NCBI RefSeq assembly: GCF_000226095.1
Contig: NC_016472.1
Span: 10,354,001 to 10,418,000, forward strand
Direction: 5' to 3'
Source of the DNA: Thermothelomyces thermophilus ATCC 42464
Taxonomy: Eukaryota; Ascomycota; Sordariomycetes; Sordariales; Chaetomiaceae
Length of the DNA: 64,000 nt
Both the position numbers and the translations under genes were made by a program. The notes under the pieces were generated by a model that worked only from the letters and a program-made list of their open reading frames with translations, was not told the origin of the DNA and did no database searches. Positions 1 through 64,000 of the stretch are shown here, one piece after another (the stretch's first letter is position 1; every line of letters starts with the position of its first letter).

Positions 1-1454
1 GGCTTCCACTCTTTTTTCGGGCTTTGACATTCTCGCTTATAGTGCCCTTTCTTTCCGTAGTTATAGTAGGTAACATTAGACTTGTCTTTAGTTGTCTTCT
101 TCCGGTCCTACTTCTATGCTATATCTATATCTATAGCTCTAGGGTACATCCTATACGAGGTACTGGCGTACGTTCGTTTTTTCTTATCGTTAGCCTTAAT
201 TATGGTTCTATTTGTTTGACCTTGTTTCTATTACTCTTGTATATAGAGCTGATTATTAATTCTAATGGCCTATATAATATATTTATCTAAAGTCTTAGGT
301 CGATCGTACTTATATAGCTTATCTTTAACCTTTTCCTTTAGGCCGTTATAGAATAATTATATTAATACCTTATCGTTAAGTTAGGACTTGAATATGTCCT
401 ATCTAAACTATATAGTATAAGAGGCTACTAACTTGGTCTGTCGGAGATTAGTAAGTCTTTCTTATATATAGATTTTCTCGTCTTTATCGCCAAAAACCTT
501 CCGAAGCTCTTCTTCGAAACGGTTGTAAGATCGGAAGACTGCCTATATAAACATGTCTTGGTTATCTTCGTCTTCCTTGGTAAGATAGTCGTTCTACATA
601 GGCTCGAACTATCTAAGTGCCTTGTCCTCTAGTCTTATAGCTACATAAAGGACTTTAGCTTTATTATCTAGAAACTTGTCGTTATTAAGCCAAAAGTAGG
701 ATCAGAGGTTTGTCAGGAATCCTATAAGATCCTCCTTAGTTCCTCTATATTTGCCAGGTAGTTCGATCTTAATATGGCTTGCTTTAATAACCTTAAGTAT
801 CTCGATTTTGGTATAGGCCTTGTTAATCAATTTCTATAAGTACTTTTCGCCGTTCTCGAGTTCCTTGATTCGAGCTTAAGCAGCCTTATCTCTCTAGTCC
901 AACTCCTAGATCTGCTGCTAGAGTTAACCAAGCTAGGCAAGCAGTTATTCGGCTATAACGTCAGTAGCTATATTGGTGTCGAGGTCGAAGTCACCTCCGT
1001 TCTAAACCATAATAGAACAAAGGGAGTAATAACAATGTATAACAAACCTAACTTAGACTTCTTCTAAAAGGGTCTAGATAGAGGTAGGTGAAGCAGACAA
1101 GGGCGTAGGTTATCTAAGGGATTCGGTAAAGCCAAAGGGTTTATAATAACACTAGAGTTATCTCTTACAGTAGTCGGTAATACTTAGTATAAGTACTGTA
1201 ATTGTGATTATTACCACTAGTAAACTCTAGAGTCTACTATAACGAGTGACTATCTACATGTATATATAATCCTAGTGATCACTTGTGATTACGGTGATTA
1301 TGAGTAATCGTATAGTGATGATCACCCTAATCACTGGTGAGCGTAGTGATCACTGTGCTTCCCTATGTTGTGATTGGTCCTTTCGTTCCTTCGGCTTGAT
1401 TGGCCTGTCTGTGCCGGTGGCTTAGGTAGCATCTGCATGCATATTTCCGTGACA
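1..1454 (-). mobile_element. Gypsy-type LTR retrotransposon C, 5' part only, RIP-degraded
   Basis: This is the 5' LTR (1038-1454) plus part of the gag region of a minus-strand gypsy element whose pol and 3' LTR lie beyond the left edge. The LTR and gag resemble element B (48427-55921) read in reverse complement. Reading frames are destroyed by C-to-T changes; the open stretch at 24-290 is only antisense to gag, and the same antisense stretch recurs in element B at 49594-49851. The element sits inside LINE H: LINE sequence resumes at 1455. The expected 5-bp duplication (CTAAT at 1455-1459) cannot be checked because the other copy is outside the window. Confidence 0.8.
1038..1454 (-). repeat. 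5' LTR of gypsy C (417 bp)
   Basis: In minus orientation it begins TGTCACGG and ends with a RIP-altered form of TTGTCACA, the termini shared by all gypsy LTRs here. It carries the B-subfamily U3 with repeated TGATCA-like palindromes. The primer-site region just inside it (about 1023-1036) is recognisable but lacks about 3 nt present in element B. Confidence 0.8.
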
Positions 1455-2498
1455 CTAATATAGGGCCCTTTAAGTAGTTACTAGGGCCTATAAGGCTACC
1501 CTTATCTAGTGCCTCTAAATAGAAGCCTAGGTGCCGCCCTTTGACCTCTATCTTAATAAGAGGCTAGCCAACTTCGAAGCCAAACTCGACTAGCCACTTC
1601 TATAGACTAGGGTAGGCCTAGGGGCCTCCTAGGTCCCTATAAGGGCCCTTATCTAATAGGCCTATAATAGGCTAAGCCAGAGGTTTTAGAAGAGGAGGGC
1701 TAGGGCGAGGGGCTAGGAGCCGAAGCCTATGGCCCTGGAAGTAGTAAGGTCGACGGTCCGGCAGTAGGTTTAGGAAGGCTATAGAGGGGGTTAACCCCCC
1801 CTATAGACCCTATAAAAAAGGCTATAGGCTACGGAACTAGCCGTGGTAACTAACTAGAGCAACCGTTAGAGGGCCGACCAAGCCGGCAAGAGGATATAGC
1901 GTATGTCAGACAAGGACCCCCTACGCCTGATTTTTATAGGGGAAGGCCTATAAAGGTACTAGGGCCTAACGAAGGCCTAGAGCTCCTTACTAGTACAGGC
2001 CTATATAGGGGCCATTAGCCTCTGTAACTTCCTATTTAGGATTCAAGTCCCGGGGGTCAGTACCCCCTACTATGCCTATAGCCAGGGGAGGGAAACTGTA
2101 GAGCACCTAGTTATATAGTGCCCAAACCTACCAAGAAGCCGGACGTAGGAATCCTAGGAAATACGGTCCCAAAGGGACCTAGACCTCGTTCTACGAGGTA
2201 TAAGGGCCTGTAACCATCGGTTAGCAAGGAGGGTTTTACAGTAGCTAATGGACCTAGGGAGGCTCCCGGAATACCGCCTCGTAAGGAGGCTAGACTAGGA
2301 GGGAAGGCCTCTATAGGGCTACTCTAGCCACTTCTCCTTTTCTTTATAGTGTATTAGTACTCCGGACTAGGCGTTAAAGGCAGGACAGAGGGTTTTATCC
2401 GGCCTATTAGGCACGGTTTTCTTTGTATATAACTAGAGAGGCTCTGGTATACTTATTAGCATAGCGGCGTAGGACTAATGATAATAATAATAATAATA
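1455..2498 (+). mobile_element. LINE-type retrotransposon H, 3' portion, RIP-degraded
   Basis: The sequence matches, in reverse complement, the 3' part of LINE G (right part 56000-56760, left part 48215-48426). It runs through the end of the reverse-transcriptase ORF and its 3' tail and ends in a (TAA)n-like run at about 2475-2498, a typical LINE tail. The 5' part is outside the window beyond gypsy C. The 3' end abuts the RNase H region of copia D just after its K/YHID-R/Y-YH-like motif, so the LINE appears to have inserted into that copia. Confidence 0.75.
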
Positions 2499-4855
2499 TA
2501 TCATAGATATCTATATACTATAGGCAAGTATTAATATATTTGTTCCTAGCTATTACTAGTCTTATCGTTTGCTAATTGTTATAGTAAATATTTTAGGGTT
2601 TCTTAAACTCAAGATTAATATTTGTAAATAGCCTTTTAAGTGCTATAGCCTCTCTAACTATAAGGGAGAGCATTAGAAGTTTTACTTTAATGCTTAACAT
2701 TATAATAGTATCCTAGCGTAATGCCTTTTATATAATAAGACCTCCGAATAAGAAGAAGATATATCCTTATAATAAATACTATATATCTAAATTATCTATA
2801 CATAAAGTGTCCCTAGTAATTATAAGTATTATACTTTCTAGCGCTTGCTTACCTCTATACCAGATTAATAGGTAAAAGCTCCTAAATGGATATCTTACTA
2901 CTTGCTATACCTCTAATAAGTGGTCTAGTCCTAGGTTAGTTAGGTATTAAGAGAGTACTAAATAGATATATATAACGTCTAGATATAGTATAACTATATA
3001 ATATAGGATTAATCTAATAAGCTCCTAATACTCTTTAATCTATATATTAATAATACTCCCTTCGAACTTCTTAAGTTCTTTATATCTTAAGGGAATTAGC
3101 TTATATATATTAGGTACATCTAGCCTATATCTTCTTACTACCTTTCTAATATATTAGTTATAGACTAACTATATCTTATATATAGGTCGGTCTTAAATCA
3201 CCCTAATACCAAGGAACTAACTAATATTACCCTGCTTATAGACGTTATATTAAGCTTTAATTCCTTCTATTATATACTTAGCCGTCATAACGTTACTTTT
3301 ATAGAAAAAGACTAAGAAGTCGTTAATATAGAAGATTAGGATAACTTGTTTATTATAGCTTAGGAAGAGGCACTTCTCTTTGCCCAATAGTTCTATACCT
3401 AGATCTGATAGCGTTTTATAGAACTCCTTATACTATAAGAGTAACGAGTCTCTCAAGCTATATAGAGCTCTTTACAACTCTATATATTTCCCTAGCTACT
3501 TAAATCCTTCTAGCAATTTATAGATAATAGGATCGTCTTCCGGTCGTTCAGCATTAAGGAACGCTTACATTACATCGAACTACTTAACTTCTAAGTCAAA
3601 GTATATAGCGATCGTTATTATCATATAAAATGACTATATCATTAGGGTAGCTATATATATACTTTTCACTAAGCTTATATCTTATAGATCTCCTTATATA
3701 TAGATCCTTGCCTTATATTTCTCCAAGAAACTATTCTTATTAAACTTATATATAAAGACCCATTTTAATGGGATAGGTTACGCTTTTGCCTACTTATATA
3801 GTACGATCTTCTATATTCCCCTACTCTCTAAGTTATATATCTCCTTACAAGCCGTATCTTTGAACTATTATCCTAATAGGTAATTATATAGGTCTTACTA
3901 GTTATTAGGAACGCGAATAAGATTATTAATATATTAATATAACTTATTTAAGGCTACTCTAGGGTATATAGCATCCTTCTATTATATAATAGTAGCGAAC
4001 ATTATATATATTGTTTGAAAGCTCTAGTCTCCTAGGTAAACTTCCTATTGATTAGGTAGGTAAGTCTTATAGAATTATTACTAGAGTTCCTTTATTATAT
4101 AGATAAAGGAGTAGTAATAATTAACCTTTTCTTTATTCTATAGCTATTTGCTTAACTATATAAGGTCCCTAGGTATATAAGCTTTCCTCCTACCTCTGCC
4201 TCTCCTTATAAGAGGTTACCAAATAGCTTCTCCTTTACTTCTACCTTTTAAAGGATATATTAGCTAATCTAGACTTCGCTTAACGCTCTACTCCTCCAGC
4301 TTAGCTAAGTATAATATATTAGTAGTACTGTCCCTAGCTTCTAGCTCTTCTATTCATACACTATATATACTCGACTCTTCTATAGAAGGTATTTCTCTAT
4401 TAGATCCGACGGCTCCCCTACTCTCCCTAGCATCTAGTTAGCTAGCTAGTAATTAAGAAGGCCTTAATTTAAACCCTCTTACTTCCTAATAGATATCCCC
4501 TTTACTAGCTAGTATAAGGTAAGTTACTAAGGGCTTAGGCATATATTTAGGGGTTAAAAGTTCTTTAAAGCTCTCTATCTATTTAGTAAGTTTGTCTATT
4601 GCTTATATCTCTATTATAAGAGTATCTAGAACTAATTACTTACTTATAGGCTATATATTAGAGAGCTCCCTTATCCCTAAGTCTTAACCTTATTAAAGAG
4701 GTTAGTCTATTGCTAGACTCTCTTATAATAGAGGTAGCTAAGCTATTATAATAGAGTCTTCTACTAGTTACTAGGTCTATTATAACGCTTCCTAGAGAAA
4801 ATCACTATCCTAGGAATCTTTGCTAAGATCGAACTAATTAACTTCTTAGCTTGCT

Positions 4856-5276
4856 TGTCACGATTTGGCTGTATAAGGCAACCCGGCAAGGCACACAGGA
4901 CCAATCAGGAACCACAAGACCTAAGGACCAATCAGGAAGTGATCGCAGTAATCGCACTTCGATCAAGACGAGCACTTGGGTAACGATCGCAGGATCGCAG
5001 CAGCGATCGCACGATCAAGACTCAAGGAGGAAGGACAGGGAATTGTATATAGTCACTCGTTCCACCAGACTCTGGCGAACTCTGGGAGTTCACCAGTGAT
5101 AGCAACCCACAATCACAGTACTCATACCAGGCATTACTGATTACTGTGAGAGACAACTCTAGTGTTGTTGTGAACCCTTTGGCTTCACCGAATCCCTCAG
5201 ATGACCTGCCTATTGTCTTGCTCAATCTACCTTCGTCTGAACCCTTTCAGAAGAAGTCTGAGTTGGGTTCGTCACA
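4856..5276 (+). repeat. Solo gypsy LTR, unmutated, with perfect 5-bp duplication
   Basis: This 421-bp element begins TGTCACG and ends GTCACA, and is flanked by TTGCT at 4851-4855 and 5277-5281. Its last ~230 bp match the LTRs of gypsy A, B and C, while its U3 half is a different subfamily. It is strikingly GC-richer than the copia D DNA around it and shows no RIP signature. U3 carries two GGACCAATCAGGAA boxes and four GATCGCA repeats (4941, 4985, 4993, 5005). A TATA-like run is at 5046-5051 and the putative self-primer AGTGATAGCAAC is at 5095-5106. The short open frames across it are coincidental. Confidence 0.95.
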
Positions 5277-8160
5277 TTGCTACTGCTAGTAATGACTCTA
5301 TTAACTGCTCTTTACCTAGATAGTAGGAAGTCTTCTTATCGAAGTAAACGTTATAAATTATAATAACCTTATTAAGCTTAGGTATTTAAATATAGTAGAT
5401 ATTAAATATATAATATCCTATAAGATACCTTATTAGCCTATATAGTAGTACCTTAAAGTCCTTTATATACCGCTTAGCTTCTTTATCCTTATGGAAGATA
5501 TATACCTAGTATTTATATATAAAGATACTACTCTAGTCTAGGTATAAGTTGCTAGTTAATATAATTATTAAGCTAGGTTTATATCAGCGAAAATACCATT
5601 TAAACTAGTTATAGAGCACTTTGTTGGGAGTTTTAAATAAGTAAGTATAGCTTAGGCTTATCGTATATAAGTATATTACTACTTATATACTTTCCAACTA
5701 GAGCTTTATAGGTAGATTTATACCATTAACTATCTTAATTAAATATAAGATTAGTTCTTATCTTACTCGCTCTACTAGTCTATTAGGCTTATAGGTATAT
5801 AAAGGTAAGAGTTTAAGATTAATACTACTTTCTATAGCCTAAGTCTAGTAACGTATTAGTATACGCCTTACTAAACTAATCATCGTAATATCGTTATCTT
5901 ACTTGATCTTATAGATAGTAAGCCTATATTAGCGTCTTACCTAGCTCTCGAAATTCTAGATAACTCCTATAATCTAATCTAGCGACTTTATCGTTAGGAG
6001 GAAAGGGAAGAGCTTCTTACTATACTTATTAATGATTATAAGCAGCTATCGCGATCTATTAATCGCTTTAAGATAGTTAAACAGATCCTAGGCTACTTGC
6101 TAGAATAGATATATAGACTTCTACTTAGGTAGTATTTTCCTAGAGATAACCTTACTTATATAAGTACAAGTATAGCTCTTATACTTAATATATACTATTC
6201 CTTCAATATAGACGTTTCTAGCGTTATTACTAAGCGCTTTTAACGCTTCTAATCTAAGGTAGCTAGCTCTTAAGTACTAAAGATCCTTAGTATCCTCTCT
6301 TATAATGGGTAACGCTTATATCTAGAACCTTCTACTATATATAATAAATACGTTCTATAAGAATATATAAACGTTTATAATACCTGCTTTACTAATTTAA
6401 ATATAGTCTAAGAGGCTCGAGTAATAGGAAAGTAGCTTATATTCTAAGAAGGTAAGATTATACTTACGTTCTAGCTTATAAAGAATAACGTTATTTTCTG
6501 ATATTCCGAAATATAGTAAGCAATCTAAGCTATAATACTAAGCGTCTACCTTAAGTAATAGAGCTTTTAAGATAATATTAATATAGAATCCTTTAATAAT
6601 AGTAATATTCTTAAGCATTAGGTTCTTAATATATAGTCTATATAGTCCATTTAGAACATTCTTAATTACCTAAATGCCCCTCCTATTAATAGGAAAGATT
6701 ATTATACCCGTTTTAATAAACTTAGGATTATCTACCTTAATAAACGTCTTAGGCAAAAGGAACTTCTTATCGTTAACTAAGTAGGTCATACTATATAAAT
6801 CTAATAAAGTGCTTTCTAAAAGAGGATAATACCATAGAGCGACTATATTAAACGCCCTATAGTAAGTTAAGAGCTTACTAAATAATTAAAGGCTAATAAT
6901 TAATATATTAAGGGAACTAGGGTATCCTATCCTTAATTACCTAGAATAGGATAGCTCCCCTTACTTAATGATAAGTTAATTTTTCAATCTAGCCTACTTT
7001 AGCTTATCAAGCTCCTAGCAAATCCTCTTATATTCCTTATTAGAAAGGTATAAGCGTTACTTATTACCGTAGATAGCTTACTTAAGTATATAGTAGTCTA
7101 TTAGATCCTATAGATATCTTAGACACTTATAAGGATATCTTATATTATATTACTAAGTATATAAGTCTCTACCTCTCTCCTTATCGCTCTTTTAAGCTAT
7201 AGAAAGTATTAGTATATAAGTTATTAAGAAGATTCTATACTTCTAAGAGACTCTAAATTATATATTATTATTAATTAGAATCTTAGCTATTATAATAAAG
7301 GTATTAAGCTTTAGAAGTAGCTATTCTATATTATTAGTAAGCTCGATTTCTATCCTTTTATTTACTACCTAGGTTGATAGGATATATATAACAATAGTAT
7401 TAAGAAAGGTATAAAGTCTTTATATACCCTATACTTCTAGGATATTATATTAGATAGCTTGCTAGAAGGTAATATTAAAGTTACAAATCTAGTATTATGG
7501 ATTAACTCCTGAATGCTTAGCTATATTAAGACTAGCTATATATTATATAGTAACTATTATATGAAGTATTATAATAGATAGTATAAGTATAGAGTAAAGT
7601 GCTTAGATAATCCCTTTAATAAGGTTAATATCCTTCTTCCTATATACTTTTATAGCTTTATGAAGTTTAGAATCTATAATATATACTAGCTAGTATTATA
7701 GCTATCCTATCTACTTACTAATATCTATGGTATATATAATATCTTTATAAAAGGAGTCTTATAATTATATAAATTTAGCTATAATAGCTATATTAGAAGG
7801 TATTAAATCTATAGATATTAAAGGTAATAATCCTTCTAGGAGTTACTCCTAGGAAGCTAGGATAAGGTTATCTCTAGCTTACTTATAAATTAAGTACTAT
7901 AGAACTTTTAGATCTAGCTTATAATTACTATTAAAGTTAATAAATCCCTATATATTAGCGAATCTAGCCTATAATTATAGTTCGATATATTATAAGTTCC
8001 AGGAACTAGGCCTTATAAGGTATATAAAAGTCTCGACTAGGATCTTAGATATAATAGACACGTTGTCAAAAATATATTAAAGCAAGGTAAGAGAGTTCGT
8101 AATAGAAGAAGCTACTACTAATATTAAAGATATATCGGTAGAGGAGCAGTTAAGGCGCTA

Positions 8161-8170
8161 GGCTTATAAC
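8161..8170 (-). other. Primer binding site of copia D (half-tRNA type)
   Basis: Minus strand GTTATAAGCC lies immediately inside the LTR. Allowing one G-to-A change (RIP), it matches the complement of the initiator tRNA-Met anticodon arm (GGTTATGAGCCC), the site used by Drosophila copia and yeast Ty5. Confidence 0.5.
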
Positions 8171-8381
8171 TACCGAACGTAGTGATAAGCTTCTAGGAGC
8201 GTTAAAAGTAATCTATAGTAGATAGCTATACGAAGGAAAAGAGTGCCTTATTAAACTATCTACAAAGGAGATAAAACGACTGATATTTATAGACAAAGGA
8301 ACTGGCCAATGCATTGAATAGCCTTATATAGCTATGGCATGTATATGGCTAATACTCTTAGAAGCTCTACAGCTTCTGACA
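8171..8381 (-). repeat. Probable 5' LTR of copia D (about 211 bp)
   Basis: On the minus strand it starts TGTCAGAAGC and ends in TTCGGTA, a likely RIP form of a terminal CA. It includes a TATATAAGG box and a 7-bp inverted repeat near its start (AGAAGCT, 4-nt spacer, AGCTTCT; about 8362-8379). The partner LTR is not in the window, so the boundaries rest on the adjacent primer site and the TG...CA-like ends. Confidence 0.5.
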
Positions 8382-9703
8382 ATAATTAACCTAAATCAAA
8401 TTCCGAGTGCCCTAGCAAGGAAATAAATTGACGCTGTCTTGGTTTCAGCCTGTCCCTAGTAAGATATATAGTACGAGATAGGACAACGGAAATTCCGAAT
8501 GTCAAATATATCGAGCAATTACTAATCATGGGAGAGAAGATCGGTATATTGGGCGAGCGAGAGAATTAGACCCTGTTGGTTCTCGGCTCTTGACCTGACT
8601 TCGGCCTTCTAAGTACACCGCCGGCTTAGGTAAGAGAATCCGAGCAGTGACATTCCTCTCTATCCTTTAGTTTCTTCCTTTCTCATTCATTTCATTTATT
8701 TTCTTTTTTTGTTCTCGTGTGCGTTGCAATTATACAAACAACACTTATTAACTCCGAATCACCACGCGGTCTTCGACTCTGCACACTTCAACCCCGGGGA
8801 AGTAGGTTGGGAATTAAGTTCATTCTCTTGTCAAGGTACTTACATGTAGATTAATAAACGGCCTGTGCGTTTCTCATCTTGTTTTGTTTGGAGTGGTTCG
8901 CGTTGACAGTGCAATCGAATGTGTCCGCACCAATATCATTCGACGAGATTAAGCTCCTCGAGATGCTGCTTTTCCTTCAACCGGCTCTCCTGCATCTCAA
9001 TGGCGAGGGCGAATAGAAGGCCTCTTTCTTTTCACTTCTAGCTCCTTACATGAGTTCAAGGAGCTGAAGCTGACTCCCAAAGAGTTCCTTGTGAGGAGCT
9101 TGCGGGAGCTTTAGTATTGGTTCAGCTACAAAGCATTAGATTTCCTTTCCTCTTTCTTTTTCTCCCGGTTAAAAGCCAACTCATGAAGACCATAGGGGAG
9201 AACCTAACCTACCTACTTGAGGTACCTACTTTAGCCGATGGAATGGCTTCAGAAACTGAGCGAAAATAACAGGTTCATAGGGAACAGCGAAATGTCAGTT
9301 CGGTAATATGACCAACAAAGCCTAGACAACCAGGAGCGGTGGGGTTCAACATTCGCTATCGTCAGATGGCAGGATACCGCTGTTTTCCTTTGAGTTTGAG
9401 TCAGATACAACTTGTCACCTACCTTGAACTATACGAAAGACAGTTTTGTAGCCTCGAGAACGAAAAGCCTCCCCAAGCGCTAATTATGTTATATATTACA
9501 TGTCTAAAGAACTACAGTAAGGTAGCGAAATGTGTTACAACCCTAACCCTAAATTGGACTCGTTTTCGTAAGCGACGAGCCCCTTGCGCTTGGCTCAAGC
9601 TTTCATCCGTTCACAGTCAACCGGACGATTCAGTTGATTCAATTACCCCCCCAATAATTTATCAGTTGGACCTAGCGTCACACGCAACCCCTGTGCGCTT
9701 GCC
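8382..9703. other. Intergenic region, copia D to the DUF1308 gene
   Basis: This is GC-normal DNA without a convincing gene. It has a CT-rich stretch near 8640-8715 and a telobox-like AACCCTAACCCTAAA at 9539-9553, about 150 bp upstream of the next start codon. An open frame at 9339-9707 overlaps the downstream start and has no recognisable domain. Confidence 0.6.
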
Positions 9704-11563
9704 ATGATGGTACAAACGGCTGCAGGCGATGAGATTGCAGCATCATCGGATTCGCAGACCGACGTAAAAGGGAGCAATGGATCAGAGAACAAAGGGCCAC
9801 AAGGAGAGCCAGTGTTGGGTGACTGCATCGAGTCACTGATCGCTCAGTGGCACACCTGCATCCAAGAGCTGCAGCGTCTCCAGCAAGCGGCCGAGGAGGC
9901 AGACAGACCGGTGCGGGGACTCGGCGCTCTGCTCAAGGTGCAGCAGCGCGCGCTGGACAAGACCATCCAGAGGCACCGGGGGCCGTCGCCGTCGCCGTCG
10001 CCCATCTCGCAGGCCCAGTACTTCGGCATCAAGAGCTGTTGCTGGGACGACAGATGGGCCGTCGTCAAGAAGTGCCGCGGCCTGGTCGCCGTCAACAACA
10101 AGGACTTTCCCCGCAGCCCGCGGTTGCCGGTGGCTGCGGACGAGGGCTGGTTGGCCTACAAGGACCAGCCCTTCCAGGAGAAGCCGGTGGCGGTGGACGC
10201 CGTCGTCGACAGCGGCGCCACGTGGATCAAGTTCATTTCCATTTCACCCAAGACCCTCGAGTACCAGGTTGTGGCCGAAGGGTGGGAGAGCGAGCCGGAA
10301 GAGGAGGGCGGCGAGGGCGGCGCTGAAGGGGGCGACGCACTGGGCCACACCGAGTTTGCCGATACCGTCAGCAAGATCGTCCGGGCCGCCCGATGGAACC
10401 ACTGTCACCGGGTGCACCTCGTCCTGCCGGGGCTCTACGAGGGGAAATCCGAACATGTCGACAGGATGATTCACTACGTCCGCCACAAGATGGGGGGAGA
10501 GGACGTGTCTGTGCAAGTTAGCTGTGCCGGCAGCCCCTTCCTCAGCGAGCCCCCTCCGCCGCTGGAAGAAGCCGTCACCGCGCTCATCCAGGACCGGGAT
10601 GCGCTGGTCGGCGAGGACTGTGCCCGCCTGACCGCGACGGTCAACCTGGATCCCAGCGCTCTGGTCGCGCTCGTCACCGACCTCCACCACGGGCCGGTCC
10701 CCCTGCAGCCGGAGTGCCAGCAGAAGATCATCACCCGGTCGATCCTCGACCACGAGACCGACAACAACGATCTGGTGGCGCGCCAGGACATTCTCCCGAC
10801 CGTCCTGTACCCGGCCCTGCGCGGCCGGAAGATGGTGTGCACCCGCGCCGCGGCGGCCTACTTCCGCAGGCTCATCGGCGCGATATCCACCCATTCGGAG
10901 GAGACCCGCGCCGCCTTGGTCCTCCCGCCCGCCGACGAAGCATCGTCGCCGCCGCCGTCGCCATCGCCGTCGCCGGCAGCCCTCCGCGAGAAGCTCCAGG
11001 CCTGGTCCGCCGTCCCGGTGCCCGACGACCTGCAGCTCCCCGTCGAGGTCGTGCCCGACGTCGACCTCGACGACGCTGCCCAACTGGCAGCGTCCGGCGC
11101 CCTGCCGCCCATGGCGCTCGGCGTGGCCCGCGACCTCTCGCCGCTCAACCGCTCCGTCTACTGCTACGGCTGGGCACACCGCCTGACCACCGTCACGGGC
11201 CACCGGGGCATCGAGCGGCAGGTCCGCCTGGCCGTGGCGCGGCACTGGACGCGCGGTGACGAACGCGACGAGGTCCCGCCCGACATCTGGCACCGCCACC
11301 TCGGCGGCTACCTGATCCACCGCGACAAGCCCAAGGACTGGCGGGACATGGTGCCTCCCGGGGAGGGGATCCCGCCCGAGCTGACGCGGTGGACCAATCC
11401 GTGGACGACCTGGGGCCGGGGCATCAGCACGTACGGGCTGCCGGACACCAAGACATGGGAAGGGGTCGGGCACGGGGACAAGACGGCTTATGGGCGGAGG
11501 GTCGGCGGAAAACAGGCGCGGGCGAACGCTGAGGAACCACCCGAGGAACAGGAACAGTCATAA
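9704..11563 (+). CDS. DUF1308 / UPF0415 (C7orf25-like) protein, 619 aa
   Basis: This is a single-exon gene with ATG-ATG at 9704/9707. The protein resembles the eukaryotic UPF0415 family (human C7orf25). It has an N-terminal helical region (about residues 40-105), the block DSGATWIKFIS near residue 168, an acidic low-complexity loop (about 195-212), the block VNLDPSALVALVTDLHHG near 313, and a DUF1308 C-terminal part including ILPTVLYPALRGRKMVCTRAA. A Pro/Ser insertion near 410-425 is encoded by a CCG/TCG repeat. The family's biochemical role is not established; the C-terminal domain has been linked to PIN-like folds, which I cannot verify here. The C-terminal extension beyond about residue 540 is Trp-rich and then charged. 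It is longer than the human protein (about 420 aa), as is common for fungal homologues. Codon use is strongly GC3-biased with no sign of RIP. Confidence 0.8.
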   Translation: MMVQTAAGDEIAASSDSQTDVKGSNGSENKGPQGEPVLGDCIESLIAQWHTCIQELQRLQQAAEEADRPVRGLGALLKVQQRALDKTIQRHRGPSPSPSPISQAQYFGIKSCCWDDRWAVVKKCRGLVAVNNKDFPRSPRLPVAADEGWLAYKDQPFQEKPVAVDAVVDSGATWIKFISISPKTLEYQVVAEGWESEPEEEGGEGGAEGGDALGHTEFADTVSKIVRAARWNHCHRVHLVLPGLYEGKSEHVDRMIHYVRHKMGGEDVSVQVSCAGSPFLSEPPPPLEEAVTALIQDRDALVGEDCARLTATVNLDPSALVALVTDLHHGPVPLQPECQQKIITRSILDHETDNNDLVARQDILPTVLYPALRGRKMVCTRAAAAYFRRLIGAISTHSEETRAALVLPPADEASSPPPSPSPSPAALREKLQAWSAVPVPDDLQLPVEVVPDVDLDDAAQLAASGALPPMALGVARDLSPLNRSVYCYGWAHRLTTVTGHRGIERQVRLAVARHWTRGDERDEVPPDIWHRHLGGYLIHRDKPKDWRDMVPPGEGIPPELTRWTNPWTTWGRGISTYGLPDTKTWEGVGHGDKTAYGRRVGGKQARANAEEPPEEQEQS

Positions 11564-11943
11564 ATGGTGCAGCATGGGGGTGTGGTTGTGGGAAAAGGGG
11601 GGCTTAGGTTTGGTTCTGGCATTTGCATAGGTACCTCTGCGCAGATAGAGGTGTGTATATAAATGAAGCTGGTCTGGGGTATATTGAAGAGTTGGACAAA
11701 AACAAAAAAACGTCGAGAAAGTTAAAAGAATGAGGAAAAAGGCCATTACAAATGGTATATATCCAACCCCTGTCAACACAACTGGACCTCTAATTTTTTT
11801 CGAACCAGAAGATCACTGCGTCCAAGTCAGCACCCGCTTCAATCACGTTTTTAAACCCTTTTTTTTTTCACAGTCAATGGAAGACACAAAACTTACATCT
11901 CCCCCTTCTCTCCGCGTCACCTCTCACAAAACCCGACAGGAAA
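11564..11943. other. Convergent 3' intergenic region
   Basis: This is the space between two convergent genes. It is A/T-rich, with A-runs near 11699-11710 and T-runs near 11797 and 11860, consistent with 3' untranslated and polyadenylation sequence of both neighbours. No gene was seen. Confidence 0.5.
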
Positions 11944-12393
11944 TCAAGCCTGCGCGGCGCCAGCAGTGGCAGTGGCGCCATCCGCCGGCTGACCCTCGCC
12001 CTGGGGCTTTTCGTTGTCGTTGCCTTTCTCGCTGCTGCTGGCGCCGGCCTTCTTGGCCTCGTCGTCGCCGGCCTTCTGCTCCTTCTGATGCTGTTCGTCC
12101 GCGACCGCCGGCTTGCGCAGGCAGCCGAAGAGGGCCTTCAAGACGTTGGTGACCTTCTTGAGCGGGTTGGGCTTCTTCTGGGAGGGCGCCGACGCAGCAG
12201 CACCGGCGGCGGCAGCGGCGTCGTCGCCGGCTTCCCCGTCGGGCTTCTCGTTGTTGTTGGTGGTGGTTTGGTCCTGTTGGTCCTTCTGGGTGGTCTCCTG
12301 TGGCTGTTGTTGTTGTTGTTGTTCTTGTTGCTGCTGCTCCGGCTGGGTCTGGGTGACACCAGGGGCCTCGATCTGGGGCGCTTCGGTGGCCAT
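11944..12393 (-). CDS. Small disordered Q/A-rich protein, 149 aa
   Basis: I chose the ATG at 12393 (context CACGATGGCC) rather than the upstream in-frame ATG at 12522, because the upstream stretch is a (CCT)n pyrimidine tract typical of a fungal 5' leader and would encode a proline run. The protein is low complexity: a Gln-rich N-terminal third, an Ala-rich patch, then one conserved-looking basic/hydrophobic segment with a Cys (KKVTNVLKALFGCLRKP, about residues 77-93), followed by a Lys/Glu/Ala-rich tail. No domain is recognised and no signal peptide is seen. The segment could be an amphipathic helix that binds membrane or a partner; this is inference. It is convergent with the DUF1308 gene. 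Confidence 0.6.
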   Translation of the reverse strand: MATEAPQIEAPGVTQTQPEQQQQEQQQQQQPQETTQKDQQDQTTTNNNEKPDGEAGDDAAAAAGAAASAPSQKKPNPLKKVTNVLKALFGCLRKPAVADEQHQKEQKAGDDEAKKAGASSSEKGNDNEKPQGEGQPADGATATAGAAQA

Positions 12394-14301
12394 CGTGATG
12401 CTGATGAGAGTGTGACGCTGGGGATTCGTAGAATACCCGGCTGGTTCAAGTTTTGGAGGAGGAGGAGGAGGAGGAGGAGGAGAGAGCGAAGTCTGGGAAG
12501 ATAGGCGATTGAAGGCAAACAACGAGATCCCGAGGGAACAGCGTCCTTCTTAATTATGATTAATGACTGATTCCCCTGACGACCCGATAAAGATATCCAA
12601 TTTCCAGCCGGGGAGTCCAATGCAGGGCTCCAGCGCCACCACCGTCTTGTTTGGACTGGGCCCTCGCGTAGATACCCTATTTAGTGTAATAAACATATCC
12701 TGGGGGGGGGGGGGGCCTCACATTTGGTGCCAATATGGATCTGAGACCCATCTCGTTTGCCCCGCCAAGCAATGACTATCGCGATGTCAATATACCAAGC
12801 CACTGGCCGGCACCGGCCCGTTGAGGGAGTAGTGCCGGGGTGTCATTGAAAAGGGGGCAGCGCGCCAAGCCAGGGTCCGGATGCAGTGATTTGCAACGAT
12901 CCCCCATCGACTTCAACGGGGGCAAACGGAAAGCGTCTCCTTTTTGAGTGCCATGGTCTAATTTCACCTTCCCGAAAGTTAGCCTCCACCAGGGGCGGAT
13001 GCAGGTGGGATAACACTGCTAACCTCAGGGTACGGGAGCGGTTAATTTTTGTATGTATGTACAGTACATACTGTAAGTACAGTACAGCCTGAATGAAATT
13101 ACACGTACGGAGTAATTAGGGGTTGCTCACATTCGGGAAAAGCCTGACTTGTTTGGCTGAGCACAATACTTGTTAAAGGTCGTCTTGGGAAACGGCCCGT
13201 GGGTATTCTAGCGTACGGAAGTACTTGGTGCAGTCCCGGCTCGAGATTCTGCAGTGATCTAATAGTGCCATTGCTTTCGGGAACAATTCGTCTGCGCCTC
13301 ACGGATACACTAGTTAACCTTGTATGGAGAGCAATCGCCACAGTTCGGGCCCAACACCCCGGATCTATCGAATTGGCTTGGCAACCGAACGCACCTGGCC
13401 AGCTAAAAAAAGGGGGCACGAAAGGCTCACTAGCGGGTGGCCCACAAATACACTACTGACTAATCAGTCCCGCTCATCGATTCGTGGTTTATTACGGAGT
13501 ACGGATGTACGGACGTACTTGGTAGGTATTCAATTGTGTCGAGTATGTGCGGCAAAATAGTGAATTATCGGTCTGCATAAGTTCTGTTTTCATACTTCGC
13601 ACCTCCGTTTCTGTTCAGGCGAACATTGGAAGTACTGAGCTTCAGACACATTCCATTCGGTTCAGGGCGTGTGCGGTCGATGAAGGTCTTGAACATGTTG
13701 CGTCCAGTCCAAAGTGTAACGGCTCCCGCATTTGCTGAATGGGAGGGGCGTGCCCAAGCCTTCCTTATGCACAAGTCCGGGCGTGGTCCAAACACCTCCA
13801 CGCCGAAAGACGACGGGACGGCGCCCTGTGGAAATGGATGGAATGTTTGGGATCGGGAAGGCAACGACAGGTGCCGCAAGGGCGAATTCTATGCATACGT
13901 ACCTCTCCGGGCCCCGCGCACACAGCATCATACTGTAAAGTCTCCGAGCCGGTCCAACTCGAAGAAAGAGCGGGGATCTTCCCCTTGCTACTAAGGCAAC
14001 TTGTGACGTCGCATCACAGCTTTCCGACCGAGAATTGTAGGATGGAAGAGGATAAAAATGACAGCTAAAACCGTCTTGGTGAGAGCTGGGGCTGCTCTTC
14101 TCCTCTCTTCTCCAGCGAAAATCATGTGCGACTCAAACTTCAAACTTGGTCTCAACTTTGATTCCACGTAAATGCTCGACAAGAGACAATCACAATAAAC
14201 ACGAAGGCAAAACAAACCACAACCACCAAGCCGCCCAGTAATTATCTCACCTTTATCGGCCCCATCGATTACTTGAATCGACGCGAAATCGCGAAACCGC
14301 A
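12394..14301. other. Long intergenic region
   Basis: It contains the (GGA)n tract at about 12457-12482 (leader of the preceding minus-strand gene), a 14-G homopolymer at about 12702-12715, alternating GTAC-rich DNA near 13055-13090, and TACGGAGTA motifs at 13106-13114 and 13493-13501. Overlapping open frames occur in several frames at 13200-14070, but none carries a domain or a convincing intron pattern, so no gene is called. The last ~250 bp are presumably the promoter and leader of the NmrA-like gene. Confidence 0.55.
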
Positions 14302-15225
14302 ATGGCTTCCCACAAGGCCTTTGTCCTCGGCGCGACCGGTGTTCAGGGCGGCGCTGTCGCCCGCCAGCTTCGCGCTCTTGGTTGGAATGTGGCTACCATC
14401 GCGAGGGACCCGGACTCGGCGGCAGCCCAAGCTCTTGGAGCCATCGGTGTGCAAGTTCATCAAGGCTCCTGGACGGACTCGGTGGCCCTGGAGGCAGCCA
14501 TGGTCGGTAGCAAGTCGCTCTTTCTGAACCTGGTGCCGGTCATGGAAAATCCCGCCAGCGAGCTTGAGCAGGGCCGCGAGATACTGAGAATCGCCCGGCT
14601 CGCCGGTGTAGAGCACGTCGTCTACAGCAGCGCCATGTTCGTCCCGGTCGACGACCCCAACCACATCCTGGAAACCGCCTTCAAGGCCAAGACGGACTTG
14701 GAGAAGCTGGTACAGACGTCAGGCTTCCCTCGCTGGACCGTCCTGCGCCCGGGCTTCTTCATGTCCAACTATCTGGCGCCCAAGATCCACCTTCTCTATC
14801 CGGGCACGGCCGAGACGGGCCTGTTCCAGCTGGCGATGGAACCGACGGCGCGCCTCCCCATGGTCGACCACGAGGACATCGGCAAGTACGCCGCGGCGGC
14901 CTTCCTGGAGCCGGACCGCTTCCGCGGGCAGGTCCTCCACCTGATCAGCGAGGTGGTGCCGGTCGAGCGGGCCATGGAGACGATGCGCCGCGTCACGGGC
15001 CGCAACATCCGCGCCAAGTACCTGAGCGACCAGGAGGTCGAGGCCATGCTGCCGAGCCACCCGCTGATGGTGCTGCAGCAGGTGGCCGCCCGCCTCGTCG
15101 AGGCCCTGGATGATGGCTACGACGCCCCTGCAGAGGCGCGCAAGTGGGGCATCGAGACGAACACGTTCGGCCACTTTGTGGAGCGCCACAAGTCGGACTT
15201 TGACGAGACTTTTCGGAACGTTTAA
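14302..15225 (+). CDS. NmrA-like family NAD(P)-binding protein, 307 aa
   Basis: This is an intronless ORF with an atypical short-chain dehydrogenase (NmrA/HSCARG) fold. The Rossmann glycine motif G-x-x-G-x-x-G is at residues 10-16 (LGATGVQGG). The Arg at about 35 after beta-2 (IARDP) is where these proteins contact the NADP(H) phosphate. The block HVVYSSAM is at about 114-121, and the segment around LRPGFFMSNY (about 149-158) is typical of the family. The usual YxxxK catalytic pair is absent, as in NmrA sensors that bind but do not turn over dinucleotides. Length is normal for the family. The likely role is a cytosolic redox or nitrogen-status sensor or an isoflavone-reductase-like enzyme; the sequence does not decide which. 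Confidence 0.88.
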   Translation: MASHKAFVLGATGVQGGAVARQLRALGWNVATIARDPDSAAAQALGAIGVQVHQGSWTDSVALEAAMVGSKSLFLNLVPVMENPASELEQGREILRIARLAGVEHVVYSSAMFVPVDDPNHILETAFKAKTDLEKLVQTSGFPRWTVLRPGFFMSNYLAPKIHLLYPGTAETGLFQLAMEPTARLPMVDHEDIGKYAAAAFLEPDRFRGQVLHLISEVVPVERAMETMRRVTGRNIRAKYLSDQEVEAMLPSHPLMVLQQVAARLVEALDDGYDAPAEARKWGIETNTFGHFVERHKSDFDETFRNV

Positions 15226-16049
15226 CTGCTGAGCCATGCTCTGCTCAGAGACACGCGGAGGCGTCGGCAGCGGGTTATTATTGATGAGCATCATCATGAT
15301 TTCTTTCGGGTTTGTGAATGTTGTGATGTGATTGACTCATAGACTTCGCTCTGCTGGGGTTATCGCTGCCCGCTGTTGGAGTTTTTATGACTGAGCAGTT
15401 CTGAAACGGGTTAAACCGGGCGCGTAACGGAGAGCAGAAGGAGGAGGAGGGAAGGGGGCAGGCATAGAGAGGGCTCGGTTTGGACAACGGCGGTGCACCA
15501 GGTATCTCTCAAGTTCTATTATTTGTACTTCGACGCGTTTGCGCCGTCAAGGATGAAGGGTTCATGACTTATTTTTTTTTCCCATGGCATCCAAGCACTC
15601 CCAATCGAGTAGGTGTGAATGTGTATAAGTAACCACTGGAAGCAACTCGGCTGTGTGGGGTCGGCGCTTAATCACGTCCAACAAGTTTCAGATGGACAAC
15701 ATCCCGGCCGCAAATCGGAGTGCTGGGGAAGTTCTGACACGTTTCAAGACTTCAAAACTTCGAAGCCAAGAACCAATAGAATGTCAGGAAGGAACACGGC
15801 CGCGACATCACGGCCCGTTGACAGTCATGCTGCTTTGAGAGGCGGTAGGCAGCATAAAGAGAGGCACTTTCCTCAGTGTACTACGAAGTAACCAAGCATG
15901 GGATTAAGCACTCGTATTCTGGAGATTCTGGCACGAGAAAAAGTCGAAAGAGGAGAACAACAGCCTCTCTAATATCTCTCCCTCGGAACTTGTTGTTCTT
16001 CATCCAAGGGGCTCAGAAGCGAACAGAAAAACCCGGAACAACAGAAAAC
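15226..16049. other. Intergenic region
   Basis: This holds the 3' flank of the NmrA-like gene and the 5' flank of the secreted peptide gene. There is a T-run at about 15571-15580. Short open frames at 15619-15891 lack recognisable content. Confidence 0.5.
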
Positions 16050-16339
16050 ATGCGACTCGCATCTTCTGTTATCATCACCATCCTCCTGACTCTGACTGCT
16101 ACCGTCCCCGAGATGGCGACCGAGAAGGCTCGGGAACGAGAGCTCTGTGTAAGTCCTTGCGGACATCCAGCCCGTCCCTCAGTCCTTGTGTGCTAAGCCG
16201 TGCAACTTTCACCGCGCCTGAAACGGTTGATTTGAAGCCTAGGCAGGGAGTATGGCGTAGCTGACTCATCCTTCGATCACAGGTCTGTACAGAGAATAAC
16301 TGTCGAGGTCCCGATTGCTGCTACAACGGCACTTGCTAA
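16050..16339 (+). CDS. Small secreted cysteine-rich peptide, 51 aa, two exons
   Basis: Exon 1 is 16050-16148, the intron is 16149-16282 (134 nt, GTAAGT...CACAG, branch-like GCTGAC at about 16258-16263), and exon 2 is 16283-16339. Exon 1 encodes a start, a hydrophobic signal-like stretch (residues 3-19: Leu/Ile/Val/Thr-rich) and a charged linker (EKARERE). The joined C-terminal module has six cysteines at 33, 35, 40, 45, 46 and 51 in the pattern C-x-C-x4-C-x4-CC-x4-C. This is the architecture of fungal small secreted cysteine-rich proteins (effector, antimicrobial or knottin-like peptides). The family is not recognised. The single intron falls exactly between pro-region and Cys module in phase 0. 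Function is unknown and expression is unproven. Confidence 0.65.
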
Positions 16340-16767
16340 TCAGAATGGACAATCGCGTACTGACTACGGTTGGTTGGGAGTTGGGGTGGATTGTACTTTA
16401 TATTAGCTTTCATGTTGAATAGGGAGGCCGTTGCACGGTATGTGTACCTAAGTGATGTTATATGTACATGCATATATGGCTAGGGTGATTGGGATCAAAG
16501 GGTAATGGTTTGATGATGCTCTAAGAAATTGTTTACAAACAAGCTGATTTATTATTAATACCTTCCATATCTGCAGGGGGGATTCTTTTAAGTTAAATAT
16601 GCCCCTCCCTTTTGCACAGAGGACCTGGATCTGCACTACAAATCATGCCGTCGCCGGCTCCTGGAATCTAATATAGGTCGGGTAATTATGTATTAGATTG
16701 CGAAACAAGCGCTTTTCGGTCAGTCCGCGCTTTATTTACCTAGTAGGTAATTACCTGAGAGAAATCA
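16340..16767. other. Intergenic region, AT-rich
   Basis: This is the convergent space between the peptide gene and the minus-strand regulator gene. It is AT-rich and holds only 3' flanking-type sequence. Confidence 0.5.
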
Positions 16768-18621
16768 TCACCTGTGCTTTTCAAACTGCCGGCTGATTGT
16801 GAGCATGCTCTCGGGCCACCAGTCCCTGTCCCGGTTCCAGAGACACGCCTCCCATCCGGGGTAGCTCCTGACCGACACGAAGCGGGCGAGCTCCCAGGCG
16901 CCGATGCCGCCGATCCACCAGACGTCGTCCAGCAGGATGACGAGGACGAGCCAGTTGGCAAAGATCTCGAGGGCGAGCTGGTGCGCCGCGCTGGGCTCGG
17001 GCATCGGCCGCCCGCCCGCCCCCGCCCCCGCCGCAGCCGGGCCGGCGTTGATCAGGTTGATCATGTCCTCGACCAGGTTCAGGAAGGCCGTGGGGACCTT
17101 GTGCACGAGGGACATGATGACCCGCCGGGGCACCTGCGACGGTATCATGGACGAGATGCTGGCCGTGTACCGGCGCAGCCAGGGCGAGATGTGCGCCAGC
17201 CGCCCGACCGAGTCGTTGGCGATGTCCGTCACGACGGGGAAGCGAGCCGCGTCGTCGTCGTCGTGTCCCGGCGTGCTGGGTGCGGATGAGCCGCTGGCTT
17301 GCGGGGGAAGGAGGGACTCGGCCACAATGTTGTTGAGGATACCCAGAGCGGTGAAGCAGGCTTCGAGCTGCGGGCTGATGCTGCTGCTGCTGCTGGTGGT
17401 GGTGGTGGTGCCATCATCGTTGCCCATGACCGCATCTGGCCCCGCGCCCGCCAGATGATGATGGTGATGATGATGATGATGGATGGCCCGGATCTCGCCG
17501 GCTTTCTCGTTGACTCTTGCCAGCGCGGAGCCCACGGTAGCCGCCACGACCGGGCCGAGGGGGTGAGTGGTCATGATGGATGCTCTCACGTCCCCCGCCC
17601 CGGCCGCCGGCTGGGCCCTAGGGCCAACCTTGTATTCGTACTGGGTGGACAGAGCAGCCGGCGAGATGGCCGGGCTGTGCTGTGGCGAGTTCCTGAGGAG
17701 GCCGGCGTAGGCGAGACGGACGGCGCGGAAGAGGCTCAGCCACTGGGGGGTCCCGGGCAGCATCATGCAGTCAAGCAGGTGCAGCTGCTCGCCCGGGGGG
17801 GCCGTCTTAGCGAGCCAGACGCGGGCCGCGTAGCTCGCGGAGCCGTACATGCCCATCATGGCGGCGTTGGCGAGGACGTGGTCGTAGTTGTCGGCCTCGC
17901 AGAGCGTCGCCTGTATCTCGCGGAGGGAGCCGAGGTGGTATCGGTGGGCCAGCGACAGCAGCTCGACGATCTCGCCGCGGCCGGACGGGGTACGGGCCCG
18001 CGAGGGCTCGTCCCTGATAATGTCGCAGCATCGGCATACCGCGGCCAGCGCCAGCACCGATCGCATCAGGGGCTTGCTCTGGCAGGCCAGGTTCGGGATG
18101 CCAACCTGCATCGTGTACCGGTCCTGGTCGCCCACGGTGCGATCCCTGCTGGTGTGCTCCAGGAAGTGCCTGAACAGGTCGACCTCCGGGGGTGGCAGGA
18201 TCTGCTCCAGCTGCGACAAGTCGGGCGGCTCGGTCCAGCCGTCGGCCTCCTTTCTCTTGCGGTAGATACAGGCGAAATCCATCTTCTCGCACCTAGAGCA
18301 GCGTGGCATGCGCTCATCGCACTGCACACATCCGTCCAAGAGAGGAACCCTAGCGTGTTAACGAGCTCTTCTTTCTCTCTCATCTCTCCTCTTCCTTTCT
18401 CTGCTCTCGACTTGCGTCGCGCCCGTAGGAGCTTCACCCACCTTGATCCTGCGAACCTTGCATCTTGTGCAACCGTATCGTGACTTTCTGTGTGGCCGGC
18501 GCGTCTTGTGCACGACCATCTCGCTGGCGTGCAGCGCGGAGCCCGCCGTCTCATGGCTCTCGTCCGTTTCCTCCACGGACGGAGAGGGGAGCTGGTTAGT
18601 AGAGGAGGTCGACATGTGCAT
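16768..18621 (-). CDS. Zn(II)2Cys6 transcription factor, 577 aa, two exons
   Basis: Exon 1 is 18621-18442, the intron is 18441-18322 (120 nt, GTGGGT...TGCAG), and exon 2 is 18321-16768. Splicing rebuilds a perfect binuclear cluster C-x2-C-x6-C-x6-C-x2-C-x6-C at residues 51, 54, 61, 68, 71 and 78, so the intron sits inside the DNA-binding domain. The unspliced ATG at 18339 is not the start. Downstream, the DLFRHFLEHTSRD...VGIPNLACQSKPLMRSVLALAAVCR region resembles the Fungal_trans_2/Upc2-like regulatory domain. An uninterrupted run of about ten His lies near residues 345-355 and Thr/Ser runs follow. A second in-frame ATG is at 18615. It is a nuclear regulator; targets cannot be inferred, though the neighbouring secreted-peptide and NmrA-like genes are positional candidates. 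Confidence 0.88.
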
Positions 18622-18669
18622 TTCGTGTATCGTCCTTTTGATGACGTGTATATCGTAGGCAGGTAAGGT

Positions 18670-18689
18670 AGGTAGCTAGCTAGCTACCT
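18670..18689. promoter_or_regulatory. 20-bp perfect palindrome upstream of the Zn2Cys6 gene
   Basis: It is AGGTAGCTAG followed by its reverse complement, 48 bp upstream of the regulator start codon and preceded by further GGTA repeats. Zn2Cys6 dimers bind inverted repeats, so autoregulation is conceivable, but a simple GCTA repeat would look the same. Confidence 0.3.
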
Positions 18690-20871
18690 GAATTATCTGC
18701 GCCCCAAGTTGTTGTCACTTCCAGTCTTAACATCCCCTACCCCGGAACTAAGGGGGAAACTGGGTGTTTTCTTGATTTCAAAGCCTTGAGAGTAAGATAG
18801 ATCGTCGTCAATCGGCACGTTAACCTTAGTAAACCACACACACAACAAAACACACACGATCTTGATCCAGAGTACGGATAAGGATGGATAGTGAGCTCAT
18901 GATATGAACATGGCGAATTCGACACCGCCCTGGGACTTTTGTATCACCAGGACTGCGCCACGCGCCACGCCTCAAGTAATTACACGAGCCCCTTTGGAGC
19001 AAGCTGGTCCCTGCAACTGGCGGGCTGTGTAACTCTTGTCGTGCGCAACAAGCGACCAATGCCGCCGCCATGATGGGATCGATCGCATCCCACTGGGTCC
19101 CGAGCTCCCGGGATGGCCTGATCCTGGGGCCGATGCACAAGAGCAAGGGCGGGCCGGTGCTCCCAGGGTGTCGAATTTGTAATTAATATGCATGTACGGA
19201 TGTCGCTACCAAAAGAACTGGCTCACCGCCAAATTTGACCGGCAGAATGAAACCGCTAAAAGCAACGTAAAGTACAGTGGGGCAAAGCACTATAGCCACT
19301 AAAGCCTAGGCACTATGGCCGATTGTTAGTGAAGATACCTTCTAAAACTTTAGCGACCTTGTATGGTCCGTGTACAAAGGCGGTGAGCCGGTTCTTTTGG
19401 TAGCGACATCCGTACTCCGTACAGTACAGTACACATTGTACATACACTGCTGGTTATCCGTACGCAGTAATCCCGACCCTTCCAGCAAGCAGCGCAGGGT
19501 TCTTTTTGACACCCGGTGGAGTAGGAGGGATAACGCTGACAAGACCCGGCCTTGACCGCGGTTAGCGGGGCACCCCGATAACAAAGGCGTATTCGCTTAT
19601 CGACGCCCTCGAGCCGAATACGCCCTTTTGCTCTGTGAAGTATCCGTACTCTGTAATCCGTATTACTATACGGAGTAGTGGTGCAAGGTTATTCCGGACT
19701 TGGGTCCAGAAATTATACGAAAACACAGCCGAGAACCATACACACACCTCTATAACCTATTTCAAATATATCTAACTAAACCGCGGAAAAATCCTAGCTC
19801 TGCTATCCCTCGTGCAGTTACTACTGGTACCTCAATTTGCACCGGCGAGCCCGATTAGGCAAGTCCTTTCCTAGTTCAGAGTGCATCCGCAGTTACCGAC
19901 CGTTAACCCCCCGCGACAAATCGACTGTCTTCCCGGGGATCTCTACATATATTAGTGTCCAGTGACAACGTACCATAAGTACCTGTTTCCAACAACCACT
20001 GTAGTGGTTTCCTCTAGGCTTTCATCCAGCGAGGGGAGATGCACCTCGTGGCTTAGATTCATGACGACGAAAATGCTTTAACAGGTTAGCAGTTATGTTC
20101 ACTAACGGTTAAATATACCTACCTAGTTATCGGCCGCGTCTGGGCTCGGTGTCCGCTCTACGTGGTAGACGATGTCGGAGACCGTAACGTGGTAAGTCCC
20201 TAAGTACTGCCACCCAGCCATCGCCTTCCATTCGTTCCTTTTCGATTCCTGTGCGAAGAGCTTTGGAGAATGTCCTTCTCCCGCAGTCTGATCCAGAAAG
20301 TTCTCTGTAGAGAGAGTAGGAATTCCTGAGCGCATTCCAAAGCTCCGCCTTATGGGCCATATGAAGTCAACAGTAGACTACGACACAGCCTGCGCTTGTC
20401 CATAAGTGTCTTTGACCGCCGTTTGTTCAGAAATAGCCTGTTGGAGTGCGGCAGGCCAGTCTTGGCCTGGGGGATGCGGCCACGCTCGTTTCCCCCAGGT
20501 CTCGAGGGGCCAGCACCATTTACCTAGCCCATGTCTATCACATCCAGCATTCTCCTGCAGAAGAGGGTGTCGGCCCTTGGATAGGCAGAAAGTCTCCTCA
20601 AGCTGCTGTGGTGCGTCCTGCTCTGTACCTAAGCGGGACTAATTATGTGGTGTCTTGGGTCAACCGATCAGTATATCGGATAATTAACCGTGACCATGGA
20701 ACCATCGGAGAGAGCATATAAATAATAGTAAAAGGCGACTTTACAGACAATGTACCGCGAATTATCACTCTTAAGGGCCCATGGGCGACTTTGAGTTCGT
20801 GGGGTAGTGATTGTGATCACCAATGCTCTCCTTGCAGTGAGTCCCAAGTACCTTCTTGCCAGCGAACATGC
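18690..20871. other. Intergenic region containing a MITE
   Basis: No convincing gene was found. It contains a CA-rich tract near 18835-18856, the MITE at 19197-19412, and TACGGAGTA-type motifs at 19413-19421 and 19669-19677. On the minus strand at 20123-20335 a 70-aa frame (GWQYLGTYHVTVSDIVYHV) reads somewhat protein-like and could be a gene remnant, but it has no recognised domain. Confidence 0.5.
19197..19412. mobile_element. MITE with about 33-bp terminal inverted repeats, TA duplication
   Basis: The left end (CGGATGTCGCTACCAAAAGA...) from 19197 to 19230 is repeated inverted at 19379-19412 with one mismatch. TA lies outside both ends (19195-19196 and 19413-19414). The element is 216 bp, non-coding and not RIP-mutated. 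TA duplications and this size are typical of Tc1/mariner-derived MITEs. It lies between the Zn2Cys6 and BTB genes. Confidence 0.85.
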
Positions 20872-21762
20872 TTAGAACCTGTAGCCTCTGCCAATCAAAT
20901 CCCTGAACCTCATCATGAGATCAAAGCATAAATCAAAACGCCTGACCACATTCTGCATTGATTCCTTGTCCAAGACAACCGAATGCTCACGGATTGCCTC
21001 CACCACAGCGTCCCTCATGCCCCGGTCGCGATCTACAGTGGACGTGTACGCCTCCTCCGCGGCGCGGATGAAATCATCGCTGTCCCACTGTATTCTGGCT
21101 TCCTCTTTGAACTTCTCCAGGGCAAGAGCCTTCAGTCCCTGCACGTCGTACTTCTCTGCAAGGGCATATAGCCTAGCGTGAATGGTGAGGTTTGGTACCT
21201 CGAAGCCCTGGTGTGGAGGGACGGAGTAAGCTGATTTCGGGGTTTTGTTCGACGTCTTGCCGGAGGTCGAGCCAGGATTGGTGACGACGTCCGACTTGGG
21301 GTTGGTACTCTGCGACTTGTTGAGAAAACCGTGCTTGACTTCGCGTTGCCTTGGATAGTCAAGATGGTAAAAGTAATGCATCATGAGCCTCACTGCTTGG
21401 GGATCGTCGTCTGGAAGGGAAACAACTCCAGTATTCCCCTCCTTTGAAAGCCCATTAGTCTCTATCATTCGTTTTTGGGCCGCAACGGGTGGGTCTGGAA
21501 AGGTTTCATTCTCAATATTACCTGGAATAGGCCATCGCATGCCTTGGCGAAGAAGGACGACCGCGGGCAAATGATGGCTTTGTGGACTTTGTATTCGTCG
21601 TTTCCACACGTAATTGTCAAGTCCGAGTACGTTCCTTCCTTGAAGAGTCTGTGCTTTTTTTGTTAAGAAACGCTTGCAAGGCAGCAATTCAGGTTTCAAA
21701 TGACCATACTTATCCAGCGACTGCAATAGCTCGTTGTTAGATTTGTTGCCCCATGTAGCCAT
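20872..21762 (-). CDS. BTB/POZ domain protein, 249 aa, three exons
   Basis: Exons are 21762-21710, 21648-21522 and 21441-20872. Introns are 61 nt (GTATGG...GCACAG) and 80 nt (GTAATA...TCAAAG, with branch-like ACTAAT). Splicing restores a BTB domain that no single frame shows: ...LDKLFKEGTYSDL..., then EYKVHKAIICPRSSFF, then LPDDDPQAVRLMMHYFYHLDY. A Ser/Thr/Lys-rich insert of about 45 residues follows. The C-terminal part starts with HARLYALAEKYDVQGLKALA, as in many Pezizomycotina BTB proteins of unknown role. BTB proteins dimerise and often act as adaptors, but no ubiquitin-ligase or DNA-binding domain is visible here. The second acceptor ends AAAG, less usual than YAG. It is divergent from and paralogous to the gene at 23014. 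Confidence 0.85.
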   Translation of the reverse strand: MATWGNKSNNELLQSLDKYGHLKPELLPCKRFLTKKAQTLQGRNVLGLDNYVWKRRIQSPQSHHLPAVVLLRQGMRWPIPGNIENETFPDPPVAAQKRMIETNGLSKEGNTGVVSLPDDDPQAVRLMMHYFYHLDYPRQREVKHGFLNKSQSTNPKSDVVTNPGSTSGKTSNKTPKSAYSVPPHQGFEVPNLTIHARLYALAEKYDVQGLKALALEKFKEEARIQWDSDDFIRAAEEAYTSTVDRDRGMRDAVVEAIREHSVVLDKESMQNVVRRFDLCFDLMMRFRDLIGRGYRF

Positions 21763-23013
21763 GCTGACCAGATGCCAGGCAGTCACAGCTCGCCAGATTG
21801 TCCCCGGAGAAGTGCAGCGAAGAATGCGCGGATAGGTCAAGGGTGGTCGAGGCGATTCCTGGGTGGCGAGTCCAGGCGGGGGGAGTCAGGGGCCGTGCCT
21901 GAGGTTGTGCGCGACACAAGAATGGAGAATCAAGGCAGCTGCTGGATTTAGCTTCGGACAAAATTGACAGCCATCATTTAAATGAATTAGTGAAACCGGA
22001 GAAGAGAAAAGGTCAGAAACTGGCGGGGCTCGATGCGCGTGGCGAGGTTGCTTGTGTTGTGTGAAATCGATGAGATCGAGATTTCTGAAGCACCTTCCAA
22101 GGGGAGAACTCGAGCTGAAGGAACTTGGTTCTGCAGGCAGCCGCGCGTGTGTGACGGGGATGTTGGTTGTATAACTGACTGTGTATTTGGCGCCGGGCGT
22201 GCACGCATTCGTGCGCGGGCGAGAGCGTGGTCGCATGGGAAGGCTGCACTTTCAAACTCGACTGATACCCCAGCCCCCAAGCCCCTGATTAGGCAGCAAG
22301 GCTGCTCCTGCGGCGTCTTGGAGAGATAATCGCAGGCCTCATTGCACATGTAAATTAGCCATGCCGGCTCTCTCGGTGCCCTTATCTGGATCGATTCGCT
22401 CTGGTACACCTGGGCTCTGAGATGTTGTGCACAATCTCGATTTTTTTCTTCGATCTGGGATGTTTTCTGCAGAGGTAGATAAGGGTGGTAATTATACAGC
22501 TCCAGGCCTGTTGCAATGGGCAGAACGAGGGGCAGGGCCATTTCCGAGTTTGATCAATGGAGCTAGCACAGCTGAAGAAAGGGCGGCTCTCTCTTGAAAG
22601 GAACTGAGAGGCGCGGAGAAAGAGAACTACCACATTTTCCATGTCTATTGTGCCTTGTGTTAGCCGGTCGCGGGACGCTGCATTTCCTAGTAATTATTTC
22701 AGGGTGGCAGAAGGAGGGCGACAGGTTACGTGCGCGAATGAAGGAGAAACTCGGAGCCTGTATTATTATAAAGTATGGAATCGTGGATTCACAAAGAACC
22801 TTGAAGATAAGGAATCCTAGCCATCAACTAGCATTCTCTGAGATTATTCAGGCAACGACTGGAGGAGCTCTGCTGACACTTGAATGCGTTTGGCAGACCG
22901 GCCATTGGGCAGGGTTGGGCCGCAACAGCAATAAGTAAAGCACAAAAAGGACCGTGTCGACTGAAAGAGAACCGGATGCAAACGGACTGGCAACCTTTCC
23001 ACCATGGGGCGGG
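21763..23013. promoter_or_regulatory. Shared divergent promoter region of the two BTB genes
   Basis: This is 1,251 bp between two head-to-head paralogous genes. It is GC-normal, without a recognisable ORF of its own; open frames on both strands lack domains. Alternating GCGCGAGC-like repeats occur near 22195-22225. Confidence 0.5.
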
Positions 23014-24043
23014 ATGGAGTACTGTGAAAGGTGCAACCGTTATTTTACCAGTGCAAGAGCGCTTCAACAGCACCGCCAGGATTCGACCAGGCACGCTTCT
23101 GATATTCTCTCGACAAGAACGGCATCGCCTATAAGCCCTTTCGCGCAGAAACCGTCGACTCCTGGAATGGCATCGACCGGGTTTAATAGAAGCTGGGGAA
23201 CTGGCTGGGAAACTGAGAAACCCCGCAGAACCGAGGAGGAGCCTTCGAAAGATCTAATAAACTTGTTAAGAAGGTATGATGTTTCGACTTTTGTCATCCC
23301 CTCCTTCCCCCCTGGTCGAAGATTTAAAGTTGTTAAGAATAGTCTCGGGTCAGGCTCTACTCAAGCGGGGAGTACTCGGACCTCGTGATATCCTGTAGGG
23401 GGAAGGAATACCATGTGCACAAGGCCATTGTGTGCACACAGTCCGAGTTCTTCTCTACCGCTTGCCGCACAAGCTTTAAGGCCAGTGAGAGTCGATACTA
23501 CCACCACCACTTTTATGCTCGCAGCGGCCCTTAGCTGACATGAATATCCTTCAACAGGAGGCTGGAGAAGGCAAGATTGACCTTCCGGATGATGATCCCC
23601 AGCTTGTCCACATCATGATATATTATCTGTACCACTTTGACTACGACATACAGCTGGCGCACGAGCAAAGTCATTCCGAGGGGTCAGGGCCGGACGTCGA
23701 CAGACGCGACATGAATAAGCCGACCGGGAGCGTTCTTGCCACGCATGCAAGAGTATATTCTCTGGCGGAGAAGTACCTCATCCGGGGATTGAAAACCGTT
23801 GCGGTTCGACAATTCAAGTTGGCGGCTACCTCCTTCCCAGATATCGACGATTTTCTTGAGGCAACGCTGGAGGTCTATAGCTCTACTGTCGATGATGACA
23901 GAGGTTTGAGAGATGTCGTCGTTGAAACCCTCTATACAAACTCAAACTGGTTGGATAGGGAGAATGTACGAGATGTAATCAAAGAACTGGGAGCTTTGAC
24001 GTATGATCTCGTCATATACATGCGCCGACGGCGCGCCTTCTGA
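23014..24043 (+). CDS. C2H2 finger-BTB/POZ protein, 290 aa, three exons
   Basis: Exons are 23014-23273, 23354-23480 and 23558-24043. Intron 1 is 80 nt (GTATGA...GTCAG). Intron 2 is 77 nt and appears to be GC-AG (donor AAG/GCCAGT, branch-like GCTGAC, acceptor CAACAG). I start at the ATG at 23014; the longer frame from 22954 begins with GTG. Residues 4-27 form a C2H2 finger (C4, C7, H20, H27). After a Pro/Ser linker comes the BTB domain (SGEYSDLVISCRGKEYHVHK, then IDLPDDDPQLVHIMIYYLYHFDY) and the same C-terminal region as its neighbour (HARVYSLAEKYLIRGLKTVA). Exon 2 has the same length (127 nt) and phases as in the paralogue. If the GC donor is not used, translation stops at 23532-23534. Copia E begins 30 bp after the stop codon. 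Confidence 0.75.
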
Positions 24044-24068
24044 ATCAGCAGATACTAGGTAATAATTA

Positions 24069-24073
24069 GATTG
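24069..24073. repeat. Target-site duplication of copia E (left copy)
   Basis: GATTG; the matching copy is at 37746-37750. Confidence 0.85.
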
Positions 24074-24242
24074 TCTTGCAGGTGGATGCGCGGATAGAAC
24101 TGACGATCTTCGTATCTCTGCTACGTAGTTGGCGATGGTTCTGGAGGAAGAAGGACGGAGGCGTCCAGAGCCAACCTGCAGGAAGATGTAGGTGGCTGCA
24201 ACCTCGGTAGGGCTGGAGCCCTGGTAGGCCCAGTCTACCATA
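24074..24242 (-). repeat. 3' LTR of copia E (169 bp)
   Basis: Nearly identical to 37577-37745. The few differences seen are C-to-T or G-to-A type. GC-rich and spared from heavy RIP. Confidence 0.92.
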
Positions 24243-25636
24243 CCCCCCCACAGATAGCCACATCTTTGCCGTCGTCGCCATCCTTCTACCTAAACCAGTA
24301 GTCTAGATACAAATTGAGGTGGTTATCTATTAGTTCTATCTGCCTACTGCGGCTCAAACTGCCTAGGGTACGCGTCTTTCTGTTATCCCTAGTAGCCATA
24401 AGAAGTAGGTATACTTCTCTCGTTCTAGTGGTTTGGTTAGCCTATCTATAGCTATCTTAGTGCTAGTTATATACTTTAGTATAAAGTGTCCCTCTTTATA
24501 CTTCTTGATGACCTATTTATACTAAATATCAATGGCCTGCGTATGTCTAGTATTTAATAGGTTTATTATATTAGTATATACGTTTTTACTATTAGTAAAG
24601 ATAATTAGTATAGTTAGTTATGGATAGCTGTATTCCTATAGGATTTAGCTAACCTATTATAAGAAATATATAGTCGGGGTAAGGTTAGTAAACTCTGCTT
24701 TAGTGGTACTAAGTATAATAAACGTCTGCTTCTTTGTTTTCTATAATACTAGTCTATTAGCTAGAAAGACGATATAGGCACTAGTAGAATATTAGCGTAG
24801 GGGGTCATCTACTTAGGAGGCATCTATAAAGGTAGTTAGTTTCAAGTCGTTAATCTTTATATTACTACCGAGTTTAATACCGTGGGAATAAGTGCTAGCT
24901 AAGTAGCGATATAGATGCTAAAGAGCATCTAGATACTCCTATAATGGGCCGTTATTGGCTTTATGGAGACAGGAGATAGTATATATAATGTCGATCTAGG
25001 TATTATAGGCTAGCTAGTTTAGTTAGCTAGTCTAGGTAGAATACTAATCCTTCTTATCTTCTAGTTTATTCTAAATATAGGGCAGTTCGAACTTCGAACG
25101 CTAGGAAGTCTTAGCCGGATTAATACCCTCTATACCATATTTACGTAGCAAAGTGGTAATATACGTCTCCTACGATAGGAAGATCTTCCTATTTACCCTA
25201 TTCTATAAGATATCTAGTCCTAGGAATCGTTTGACTTTACCAAGCTCCTTAAGGTTATATCTATCCTTTAGATAGTTACAAATTCCGTTAACGGTAGAGC
25301 TATCTTTTATGGCGATAAGAAGGTCGTTAATGTATAGGATAAGCAGTATACCTATATCTCTATAGCGAAAGAGATAGAGGTTAGAAGGGATTAATTCGAA
25401 CCCGAGTTCTTTAAATATTAGTTTAATTACCAGGAACTAGTATAGTAGACTTTAATATAGTCTATAGAGTGCCTTCTTCAGTCTATAGACTTTACTAGAT
25501 GGCTTGTCTAATCTAGGGGGTAGTTTAATATAGTATTCTACTCTATCCGGAATTAGTACGTTAAGAAATATAGTTTTAAAGTCGAATTATAAGTACTCTA
25601 GATCTTTAATTATAACGATAGCAAAGAAGATCTTAA

Positions 25637-26063
25637 TGTCACGGAAATATATATGCAGGACGTCGCCTAAGTCGCCTCCCCCGACAGGCCAATAGGATAG
25701 CAGGCACGAACGGACCAATCAGGAAAAGATCACGCTTAGCAAAGTGATCTATACACTATAAGATCACTACTGTAGCTATAATCTAGATAGCAAAGAATCA
25801 CTAGGTAAAGAGTAATCCTCAGATTATATATACATATAGATAGTCACTCGTTATAATAGACTCTAGGAGTTTACTAGTGATAGCAACCTGTCCTATAATC
25901 ATAGTACTCATACTAAGCATTGCTAATTACTATAAGAGATAACTCTAGTATTATTATAAACCCTTTAGCTTCACCAAATCCCTTAGACGACCTGCCTACT
26001 TGTCCTGCTTAATCTACCTTCGTCTAAACCCTTTTAGAAGAAGTCTAAGTTAGGTTCGTTATA
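25637..26063 (+). repeat. 5' LTR of gypsy A (427 bp)
   Basis: It begins TGTCACGG and ends in TTATA, the RIP form of TCACA. TATATATA is at 25825-25832 and AGTGATAGCAAC at 25876-25887. Confidence 0.92.
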
Positions 26064-26064
26064 C

Positions 26065-26076
26065 GTTGCTATCACT
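26065..26076 (+). other. Putative self-priming primer binding site of gypsy A
   Basis: GTTGCTATCACT starts 2 nt after the LTR and is the exact reverse complement of AGTGATAGCAAC inside both LTRs (25876-25887 and 32898-32909). No tRNA 3'-end match (such as TGGTATCAGAGC) is seen here. This is the Tf1-like arrangement. Confidence 0.6.
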
Positions 26077-29000
26077 CCCTTTGTTCTATTATAGTTTAGA
26101 ATGGAGGTAACTTTGACCTCGACATCGACATGGCTACTAACGTTATAGCCGAATAGCTGTTCGCCTAGCTTGGTCAACTCTATTAGCGAATCTAGGAGTT
26201 AGACTAGAGAGACAAGGCTACTTAAGCTTAAATCAAGGAACTCGAGAACGGCGAAAAGCACTTATAGAAACTAGTTAACGAGGCCTATGCTAAAATCAAC
26301 GCACTTAAGGGCGCTAAAGCGAGCCGTATTAAGATCGAACTACCTAGTAAATATAGAGGAACTAAGGAAGACCTTGTAAGATTCCTAATAAACCTCTGAT
26401 CCTACTTCTGACTTAATAATAATAAGTTTCTAGATAATAAAGCTAAAGTCCTCTATATAGTTATAAGATTAGAGGGTAAGGCATTTAGATAGTTTAAGCC
26501 TATATAGAACGATTATCTTACTAAGGAAGATAAAGACGACCGAGATATATTTATATAGGTAGTCTTTTAATCTTATAACCGTTTCGAAGAAGAGCTTTAA
26601 AAGGTTTTTAATGATAAAGATAAGAAGATTTATATATAAGAAAGACTTACTAATCTCCGATAGACCAAGTTAATAGCCTCCTATATTATATAGTTTAGAT
26701 AAGATATACTTAAGTCTTAGCTTAATAATAAAGCGTTAATATAACTATTCTATAATAGCTTAAAGGAAAAGGTTAAAGACAAGCTATATAAGTATGATCG
26801 GCCTAAGACCTTAGATAAATATATTATATAGGCTATTAGAATCGATAATCGACTCTATATATAAGAGTAGTAGAAACGAGGTCAAATAAACAGAACTATA
26901 GTTAAGGCTAATAATGAGAAAAAGTGAGCGTATATTAGTACCTTATATAGAATATACCCTAGAGCTATAGATATAGATATAGTATAGAAGTAAGACTAGA
27001 AGAAGACGACTAAAGACAAGTCTAATATTACCTACTATAACTATAGAAAGAAAGGGCACTATAAGCGAGAATATTAAAGCCTAAAGAAAAAGTAGAAGAT
27101 AGTCCTTAGAAAGGAAATTACGGTTATCGACGAAACTACTAAGGACGTTATCGAAGTAGCGGCCACAGGCTATAAAGATAGGGGCAATGACACGGACAGT
27201 CTTAGATATAATAGTAACGGTAAAGACGAATAAGCACCGTACTCCGAACTAGTTACTATAGACCTAGAGATAGGTCTTGCTAAATAGGATACGGTAGGAG
27301 AGTATATACTACTAATTTCGATTCTCCTAGCCTTAAGGCAGTAGGGTTTTACGGTTATATAGAGGTAGGATAGATCGTAGATAACCGACACCTAAGGAAT
27401 CGAAAGACCTAGACCTAATGTTCTATTCCTCTAGGAATGAATTGAATAGTACTATAATGAAGTTTTCTAGCTTAATACGGAACTATGTAAACAGGATAGA
27501 CGCTTAATTCGACTTACCTAGTAGAGCGATAAGATAAGGGACAAAACAAAGGAACTCTAATATATCGTAGAAACTATTAAAGAAGGACAGCCTATAATAT
27601 ATAATAGGCCTAATAGCTATACTAAGTACCTTAACGACTAGTAACTTAGTAATAATATATAGAACCTAGAATACCAGTTTATATATATAAACCGCGGAAA
27701 AGACAAGTATATATAGGAAAGCTACTAGAAGAAATATTCCTATTTTAGCATTAGGGTACCTATAGTCTACATATAGTAAAAAGGATTTAGGAAAAAATTC
27801 TAATACCTCCTAGGCAATGCTATACGACTATACCCTTAATACGAGGCATATACGTAAGTGCCCTAGTTCTAGTATATAGCATACAGATACCGATACCACT
27901 TCTGCGACAAATTCGAAAACAATCACTAGCCGACCTAACAAGGAAATGAGGACGGAAGCTTACGCCCTATAGAATAGGTCTATAATATAGGAAACAGAGC
28001 AGCCGAATTGCTCTAGAAGATCGAAGCCCGTGATCTAGGAGGCATTACGTTAGTTCTAAGACGAGCCTAGCCTAGGCACTACAGAATAGGACGAAATATA
28101 TAGGACTCGTGCTAGAGTAACAATTGCCTCTATTATATAGACGAAAAGAAATCGCGAATTTGGGAGCTTTAGATGAAGCTACGGTATATATAATAAAAAG
28201 TAGAACGGACTTAATAGTAAGAAGCCGTAAGCACTTAATGGCTTACGGAAATAAGTACGATTAACGAAGCCGCTATTAGCCGAATAACTAAAGAGGTTAG
28301 CACTGACCTAAGAAACGGGTTAAGGCCTTTCGAGGGGCCCGGAAACTATTAACGCCTATATAATGGCAAGTAATAGCGTAATATAGGGGGAACTAGCATA
28401 AGAGACTACTATATTGAGACCTCCCGATGGAAATATAGGAAATTACCGTAATCTTTGGACGATAGCAGCAAGATAAGTGACTATGGATAATAGCATAATA
28501 GAAATAGTACGAAATGTTCGCACTAGTAGATAGTAAAGTAGGGATAAACCTAATTTCGCTAACGCTTATAAATTAGCTATGGATACCCTAGAGAATAAAG
28601 CGGAAGTATAGTATAGTTAAAGGGCTATTTCTAACGTAATAGGTATATAGAGAGACCGAACTAATCGATATTATTATAGTAGGAAAGACTATAGCAGTCA
28701 TATTTAGTATTATAGACATAGGCAACGACAAAGATATAATATTAAAGTTACTATAGTATAAAGACTACAACCTAGACATTAGCTAGAAGAATAGTAGCTA
28801 CCTATAACCCTAAATAGAGTTATATTCGACTAGTAAGATAGGGAGTATATAAGGATCGTAAGCAGACGATACTTAAGGGAAGGCATGTCCTACAGATCTA
28901 CCGCAAGAGACGGACAGTGGCAGACAGACTACTACAGACTCTAGAAGAGGCGGTATAACGACATTAATATCGTAATAGGAAGAACGAGCCGAACCGCTGA

Positions 29001-31408
29001 TAGCTGTTCTCTCTATTAACGAATACAGAGCACTACAATTGGAGTAGTGGGTTAAGATAGGAAAAATCGCCAACATCGCCATAGACAGAACCAAGTTCGT
29101 ATACTATTAGAAAACCGAGAGACGAGACAAGACTAGGGAAGTACTAAAGGAATACGAAGGACACCTAGCATTCGAACTAAAACATCTAGAAGGACTACCA
29201 GAATATAGCCTATAGGATTACGAGATCAAGCTTAAGGAAGGAGCACGACTAAAGTTCTTTAAGATCTATTATACAAGCCAGACTTAGAACGAAGAACTTA
29301 AGCGATATTTAGAGGAGAACCTTCGAAGAGGATATATCTACCTGTCGATATTGCTAGCAGGCTACCTAATCCTGTTTGTACCTAAGAAAGACAGAAAGCT
29401 ATAGTTATATGTTGACTATTGGCAACTTAAACTTGCTATTAGCCTATAACTACATATGGATCAAAGAAGGCAACAAGTAGAAAACGGCCTTTAGGACACC
29501 CTATAGCCACTACAAGTACCTTATTATGCCATTCGGACTTATAAACACGCTAGCAACGTTCTAAGCCCTAATTAATTAAGCTATTTGACCCTTTCTTGAC
29601 AAATTTACAGTATATTATCTCGACGATATACTTATCTTCTCTAAGACGATAGACGAACATTAGAAGCACGTAAAAGTAATGCTAGACGCGCTATATACGT
29701 ATAAACTATTAGTTAATAAGGAAAAGAACGAATTCCACGTTAGGAAAACGGTGTTTTTAAGATACAAGATATCCCTAGGACAAATCCGGATAGAACCTTC
29801 AAAGGTTAAAGCTATTAAGAATTAGCTATAACTAACATCAGTCACGGAAATACAAAGCTTTATCGGATTTATAAACCTCTACCGAATATTTATTAAGAAC
29901 TTTAGAGTAATCGTACGACCTTTACACGAACTTACAAAGAAGAACATTAAATTCCAATAGGAAGAACAGCACGAGCAAGCATTTATATAGATCTATAACG
30001 CCATTACTAAAGATCTAGTACTAGTACTACCAGACCCTAAGAAGCCATTCGAGGTAGAAACGGACGCTTTAGACTACGCCATCGAAGCACAATTAGGATA
30101 ACAAGACAAATAAGAAAAGCTACATCCTATAGCCTTCTTTTTAAAGAAGCTCGATAGATTATGTCTTAATTATCTGATCTATAATAAGGAATTACTTACG
30201 ATTGTCGAAGCTTTTAAGGAATGGCGACTATACCTTAGTAGTACAATTAAACTAGTATAAGTATATATAGATTATAAGAATTTACGATACTTTACGATAA
30301 CAAAAGAACTTAACAGACGACAAATACAATAGGCGGAATTCCTTATAGAATTTAACTTTAAGATCTACTATAAGAAGGGCAAAGAGAACGTACGAGCGGA
30401 TATCTTAAGCCGACGAACGGATTATATAGAAGGACGAACGGAAATAATACTACCGTTATTCAAGGAACGAATAGACGGAACACTATATCACAAAACGCAA
30501 ATACCTGTGGAAGATAATCTACTTGACTCGTTCCTAGAATATTATATAATCTTTCGAAAAGAAAGAATCAACGAGATATAATATTAAGTAGCACCCGGAC
30601 TAGTGGTACCTAATGGAGTAGAAGAAAGAGATAGGAAACTCCAGTACCAAGGCAAAGCATATATCTACGACGGGGATCAATAGCTACAAATGATTTGAGA
30701 ACTCTATAAGTCGAAACTCGGAAGATATAAAGGAGTTACAAAGACTGTCGTATAAGTTAGGAAACACTACAACTTTCTATAGTTAACGGTACGAGTTAAG
30801 GAAGTCGTACGAAACTACAACATTTGTAATCGAAGCAAAACGGTACGACACAAGCCGTATAGGCTACTTTAGCCACTACTAATAGCTAACGAACTATAGA
30901 GTTTAGTTACAATAGACTTATTACGAAGCTACTAGAATCTAAGGATATAGCTACAAGAGTAACCTATAATAATATTCTTATTATAATAGATTACCTAACT
31001 AAATAGGTATACTTCTTTCCCTATAAGGAGTCCTAGATAGCTAAATAGTTGGTAAACGTGATCTATTAGCAAGTTACATTAGTATATGCTTAGCCACAAG
31101 AATAGATCACCAATAGAGATACCAAGTTCGTATCGAAGTTTTAGTAAGCGTTAATATAACGATTAGGTATCAATAGCAAGCTATTAATAGCATACCACCC
31201 ACAGACTAACGGACAAACAGAGCGACTAAACTAAGTTATTAAGCAGTACCTTTACTCTTACATTAACTACTAACAAGATGACTAGGTCATGCTATTACCA
31301 ATAGTATAACTCGCTTATAACATAACGCCAATAGAAACAACTAAAGTTATACCGTTCTTCGCAAACTACAGATATAAAGCAGACCTTAGGCAAAGACTAG
31401 AGGTCATA

Positions 31409-31687
31409 GTGCCAAGAGCAGCAGTCAAAGTAGAACAAATATACGTACTATATAAAAAGCTCAAAAAGGAACTCGAGTTTGTTAAGACTAGAATAAAGAA
31501 CTACTATAACAAATACAGGCTCGAGGGACCTCGCCTAGAGAGGGGAGACAAAGTCTACCTAATCGTACGAAACTTACGAACCAAACGACTAAGTATAAAG
31601 CTAGACTTTAAGAAGATCAGATTCTTTGTTATTAAAGAACAAATTTTAATATCTAACTACCGACTATCGTTACCGTCATCTATATAA
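31409..31687 (+). pseudogene. Surviving open segment of the gypsy A integrase C-terminus
   Basis: This is the longest readable stretch of gypsy A pol. It carries the ERGDKVYLIVRNLRTKR-type GPY/F-region signature that follows the integrase core and precedes the chromodomain. It is not an independent gene. Confidence 0.7.
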
Positions 31688-32658
31688 CTATAGACAGATG
31701 TTTTTCATATTTCACTTCTCGAACTAGTACTAAAGAATACCAAGGTTGCTATATATATCGAAGTAGAGGACGAAGAGGAAGAATAGGACATCGAAGAAAT
31801 TCTAAATTTACGTACTATTAACGGGGAACTATAGTATCTAGTTAAATGGCTTGATTTTGGACTAGAGGACAACTTATAGGAACTAGTTAAGAATTTAAAC
31901 TACCCTAAGAAACTAGAACAGTTCCACCGGCAGAACCTAGATTAACTAAAGGCAAAACCGGGACAGAATCGAAGATAGCGCCCTAGTCAATAACATCAAT
32001 ACCACCATTGAGCTACATACCTAGAACCGCCCTAGATTCCTACTACTCTACCTCTTCCAATTCATCCAAAGACGCAAGACCCTAGCGAACTATCTCCGAC
32101 CCTTAAGATAATAACAATCGCTTTTAACGACAAATACGGTCTAAACGAGCTAGAGACTTGTCTAGACGACGCTATGCTTTTGCTAACGAATCGCGGTCGG
32201 CACGGAGAGCCTCCTTGGCATCTTATTCTAATCGGTCGAGGCGCTTTGACTCGTCTACGATATAGGATACTACAGAAGTTAGTATAGGAAAAATATACTA
32301 ACAAGGGAATATAGATAAGATAAAACCGGAACCCTAGAACCGTTATACGACCTTCTATAACAAACGTATTCGCCGTAACGAGAAGAACTCTCTATTATAT
32401 AGTAGTAAAGGCTACGCGAAAAACAATAAGAACAAAGCATCACTTCGAACCCTAGCTCGTTAATGGCAGCAGCTAGGGCAATACGCTCCTTAGTCTTTAC
32501 AGACCTTTTTGTCGAATGCTTTACTATACAAGATATGTTATTAGTAACATACAAAGGAAAGAGGGAAACACGGAAGACAACTTACTAAGGGTTATTAGCG
32601 TTATTTGAAACGGCCTAAGATAGGCTTTCGGGTCGAAAGCCTTAAAGGAGGGGCATCG

Positions 32659-33085
32659 TATCACGGAAATATATATATAGGACGTCGCCTAAGTCGTCTC
32701 CCCCGACAAGCCAATAGGACAGTAGGCACGAACGGACTAATTAGGAAAGGATCACGCTTGGCAAAGTGATCTATATACTATAGGATCACTACTATAGCCG
32801 TAATCTAGACGGCAAAGGATCACTAGGTAAAGAGTGATCCTCGGATTATATATACATGTAGATAGTCACTCGTTATGGTAGACTCTAGGAGTTCACCAGT
32901 GATAGCAACCTGTCCTATAATTATGATACTTATACCAAGCATTGCTGATTACTGTGAGAGACAACTCTAGTGTTGTTGTAAACCCTTTGGCTTCACCGAA
33001 TCCCTTAGACGACCTGCCCGCTTGTCCCGCTCAATCTACCTTCGTCTGAACCCTTTTAGAAGAAGTCTAAGTTGGGTTTGTCACA
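32659..33085 (+). repeat. 3' LTR of gypsy A (427 bp)
   Basis: Same length as the 5' LTR. It is preceded by a purine-rich tract (AAAGGAGGGGCATCG), the likely polypurine tract. Its first dinucleotide is TA instead of TG, a RIP-type change. Confidence 0.92.
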
Positions 33086-36000
33086 CTTGACCGTTACGCT
33101 ATTAATAACTATAATGTATATATCCTGAGATTTCTAGGATCCTTTGTCAAAGTTGCCATAGACGACCTATCTAGCCTAGGCAGTTTTCTGGCTAGTAGAT
33201 AGATTAGTCTTCTTATTATATACCTACTTACTAGGTAAGATATATATATTAGGGCATTTATTAACAAGTTCGTAGACTTCCTTCTCCTAAAGACTCTAGT
33301 CCTATTTGATCATTGCTAGGAGCTACCAGTCTTTAAAGTTAGCCTTACGTCTAGCTTCGTGATAGTTCTTTGGAACTGACAGGTTTTGGTTGACGGATAT
33401 GTCATGTTTAACGCTAACAGGGGTAGCCGTAAAGATGATAGATTCGGCCAGCCTCTAGTCATCTAAGTGGTAGGTAAGGAACTGACTAGGAAGCTTTCCC
33501 TTGTTTAGTTTTACGTAGAAGCCGGACTAGGATATATTCCTAAAGCGGAATATCTATTGTCTCTATAGCCTCCCCCCCCCTATTAGCCTCCCCCCCCCAT
33601 TGCTTCTTCTATCTGTAGGGAGTAGGTAGTGTACGGTACTAGCAGGTAATTATGTAGTATAGGGGCTTCTCTTTGTTAGATCTTTTGGATATCTTTATCT
33701 ATAAAAGAGACGAATTTATCCTAATCTTTAGTCATTGGCATAGGAGATAGAGCTGATTAGGTAGGTTTAGGGGTTAAAGTTATAGACGGTAGATAGTCTA
33801 TTGAAATTAGTAGTAGTAGCTATTAAACTATAATAGTTAGAGATAGAATTGACTAAGATGTTAGCATTTCTAGCTAGTTTACTAGTTAAATTAGCATTTC
33901 TAGCTATTTCTATACTATAAGATCTTATTAAATGGATAGGGGTATCTCTACCTTATAGTTAGTATTTGATATACTAGTTAGACCTAAAGAAGATTAGGAT
34001 ATTAGTTTTAAGCTAGTAGTTATTAATGAACTAGGTTGATCTATTTAAAGATCTTTCGGTAGCCGGAAGGCAACTATATAATAGAATTCTAGGGAGTTTT
34101 CGTCTTCTTCGATAGTAGTATTCGTAAATACTACTTTATACTTGGGAGGATTAATAATATCCTTATCTTTATAGTAGTCGTCTCCTTCGTTAAACTTAAT
34201 AGCACTAACCCTAACGATAGCTCTAATCCGTAGGTTCTAGACCTAGTAGATCTTACTATAGATATCTATATATCTGATAAGTCTCCCTTTTTCTGCCTAT
34301 AGGCTGAACTTGTCAGCCTTATCGCGTTTGTCCGGCTTGATATAGTAATACGCGTAGCAGAAGTAAGTATATAGGTATCGGATATACAGCTTATAAGCCT
34401 CCTCTAGTATATTAAATGTAGTTATAAATAGCTCATAAGGACTTTTATTACCTAGGTTAGCCCTAGTAGGAAGGAGATTAGTAATAATGACTATAATGTT
34501 AACGATAAACGGCTAAAGGAATTCCGGAATTTAGTATATAAGCATCGTAGTTCTAGCCTTCTAAATAATGTCCATAGCCGCGCGTTTAGCTTTGCCGTTT
34601 TGCCAGGGGCTCGAAGGAGTGGTCTTTAGGATAGTAATATCTTTAGCGTCTGTAAATACGGCTAGTTTACTGTCACAGAAGTCCTTAGCGGATTGGCTAA
34701 ATTCTGTACCGCCATCAAGTCTAAACATTTAGATATATCTACCTATTTGGTTATACATCTAGACGATCTAGTCCTTTAGCCTATCGAATATATCTAACTT
34801 GGTACGGCCGAATTTGACCTAGTAGTAGTTTGACTAGACGTTAACGATATAGAGGCTATATTTATAATCTAGGTGGCCAGGAGTCTTATAAGTAATGACG
34901 TCTATATAGATAAAGTGAAGTATTCTTATCGCCTAGGTTAGGGCACGTTTACCTAGTTTATCCGTTACCTTCCCTATGATATAGGGTTTACAAAAGCTAT
35001 CGGCGTCCTTGTCGGTTAGGTCGATACTAGCGTCCTTATAGGCAGCTTTAATGGTAGCCTTGCTCGCGTATATTAGGTAGCGATATATAATATAGTAGTT
35101 AATAGAAGCAAAGATAGCTCTAGCTAAGGTAGGTGCCTTAGCGATAGTAGTAACTAATGTAGTTAGTTTGGCATTACAGACGACGAAGACGTCGCTAAGT
35201 CGTTCAAGTTTAGTAATAACTTGGCCAGATTTACCTATATATAAGGTATAATCTACCTAATTCTAAAAGATATTATCGTTAATTAGCTTCCTAGCACTGA
35301 TCAAGTTAGCTAGGGAAGCAGGATTATAGAGTGCCTTTCGGATTTCAACTATAGCTATCGTGCCGTTTCGAAGAACTATCTAGTAGGCAACGATGCCTAT
35401 CTCCTTGGCTTTTATAATATCGTTAGACAAGGAGAGATATACCCTTAGTCTAGGCAGATAGTAGAGCTTAGTAAACCACTTAATGTCATTAAAAACCATA
35501 TCGGCTATAGCCGAGTTATAGTAGATAATGTCTCTAACTACGTTAATAGCCTACTACTAGGTTCTGGAAGCTAATAGGAAAGACAATACCATCGGTTATA
35601 GTGATAAGGACGGTTAAACGGACGTAAAATTGGTAGAGTAGAAGATGCTATATATAGTAAATGTTACTAGATTTGTAACCCCCAAATTTAGGTATAGTAT
35701 TACTATAGATAATAATATATTCTTCTTAGCTAGGTAGTAAGCTTTCTTTAGCTAGGTATCTAGTACCTTCTTAAGGTTATAACCCTGATAGATATTCTTA
35801 GGATTATAGTATAAGCTATACTTATAGTGCTTAACTTTATTATAGAAACGTTTATTATAGTCCTAGCATTTAATCCTAAGGTAGGATAACTTCTTCCTAT
35901 TAAATAGTAAGGTAAAGTGATCATCCGTCTTCTTACCATTATTATTATTAGCACTAGTAATATTAATATTAATTAGGTTCCTCCTTATATTCTAGTCGAT

Positions 36001-37564
36001 ATAGGTTTTAGTTATATCCTTAATAAGGTCCTCCTAAGTAAGGGACTTATCTTCTATCTTCTAGATGTTCTATTAAAATAGGTTAGGGTAGATCTCCTCG
36101 ATAAATGACAGGACATAGTAGATCTTTACCACTAGTAAGAAGACAATACCTACATTATATAATTACTAACAGATAATATAGAGCCGATCAATATACCGGT
36201 CTATAGTATCGAATTTAGATAGATTAATCCCTATATACTCCTTAACTAATATCTAGGTTATATAGATAGTACTATATTATAATGCTTAGAAGACCTTTAG
36301 ATATATAGTACAGGGATTAACAACTTCCAGGTTCTAGCTAATACGTATTATATACGACTAGACGTCTAACTTCCTTAAGGATATAGTAATAAGTTAAAAG
36401 ATATTAGACTAGTCCGCCTTCTATATACTATAGGTAATAATATTATCTTTATCTAGCTTAGGGATATTAGTCTCGAGATAATAGAAGAGGTTATATAGTA
36501 CTAGCGATGACCGTAGTTAGCCGTCCTATATCTCTAAATTATCCTCGTTATAAAGGGTAGGAAGTAGTATAAAGGACCTCTTTTCCAGAAGGACAGGAGT
36601 GCTATTATTATTAGAAGTAGTCTATAGGTACCTTATAAAGATCATATCTCGCTCTCTCTAACAATGGTCGGCTACTTCCCATAAGGTAACTATCCATTAT
36701 AGTAGGTCTTAGTTATTAGTTTAAGTATTATTCCCTTTAGGGTATTCCTCCTCTTGATCTTGTTACTAGAGTATCTCTACCTTATCTTCTTCTTTGTCCC
36801 TAAGGACAGGGTTATCGAATAGGGTTAAAGATATCTTAAGAGTATTATATATATAGTTAGGGTTATAGGTTAAAGTTCCAAAGGATCTTTCCCTTAGAGT
36901 CTTACTACCTTGCCTGTTTCTTTTAGATGGTAGATACTATTTACCCTTAGATAGTAGGCCTATTTATATAAGGAAACGTCTTTAAAGGCTCATAGGTCTT
37001 ATACTTAATGACTTCTATAGGTTAGAGTGGTTAGAACTACTAAATCCTTAATAGAATTATTAAAATCTTGATAGATTTATCAAATTCTTAATAGATTTAG
37101 TAGTTTCCTTAATAGAATTAATGTCTTCCTTGATAGAATTACTAGTTCTAATAGTTTCTTTAATAGAAGGAAGAAAATCTTAATAGAATCTTGACTTAGT
37201 TATCGCTCTTATAGGTAGAAATGACTAGGACCTTTAGAATCTAGTAGCCGAAGGCCGAAGTCTATAGATTTAAGCGATTAGCAGAGGTTCTAAAGAAGGA
37301 GAGCAATCCGTAAAGAAATAAGCAGTAGAAGGAAGCTTGATTTACTAATAAATTTGCTAATAGGTTTACTAGTTCTATTACTATAACTCTAGCTAGCAAT
37401 TAAACCGCTTTAGTTAGATTTGAATTTAGTGGTTAGGTTAGAGGTAGCTATAGTCCAATGGATTCAAATGACTATAGGAGCCTCCAAAGCCGAGTGGTTA
37501 TTATTATTAAGGTAGCTATAGTTGAAAGAAGAAGAAGAAGCTAACTGTAGGAGCCTCTAGTAGA

Positions 37565-37576
37565 GGGCTTATAACC
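37565..37576 (-). other. Primer binding site of copia E (initiator tRNA-Met half-tRNA type)
   Basis: Minus strand GGTTATAAGCCC directly abuts the 5' LTR. It equals the complement of the eukaryotic initiator tRNA-Met anticodon arm (GGTTATGAGCCC) except for one G-to-A change, as expected from RIP. Confidence 0.75.
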
Positions 37577-37745
37577 TCTTGCAGGTGGATGCGCGGATAG
37601 AACTGACGATCTTCGTATCTCTGCTACGTAGTTGGCGATGGTTCTGGAGGAAGAAGGACGGAGGCGTCCAGAGCCAACCTGCAGGAAGATGTAGGTGGCT
37701 GTAACCTCGGTAGGGCTGGAGCCCTGGTGGGCCCAGTCCACCACA
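37577..37745 (-). repeat. 5' LTR of copia E (169 bp)
   Basis: Minus strand starts TGTGGTGGAC. GATTG at 37746-37750 is the right copy of the duplication. Confidence 0.92.
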
Positions 37746-37750
37746 GATTG

Positions 37751-38684
37751 GGAAAGGAGCACCTCTCCAGGCTGGCCTAGTATTTGAACCCTCTTCGTTA
37801 TGTCAGTCGAGGAATTTATGAATGAAGCTCACGCTGTGGGCACGCCTCTGGAGGATATTACGTCTGAAAGCCCTGACCGACGACCACCTGAGTAGCCCCG
37901 TTCTCTTGGGAAGCCAAAACCTAGAGGGGAAGGGAAATAATCGAAACATGATGACAATTACCTTAAGAATGATAAAAGGGAGGATAGCTAGGTTTGCGTG
38001 AACTGAATATGCAAGCATAGACCGAAAGTTTCGTTCCAGAATTGCGTCTGAGAAGCTGGTGCGGCTCCTAGTGGGCCGAATCTCTCTCGTCTCGATGGGC
38101 TTGTGGACGCGCCAGAGCGAGAGTTCCATTGAAGCTGGGCTCCCAGTCGCATGGGTGGATCTACTCCGTAGATGCAGGCTGTTCCGCACACTAATCCAGA
38201 AGTGGACCTAGCATGTGGGTATCAACCCTAACCCTTAAGTTCCTTCCAGAGCTTCCAGAGCATGGCCATGGCTGGCGCGCTTCTGGAAAGTTCCCGTGAC
38301 TTCCAGGCGGAGAGAGCTCTTTCTGGATCATGTTCATGGTCAGCAAGCGCATATCGCATGAGCATCGACAGCATTCTCGTCGCTTCGAGGCGCCGCGTTG
38401 ACATTGGTAATGATGGATTACTGCGCGTTTGAGATGCTGCCTGGCAGCTCAATTGAGGCCAGGAACCGTGTACTTAAGACTCGTGCTTTCCGAGTTTCAT
38501 GATCCAATCCTCTCCCCAGAATCATCAGACAGCAAACACTCAGAAGTGAAGAAACAACTCAGAGCTCTCCCAGCGCCCACCATCACAACAACACAACAAT
38601 CCCATCAGCCCATCGCCAACCATCATCACGGAAAACAAACGTCCACTCCTCAGTTTTATATCCCGGCAACTTCAATCAATCAAG
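37751..38684. promoter_or_regulatory. Upstream region of the heat-shock gene
   Basis: This is GC-normal DNA that was adjacent to the BTB gene's 3' end before copia E inserted. It contains a telobox-like AACCCTAACCCTTAA at 38224-38238, TTC/GAA clusters near 38033-38040 and 38236-38256, the canonical heat-shock element at 38281-38293, and an A/C-rich leader (about 38530-38680) before the start codon. The minus-strand open frames at 37803-38189 and 38228-38452 lack domains. Confidence 0.6.
38281..38293. promoter_or_regulatory. Heat-shock element (TTC-nn-GAA-nn-TTC)
   Basis: TTCTGGAAAGTTC is a perfect three-unit HSF1 binding site, 392 bp upstream of the small heat-shock gene. A further TTCC unit follows at 38301. 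It suggests heat or stress induction by HSF1. Confidence 0.8.
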
Positions 38685-39461
38685 ATGCTGTCCTTCTATC
38701 CCAGCTCGTTCTGCGCACCGGCGCACTCCCACATGGTTCCTCGCCAAAGCTTCTTCGATGACATCCTTAATGAGCTCAGCAGCGGCGCCTCCGCTTACCC
38801 ATACATTGCTGCTCCCGCGCCCCGCCGCCCAAGTGCAAGGCGCTCTCGGCCTCAGCCTAGCACCTTTAACCCCAGATTTGACGTCCGCGAGACCGAGGAT
38901 GCCTATGAATTTTACGGCGAGCTGCCCGGGCTCCAGCGCGAGAACCTGAACATTGAGCTGCCGGATCCTCAGACTTTGGTCGTCAGCGGCCACGTCGAAC
39001 GCAGCTACCCCCGGCTCTCGAACGTCAGCAGCAGCAAGGCCATCGAGCCGGCACCCACCCCGACTTCCACAACAACCGAGACCGAGCAGCCCCGTCGCAA
39101 TTCGTACCAGGCGACGGTCGAGGATGACCCGGAGGACGAGAACAGCTTGTCGTTTGGGCGCAGCACGCCCGTCTCGTCCCCGACATCCCGCAGCTCTTCG
39201 CCCTGGACCGAGCTCGCAGAGCCCACGACGTCCGGGAAGCCCGGCCAGGAGGTGGCCACACAATCACGGCCAGAGCAGACCGAGGAGGAGCCGCTCTACT
39301 TGCGCCAGGAGCGGTCCGTCGGCCAGTTCTCGCGCACCTTCACCTTTGCCGACCGCGTCGACGAAGACAACGTGACGGCCAGCCTGCGGAACGGCATCCT
39401 GAGCATCAGGGTGCCAAAACAAAAGCCGTCCGCTCCGAGGAGGATCGAGATCAGTCTATAA
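38685..39461 (+). CDS. HSP30-type small heat-shock protein, 258 aa
   Basis: This is an intronless alpha-crystallin-family chaperone that holds unfolding proteins during heat stress. The N-terminal arm has SFFDDILNEL (about residues 22-31). The first half of the alpha-crystallin domain is at 61-108 (FNPRFDVRETEDAYEFYGEL, then LPDPQTLVVSGHVER). A disordered Ser/Thr/Pro/Glu insert of about 95 residues (109-203) follows, then the second half at 205-258 with the family signature LRNGILSIRVPK and a C-terminal IEI motif that binds neighbouring subunits. A long insert within the domain is known for filamentous-fungal HSP30 (Neurospora type). The promoter heat-shock element supports the call. The 940 bp between copia E and the start codon keep the promoter intact. 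Confidence 0.92.
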   Translation: MLSFYPSSFCAPAHSHMVPRQSFFDDILNELSSGASAYPYIAAPAPRRPSARRSRPQPSTFNPRFDVRETEDAYEFYGELPGLQRENLNIELPDPQTLVVSGHVERSYPRLSNVSSSKAIEPAPTPTSTTTETEQPRRNSYQATVEDDPEDENSLSFGRSTPVSSPTSRSSSPWTELAEPTTSGKPGQEVATQSRPEQTEEEPLYLRQERSVGQFSRTFTFADRVDEDNVTASLRNGILSIRVPKQKPSAPRRIEISL

Positions 39462-40540
39462 AGGGGGGAAGTTTTAATACAGCCAACATGCATGTCACTG
39501 GGCGATCGGGCCGCCGAGAATGGCAGCCCTAAATTTGGAAGGCCGGCCCACCTATGACAGGGACAGTGAAGGCGGGGCCTATGTGCCTGTCAGAGACAGT
39601 AGAACTGAACTACAGAGTCCGGCTGGCCCACTGGCTTACGCCGGGGGTGCAGCGCCAGCTGCTTCGGATGGGTCAGGTCCAGGAAGAGGGGAGATCGTGA
39701 ACTCGGCTGTGTTTTGCAAATGGATGTAGATATTTTTTTTCTTTTATTTATTCTTTTGGTCGGCCATTTTAGGGGTGATTAGGGTACTTTTGAGATAAAT
39801 CTACCGCACTTCATTCCAATTCTAATTATCTCTCCTCACCTGGTCTTCTAGATGCTCGTGGCAACACCTCGCTTCGAATCTACCGCCCACTGTAACATCT
39901 CCCGAAATAACATAATATCAGAAGCTACACGTTAAACATGGTAGTTATTACATACATCGTTTGCCTTGGTGCATAAAGATTTGTTCACCCTCGGTATCGC
40001 ATATATCTAAAACCCGGAACGAAATCCGTGCAAACTTCTTAGCTTTGTGCCCTGTAATCCTAGCTCCGTGTTGTAATTATGTTTTCGGCCAGAGACTCGA
40101 ACAAGTCTTCTGCCGCCAGGCTAGAACTTCCACCACTCCTAGGATCATTGAGGACCACCCTCAAAGTTTATGTTGAGGCTTGGGTGCGTTCTCATTCATT
40201 GTCGAGATAAACCTCTTGTGACGATAAATAGATAATGGATTGTGTAGGTACCGTACTTCGTCCGGATGTTAGTTATAATTTTTTCTCATTCGAGACCCCT
40301 TCTTGGCGTGCCTACTCAGCCAACCAGATGATAATATTTTATAGAAATAATTAACCACCTCAATGACTTGTGATCTCCCGCTCGTTGACCAAGCCGACGG
40401 CGCACTACCAGAAGTGGAGCCGAACTCCCGCAATCCCACCTTGTAGCAATCGTAAGAGATGATTAATTAAGTCGGACCCCCTGGATTCGGAACACCCCAC
40501 CTTTCGTATACTTGGCATTTCTTGGCTTACATACCTACCT
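39462..40540. other. Intergenic region downstream of the heat-shock gene
   Basis: It has a T-rich stretch at about 39731-39755 that could serve 3' processing, then AT-leaning unique DNA. No gene is recognised; short frames at 39520-39729 and 39961-40176 lack domains. The RIP-degraded block starts at about 40540. Confidence 0.55.
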
Positions 40541-40559
40541 ATCTTCTTCAACCTTCTAT

Positions 40560-42110
40560 ATAACAGTCTATTCAACCCACTATAATATAGGAAGCCTCTG
40601 ATTCCGTACTTTCTAACCCGCTCTCTTTAGCTATAGAGCCCTCTATACGGCCGGCTTTAACCTGGGCCTGGTAGATCTGTTTAATCGTAGCGAACTACTC
40701 GTTCGGATCTATAACTACCCTCTTTCTCTTTAATGGCCGAACTACTTCTAACTATGCCTTTAGAGCTTCGTTTTCCTGATATAGCTAAGCCAATTCGAAG
40801 TTCTTCCGGTCGAATGCTTTTTTAACCTTCCTAAATAGGAGCCTACGTATAGAGAGGTATTAAGTCTTAGTAGCTAGGTTAGTTAGCTAACTATATAAGT
40901 CTAACTTCCTCTATAGCGTACTAAAAACTAGGTTAATAGCTCCTTTCGAAGGCTAGGAGTATTAAACAGATTCTAAAGTCTATATAGAAGCTAGCTATTT
41001 ATTAGTATTAACTATATTATTAGAATTTTCTAATAGAAGTCTATTTATTAAGGGTTTAGCTATATTAACTAGTTATAACCTAGATACCCTCTATCTTACT
41101 TTGATATTCTAAGATATAATGGCCTCCTTCTAAGCCCTTATGATATATTTGATTATTAATTACTTACTAATTGCTAACGACCTAGTCTAGAAAGTTATAT
41201 TATTAAGGAGCTTCTAATAAGTATATTTTAGAAGGGAGAAGACTAATGAATCTAATAGTTAGAAGTTATGGGAGGTATATAGTAATAAAAAGAGTAATTA
41301 GATATTATTCTTATAATATAATTATATAAAGTTATTAGTTATATAGCTATTATAGCTATCTAATATTAAAAGTTATTACTAGGAACTATCCTCTAGCTAG
41401 GTAGAAGGAATAAAGACTTCTTAGAGCTATTTAACTATAATAGTTCGATTGGTCTAGCCTATCTCTATTACTATAAACTTCTAGTCCTTTAATTTACTCT
41501 TATCGATAGGAAACTATCATTATTAAAGAGTCCTACCCCTAAAGATAATAACTAAGGGGATAGATATCTCTATTATAGAGATATACTTAAGGAATAAAGT
41601 CTAGGTACACGAACTAGGAGTTTTCTACTAAATTAAACGTATTTAGATACTTCTAACTACTAAGCTATTGGTTCCCTATCCTTTCATAATGCTATATTTG
41701 TCTATATTCTAATGGTTAGCTAGTAGGATATCCTTAATAGCTAGGATATTTAGCTATAACTACTAACTATATATAACTAAATTAATAGTACTATTAATAT
41801 AGACTAAATCTATCTTATAGGCTTGTTAGGTTTAAAGAATAAGGTTTCTATAAAGGAACTAGGTTATCTAGCCCTTTCTAACCATTATATAGCTATATTA
41901 TAGGCCTAGGCTATACCTAGGCTAGACAATGCCTAGGCTTTACCTAGGCATAGGAATAGACCTACCCTGCCCTACTTACACACGCCCTATAGGTCTGTAG
42001 AGCGTTTGTTACTTGTTTATAACTCGTCTAGTAGACATACAGCTAAGGCCTAGTTAGGGCCTAACCTAAAGCCTAACTAGGCCCTACCTAGGTTATACGT
42101 GTATATATTG
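40560..42110 (-). mobile_element. Probable Fot1/pogo-type DNA transposon remnant, RIP-degraded
   Basis: On the minus strand at about 40660-40900 a C-terminal transposase-like tail is readable: LLFRKVKKAFDRKNFELA, then a Glu/Leu-rich coiled stretch, then LKRKRVVIDPNE. This is the tail style of fungal DDE (Fot1/pogo) transposases. The upstream catalytic part (about 41000-41900) is too mutated to place the three acidic residues. Terminal inverted repeats were not found. A different source, such as another DDE family, remains possible. Confidence 0.45.
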
Positions 42111-42129
42111 GTTAAAAGGCACTCCTCTA

Positions 42130-45100
42130 TATAGCTCTTATATTTTTCCTCCTTTTCCTCCCTAAGGTAGTTGAATGAAACATTATACGCTTATCTATAG
42201 ATGCTATAAGGCTAGTATATTACATTTTGACTACCTTTCTTATTAGTAATAACTAATAATATAGTTATAGTAGATTTAGGAGTATATAGGCCCTTAGGCT
42301 TAGCGGAATTATAGGAGCTTGTCTACTCCCTTTAAGTAGCAATAGAATAGTAGAATGTTATAATCGACTCCCTCTAGGCATCCTAAACCTAACCTATCCT
42401 AACCCCTAAGTTGGCTAGGGTGCCCCTTAGAGCTTAACGGCCGTAGCGGAAGTATCTCCTAACCGGATAACCTTTTGACGGCAAAAAGGAACTCTTTATA
42501 GTATAGAAGAGCACGATAGAATATATCCTTATGGCTAATGGAGATTTTATTAGCTCTAATTATAACTAATAGGTCTTTATCTAGGGAAACCTTATATACT
42601 AGGTATAGACCCGAGTTACGGCCTACTATGAATCTATAGGCCTAAAAGTTGGTTATAACCTAACTTAGTTCCTCTAATATCTCGAGAGTATCTTCTCTAA
42701 TCCTTATAAAAAGATAGTAGCTTTGTTAGAACTAGAATTCTTATAATAGAGAGATAATAAACCGTTTATTACCTTTATTATTCGGTTTAAGGCTAAACTA
42801 TTAAAGGTAGGTAGCCTTGTTTAGAGTGACAAGTTATACCTAATTAAATTATAATGATACCTCCCTCTAAAACTTAAATATATAGTGGTCGGATAAGGAA
42901 TTCCCTAGGATAATTATATAATAATAGTTAAAAAATACTATAAGATTACCATAGATCTTGAGGCTCTTTACCTTAGTAATAAATATTAGTAGATATAAGG
43001 TTAATAGGTAATACTTAAACTATAGAGAGAAAAGGATATAGAAGGAGATATACTAATGATTAGAATTAACTTATTATATACTAATCTATAGAGGAAGGGA
43101 CCTAATAAAGATAGGGCAGGAAAATATAAGGGTAATACCCTATAGGTAAAATAAGTTAGCCTAGAAGTATATATAGCCTAATAGGCAGCTAAAGCGTATA
43201 TCTAATATAGGTAGAAAGGTTACTTTATTACTAAGTGTAACTTTGCCCTTACCTTAAGGCTAATATAGTAGAATTAGTCAAGAACTAATATTAATACCTT
43301 AGAGGCTAAAGAATAGAAGGAAGATAATGACCTATCTAACGAAGAAGATAGGAAGTAAGGGAAAGAGTAACCCTCGAGCAAAGTCTTGCAAGGGGGCTAG
43401 AAGATTATAACTACCTGGAAGACGAGTTTATAGAGATTAGTAAAAGAATAGATAGACCTCCTTTTCTTATTCTAATCTTCCTTAACTCTACTAGCCTTAT
43501 AAACGCTTAAGTAGATAGTAAATGTTCTAGCTATAGCGCTATTAGTAAAAGAATATACTAAAAGCTTAGAATTAAGTAGATTAGTTTACCTATTATATAT
43601 ACCTTTAGGACCATAACTAGGCTATAACTGGATTAGAAGATTACTTAGATAGCCTATATCATAATGGATATTGATAGCTAGGAGAGCTAGGCCATATTCT
43701 ATATAGTCCTAGGACTTATATATAATATTATATTGGGCCTCCTATAGATAAAATATTAGGAAGTTATACTAGATATATATATAGGCGTTTTTAAGATTAG
43801 TATATAACTAGGACTACCTATCTATAAGATCTCTTTATAGGTAAGATAGATAGGAATCTCTTGAATTATAGGTATAGTCCTTATAGGTATAATATAAAAG
43901 GTATAGAAAAAGAAGACTTCTAATACCTTCCTAGTCACTAGTATCTAGGAAATAATGACTATCTTAAAGTCAAGATACTGATTTAACAAAGACAATATAG
44001 GAAATAAAGGCTCCTAGCCTAAGTCTAGTATAGAGCTAGAAGTTACCTTACTAGACGAACTTCGTAACTTTGCTAACCTCTTTAATAAGGAGAAAGCTAG
44101 TAGACTTCCCTTATATTATAATACAGCCGATCACTATATTAGGTTAAAAGAGGGTCTAGATAGGAAGATTCCCAAGCTCCTATAGGGGCCTCTCCATAAT
44201 ATGCTATAAGATATTAGAAGTCTAAAAGCAAGTTATTAACTTGCTAGATAAGGGATAGATCTAAGCTAGCTCCTCTTCGGCTATTACCCCTATTCTTTTA
44301 GTAAAGAAAGTAGACAGAGGATAGAGGTTCTATATCGACTATTAGGCGCTAAATAAGATTATAAAGTAAAATCGGTACCCCCTTCCGCTTATTGAGGAGA
44401 TGCTTTACTCCTTAGCTAGAGCTAAGTAGTTTATAAAGCTTAACGTCTAGGCGGCCTTCTACCATATCTGGATTATAGAGGGCTACGAATATTTAATAGC
44501 ATTCTAGACCTAGTTTAGCCTCTTTAAGTAGCTTATCTACCCCTTTAGACTTATAGATATACTTATAACTTTCTAATAATATATTAATAACGCTTTTGGC
44601 CTAATATTTAGGAATTTTATGATAGTATACCTTAATAATATCTTAATCTATATATTAGATAATAAGAAAGATTATATAAGGTAGATAAAGGATGTACTTT
44701 AAAGGCTATAGAAAGCGAGACTTATATTAGATCTTAAGAAGTATATATTTACTATAAAAGAAGTTAAATACCTTAGCTATATTATAGAGGTAGGGGCTTA
44801 GGTTTGCCTAGACCTTGAAAAGCTAGCCGCTATCTGTAAGTAGGAGGTACTATATAAGGTTTAGAGAGTATAGAGTTTCCTAGGGTTTATAAACTTCTAC
44901 CGAGACTTTATCCCTAACTTCTCTAAGTTAACTATACCCTTAATATAGTTAACTTATAAGAATACCCTATTTCGGTAGGGGACTAAGGAATAAGAGGCCT
45001 TTCAAGCTCTTAAGATAGCTTTTATATTAGAAGCTATCCTAGTATAATAGGATCCTAAACAGGAGATAGTACTTAAGATAGACTACTCTAGGATAGCGTT

Positions 45101-47100
45101 AGGAGGGTGCTTATTTTAATAGGGAGAAGACAAGGTCCTATATCCTATAGCCTACTATTCTATAAAACTATCTCTAGCTAAACGGAACTATATGATCTAT
45201 AACAAGGAACTACTCGCGATTATCTTATATCTAAAGGCCTAGTTAGCTAAGCTTTATAGTATTACTACCCTCTTTTAGATCCTGACTAACTATAAAAACC
45301 TTAAATACTTCTCTTAGCCTTATTTAATTAGCAAATGGTAAGCCTAATAGGCTAAAATACTCTCCCTCTTTAACTTTAAACTTTATTACTAACCGGGATT
45401 ATAAGCTTTCTATCCTAATGCCCTATCCTACTATAAATAAGACTACCTTAAGGATATACAATATATAGTATAACTCCTCCTTGCCATTTAGATAGATATA
45501 ACTGATATCTTATTATTACCTAAAATATACTACCTTCTAAAGGGGAGTACTATTTTTATAAATATATAGCTTATAGCTTCATAGGATAAGGGAGTTATTA
45601 AGGACAAACATTATATATACTAGCTCTAGGCCGTCCAAGATAGGGCCTAAAAATTTCCGAAAGAGGCAAACGTAATATAGACCTAGATTATAGATTACTC
45701 CCTTAATATATAAGGTATCCTTTAATTCTAAGGTGGACTTTGGCTTCCTATATAAGAGCTATTTATAACTCCTATTCTTTAACATATTTATAACTCCCCT
45801 ATATTAGGCTACCTGGGGAGGAATAGGTTATTTAAAATACTTTAATAGGACTGCTATTAGGACTTTATATCCTCAGATATAAAGAGATTTATAAGGAACT
45901 ATTATACGTATTAAAGGGCTAAGGTTTTACATTAACCATGACAAGGACTCCTATAGCCCATACTTATTGCCGACCGCTTCTAGGAATGGATTTCTATCGA
46001 TTTCATAGTCGATCTCTTTATACGAGACGAGAATTTACCCTAGTACCTCATAATAATTACTAACCGGTCATTAAAGTATATCTAGCTTAAAGCTATATCT
46101 TTAATAGGAGCTAAGGCGTATATACTTCGGTTCTAGGATATATAGTAGCGGTTTTATAGATTCCCGATATAAATTATCACTAATCGCGGTTCGGACTAGC
46201 TTAGCTAGTTTTAGACTATCCTCTATAAGACTATTGGGATCAAGTAGCTATTATTAATAGCTTATTATCTATAGATAGATAAAGGTATAGAACATATAAA
46301 CTAGGAAGTATAAACTATCCTATGAATTATAATTTCCTTTGCTTAGTATAATTAGCCTAAATATCTATCTATATACTAGCTCGTAATTAATAACTATAAC
46401 TTAATAGTAATTAGGACAAGTATAAGCTATCTCCTCTATAGTTATAATATAAGCCTAATATAGTTCACCGACCCACTAGACATTCCTACCTTAACCTTAT
46501 AAGGAAGAGCTACTAATTTCTTATATTACCTAAGAGAAGATATAAAATAGACCTAGGCTACCATTATATATATATAATAGTACTAGTAAGGAAACGCTAA
46601 TCGTTCTCGATACCTAGCTAAGAGATTCAAAGTAAGGGATAAAGTATAGCTATCCTTATATAATATTAAGACTAACCGCCCTAGCTATAAACTTAACTAG
46701 GTTAATACTAAGTATAAAGTAATTATAGTATTAATACTATTAATAGTAACTCTAAATATTTCTTATAGCCTCTACCTTACCTTTTATATTAACCTTATTA
46801 AATATACTATATCTAACCTACTACCTTTATAATATATATTAGATTTCTAACCGGACCTAGTATTAGAACTCTCCTAGGAAGGACTACTATAGGAGGAATA
46901 TGAAGTAAAAGCGATTCTTATAGCTAGGAATACAAGGGAAAGAAGTAATTAATATAATATATTAGTAAAATAAAAGGGATATAATACCCTAACTTAGGAA
47001 CCGTTAAAAAATCTAGAAAATACTAAGGCGCTTAATATATTCGAGTAAAAGTAGGGAGATATATATTACTATGATAGAGTAGTTACAAATGGGAGGTAAG
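42130..47100 (+). mobile_element. Chromodomain gypsy (chromovirus) LTR retrotransposon F, RIP-degraded
   Basis: Plus-strand pol order is clear despite many stops: protease/RT junction (LLDELRNFANLFNKEKA... near 44050), reverse transcriptase with YLDDILIY altered to YLNNILIY near 44625-44655, RNase H (near 45050-45250), integrase zinc region and core (RDCYWDF-like, then W-SIDFIVDL near 45980), and a C-terminal chromodomain (about 46890-47050, ILVKWKGY-xx-TWEPLENLEN after undoing obvious RIP codons). LTRs and duplication were not located, so the boundaries are approximate. Confidence 0.8.
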
Positions 47101-48201
47101 AGAGAGTATAAAAGTAAACGATATAAATTTTTCGTATAGGTAGGCAAACCTAAGGCAAACGAGTGGTAGGTATGTCGAAATCGCGTCGCAGACGTATTAT
47201 AATTACGTTATAGACGTACCTATAGAGATAGTCTAATTATAAAAACAAAAATGAATATACTAACTAGCGTATAACGCGCTTACTTTACGACCTCTTCCTC
47301 TTTATCTTCCCTCTTTAAAATAATGGTTACGGTAGCGAGGGTAGGGTTATTACGGTCGTAGACCGGGCGTATAACGCACTTAGCAGGTAAGGAAGAACGG
47401 TAGGCGTAGGAATAGCTAAAGTCGATTAGCACGGGTATGGAGCGTATAGAGGCGCTCGAGTGGGCGTAGGAGGTAGGCAATAAGGTGCCTAGGACGTAGG
47501 TAATAAGGGTAGCATTAGTGTCGACTAAAGTCGATATATTCTCATTTATATATTATATCTAGTATAATATACTATCGTTCTATACTATAGTATAGTATAT
47601 AAGCTGCCTAATAGCTTATAAGGTAGGGTTAGGGCTAGTAGTAGGTTAGACAATATTACTACGGTAGGTAAGGGTATTAGAGGTAGTAGTAGTAGCGACT
47701 AGGGCAAAGTCGTTATTAGAACGATAAGAACTTATAGCCTAGGTGGGGGTAAAGGTAGCCTATCTAGGCAAGCAGTTAGACTAAACAGCCTTAAAGAGTA
47801 TAAAGAACAAATATACTAATATAGAGAACTTAGGCATTAGGATAGTATAATAGGTATCTTAGTTAGTAATCTTATAGTAGATAGGAAAGGCAAGGGCGGT
47901 ACTAGTATTATAATAATCTATGATTTTCTTAATACCTATATATAGGTAGAGGTTATTAGCCTAGAGCTATAGATCTTAAATATAACTTTTATAGCTCTTA
48001 TATTATTATATAGAAAGTGCCTTAACCTTAAATATACTTAACCTTATTACCTCTAAGAAGTTAATTAATATATACTAGGTAGTATTACTATTTCTCTAAT
48101 TATAGTTTAAACTCTTTATTAAAGGAGTTACCCTTAATAATATACCTATTAAAGGAAAAGTTAGCATTTTTATATTATAAAATAAAGAGTTAATCTATAT
48201 C
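47101..48201. other. Unassigned AT-rich repeat-like DNA
   Basis: It includes a segment at about 47260-47520 with noticeably less RIP (retained CG-rich words); its 66-aa minus-strand frame has no recognised domain. It may include the 3' LTR of gypsy F. Judging from the LINE G target duplication, this sequence continues at 60911. Confidence 0.4.
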
Positions 48202-48426
48202 TAGTATATTATTATTATTAGTCCTACACTACTATACTAATAAGTATACTAAAGCCTCTCCAATTATATATAAAGGAAACCGTACCTAATAGGCCAGATA
48301 AAAACCTCTACCCTACCTCTAATACCTAATCTAGAATACTAATACACTATAAAGAAAAGGAAAAGTAGCTAGAATAGCCCTAAAGAGGCCTTCCCTCCCG
48401 GTCTAGCCTCCTTATAAGGCGGTATT

Positions 48427-48846
48427 TGTCACGGAAATATACATGCAGATGCCACCTAAGCCACCGGCATAGACAGACCAATCAAGCCGAAGGAACGAAA
48501 GGACCAATCACAACATAGGGAAGCACAGTGATTACTACGCTCACCAGTAATCAGGGTGATCATTACCATACGATCACTTATAATCACCGTAATCACGAGT
48601 GATCACTGAGATTATATATACATGTAGATAGTTACTCGTTATAGTGGACTCTAGGAGTTCACTAGTAGTAATAATCATAATCATAGTACTCATACCAAGT
48701 ATTACTAATTACTATAAGAGATAACTCTAAGTATTGTTATAAACCCTTTAACTTTACTAAATCCCTTAGACGACCTACCTGCCTGTCCTGCTCAATCTAC
48801 CTTCGTCTAAACCCTTTTAGAAGAAGTCTAAGTTAGGTTCGTCATA
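48427..48846 (+). repeat. 5' LTR of gypsy B (420 bp)
   Basis: TATATATA is at 48613-48620. The putative primer source at 48664-48674 reads AGTAGTAATAA, one RIP-type change from the 3' LTR copy. Confidence 0.93.
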
Positions 48847-48848
48847 CG

Positions 48849-48859
48849 TTATTACCACT
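48849..48859 (+). other. Putative self-priming primer binding site of gypsy B
   Basis: TTATTACCACT is the exact reverse complement of AGTGGTAATAA in the 3' LTR at 55739-55749. Both halves differ from those of gypsy A but remain complementary. Confidence 0.6.
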
Positions 48860-51800
48860 CCCTTTGTTCTATCATAGTTTAGAACAGAGGTAACTTTGAC
48901 CTTGATACCGACATAGCTACCGACGTCACGGCCAAACAACTGCTTGCCTAGCTTGGTCAACTCTAGCAGCGGATCTAGGAGTTAGACTAGAGAGATAAGG
49001 CTGCTTAAGCTCAAATTAAGGAACTCGAGAACGGCGAAAAGTACTTGTAGAAATTGATTAACGAGGCTTACGCCAAAATCGAGACGCTTAAGACCGTTAA
49101 AGCGAGCCGTATTAAGATTAAACTACCTAGTAAATATAGAGGAACCAAGGAGGATCTCGTAGGATTCCTAATAAACCTCTAATCCTACTTCTGGCTTAAT
49201 AATGACAAGTTTCTAGACGAAAAAGCTAAAGTCCTTTACGTAGCTATAAGACTAGAGGGCAAGGCACTTAGATGGTTCGAGCCTATATAGAACGACTACC
49301 TTACTAAGGAAGACGAAGACGACTAAGATATATTTATATAGGTAGTCTTCTAATCTTATGATCGTTTCGAAGAAGAGCTTTAGAAGGTTTTTAGGGACAA
49401 AGACGAGAAAATCTATACGTAAGAAAGACTTACTAATCTCTAATAGACTAAGTTAATAGCCTCCTATGCTATATAGTTTAGATAGGACATGTTCAAGTCT
49501 TAGCTTAATGACGAGGTATTAATATAATTATTTTATAACGGCCTAAAGGAAAAGGTTAAAGACAAGCTATATAAGTACGATCGACCTAAGACTTTAGACG
49601 AATATATCGTATAGGCTATCAAAATTAATGATCGGCTCTATATATAAGAGTAGCAGAAACAAGGTTAAACGAATGGAACCATAGTCAAAGCTAATAACAA
49701 GAAAAAGCGAACGTATGTCAGTACTTCGTATAGGACATACCCTAGAGCTATAGATATAGATATAGCGTAGAAGCAGGACTAGAAGAAGATGACCAAAGAC
49801 AAGTCTAATATTACCTACTATAACTATAGAAAGAAAGGGCACTATAAGCAAGAATATTAAAGCCCGAAGAAAGAGTGGAAGCTAGTCCCTAGAAAAGAAA
49901 TCGCGGATATCGACGAAACTACTAAGAATGTTACTAAAGTAGTAGCTACGAGCTACAAAGATAGGGGCAGTGATACGGATAGTTTTAGACACGATGGCAA
50001 TGGTAAAGACAAACAAGTACCGTATTCCGAACTAGTCACTATAAACCTAGAGACGGGTCTTGCTAAATAGGACACGACCGGAGAGTATATACCGCTAATT
50101 TCGATTCTCCTAGCCTTAGGGCAGTAGGGTTTTACAGTCATATAGAGGCAGGATAGATCGTAGACGACCGACACCCAAGGAACCGAAAGACCCGGACCTA
50201 ATGTTCTATTCCTATAGGAACGAATTGAAGAGTACCGCAACGAAGTTTTCCGGCTTAATATGGAACTACGCAAATAGGATGAACGTTTGACTTAACTTAC
50301 CTAGTAGAGTAATAAGATGAGGGACGAGACAAGGGAACTCTAACATATTATAGAAACTATTAAAGGAGAATAGCTTATAATATATAATAGACCCGACAGC
50401 TACGCTAAGTGCTTTAATGATTAGCAACTTAGTAACGATATACGGAACCTAGAATATTAGTTTATATATACGAACTATAGAAAAGACAAGCGTACGTAGG
50501 AAAGCTACTAGAAGAAACACTCCTACCTTAGCATTAGAGTACTTATAGTCTACGTATAGTAGGAAGGATTTGGGAGAGAATTCTAATACCTCCTAGGCAA
50601 CGCTACGCGATTATACCCTCGATACAAGGCATATACGCAAGTGCCCTGGTTCTAATGTATAGCATATAAATGCCAATACTACTTCTACGATAAATTCGAG
50701 AATAACTACTGGCCGACCTGATAAGAAAATGAGGACAGAAGCTTACGCCCGGTGGAATAGGTCTATAATGCAGGAAACAGAGCAGCTGAATTGCTCTAGA
50801 AGATTGAAGACCGGAGTCTAGAAAGCATTACGATAGTTCTAAAACGAGCCTGGCCTAGGCACTATAGAATAGGACGAAATATATAGGACTTATGCTAGAG
50901 CAACGATTACCTCTACCACGTAGACGAAAAGAAGTTACGAATTCGGGAGCTTTAGATGAAGCTATAGCACGTATAACGAAAAGCAGAACGGACCTAATAG
51001 TAGGAAGCTATAAGCACCTAATGGCTTACGGAAATGAGCACAATAGACAAAGCCGCTATTAGCCAAACGATTGAAGAGGTTAGTACTGACCTGGGAAACG
51101 GGTTAGGGCCCTTCAAGGGGCCTGGAAACCATTAACGCCTATATAGCGGCAGGTAGTAGCACAGTATAGGAGGAACTGGTATAAGAGACCACTATATCAA
51201 GACCTCCTAGCAGAAATATAGGAAATTGCTACAATTTTTAGACGATAGTAGCAAGACAAGCGATTGTAAATAATAGTATAATAGAAACAGTATAAAATGC
51301 TTGTACTTGTAGACAGTGGAGCAGAGATAAACCTGATTTCGCCAACGCTTGTAAATTAGCTACAGATACCCTAGAGAATAAAGCAGAAGCATAGCATAGT
51401 CAAAGGGCCATTTCCGATGTAATAGGTATGTAAGGAGACTAAACCGATTAACATCACTATAGCAAGGAAAACCATAGTAGTTATATTTAGTATTGTAGAT
51501 ATAGGCAACAATAAAGACATAATATTAGGGTTACTATAGCATGAAGATTATGACCTAGATATTAGCTAGAAGAATGGTAGCTACCTACGACCCTAAACGG
51601 AGTCGTATTCGACTAGCGAGATAGGGAGCGTACAAGGATCGCGAGAGGACGATACTCGAGGAAAGGCATGTCCTATAGATCTACCGCAAGAGACAGGTAG
51701 TAGCAGACAGACCACTACAGACTCTAGAAGAAGCGGCAAAACGATAACGACGATGTAATAGGAGGAACGAGCTGAACCGTCGATAGCTATTCTCTCCGTT

Positions 51801-54800
51801 GACGAATGTAGAGCACTATAACTAGAGTAGTAGGTTAAGATAGGAGAAATCGCTAGTATTGCTATAGATAGAACCAAGTTTATATATTATTAGAAAACTA
51901 AGAGACGAGACAAGACTAGGGAAGTACTAAAGGAATATAAAGGACACCTAGCATTTGAACCGAAATATCTAGAAGGATTACTAGAACACGGCCTATAGGA
52001 TCACGAGATCAAGCTTAAGGAAGGAGCATAACTAAAGTTCTTTAAGATTTACTATACGAGCTAGACATAGAACGAAGAACTTAAATGGTATTTAGAGGAG
52101 AACCTTCGAAGAGGATATATCTGCCTATCGACATCGCTAGCAGGCTACCTAATCCTATTTGTGCCTAAGAAGGACGGAAAGCTATAGTTATATGTTAACT
52201 ATTAGTAACTTAACAAATAGATCGTAAAAAACCAATACCCGTTACTACTAATCTTATAGCTCTAAGATTAGTTAGCAGGAGCCTAATATTTTATATATCT
52301 TAACTTGCTATTGGCCTATAACTATATATAGATTAAAGAAGGCAACAAGTAGAAAACGGCCTTTAGGACACCCTATAGCTACTATAAGTACCTTGTTATG
52401 CTATTCGGACTTACGAACGCGCTAGCAACGTTCTAAGCTCTAATTAATCAAGCTATCTAACCCTTTCTCGACAAATTTACGGTATATTATCTCGATAATA
52501 TACTTATCTTCTCTAAGACAATAGACGAACACCAGAAGTATATAAGAGTAATACTAGATATATTATATATATATAAGCTATTAGTTAACAAGGAAAAGAG
52601 CGAATTCCACGTTAGGAAAATGGTGTTTTTAAGATACAAAATATCCCTAGGACAAATCCGGATAGAACCTTTAAAGGTTAAAGCCATCAAGGATTAGCTA
52701 CAACCAACGTTAATTACGGAAGTACGAAGTTTCATCGGGTTTACGAACTTCTACCGGATGTTCATTAGGAACTTTAGAGCGATCGTACAACCTTTACACG
52801 AACTTACCAAGAAGAACACTAAATTCCAATGGGAAGAGTGATACGAGCAAGCATTTACGTAGATCTGCGACGCCATTACTAAAGATCTAGTACTGGTGCT
52901 GCTAAACCCTAAGAAGCCATTTAAGGTGGAAACGGACGCTTTAGACTATACTATCGGAGGACAATTAGGATAATAAGACAAACAAAGGAAGTTACATCCT
53001 ATAGCCTTCTTTTCAAAGAAGCTTAATAGACTACGTCTCAATTATCTAATCTATAATAAGGAACTACTTACAATTGTCAAAGCTTTTAAGGAATGGTGAC
53101 TATACCTTAGTAGCACGATCGAACCAGTATAAGTATATATAGATCACAAGAATTTACGATACTTTACAACGACGAAGGAGCTTAACAGACGACAAATACG
53201 ATAGGCAGAATTCCTTATAAAATTCAATTTTGAGATCTGCTATAAGAAGGGCAAAGAGAATGTATAAGCGGACGCCTTAAGCCGACAAACGGATTATACG
53301 GAAGGACAAACGGAAATAATGCTACCGTTATTCAAAGAACGAATAGACGGAACGCTACATTACGAAATATAGACACCCGTAGAAGACGATCTACTCAACT
53401 TATTCCTAGAATATTATACAATCCTTCGAGAAGAAAGGATTAACGAGATATAGTATCAAGTAGCACCTAGACTAGTGGTACCTGACGGAGTAGAAGAAAA
53501 AGATAGGAAACTCTGGTACCGAGGCAAAGCGTATATCTATAACAAAGATCAATAGCTACAAATGATTCAAGAGCTCTACAAATCGAAACTTAGAAGATAT
53601 AAAGGAGTCACAAAAACTGTTATACAAGTCAAGAAACACTACGACTTTCCATAGTTAATGGTATGAGTTAAAGAAGTCATATGAAACTACGACATCTATA
53701 ACCGAAGCAAAATAGCACGACACAAGCTATATAGGTTACTTTAGCCACTGCTAACACCTGACAAACTATAGAGCTTGGTCACGATAGACTTCATTACGAA
53801 GCTGCTAGAATCTAAAGACACAGCCATAGGAGTGATCTACAACAGCATCCTCACTATAGTAGATCGCCTAACTAAATAGGTATACTTCTTCCCCTACAAG
53901 GAATCCTAGATAGCTAAACAGCTAGCAGATGTAATCTATTGGCAAGTTGCATCAGTGCATGCTTAGCCACAAGAATGGATCACCGACAGAGACACCAAAT
54001 TTGTATTGAAGTTCTAGCAAGCGTTAATACGACGATTAGGCGTTAATAGCAAGCTATTAACAGTATATCACCTATAGACCGACAGATAAATAGAGTGACT
54101 AAACCAAGTCATCGAACAGTATCTCCGTTCTTACGTCAACTATTAGTAAAACGACTAGGTCATGTTATTACCAATAGTATAACTCGCTTACAATATAACG
54201 CTAACAGAAACGACTAAGGTCATACCATTCTTCGCGAACTATAGATATAAAGTAGACCTTAGATAAGGACTAGAGATTATAGTGCCAAGAGCAGTAGTCA
54301 AAGTAGAACAAATGTATATACTGTATGAAAAGCTTAAAAAGGAACTCGAGTTTGTCAAAACGAGGATAAAGAACTACTATGACAAACATAGGCTTGAGGG
54401 ACCTTGCCTAGAAAGGGGAGACAAAGTCTACCTAATCGTATGAAACTTGCAAACCAAACGACTAAGCACGAAGCTAGACTTTAAGAAGGTCGGACCCTTT
54501 GTTATCAAAGAATGAATTTCGACATCTAACTATTAACTATCGTTACTGTTATCTATACGACTATAGATAGATGTTTTTTATATTTCACTTCTTAAACTAG
54601 TACCGAAAAATGCTAAGGTTGCTATATACATCGAAGCAGAAGACGAAGAGGAAGAATAGGACATCGAAGAAATTCTAGATTTATATATTATTAACAGGGA
54701 ACTATAGTACCTAGTCAAATGGCTTGATTTTAGATTAGAAGATAGTTTATAGGAACTAATTAAGAATCTAAATTGCCCTAAGAAACTAGAGCAGTTCTAC

Positions 54801-55501
54801 TAATAGAACCCGGATCGGCTAAAGGCAAACCTAGGACAGAACCGAAAACAACGCCCTAGTTAATAACCTCGACGCTACCGCTAAGTTATACGATAGCCCC
54901 CGATTCCTGCTATTCTACTACCTCCAATTCGTCCAGATTCGACAAACCCCATGTAACCATGTCTGCCCCCTTCTCTACCAGGAACTCTTGTTATTTACGA
55001 ACCCGAGTCAGACGGGCTAATGCCTTAGACGCTTTATACTAATATTCCTATAGCAAGGCTTCGGCCTCTTTCTCTTTAGCCTTCAAATGACGTTATTTAC
55101 ATATGATACGATCTATTGTAAGGTAATTAGAAGCGTACCCTTATAAAGAAATAGGAACTTATAAGAAGAAACTAGAACGTTAGAACCATCGTAAGCACAA
55201 CCCCGACATACATAAGCCTTATAGCGACAAGATTTTTCAATCATCTTATATACTTAGTTATACTCTATATAATAGGAACATGCTATTACTATAAACCTGT
55301 GATCGGAAATAAACTAAGCCAAACGCTCATAACGAATAGACGCTAGGGATCTACACGCGTTAGATAATATAATTAATAGTATAAAGGGCAACAAGGGCTA
55401 AAGAGAAAGAACATATATAGGGAATATAAGGAATGTTAGCATTATTTGAAATAGCCTAAAAAGAGGGCTTTCGGGTCAAAAGCCTTAGAGGGAGGGCATC
55501 A

Positions 55502-55921
55502 TGTCACGGAAATATACATATAGATGCCACCTAAGCCACCGGCATAGACAGACCAATCAAGCTAAAGGAACAAAAGGACCAATCATAACATAGGGAAGCA
55601 CAGTGATCACTATGCTCACCAGTGATCAGGGTGATCATCACCATACGATCATTTACAATCACCATGATCACGAGTAATCACTGAGATTATATATACATGT
55701 AGATAGTCACTCGTTATGGTAGACTCTAGGAGTTTACCAGTGGTAATAATCATAATTACAGTACTTATACTAAGCATTGCTAATTACTATAAGAGATAAC
55801 TCTAAGTGTTGTTATAAACCCTTTGGCTTTACCGAATCCCTTAGACGACCTGCCTGCCTGTCCTGCTCAATCTACCTTTGTCTGAACCCTTTTAGAAGAA
55901 GTCTGAGTTGGGTTTGTCATA
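55502..55921 (+). repeat. 3' LTR of gypsy B (420 bp)
   Basis: It is preceded by the purine tract AGAGGGAGGGCATCA. U3 holds four TGATCA palindromes between 55604 and 55670. TATATATA is near 55688-55695. Confidence 0.93.
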
Positions 55922-58900
55922 GTATTCTAGGAGCCTCCCTAGGTCTATTAGCTACTATAGAACCTTCCTTGCTAACCGATGGTTATAGGCCCCTATACCC
56001 TATAAAACAAGGTCTAGGTCCCTTTACGACCGTATTTCCTAGGATTCCTATATTCGGCTTCTTGGTAGGTTCGGGCACTAAACAACTAGGTGCTCTATAG
56101 TTTCCCTCCCTTAGCTATAGGCATAGTAAGAGGTACTAACCCCTGGGACTTGAACCTTAAAAAGGAAGTTATGGAGGCTAATAGCCCCTATATAGGCCTG
56201 TACTAGCAGGGAGCTCTAGGCCTTCGTTAGGCCCTAGTGCCTTTGTAGGCCTTCCCCTATGAAAACTAAGTATAGGGGGTCCTTGTCAGACACACGCTAT
56301 ATCTTCCTACCGGTTTGGTCGGCCCTTTAACGGTTACTCTAGCTAGCTACTACGGCTAGTTCTATAGCCTATGGCCTTCTTTGTAGGATCTGTAGGGGGG
56401 GTTGACCCCCTTTATAGCTCTCCTAAACCTATTGCCAGACTATCGACCTTGCTACCTTTAGGGCTATAGGCTTTATCTCCTAGCCCCTTGCCCTAGTCCT
56501 TCTCTTCTGGAACCTCTAGTTAAGCCTATTATAGACCTGTTGGATAGGAGCCCTTATAGGGACCTAGGGGGCCCCTAGGCCTACCCTAGTCTATAGGAGT
56601 AGTTAGTCAAGTTTAGCTTTGAAGTCGGCTAGCCTCTTATTAAGATAGAGGTCGAGGGGCGGTACCTAGGCTTCCGTTTCGAGACACTAGATAGGGGTAG
56701 CCTCATAGGCTCTAGTAACTACTTAAAGGGCCCTATATTAGGCCTTTAATAGTTCCCCAGCAGGGCCTTCCGGCTTACCCCCTAGTTTAGTAGGCTTGTA
56801 GAAGTTCGAGGCCCTATATGCCAGGGCGCTATAGATATACTTAGTATAGACCTTATAGGCCTATAGGAGGCTAGGGCCCTAGATTTTTATAGCGAGCCTA
56901 GTTAGGGTAAACTCCTAGGTTTTTAGCTTCTTAGTTACCGTTATATAGTAGGGGCCCTATTATAGCCTCTAGTCTAGCCAGACCCCTAGGAATCTAGCTA
57001 ACTTTAATAAGGCTATAGTAGTAGTACCCCCTCTAGGCTATAGGAGCTCTAGTAGTCATAACTACTATTTCTAGCTCCTATTAAAGTAGATAAGTTTACA
57101 CTTTTCTAGGGTAAAAGTTATACCTTAGGTCTTTACCTATTATAAGTAGGCTTTCTAGGCCCTCTATAGCTAACCATTATAGGCCTCCTTGGCCCTCCTA
57201 AAGGCTAGAAGGTTAGTATCATCGGTAAAGCCTATTAAACTGACTATAAGGTAAGCCTAGCAAACGGCTTAGTAAAGAGAGGCTATATAGAGGATAAATA
57301 GTATAGGGGAGAGGGGTGACCCCTAGGGGACCCTAGCCCTTACTATTATATCTCCTGTTTCTTAGCTATCGAAGTAAAGGATAGCTACCCTGTCCTATAG
57401 CTACTCCCTAACCTAGACTACTAACTACTTTGGGAAGCCCTAGCTCCATAGAGTGGCTAGTAGCTAGGTATAGTTAATAGTGTCGAAAGCCCCTAAGATA
57501 TCGAGCTATAGGAGAGAGGTAGCTACCTTATATCTCTAAGCCTCCTAGACCTAAGCCATAATAAGCCAAATAGCTAGTTCCATAGACCTATATTCCTGGT
57601 TACCTATCTATTCGGCTAGGAAGAGCCTATAGGCCTCTATAATAGCCGTTACCTTCTAGGCGACTATAGCCTCTAATACCTTACCTACTATTAGTAGAAG
57701 CACTATAGGCCTATAGCCGCCTAGGGTAAAGTAGGCTTATAGGGGTTTGCTAGGCTTATCAAGGACGACTATTTTGGCCCTTTTAAACCGGGCCGGAAAA
57801 TAGCTAAGCCGTAGGCTCTCTAAGGCTAGTTTTGCTAGTATCTAGTAGAGCGGTTACCTATAGGCCTTTAATAGACCTATAGGAAGGAGGTCCTCCCCTA
57901 GGGCTTTCTATAGGGCCGCCCTAGCTAGTACTACCTTGACTTTGCCTATTGTAACCTCTTAGATTATTTCAAACTTCGGCTCCTAATGGTTATTTAGATC
58001 TAGGTCGTCAATATCCGACAGGTCCGCTTCCGGGTTTGGAAAGAACTTATCGGTTAGTGCTCTAGCCTTCTATTAGTAGGTTCTAAGCCCTCCTTCGAAG
58101 GCTAGGAGCTTTAGAGGATTAACCGGTAGGTAGCTTTATAGCCTTACCTATGCTCTAGCCTCTATAATAGGTCTGGCCGGTTAGTTACCTCCTGTAATAT
58201 AGCTCTCTAGCTTTTGGTCTTTATAGCCGTAATAGTCTTAGCCTAGTCTTATGGGGCTTGCCGAAGTGCTTCCTATATATAGGGGTTTAGGGTACCCCTA
58301 TAGGCCCTCTCTACCTCCTTGGCCCTCTTCTAGGCCTCTCAAACCTCCTTTATCTACCATTAAGCTCGTTTACCACCTATATTAGCCTTCTTTACTAGGG
58401 CCGAGACCATAACTATCTCCCCAAGGGCCTCTATAAGCCTGTCAAAGGCCTATAGAAGCTCCTCTAGGCCCTAGAAGATAGGCCCGGCCAGGGCTGATAC
58501 CTACCTACTAAGCCGGAGTAAGAGATAGGCTACCTCGGCCTACGCGACCTCCTCGTCTAAGCTCTTCTAGTCCTACCCTTTTCTAGCCGGTATAGGCCTA
58601 TTAGTCCCCTAAAGGGAGATGTTTAGGGCCTATAGGTAGTAGTTAGATTTCCTACGTTCTATAATGTCCTTGTAGGTCGCTTTTAGCCTAGCCGAGGCCT
58701 AGAATAGGTCTATTATAGAAGGCTAGCCGCGTTAGTCCCCCTAGAGGGCCTTAGTAACCTAGCTATAGGGTATATATAGGTTAAGGTCCTACTAGTCTAT
58801 AAGGCTAAGGAGGTCCCTAGCCCCTAGGCTAAGCCTGTCGAATAGGTCCTAGACTAGGTAGTAGAGGTTAAAGTTACCTATAAGAACTAGAGGGTAGGTT

Positions 58901-60910
58901 GGCTAAGGTAGGGCTAGTAGGTCCTATAAGAAGGCCTATTCGCCCTTATTATTATAGACTAACTAGAGTTTAAACCCCCTCTCCCCTAGGGCCGGAAAGG
59001 TTACCCTATACTAGTTCTCTTCTACTAAATAGTCCTATTAGCTAACTAGAAACCGTTTAGCTACCAGAATAGCCGCTTTGCCCTTAGGCTTATAGACTAG
59101 GTAGTATTTCGAAGCCTAGGGGCAGTATATTGACCTTGTAAACCGGTTAATCTATAGTTCTTAGATAGCTAGTAGGTCGTATTTAGCCTCCTCTAGTAGG
59201 ACCTCGAAGGCCTATTTATTACCTTAGGTATTCTACTAAAGGATCCTAATTTACATTCGAGGTAGCTAGGGCAGAGGACGAAGGCATGGTAGTAGTAGTA
59301 GGCTCTATAGCTATTACCCCCTCGGCCGGCTATAAGAGGAAGGGGGTTCTAGGCTATAGAAAGGAGATACAGGTCTATTAGACATCGAATAAGGCACTCC
59401 TAGTCGCTTATTAGGCTAGGGTAGGCCTCCTATAGGGGTATTTAGCCCTGGTTTAGTAGTAGTTATTATCCTCTAGCTAGCTACTAAACTTAAAGGCTAT
59501 CTTCTAGTATAGTTACTCTAGTAGTTAGAAGGTCTAAGGTCTATACTAGTAGGCCTCCCTAGCTCTCTCCTAGGTCTTGACTTTCTTTAGGCAGCCCCTA
59601 TACCAGGCTATATAGGGGCCCCTATAGGCTGTATACCTATAAGGGAGTTAGTTAGAGTAGGTAGGGCACTAGGCCTCCCTAGTCTTCCCTCCCTCCCTAT
59701 GGGCCTTTACGCCGTAATGGCTATAATAGGCCGGCCACTAGTAATACTACTAGGTATAGCCAAAGCTCTAGTACCTGTAGTACTACCTTGGCTCTAGAGC
59801 ATCCTAGTAGGGTTTGTAGTCTAGTACCTAGGCCTCCTAGACCACGCCCTCGTTATAGGCCTTCTAGGCCTCTTCGAGGTCCTATAAGCCTAGGAGTACC
59901 GTAGCCTATTTCCTCTATAGGCTCTTTAGTGGCCGGAACTTAACCGTTTCGATTAAGTATAGGCCTACGGCCCCCTTAAAGTCTTGTTTACTAACCCCCT
60001 AAAGCTCTTCCTTCTAGACTCCTTTAGCTAAGACTATATAGGCCCTATTAACCTCCCTAGCCTCCTCTCCAAAGGCTATAGCTACCTATCACTTATTAGC
60101 CGAATACTAATCCTTAATAGCCTTATCCTTAAAGATTACTACTATATCCCTGCTTAGGAGCTTCCTAGCTTTAATAGCTCCCTAGCGGCTAGAGGCCCTA
60201 TTAACTACTTAGACTATCTTAGCCAAGGTTTAGGCTTTAAGGTCCTCCTATAGGCCTACGTTCTATATTATAACCTTCTACAAGGCCTATAACGGCACTG
60301 CCTGAGCCGATAGTAGGCCTCTTTAAGGGCCTATTACCCCCTATTATAGCCCTATAGCTACCTATGCCTAGGTAAGGCAGGGGGTAGCCTTAAGGGCTTC
60401 TTTAAACCCCTTTTTAACTTCTTTAGTTACAAGTTCCTATAGGTTTAGAACTAGGCCTATAATAGTAATCATAAGGCTCTACAAGAGCTTATCGGCAAGG
60501 TCCTATACCTTACCCTATTTAGGGCTCGGTATAAGGTCGACTAGTTATATAATAAGACCCCTTAGCTCCTTAATATCTAGGGTAAGGTAGGCCTATAGTA
60601 GGCCCCTTTGATTAGTTCAAAGCTATAGACCTCCCTACTTAATAGCTTGGCGTTAGGCCTTAAGTCGATATCGCGTTCAGGGGCGCTAGGTGGTCTATAT
60701 GGTAAAAATTTTGATAGGCATGCAAGGTACGGTCGGATTGCGGTCAGGTCTGGTTCCTATGCCTGCGATGCCTGTTGCACACCTGTAACGGCTCGCGCGT
60801 AGTTGAAAGTGGTACCGTTAGATAGCGTTTTTCGAGAGCTTTCCAGCGATAGTAGTTTCGTATGTTTTGGTGGGGTATTCGCAAAGATACAAGAGAAGCT
60901 TAATCTTCTT

Positions 60911-62820
60911 TAGTATATTATTAGGGCGGCCTGCTACTAGGCTAGTTATTAAGAGAGGTAGTACTATTATAAAGGCCTTTTTAAGCAAGTTCGCACTAAT
61001 CGTGTAGGTAGGGGGAGTTAATTGTTTTAAGGCCGGCAGGCTACCTATTTGTATCCCTTTCTGATTATAGTTATAAACTAATCCTTAGGGAGGAAAACCT
61101 CCCTTTTAGATCTATAGGCTAATAGATATATCTTATACTATGGATCGGCTATCCCCTTTTCCTAGCCATGCCCTGATCGTACCTATTATAGCAAGGTCAT
61201 ACCTGTTAGTGCTTAGGCATAGGCCCTCTAGCCGCCGCGGCCCGGCCGTAGGCATAGGTCGGCTTACGTTCGTGATAACTTACTCTCCCCCTTAGTAGGC
61301 CTATCTATAGGCCTATAGGCTCTATAGGAATAGCTTTATCCTAGATGCCTATTTAGTAGTAGTAGGTCGCCATTGTTTCGGCACTTTATTATTACGGCTT
61401 TGTTCGCGATTACGTATAGAATAGGTAAGTACTAGGCGTCTTTGTTTTTATATATATATTACCATTATTATAGTTACCATTCGAGTGTTTTCGTCTAAAG
61501 ATTTGCTTTATTATAAATATATCTAGTGGTTACTATAGCATTAGGAAGGTCTCTACTATAGTGATAGAAATAATATTTAACTCTTTTAGAAGGCCGTCTT
61601 TTGCTCTCGATTTTCCTTTAATCTTTAACCTTATCTTCTTTATATCGTTCGCTTTTTGGCTACCTATAATTCAATTTTTCAATTTTCAAATCTTTATTCT
61701 TATGTCCGTAGTAATACCATAGAGATTTAGTAGCTTAGCGTGGCTAACTTGCTACCGTATATATAGTGCTTATATAGTACTATTAAAGATGTCAAGGTAA
61801 ATGATAAGGTTCCCTTTGACGTTTAATGTACGTTTCCTACCACTAGCTCGTTCAAGTGTTTTTGGTACTGCTAGGGCCATTAGATAAGCTGCCTCCTGGT
61901 AAGTATACGTTTCGGGAGCGATTCCCTAGGTATTAATGATTATTTAGGCTACTAGTGCTATAACTAATGATATAATTAACCTTATAATTATTATTTAGTC
62001 TGCTTATAAGGTCGTTTTGGCTTTAGAGCTAGATATAGCCGACTCTAAGGACTTGCTTATACTTAGTAAGCGCCACTACTACTATATTACTATGCTTATA
62101 AACGATATAGCCGTTACTTTTAAGGTAGTTAAGAAATATTATTAGTCTAATATAAGCCTTATTAATAATAGTAGTAAAAAGATTACTTTTATAGAAACCT
62201 ATCTATTTTTGCTTACGATTTGGTATAGATACTAATATATCTACAGGAGTAATAGCTAGTATATAGTAAGTTTATAACTAATCGTAAGTATATGATTATA
62301 GCTACTAACCTATAGCCTAAGTTTAACACTAGCATAGTACATTTAGTCGCGTTTTAGTCTACTTAATTATTTACTAATATAGTATAGGTATTATATAATC
62401 TTATAATCTAGTAGCATTTGCTACTACCTTGCCTAAAGCCTATTAACAAAGGTTATATCACTTAGTAAATAGCTAAGTATGAGTTTATTACTAAACTAGG
62501 TATACTTATAATAGGAGCCCTAGGTAGTAAAGGCAAGGCGGCCTAATTCTTAGGTAAATATATAGTAGACTTAGAGTTTATCTCCTATAGTAGCTTTTAA
62601 TAAGGTTTTTAAGGTAGTAAAATTTTATTTTATCTTCATTTTTTTTAATTATATAAAGTAGATACCCCTTTAGCCCTAGATCGGTATTATAGATTCGCTC
62701 TATCGATTCATAGTACTATAATATAAATATTTTTTTTTCTTTACTAATTTTAGTATTTCTAGTAAGGCCTTCTTTACTATAGTTTTAGTATAATATCGAT
62801 TCAAAATATAATTTTCTACG
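60911..62820. other. Unassigned RIP-degraded AT-rich DNA
   Basis: It follows LINE G and probably continues the sequence interrupted at 48201. No domain could be read in any frame. Short GC-richer islands (near 61210-61260) suggest an old mutated repeat rather than unique DNA. Confidence 0.4.
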
Positions 62821-64000
62821 ACATTGCTTAGGGCCCTTCCTAGGGCGCCCTTTTCCAGGCCTTTTCTACAGTATTTCGATCGCTATCTTAGGGTATATTA
62901 CTATAGTAATACGCTACTCTACCTTCCGTACTTTTCCTCAGGACATATATCCGGGCGTTTTCCGCGGGCGCCCTCTTCCTAGCCTCTTCTCGTACTTCTC
63001 TATACTATATTATAGGCGCTCCGTAGTTATAGTACGTCTCCTAAACTTACGTACTTTACCCTATATATTAGCGATATCTTCCTTATTTACCTACTAGTTA
63101 AATTTAAAGAGCTATCCCTTTTACTTTACTAGGAACTAATAGGTCCTACCATTGGCCTGCTCTACTAAAACTTCCTTAAGCTTCTATTCTTTATTATCCT
63201 TAAGCTCTAGTATTAGTATTTATTCTGCCTAGTTTCGACTATATAGGTGCTATAGTTCGAGTAGGGAAATAAGGAAGATATTATATAACTAGGTATACTA
63301 TATAGGTAATGCTAGCTAATATACTAGCAAACTAACTAGATTAAGTACCTAAAATAGGCCGATAAATTTAGGGGTTAATTTTTTAGGTATCTTTAGCTTG
63401 AGATTCTAGGTCGAGAGTAGGATAAAGTCGCCTCTCCTAAATACCTTTCTCTAATGCTTTTAGTTATAATAAATTTTGTAATTATCGACAGCTTCCTTCT
63501 AATATACTTCTAATTGTTTTTATAGTACTTGTAATTTTCTAATATATTTTACTATACTAGGGTGGTACCTCTCTTTTGGTAAATTGTCTCTGATTTATAA
63601 CGAAATTATAAGGTTATAACCTATCAATATTTAAAAAGGGGGTAGTCTAGTAGTTATATTAATAGTATTATTATATATAAACTCTACTTCTAGAAGAATT
63701 TATACCTAAATTATAGGGTTTATTATAGTAAAATAGCAAAGGTATTATATAAATATTTGGTTACTCTGCTTAATTTGGCTATTGGTTTAGGGGTAAAATA
63801 CTATAGAAAGCCTTCTATTGATATAGTTTAGGTAGTAGAGATCTATTCAAAATTAGGAAGTAAATATAGAGCTATAATTATCTATATAGCCTTCTAGTAT
63901 ACTATATTCAAGTTTAATTTCCTTATAAATTAGTTTAACGAGCTATTAACTTATAATATCTAAGTTAATAGCAAAGAACTAGTTTATTTTAGTATAGTAA
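62821..64000 (-). mobile_element. Gypsy-type retrotransposon I, integrase C-terminal part, RIP-degraded
   Basis: On the minus strand a post-integrase region is readable after discounting RIP stops: a GDF-LL-xx-NLKLKIPKKLTPKFIGPF-like block near 63350-63430, then an S-LELY-like block, and a chromodomain-like stretch with YQFLVKQKG near 63110-63150. The rest of pol lies beyond the right edge and the 3' LTR was not located. Confidence 0.6.

What the first reader, a model, noticed from the sequence alone, without database searches (positions are those of the whole stretch)
25876..26076. Gypsy A/B family looks self-primed, with covariation between subfamilies
Seen: in gypsy A, AGTGATAGCAAC inside the LTR (25876-25887, 32898-32909) is the exact complement of the site just inside the 5' LTR (26065-26076). 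In gypsy B both partners have changed, AGTGGTAATAA (55739-55749) with TTATTACCACT (48849-48859), and complementarity is kept. The source lies 49-51 bp after the TATA box in A, B and the solo LTR (5095-5106), a plausible transcript 5' end. Known: S. pombe Tf1 primes reverse transcription from the first 11 nt of its own mRNA. Inference: this family does the same.
Basis: partly seen in the sequence, partly recalled or inferred. Interest (0 to 1): 0.75.

Follow-up and report, generated by a model that had tools for sequence, protein, structure and literature searches.

The report
Self-primed fungal Ty3/gypsy retrotransposon family
A large family of jumping genes in a heat-loving fungus appears to start copying itself with the first 11 letters of its own RNA instead of a borrowed tRNA, a trick already known from fission yeast, and the two matching sites have changed together between its two branches.

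Summary
In gypsy A the LTR 12-mer is the exact complement of the site after the 5' LTR; 1 of 20,000 LTR shuffles does as well. In this genome (Thermothelomyces thermophilus ATCC 42464), 666 pattern matches fall into two primer types, A (AGTGATAGCAA) and C (AGTGGTAACAA): 333 A/A and 331 C/C against 2 crossed, one visibly rearranged. Two pairs (nt 5, 8) changed on both sides in opposite G-C/A-U directions, so RIP alone does not explain them. The third difference (nt 9, 'gypsy B') looks like RIP hitting both partners of a C-type pair: no association in 40 copies, mild concordance genome-wide (207 of 331). Complementarity covers 11 nt, 2 nt after the LTR. The leader is predicted to form the primer:PBS duplex in 74 of 84 copies. 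Reverse transcriptase and a chromodomain lie at near-constant distances in many copies. Best reading: a chromovirus self-primed like Tf1, a mechanism already proposed across Tf1/sushi elements. New member of a known kind. RNA 5' end and primer cleavage remain unmeasured, and 45 of 65 listed tRNA genes unread.

The parts
25637..26063 (+). 5' LTR of gypsy A (type A primer)
   Evidence: TGTCACGG...GTTATA; flanking 5-bp duplication CTTAA/CTTGA
25876..25886 (+). Putative self-primer AGTGATAGCAA of gypsy A (predicted RNA nt 1-11; nt 12 at 25887 is C)
   Evidence: Exact complement of the PBS; TATATA starts 49 bp upstream
26064..26065 (+). CG dinucleotide between LTR end and PBS, attributed here to integrase end trimming (inference)
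   Evidence: Two bases, CG or its C-to-T/G-to-A variants, in the LTR-end tallies of 38 A-group and 40 C-group copies
26066..26076 (+). PBS TTGCTATCACT of gypsy A
32659..33085 (+). 3' LTR of gypsy A; source copy at 32898-32909
48427..48846 (+). 5' LTR of gypsy B (C-type primer with RIP-like changes); source AGTAGTAATAA at 48664-48674
   Evidence: Target duplication GTATT on both sides
48849..48859 (+). PBS TTATTACCACT of gypsy B
55502..55921 (+). 3' LTR of gypsy B; source AGTGGTAATAA at 55739-55749
4856..5276 (+). Solo LTR with A-type source at 5095-5106, TTGCT target duplication on both sides
1038..1454 (-). 5' LTR of a third copy on the minus strand, C type: source 1208-1218 AGTGGTAATAA, PBS 1025-1035 TTGTTATTACT (LTR end taken as 2 nt before the PBS)
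52461..52694 (+). Reverse transcriptase piece of gypsy B, read between stops
   Evidence: RVT_1 E 5.2e-7; PDB chain 4ol8_A, E 5.2e-8, and Ty3 Gag-Pol 7q5b_A, E 2.9e-7
30114..30257 (+). RNase H piece of gypsy A
   Evidence: RT_RNaseH_2 E 1.2e-8
31310..31684 (+). Piece of gypsy A that matches the Tf2-1-like SH3 domain
   Evidence: SH3_Tf2-1 E 3.5e-6, 27.5 bits, below its 30-bit cut-off

Best explanation
A chromodomain Ty3/gypsy retrotransposon family of several hundred copies that starts minus-strand DNA synthesis with a primer cut from the 5' end of its own RNA. Proposed steps: transcription starts at or near the A of AGTG, about 50 bp after the TATA box (inferred); RNA nt 1-11 fold back on the PBS, which lies 2 nt after the LTR (complementarity shown in sequence, fold predicted); RNase H cuts after about nt 11 and the freed 3' end is extended into U5 (inferred from Tf1); integrase later removes the 2 nt so that the LTR ends in CA (inferred). 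Because the daughter's PBS can be copied from the primer, source and PBS stay matched when the source mutates (inferred), which fits the two matched primer types seen.
For: Co-segregation of source and PBS type among pattern matches: 333 A/A, 331 C/C, 1 A/C, 1 C/A. With anchors placed outside both sites, 87 distinct stretches in 91 records: nt 5 is G-C 43, A-T 40, G-T 2, unpaired 2; nt 8 is A-T 47, G-C 39, unpaired 1; nt 1, 3, 6, 7 and 11 pair in 87 of 87 and nt 10 in 86 plus one G-T. On 84 aligned copies 94.2% of cells pair against 20.2-72.3% when the partner is slid by 1-3 columns (six of the 11 pairs were fixed by the extraction pattern). In the 38 A-group and 40 C-group copies nt 13 and the six bases before nt 1 never pair. 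LTR subtypes of type A differ right after nt 11 (listing). RNAalifold predicts nt 5-11 with the PBS unprompted; the duplex (6 or more of 11 pairs) is in the single-copy minimum-energy fold of 74 of 84 copies, median MFE z -2.69. The PBS lacks TGG, and the best of 20 tRNA genes matches 8 of 11. RT lies 3301-3305 bp after the PBS in 25 of 84 listed C-type matches on contig C1, a chromodomain 5798 or 5804 bp after it in 16 (a 17th at 5696), and five of these 25 carry pol frames open for 1264 or 1287 aa.
Against: No transcript 5' end and no cDNA end was measured. A and C may stem from only one or two substitution events per pair, so the 664 matches are not independent, and the patterns count only copies that fit them. 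Only 20 of 65 listed tRNA genes were compared, and that list is itself a lower bound; none of the 20 is called Met, and one tRNA-Thr shares 8 consecutive letters with the C and B primers. Many copies now carry RIP-like mismatches: 37 of 87 unpaired at nt 4, 13 at nt 9, 7 at nt 2. Shuffle control (a) does not separate the number of two-sided pairs (3 observed, mean 2.4, reached in 222 of 500) or of pair types (8 observed, mean 9.0), and the covariation score of the -3 slide (0.229) is near the observed 0.264. The A group also pairs partly at nt 14-18 (0.42-0.87). The U5-LTR helix is in only 35 of 84 folds. The C-source/A-PBS match is unexplained.
Confidence: 0.9

Rival explanations
1. tRNA or half-tRNA priming: the PBS pairs with a host tRNA and the LTR match is a by-product.
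For: tRNA priming is the usual way in Ty3/gypsy elements (recalled); 45 of 65 listed tRNA genes were not read and none of the 20 read is called Met. A tRNA-Thr shares 8 consecutive letters with the C and B primers, 8 of 11 in all.
Against: No TGG at the PBS start; best of 20 tRNA genes 8 of 11 for each primer type; two PBS types would need two tRNAs, each mirrored by the LTR; 664 to 2 co-segregation.
Confidence: 0.04
2. The A/B covariation is made by RIP, which mutates CpA and its TpG partner and so turns C-G pairs into T-A pairs without selection or copying.
For: Explains nt 9: source C/T and PBS G/A are unlinked in 40 C-group copies (6, 10, 10, 14; Fisher p 1.0). nt 4 behaves the same way.
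Against: nt 5 and nt 8 change in opposite G-C/A-U directions between A and C, and the nt 5 partners are not in CpA/TpG context; these two pairs co-segregate almost completely. Against RIP even at nt 9: genome-wide concordance of 207 of 331 exceeds what an assumed symmetric-margin table predicts (odds ratio 2.4, p 0.0002), which a mix of intact and RIPped copies would give but which does not prove RIP; and the link of nt 9 state to TpA load is not significant (p 0.09 to 0.38).
Confidence: 0.04
3. The 11-nt complementarity serves another leader function (packaging, dimerisation, translation control) and reverse transcription is primed otherwise.
For: A leader fold is predicted.
Against: The site sits where a PBS is expected, 2 nt after the LTR end, and no other primer candidate turned up among the 20 tRNA genes read.
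Confidence: 0.02

Closest known systems
Tf1/Tf2 of Schizosaccharomyces pombe
   Same: PBS complementary to 11 nt that encode the presumed RNA 5' end; chromodomain pol; leader fold that brings primer and PBS together (PMC7175516 and PMC10085805, passages read).
   Different: The duplex on the 3' side of the PBS is a local hairpin here rather than pairing with the LTR (5 copies compared); two primer types coexist in one genome. The Tf1 sequence itself was not compared.
Tj1 of S. japonicus, Tosmo1-3 and Tcry1 (Tf1/sushi group)
   Same: Self-priming inferred from sequence in the same way (PMC4600332 and PMC10085805, passages read).
   Different: Those are fission yeasts; this is a high-copy family with RIP-like changes in a filamentous ascomycete.
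Tcn1-clade chromoviruses of fungi and non-seed plants
   Same: Self-priming proposed for Cryptococcus Tcn1 (PMC7175516) and predicted for most plant Tcn1 members (PMC6317226), passages read.
   Different: Clade membership was not tested here by phylogeny. One plant member, SM-Tcn1, showed evidence of neither tRNA priming nor self-priming (PMC2864245, passages read).

Membership tests
Tf1/sushi self-primed chromoviruses | PBS complementary to an LTR sequence, at least 10 nt, starting 0-5 bp after the LTR (criterion of PMC6317226) | tested here: met
   11 nt, 2 bp after the LTR
Tf1/sushi self-primed chromoviruses | Primer is the very 5' end of the RNA | not testable with these tools
   Only the TATA distance of about 50 bp
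Tf1/sushi self-primed chromoviruses | RNase H cleavage between nt 11 and 12 | not testable with these tools
   Consistent with the 11-nt block
Tf1/sushi self-primed chromoviruses | Three-duplex 'pretzel' leader structure | tested here: inconclusive
   Single-copy minimum-energy folds of 84: primer duplex in 74, U5-LTR helix in 35, 3' local hairpin in 80; the 3' flank pairs poorly with the LTR in 5 copies compared
Tf1/sushi self-primed chromoviruses | Chromodomain after integrase | tested here: met
   Chromo hits 5696-5804 bp after the PBS in 17 of 84 listed C-type matches on C1; within the search range for 2 of 70 A-type, one of which shares its hit with a neighbouring C-type copy
Tf1/sushi self-primed chromoviruses | RT/integrase phylogeny inside the Tf1/sushi cluster | not tested
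   No reference pol sequences at hand; only RVT_1, Ty3 and a sub-cut-off SH3_Tf2-1 match
tRNA-primed Ty3/gypsy | PBS begins with TGG and matches a tRNA 3' end | tested here: not met
   No TGG; best of 20 tRNA genes 8 of 11; 45 of 65 listed tRNA genes not read

The most novel reading that the evidence does not exclude
One family has split into two primer-compatibility groups (A and C) that replicate side by side with little cross-priming: each cross-pairing has one A-C mismatch and one G-U wobble, and only one or two of 666 pattern matches are crossed. Primer and PBS would then act as a lineage-specific lock and key.
Probability: 0.15. Interest if true: 0.5.

Novelty: new member of a known kind. 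Interest (0 to 1): 0.3.

Why it matters
It adds a high-copy filamentous-fungus family with a built-in genetic test of self-priming: two primer types with matched PBS changes, tallied by pattern over the whole genome. It also suggests that RIP can fake part of a covariation signal in fungal repeats. Some copies keep open pol frames, so the mechanism could be checked by mapping RNA and cDNA ends in an existing strain.

Tried and rejected
Gypsy B as a third primer type: rejected as most likely RIP on C-type copies, though not proven. Crossed match at C3:4217654: rejected as a true 5' LTR, because the letters after the source are inverted LTR-end sequence. Search for relatives in viral contigs with two short pol pieces found none. 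PDB search with the integrase-end piece gave nothing relevant (best E 0.53). Of 12 protein pieces scanned against Pfam, 7 gave no family at E up to 1. Pairing of the 3' PBS flank with the LTR, as in the Tf1 pretzel, was tested on 5 copies and is weak (-5.4 to -6.8 against -12.2 to -15.5 kcal/mol for the local hairpin). The extraction pattern fixes nt 1, 3, 6, 7, 10 and 11 and their partners, so their full pairing there is by construction; one search repeated the count with anchors outside both sites, and 1 of 87 stretches (in L022) fell outside the earlier pattern. In one search one of 29 chromodomain hits on C1 (the second hit in the 1358-aa frame near 4.218 Mb) was left out of the pasted list. 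Papers: two searches for this organism's elements listed none that describes this family by title and abstract start (4 papers: 2 papers; none of the six opened).

Full report
What is there. The window lies in a 38.7-Mb, 7-contig genome. A gag piece matches proteins named Thermothelomyces thermophilus ATCC 42464, two of them on a contig of 10,931,058 bases, the length of contig C1. The two elements are genuine LTR retrotransposons. LTR A is 25637-26063 and 32659-33085, flanked by CTTAA/CTTGA; LTR B is 48427-48846 and 55502-55921, flanked by GTATT on both sides. A duplicated stretch of the window shows B's empty site, its two arms overlapping by 5 nt. A solo LTR with TTGCT on both sides is at 4856-5276, and the start of a third copy lies on the minus strand (LTR 1038-1454).

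The complementarity. Dinucleotide shuffles of LTR A give a complement of 12 nt or more to the first 20 internal bases in 1 of 20,000 cases, and for B one of 11 nt or more in 10 of 20,000. In 84 distinct source-to-PBS stretches from the 90 element loci and the window, 38 are A/A and 40 C/C by strict marks and 6 are blurred by changes at those marks. That extraction fixed six of the 11 pairs, so I repeated it with anchors outside both sites: 87 distinct stretches in 91 records, 1 of them outside the earlier pattern; nt 1, 3, 6, 7 and 11 pair in 87 of 87, nt 10 in 86 plus one G-T, nt 5 in 85 and nt 8 in 86; the loss lies at nt 2 (7 unpaired), nt 4 (37) and nt 9 (13), in each case A opposite C. 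The six bases before nt 1, and nt 13, never pair in the 78 classified copies; the A group also pairs partly at nt 14-18. Two bases, CG apart from C-to-T and G-to-A variants, separate the LTR end from the 11-nt PBS, and nt 12 of the source varies (C in most A-group, T in C-group copies) while the CG does not follow it. I read this as an 11-nt primer plus 2 nt later trimmed by integrase; that is inference.

Covariation across the genome. Patterns that tolerate RIP-like changes counted the copies that fit them: A source with A PBS 333, C with C 331, A with C 1, C with A 1. The A/C hit contains inverted LTR-end sequence and is not a normal 5' LTR. The C/A hit looks real in its 80 visible letters and stays unexplained. 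Without such constraint, nt 5 is G-C in 43, A-T in 40, G-T in 2 and unpaired in 2 of 87; nt 8 is A-T in 47, G-C in 39 and unpaired in 1 (the aligned 84 give the same picture). Between A and C one pair goes from A-U to G-C and the other from G-C to A-U, so one mutational bias cannot make both. Relatedness limits the weight: this may be as few as two compensated pairs, inherited many times. In the tool's shuffles, cells paired, cells changed on both sides and the covariation score beat all 500, but the number of two-sided pairs (3 against a mean of 2.4) and of pair types (8 against 9.0) did not, and sliding the partner by -3 gives a covariation score of 0.229 against 0.264.

The correction. B's PBS and 3'-LTR source differ from A at three places, but nt 9 is a C-G pair in CpA:TpG context, where RIP changes each side on its own. 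In 40 C-group copies source and PBS states at nt 9 are unlinked (6, 10, 10, 14; p 1.0), as at nt 4. Genome-wide, 141 + 66 of 331 are concordant (total). With symmetric margins assumed this is a mild excess (odds ratio 2.4, p 0.0002), as expected from a mix of intact and RIPped copies, and far from the A/C split. The direct link of nt 9 state to TpA load is in the expected direction but not significant for the source (p 0.09 and 0.13) and absent for the PBS (p 0.38 twice). So RIP is the better reading, not a proof. B's own 5' LTR has a mismatch at nt 4. The loci sample is biased: 60 were the best matches to A or B, 30 the first listed places on C1.

How it likely works. The TATA box starts 49 bp upstream of the source in five window LTRs and a TATA-like motif lies 49-53 bp upstream in 71 of the 78 classified copies, with none found in 6. 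The folded leader pairs primer and PBS (6 or more of 11 pairs) in 74 of 84 single-copy minimum-energy folds, with a hairpin just 3' of the PBS in 80 and a helix between the U5 end and an upstream LTR stretch in 35; median MFE z is -2.69, and 65 of 84 lie below -2 (40 shuffles each). RNAalifold predicts the same three helices, the first as nt 5-11, besides others. Tf1's first 11 bases pair with its PBS and are cut between 11 and 12 (PMC7175516, passages read); its 'pretzel' has two further duplexes between PBS-adjacent and LTR sequence (PMC10085805, passages read). Here the upstream one fits that scheme in part of the copies, while the downstream one is local, so the match is partial. Transcript start, cleavage and priming were not measured.

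tRNA alternative. The PBS does not begin with TGG. Of 65 listed tRNA genes 20 were read; ARAGORN calls all 20 as tRNAs, none as Met; the best match to the A, C or B primer is 8 of 11, for C and B with 8 consecutive letters in a tRNA-Thr. The other 45 were not read.

What family. Pieces read between stops match RVT_1, RNase H, gag and, below its cut-off, the Tf2-1-like SH3 domain; the RT piece matches Ty3 in the PDB. On contig C1, of the places listed, 25 of 84 C-type matches have RT 3301-3305 bp downstream and 17 of 84 a chromodomain (16 at 5798 or 5804 bp, one at 5696); for A-type, 3 of 70 and 2 of 70, of which one each is owed to a neighbouring C-type copy (the lists hold only the best 149 and 150 hits). 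Several pol frames are open for 1264 or 1287 aa without stops, so intact-looking copies exist. It works like Tf1 and carries the chromodomain of that group, but phylogenetic membership in Tf1/sushi was not tested. Self-priming in this group is already in print (PMC4600332, PMC6317226, PMC7175516, PMC10085805, passages read), so this is a new member of a known kind.

Noticed in passing
window 1-1454, minus strand: A third copy (C type) runs off the window start; the genome lists RT at C1:10351241-10351723, 3302 bp from its PBS by the coordinates.
   Followed up: partly
window 1455-2489 versus 48207-48426 and 55922-56741: Inverted duplicated stretch that gives the empty site of gypsy B with a 5-nt overlap.
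   Followed up: partly
window 24074-24240 and 37577-37743: 167-bp direct repeat, 98% identical, on either side of gypsy A.
   Followed up: no
G000:C1 2723550-2725403: Seven of the listed tRNA hits lie within 2 kb; the five read look A+T-rich and one is called SeC(tca), which suggests a mitochondrial set, perhaps a mitochondrial insertion or assembly join in the chromosome (interpretation from recall).
   Followed up: no
G000:C6 546283-546489: Single C-source/A-PBS match, possibly a template-switch recombinant between the two types.
   Followed up: no
L079 and similar A-type copies: A-type LTR subtypes carry different, sometimes shorter, sequence right after the 11-nt source (listing).
   Followed up: partly
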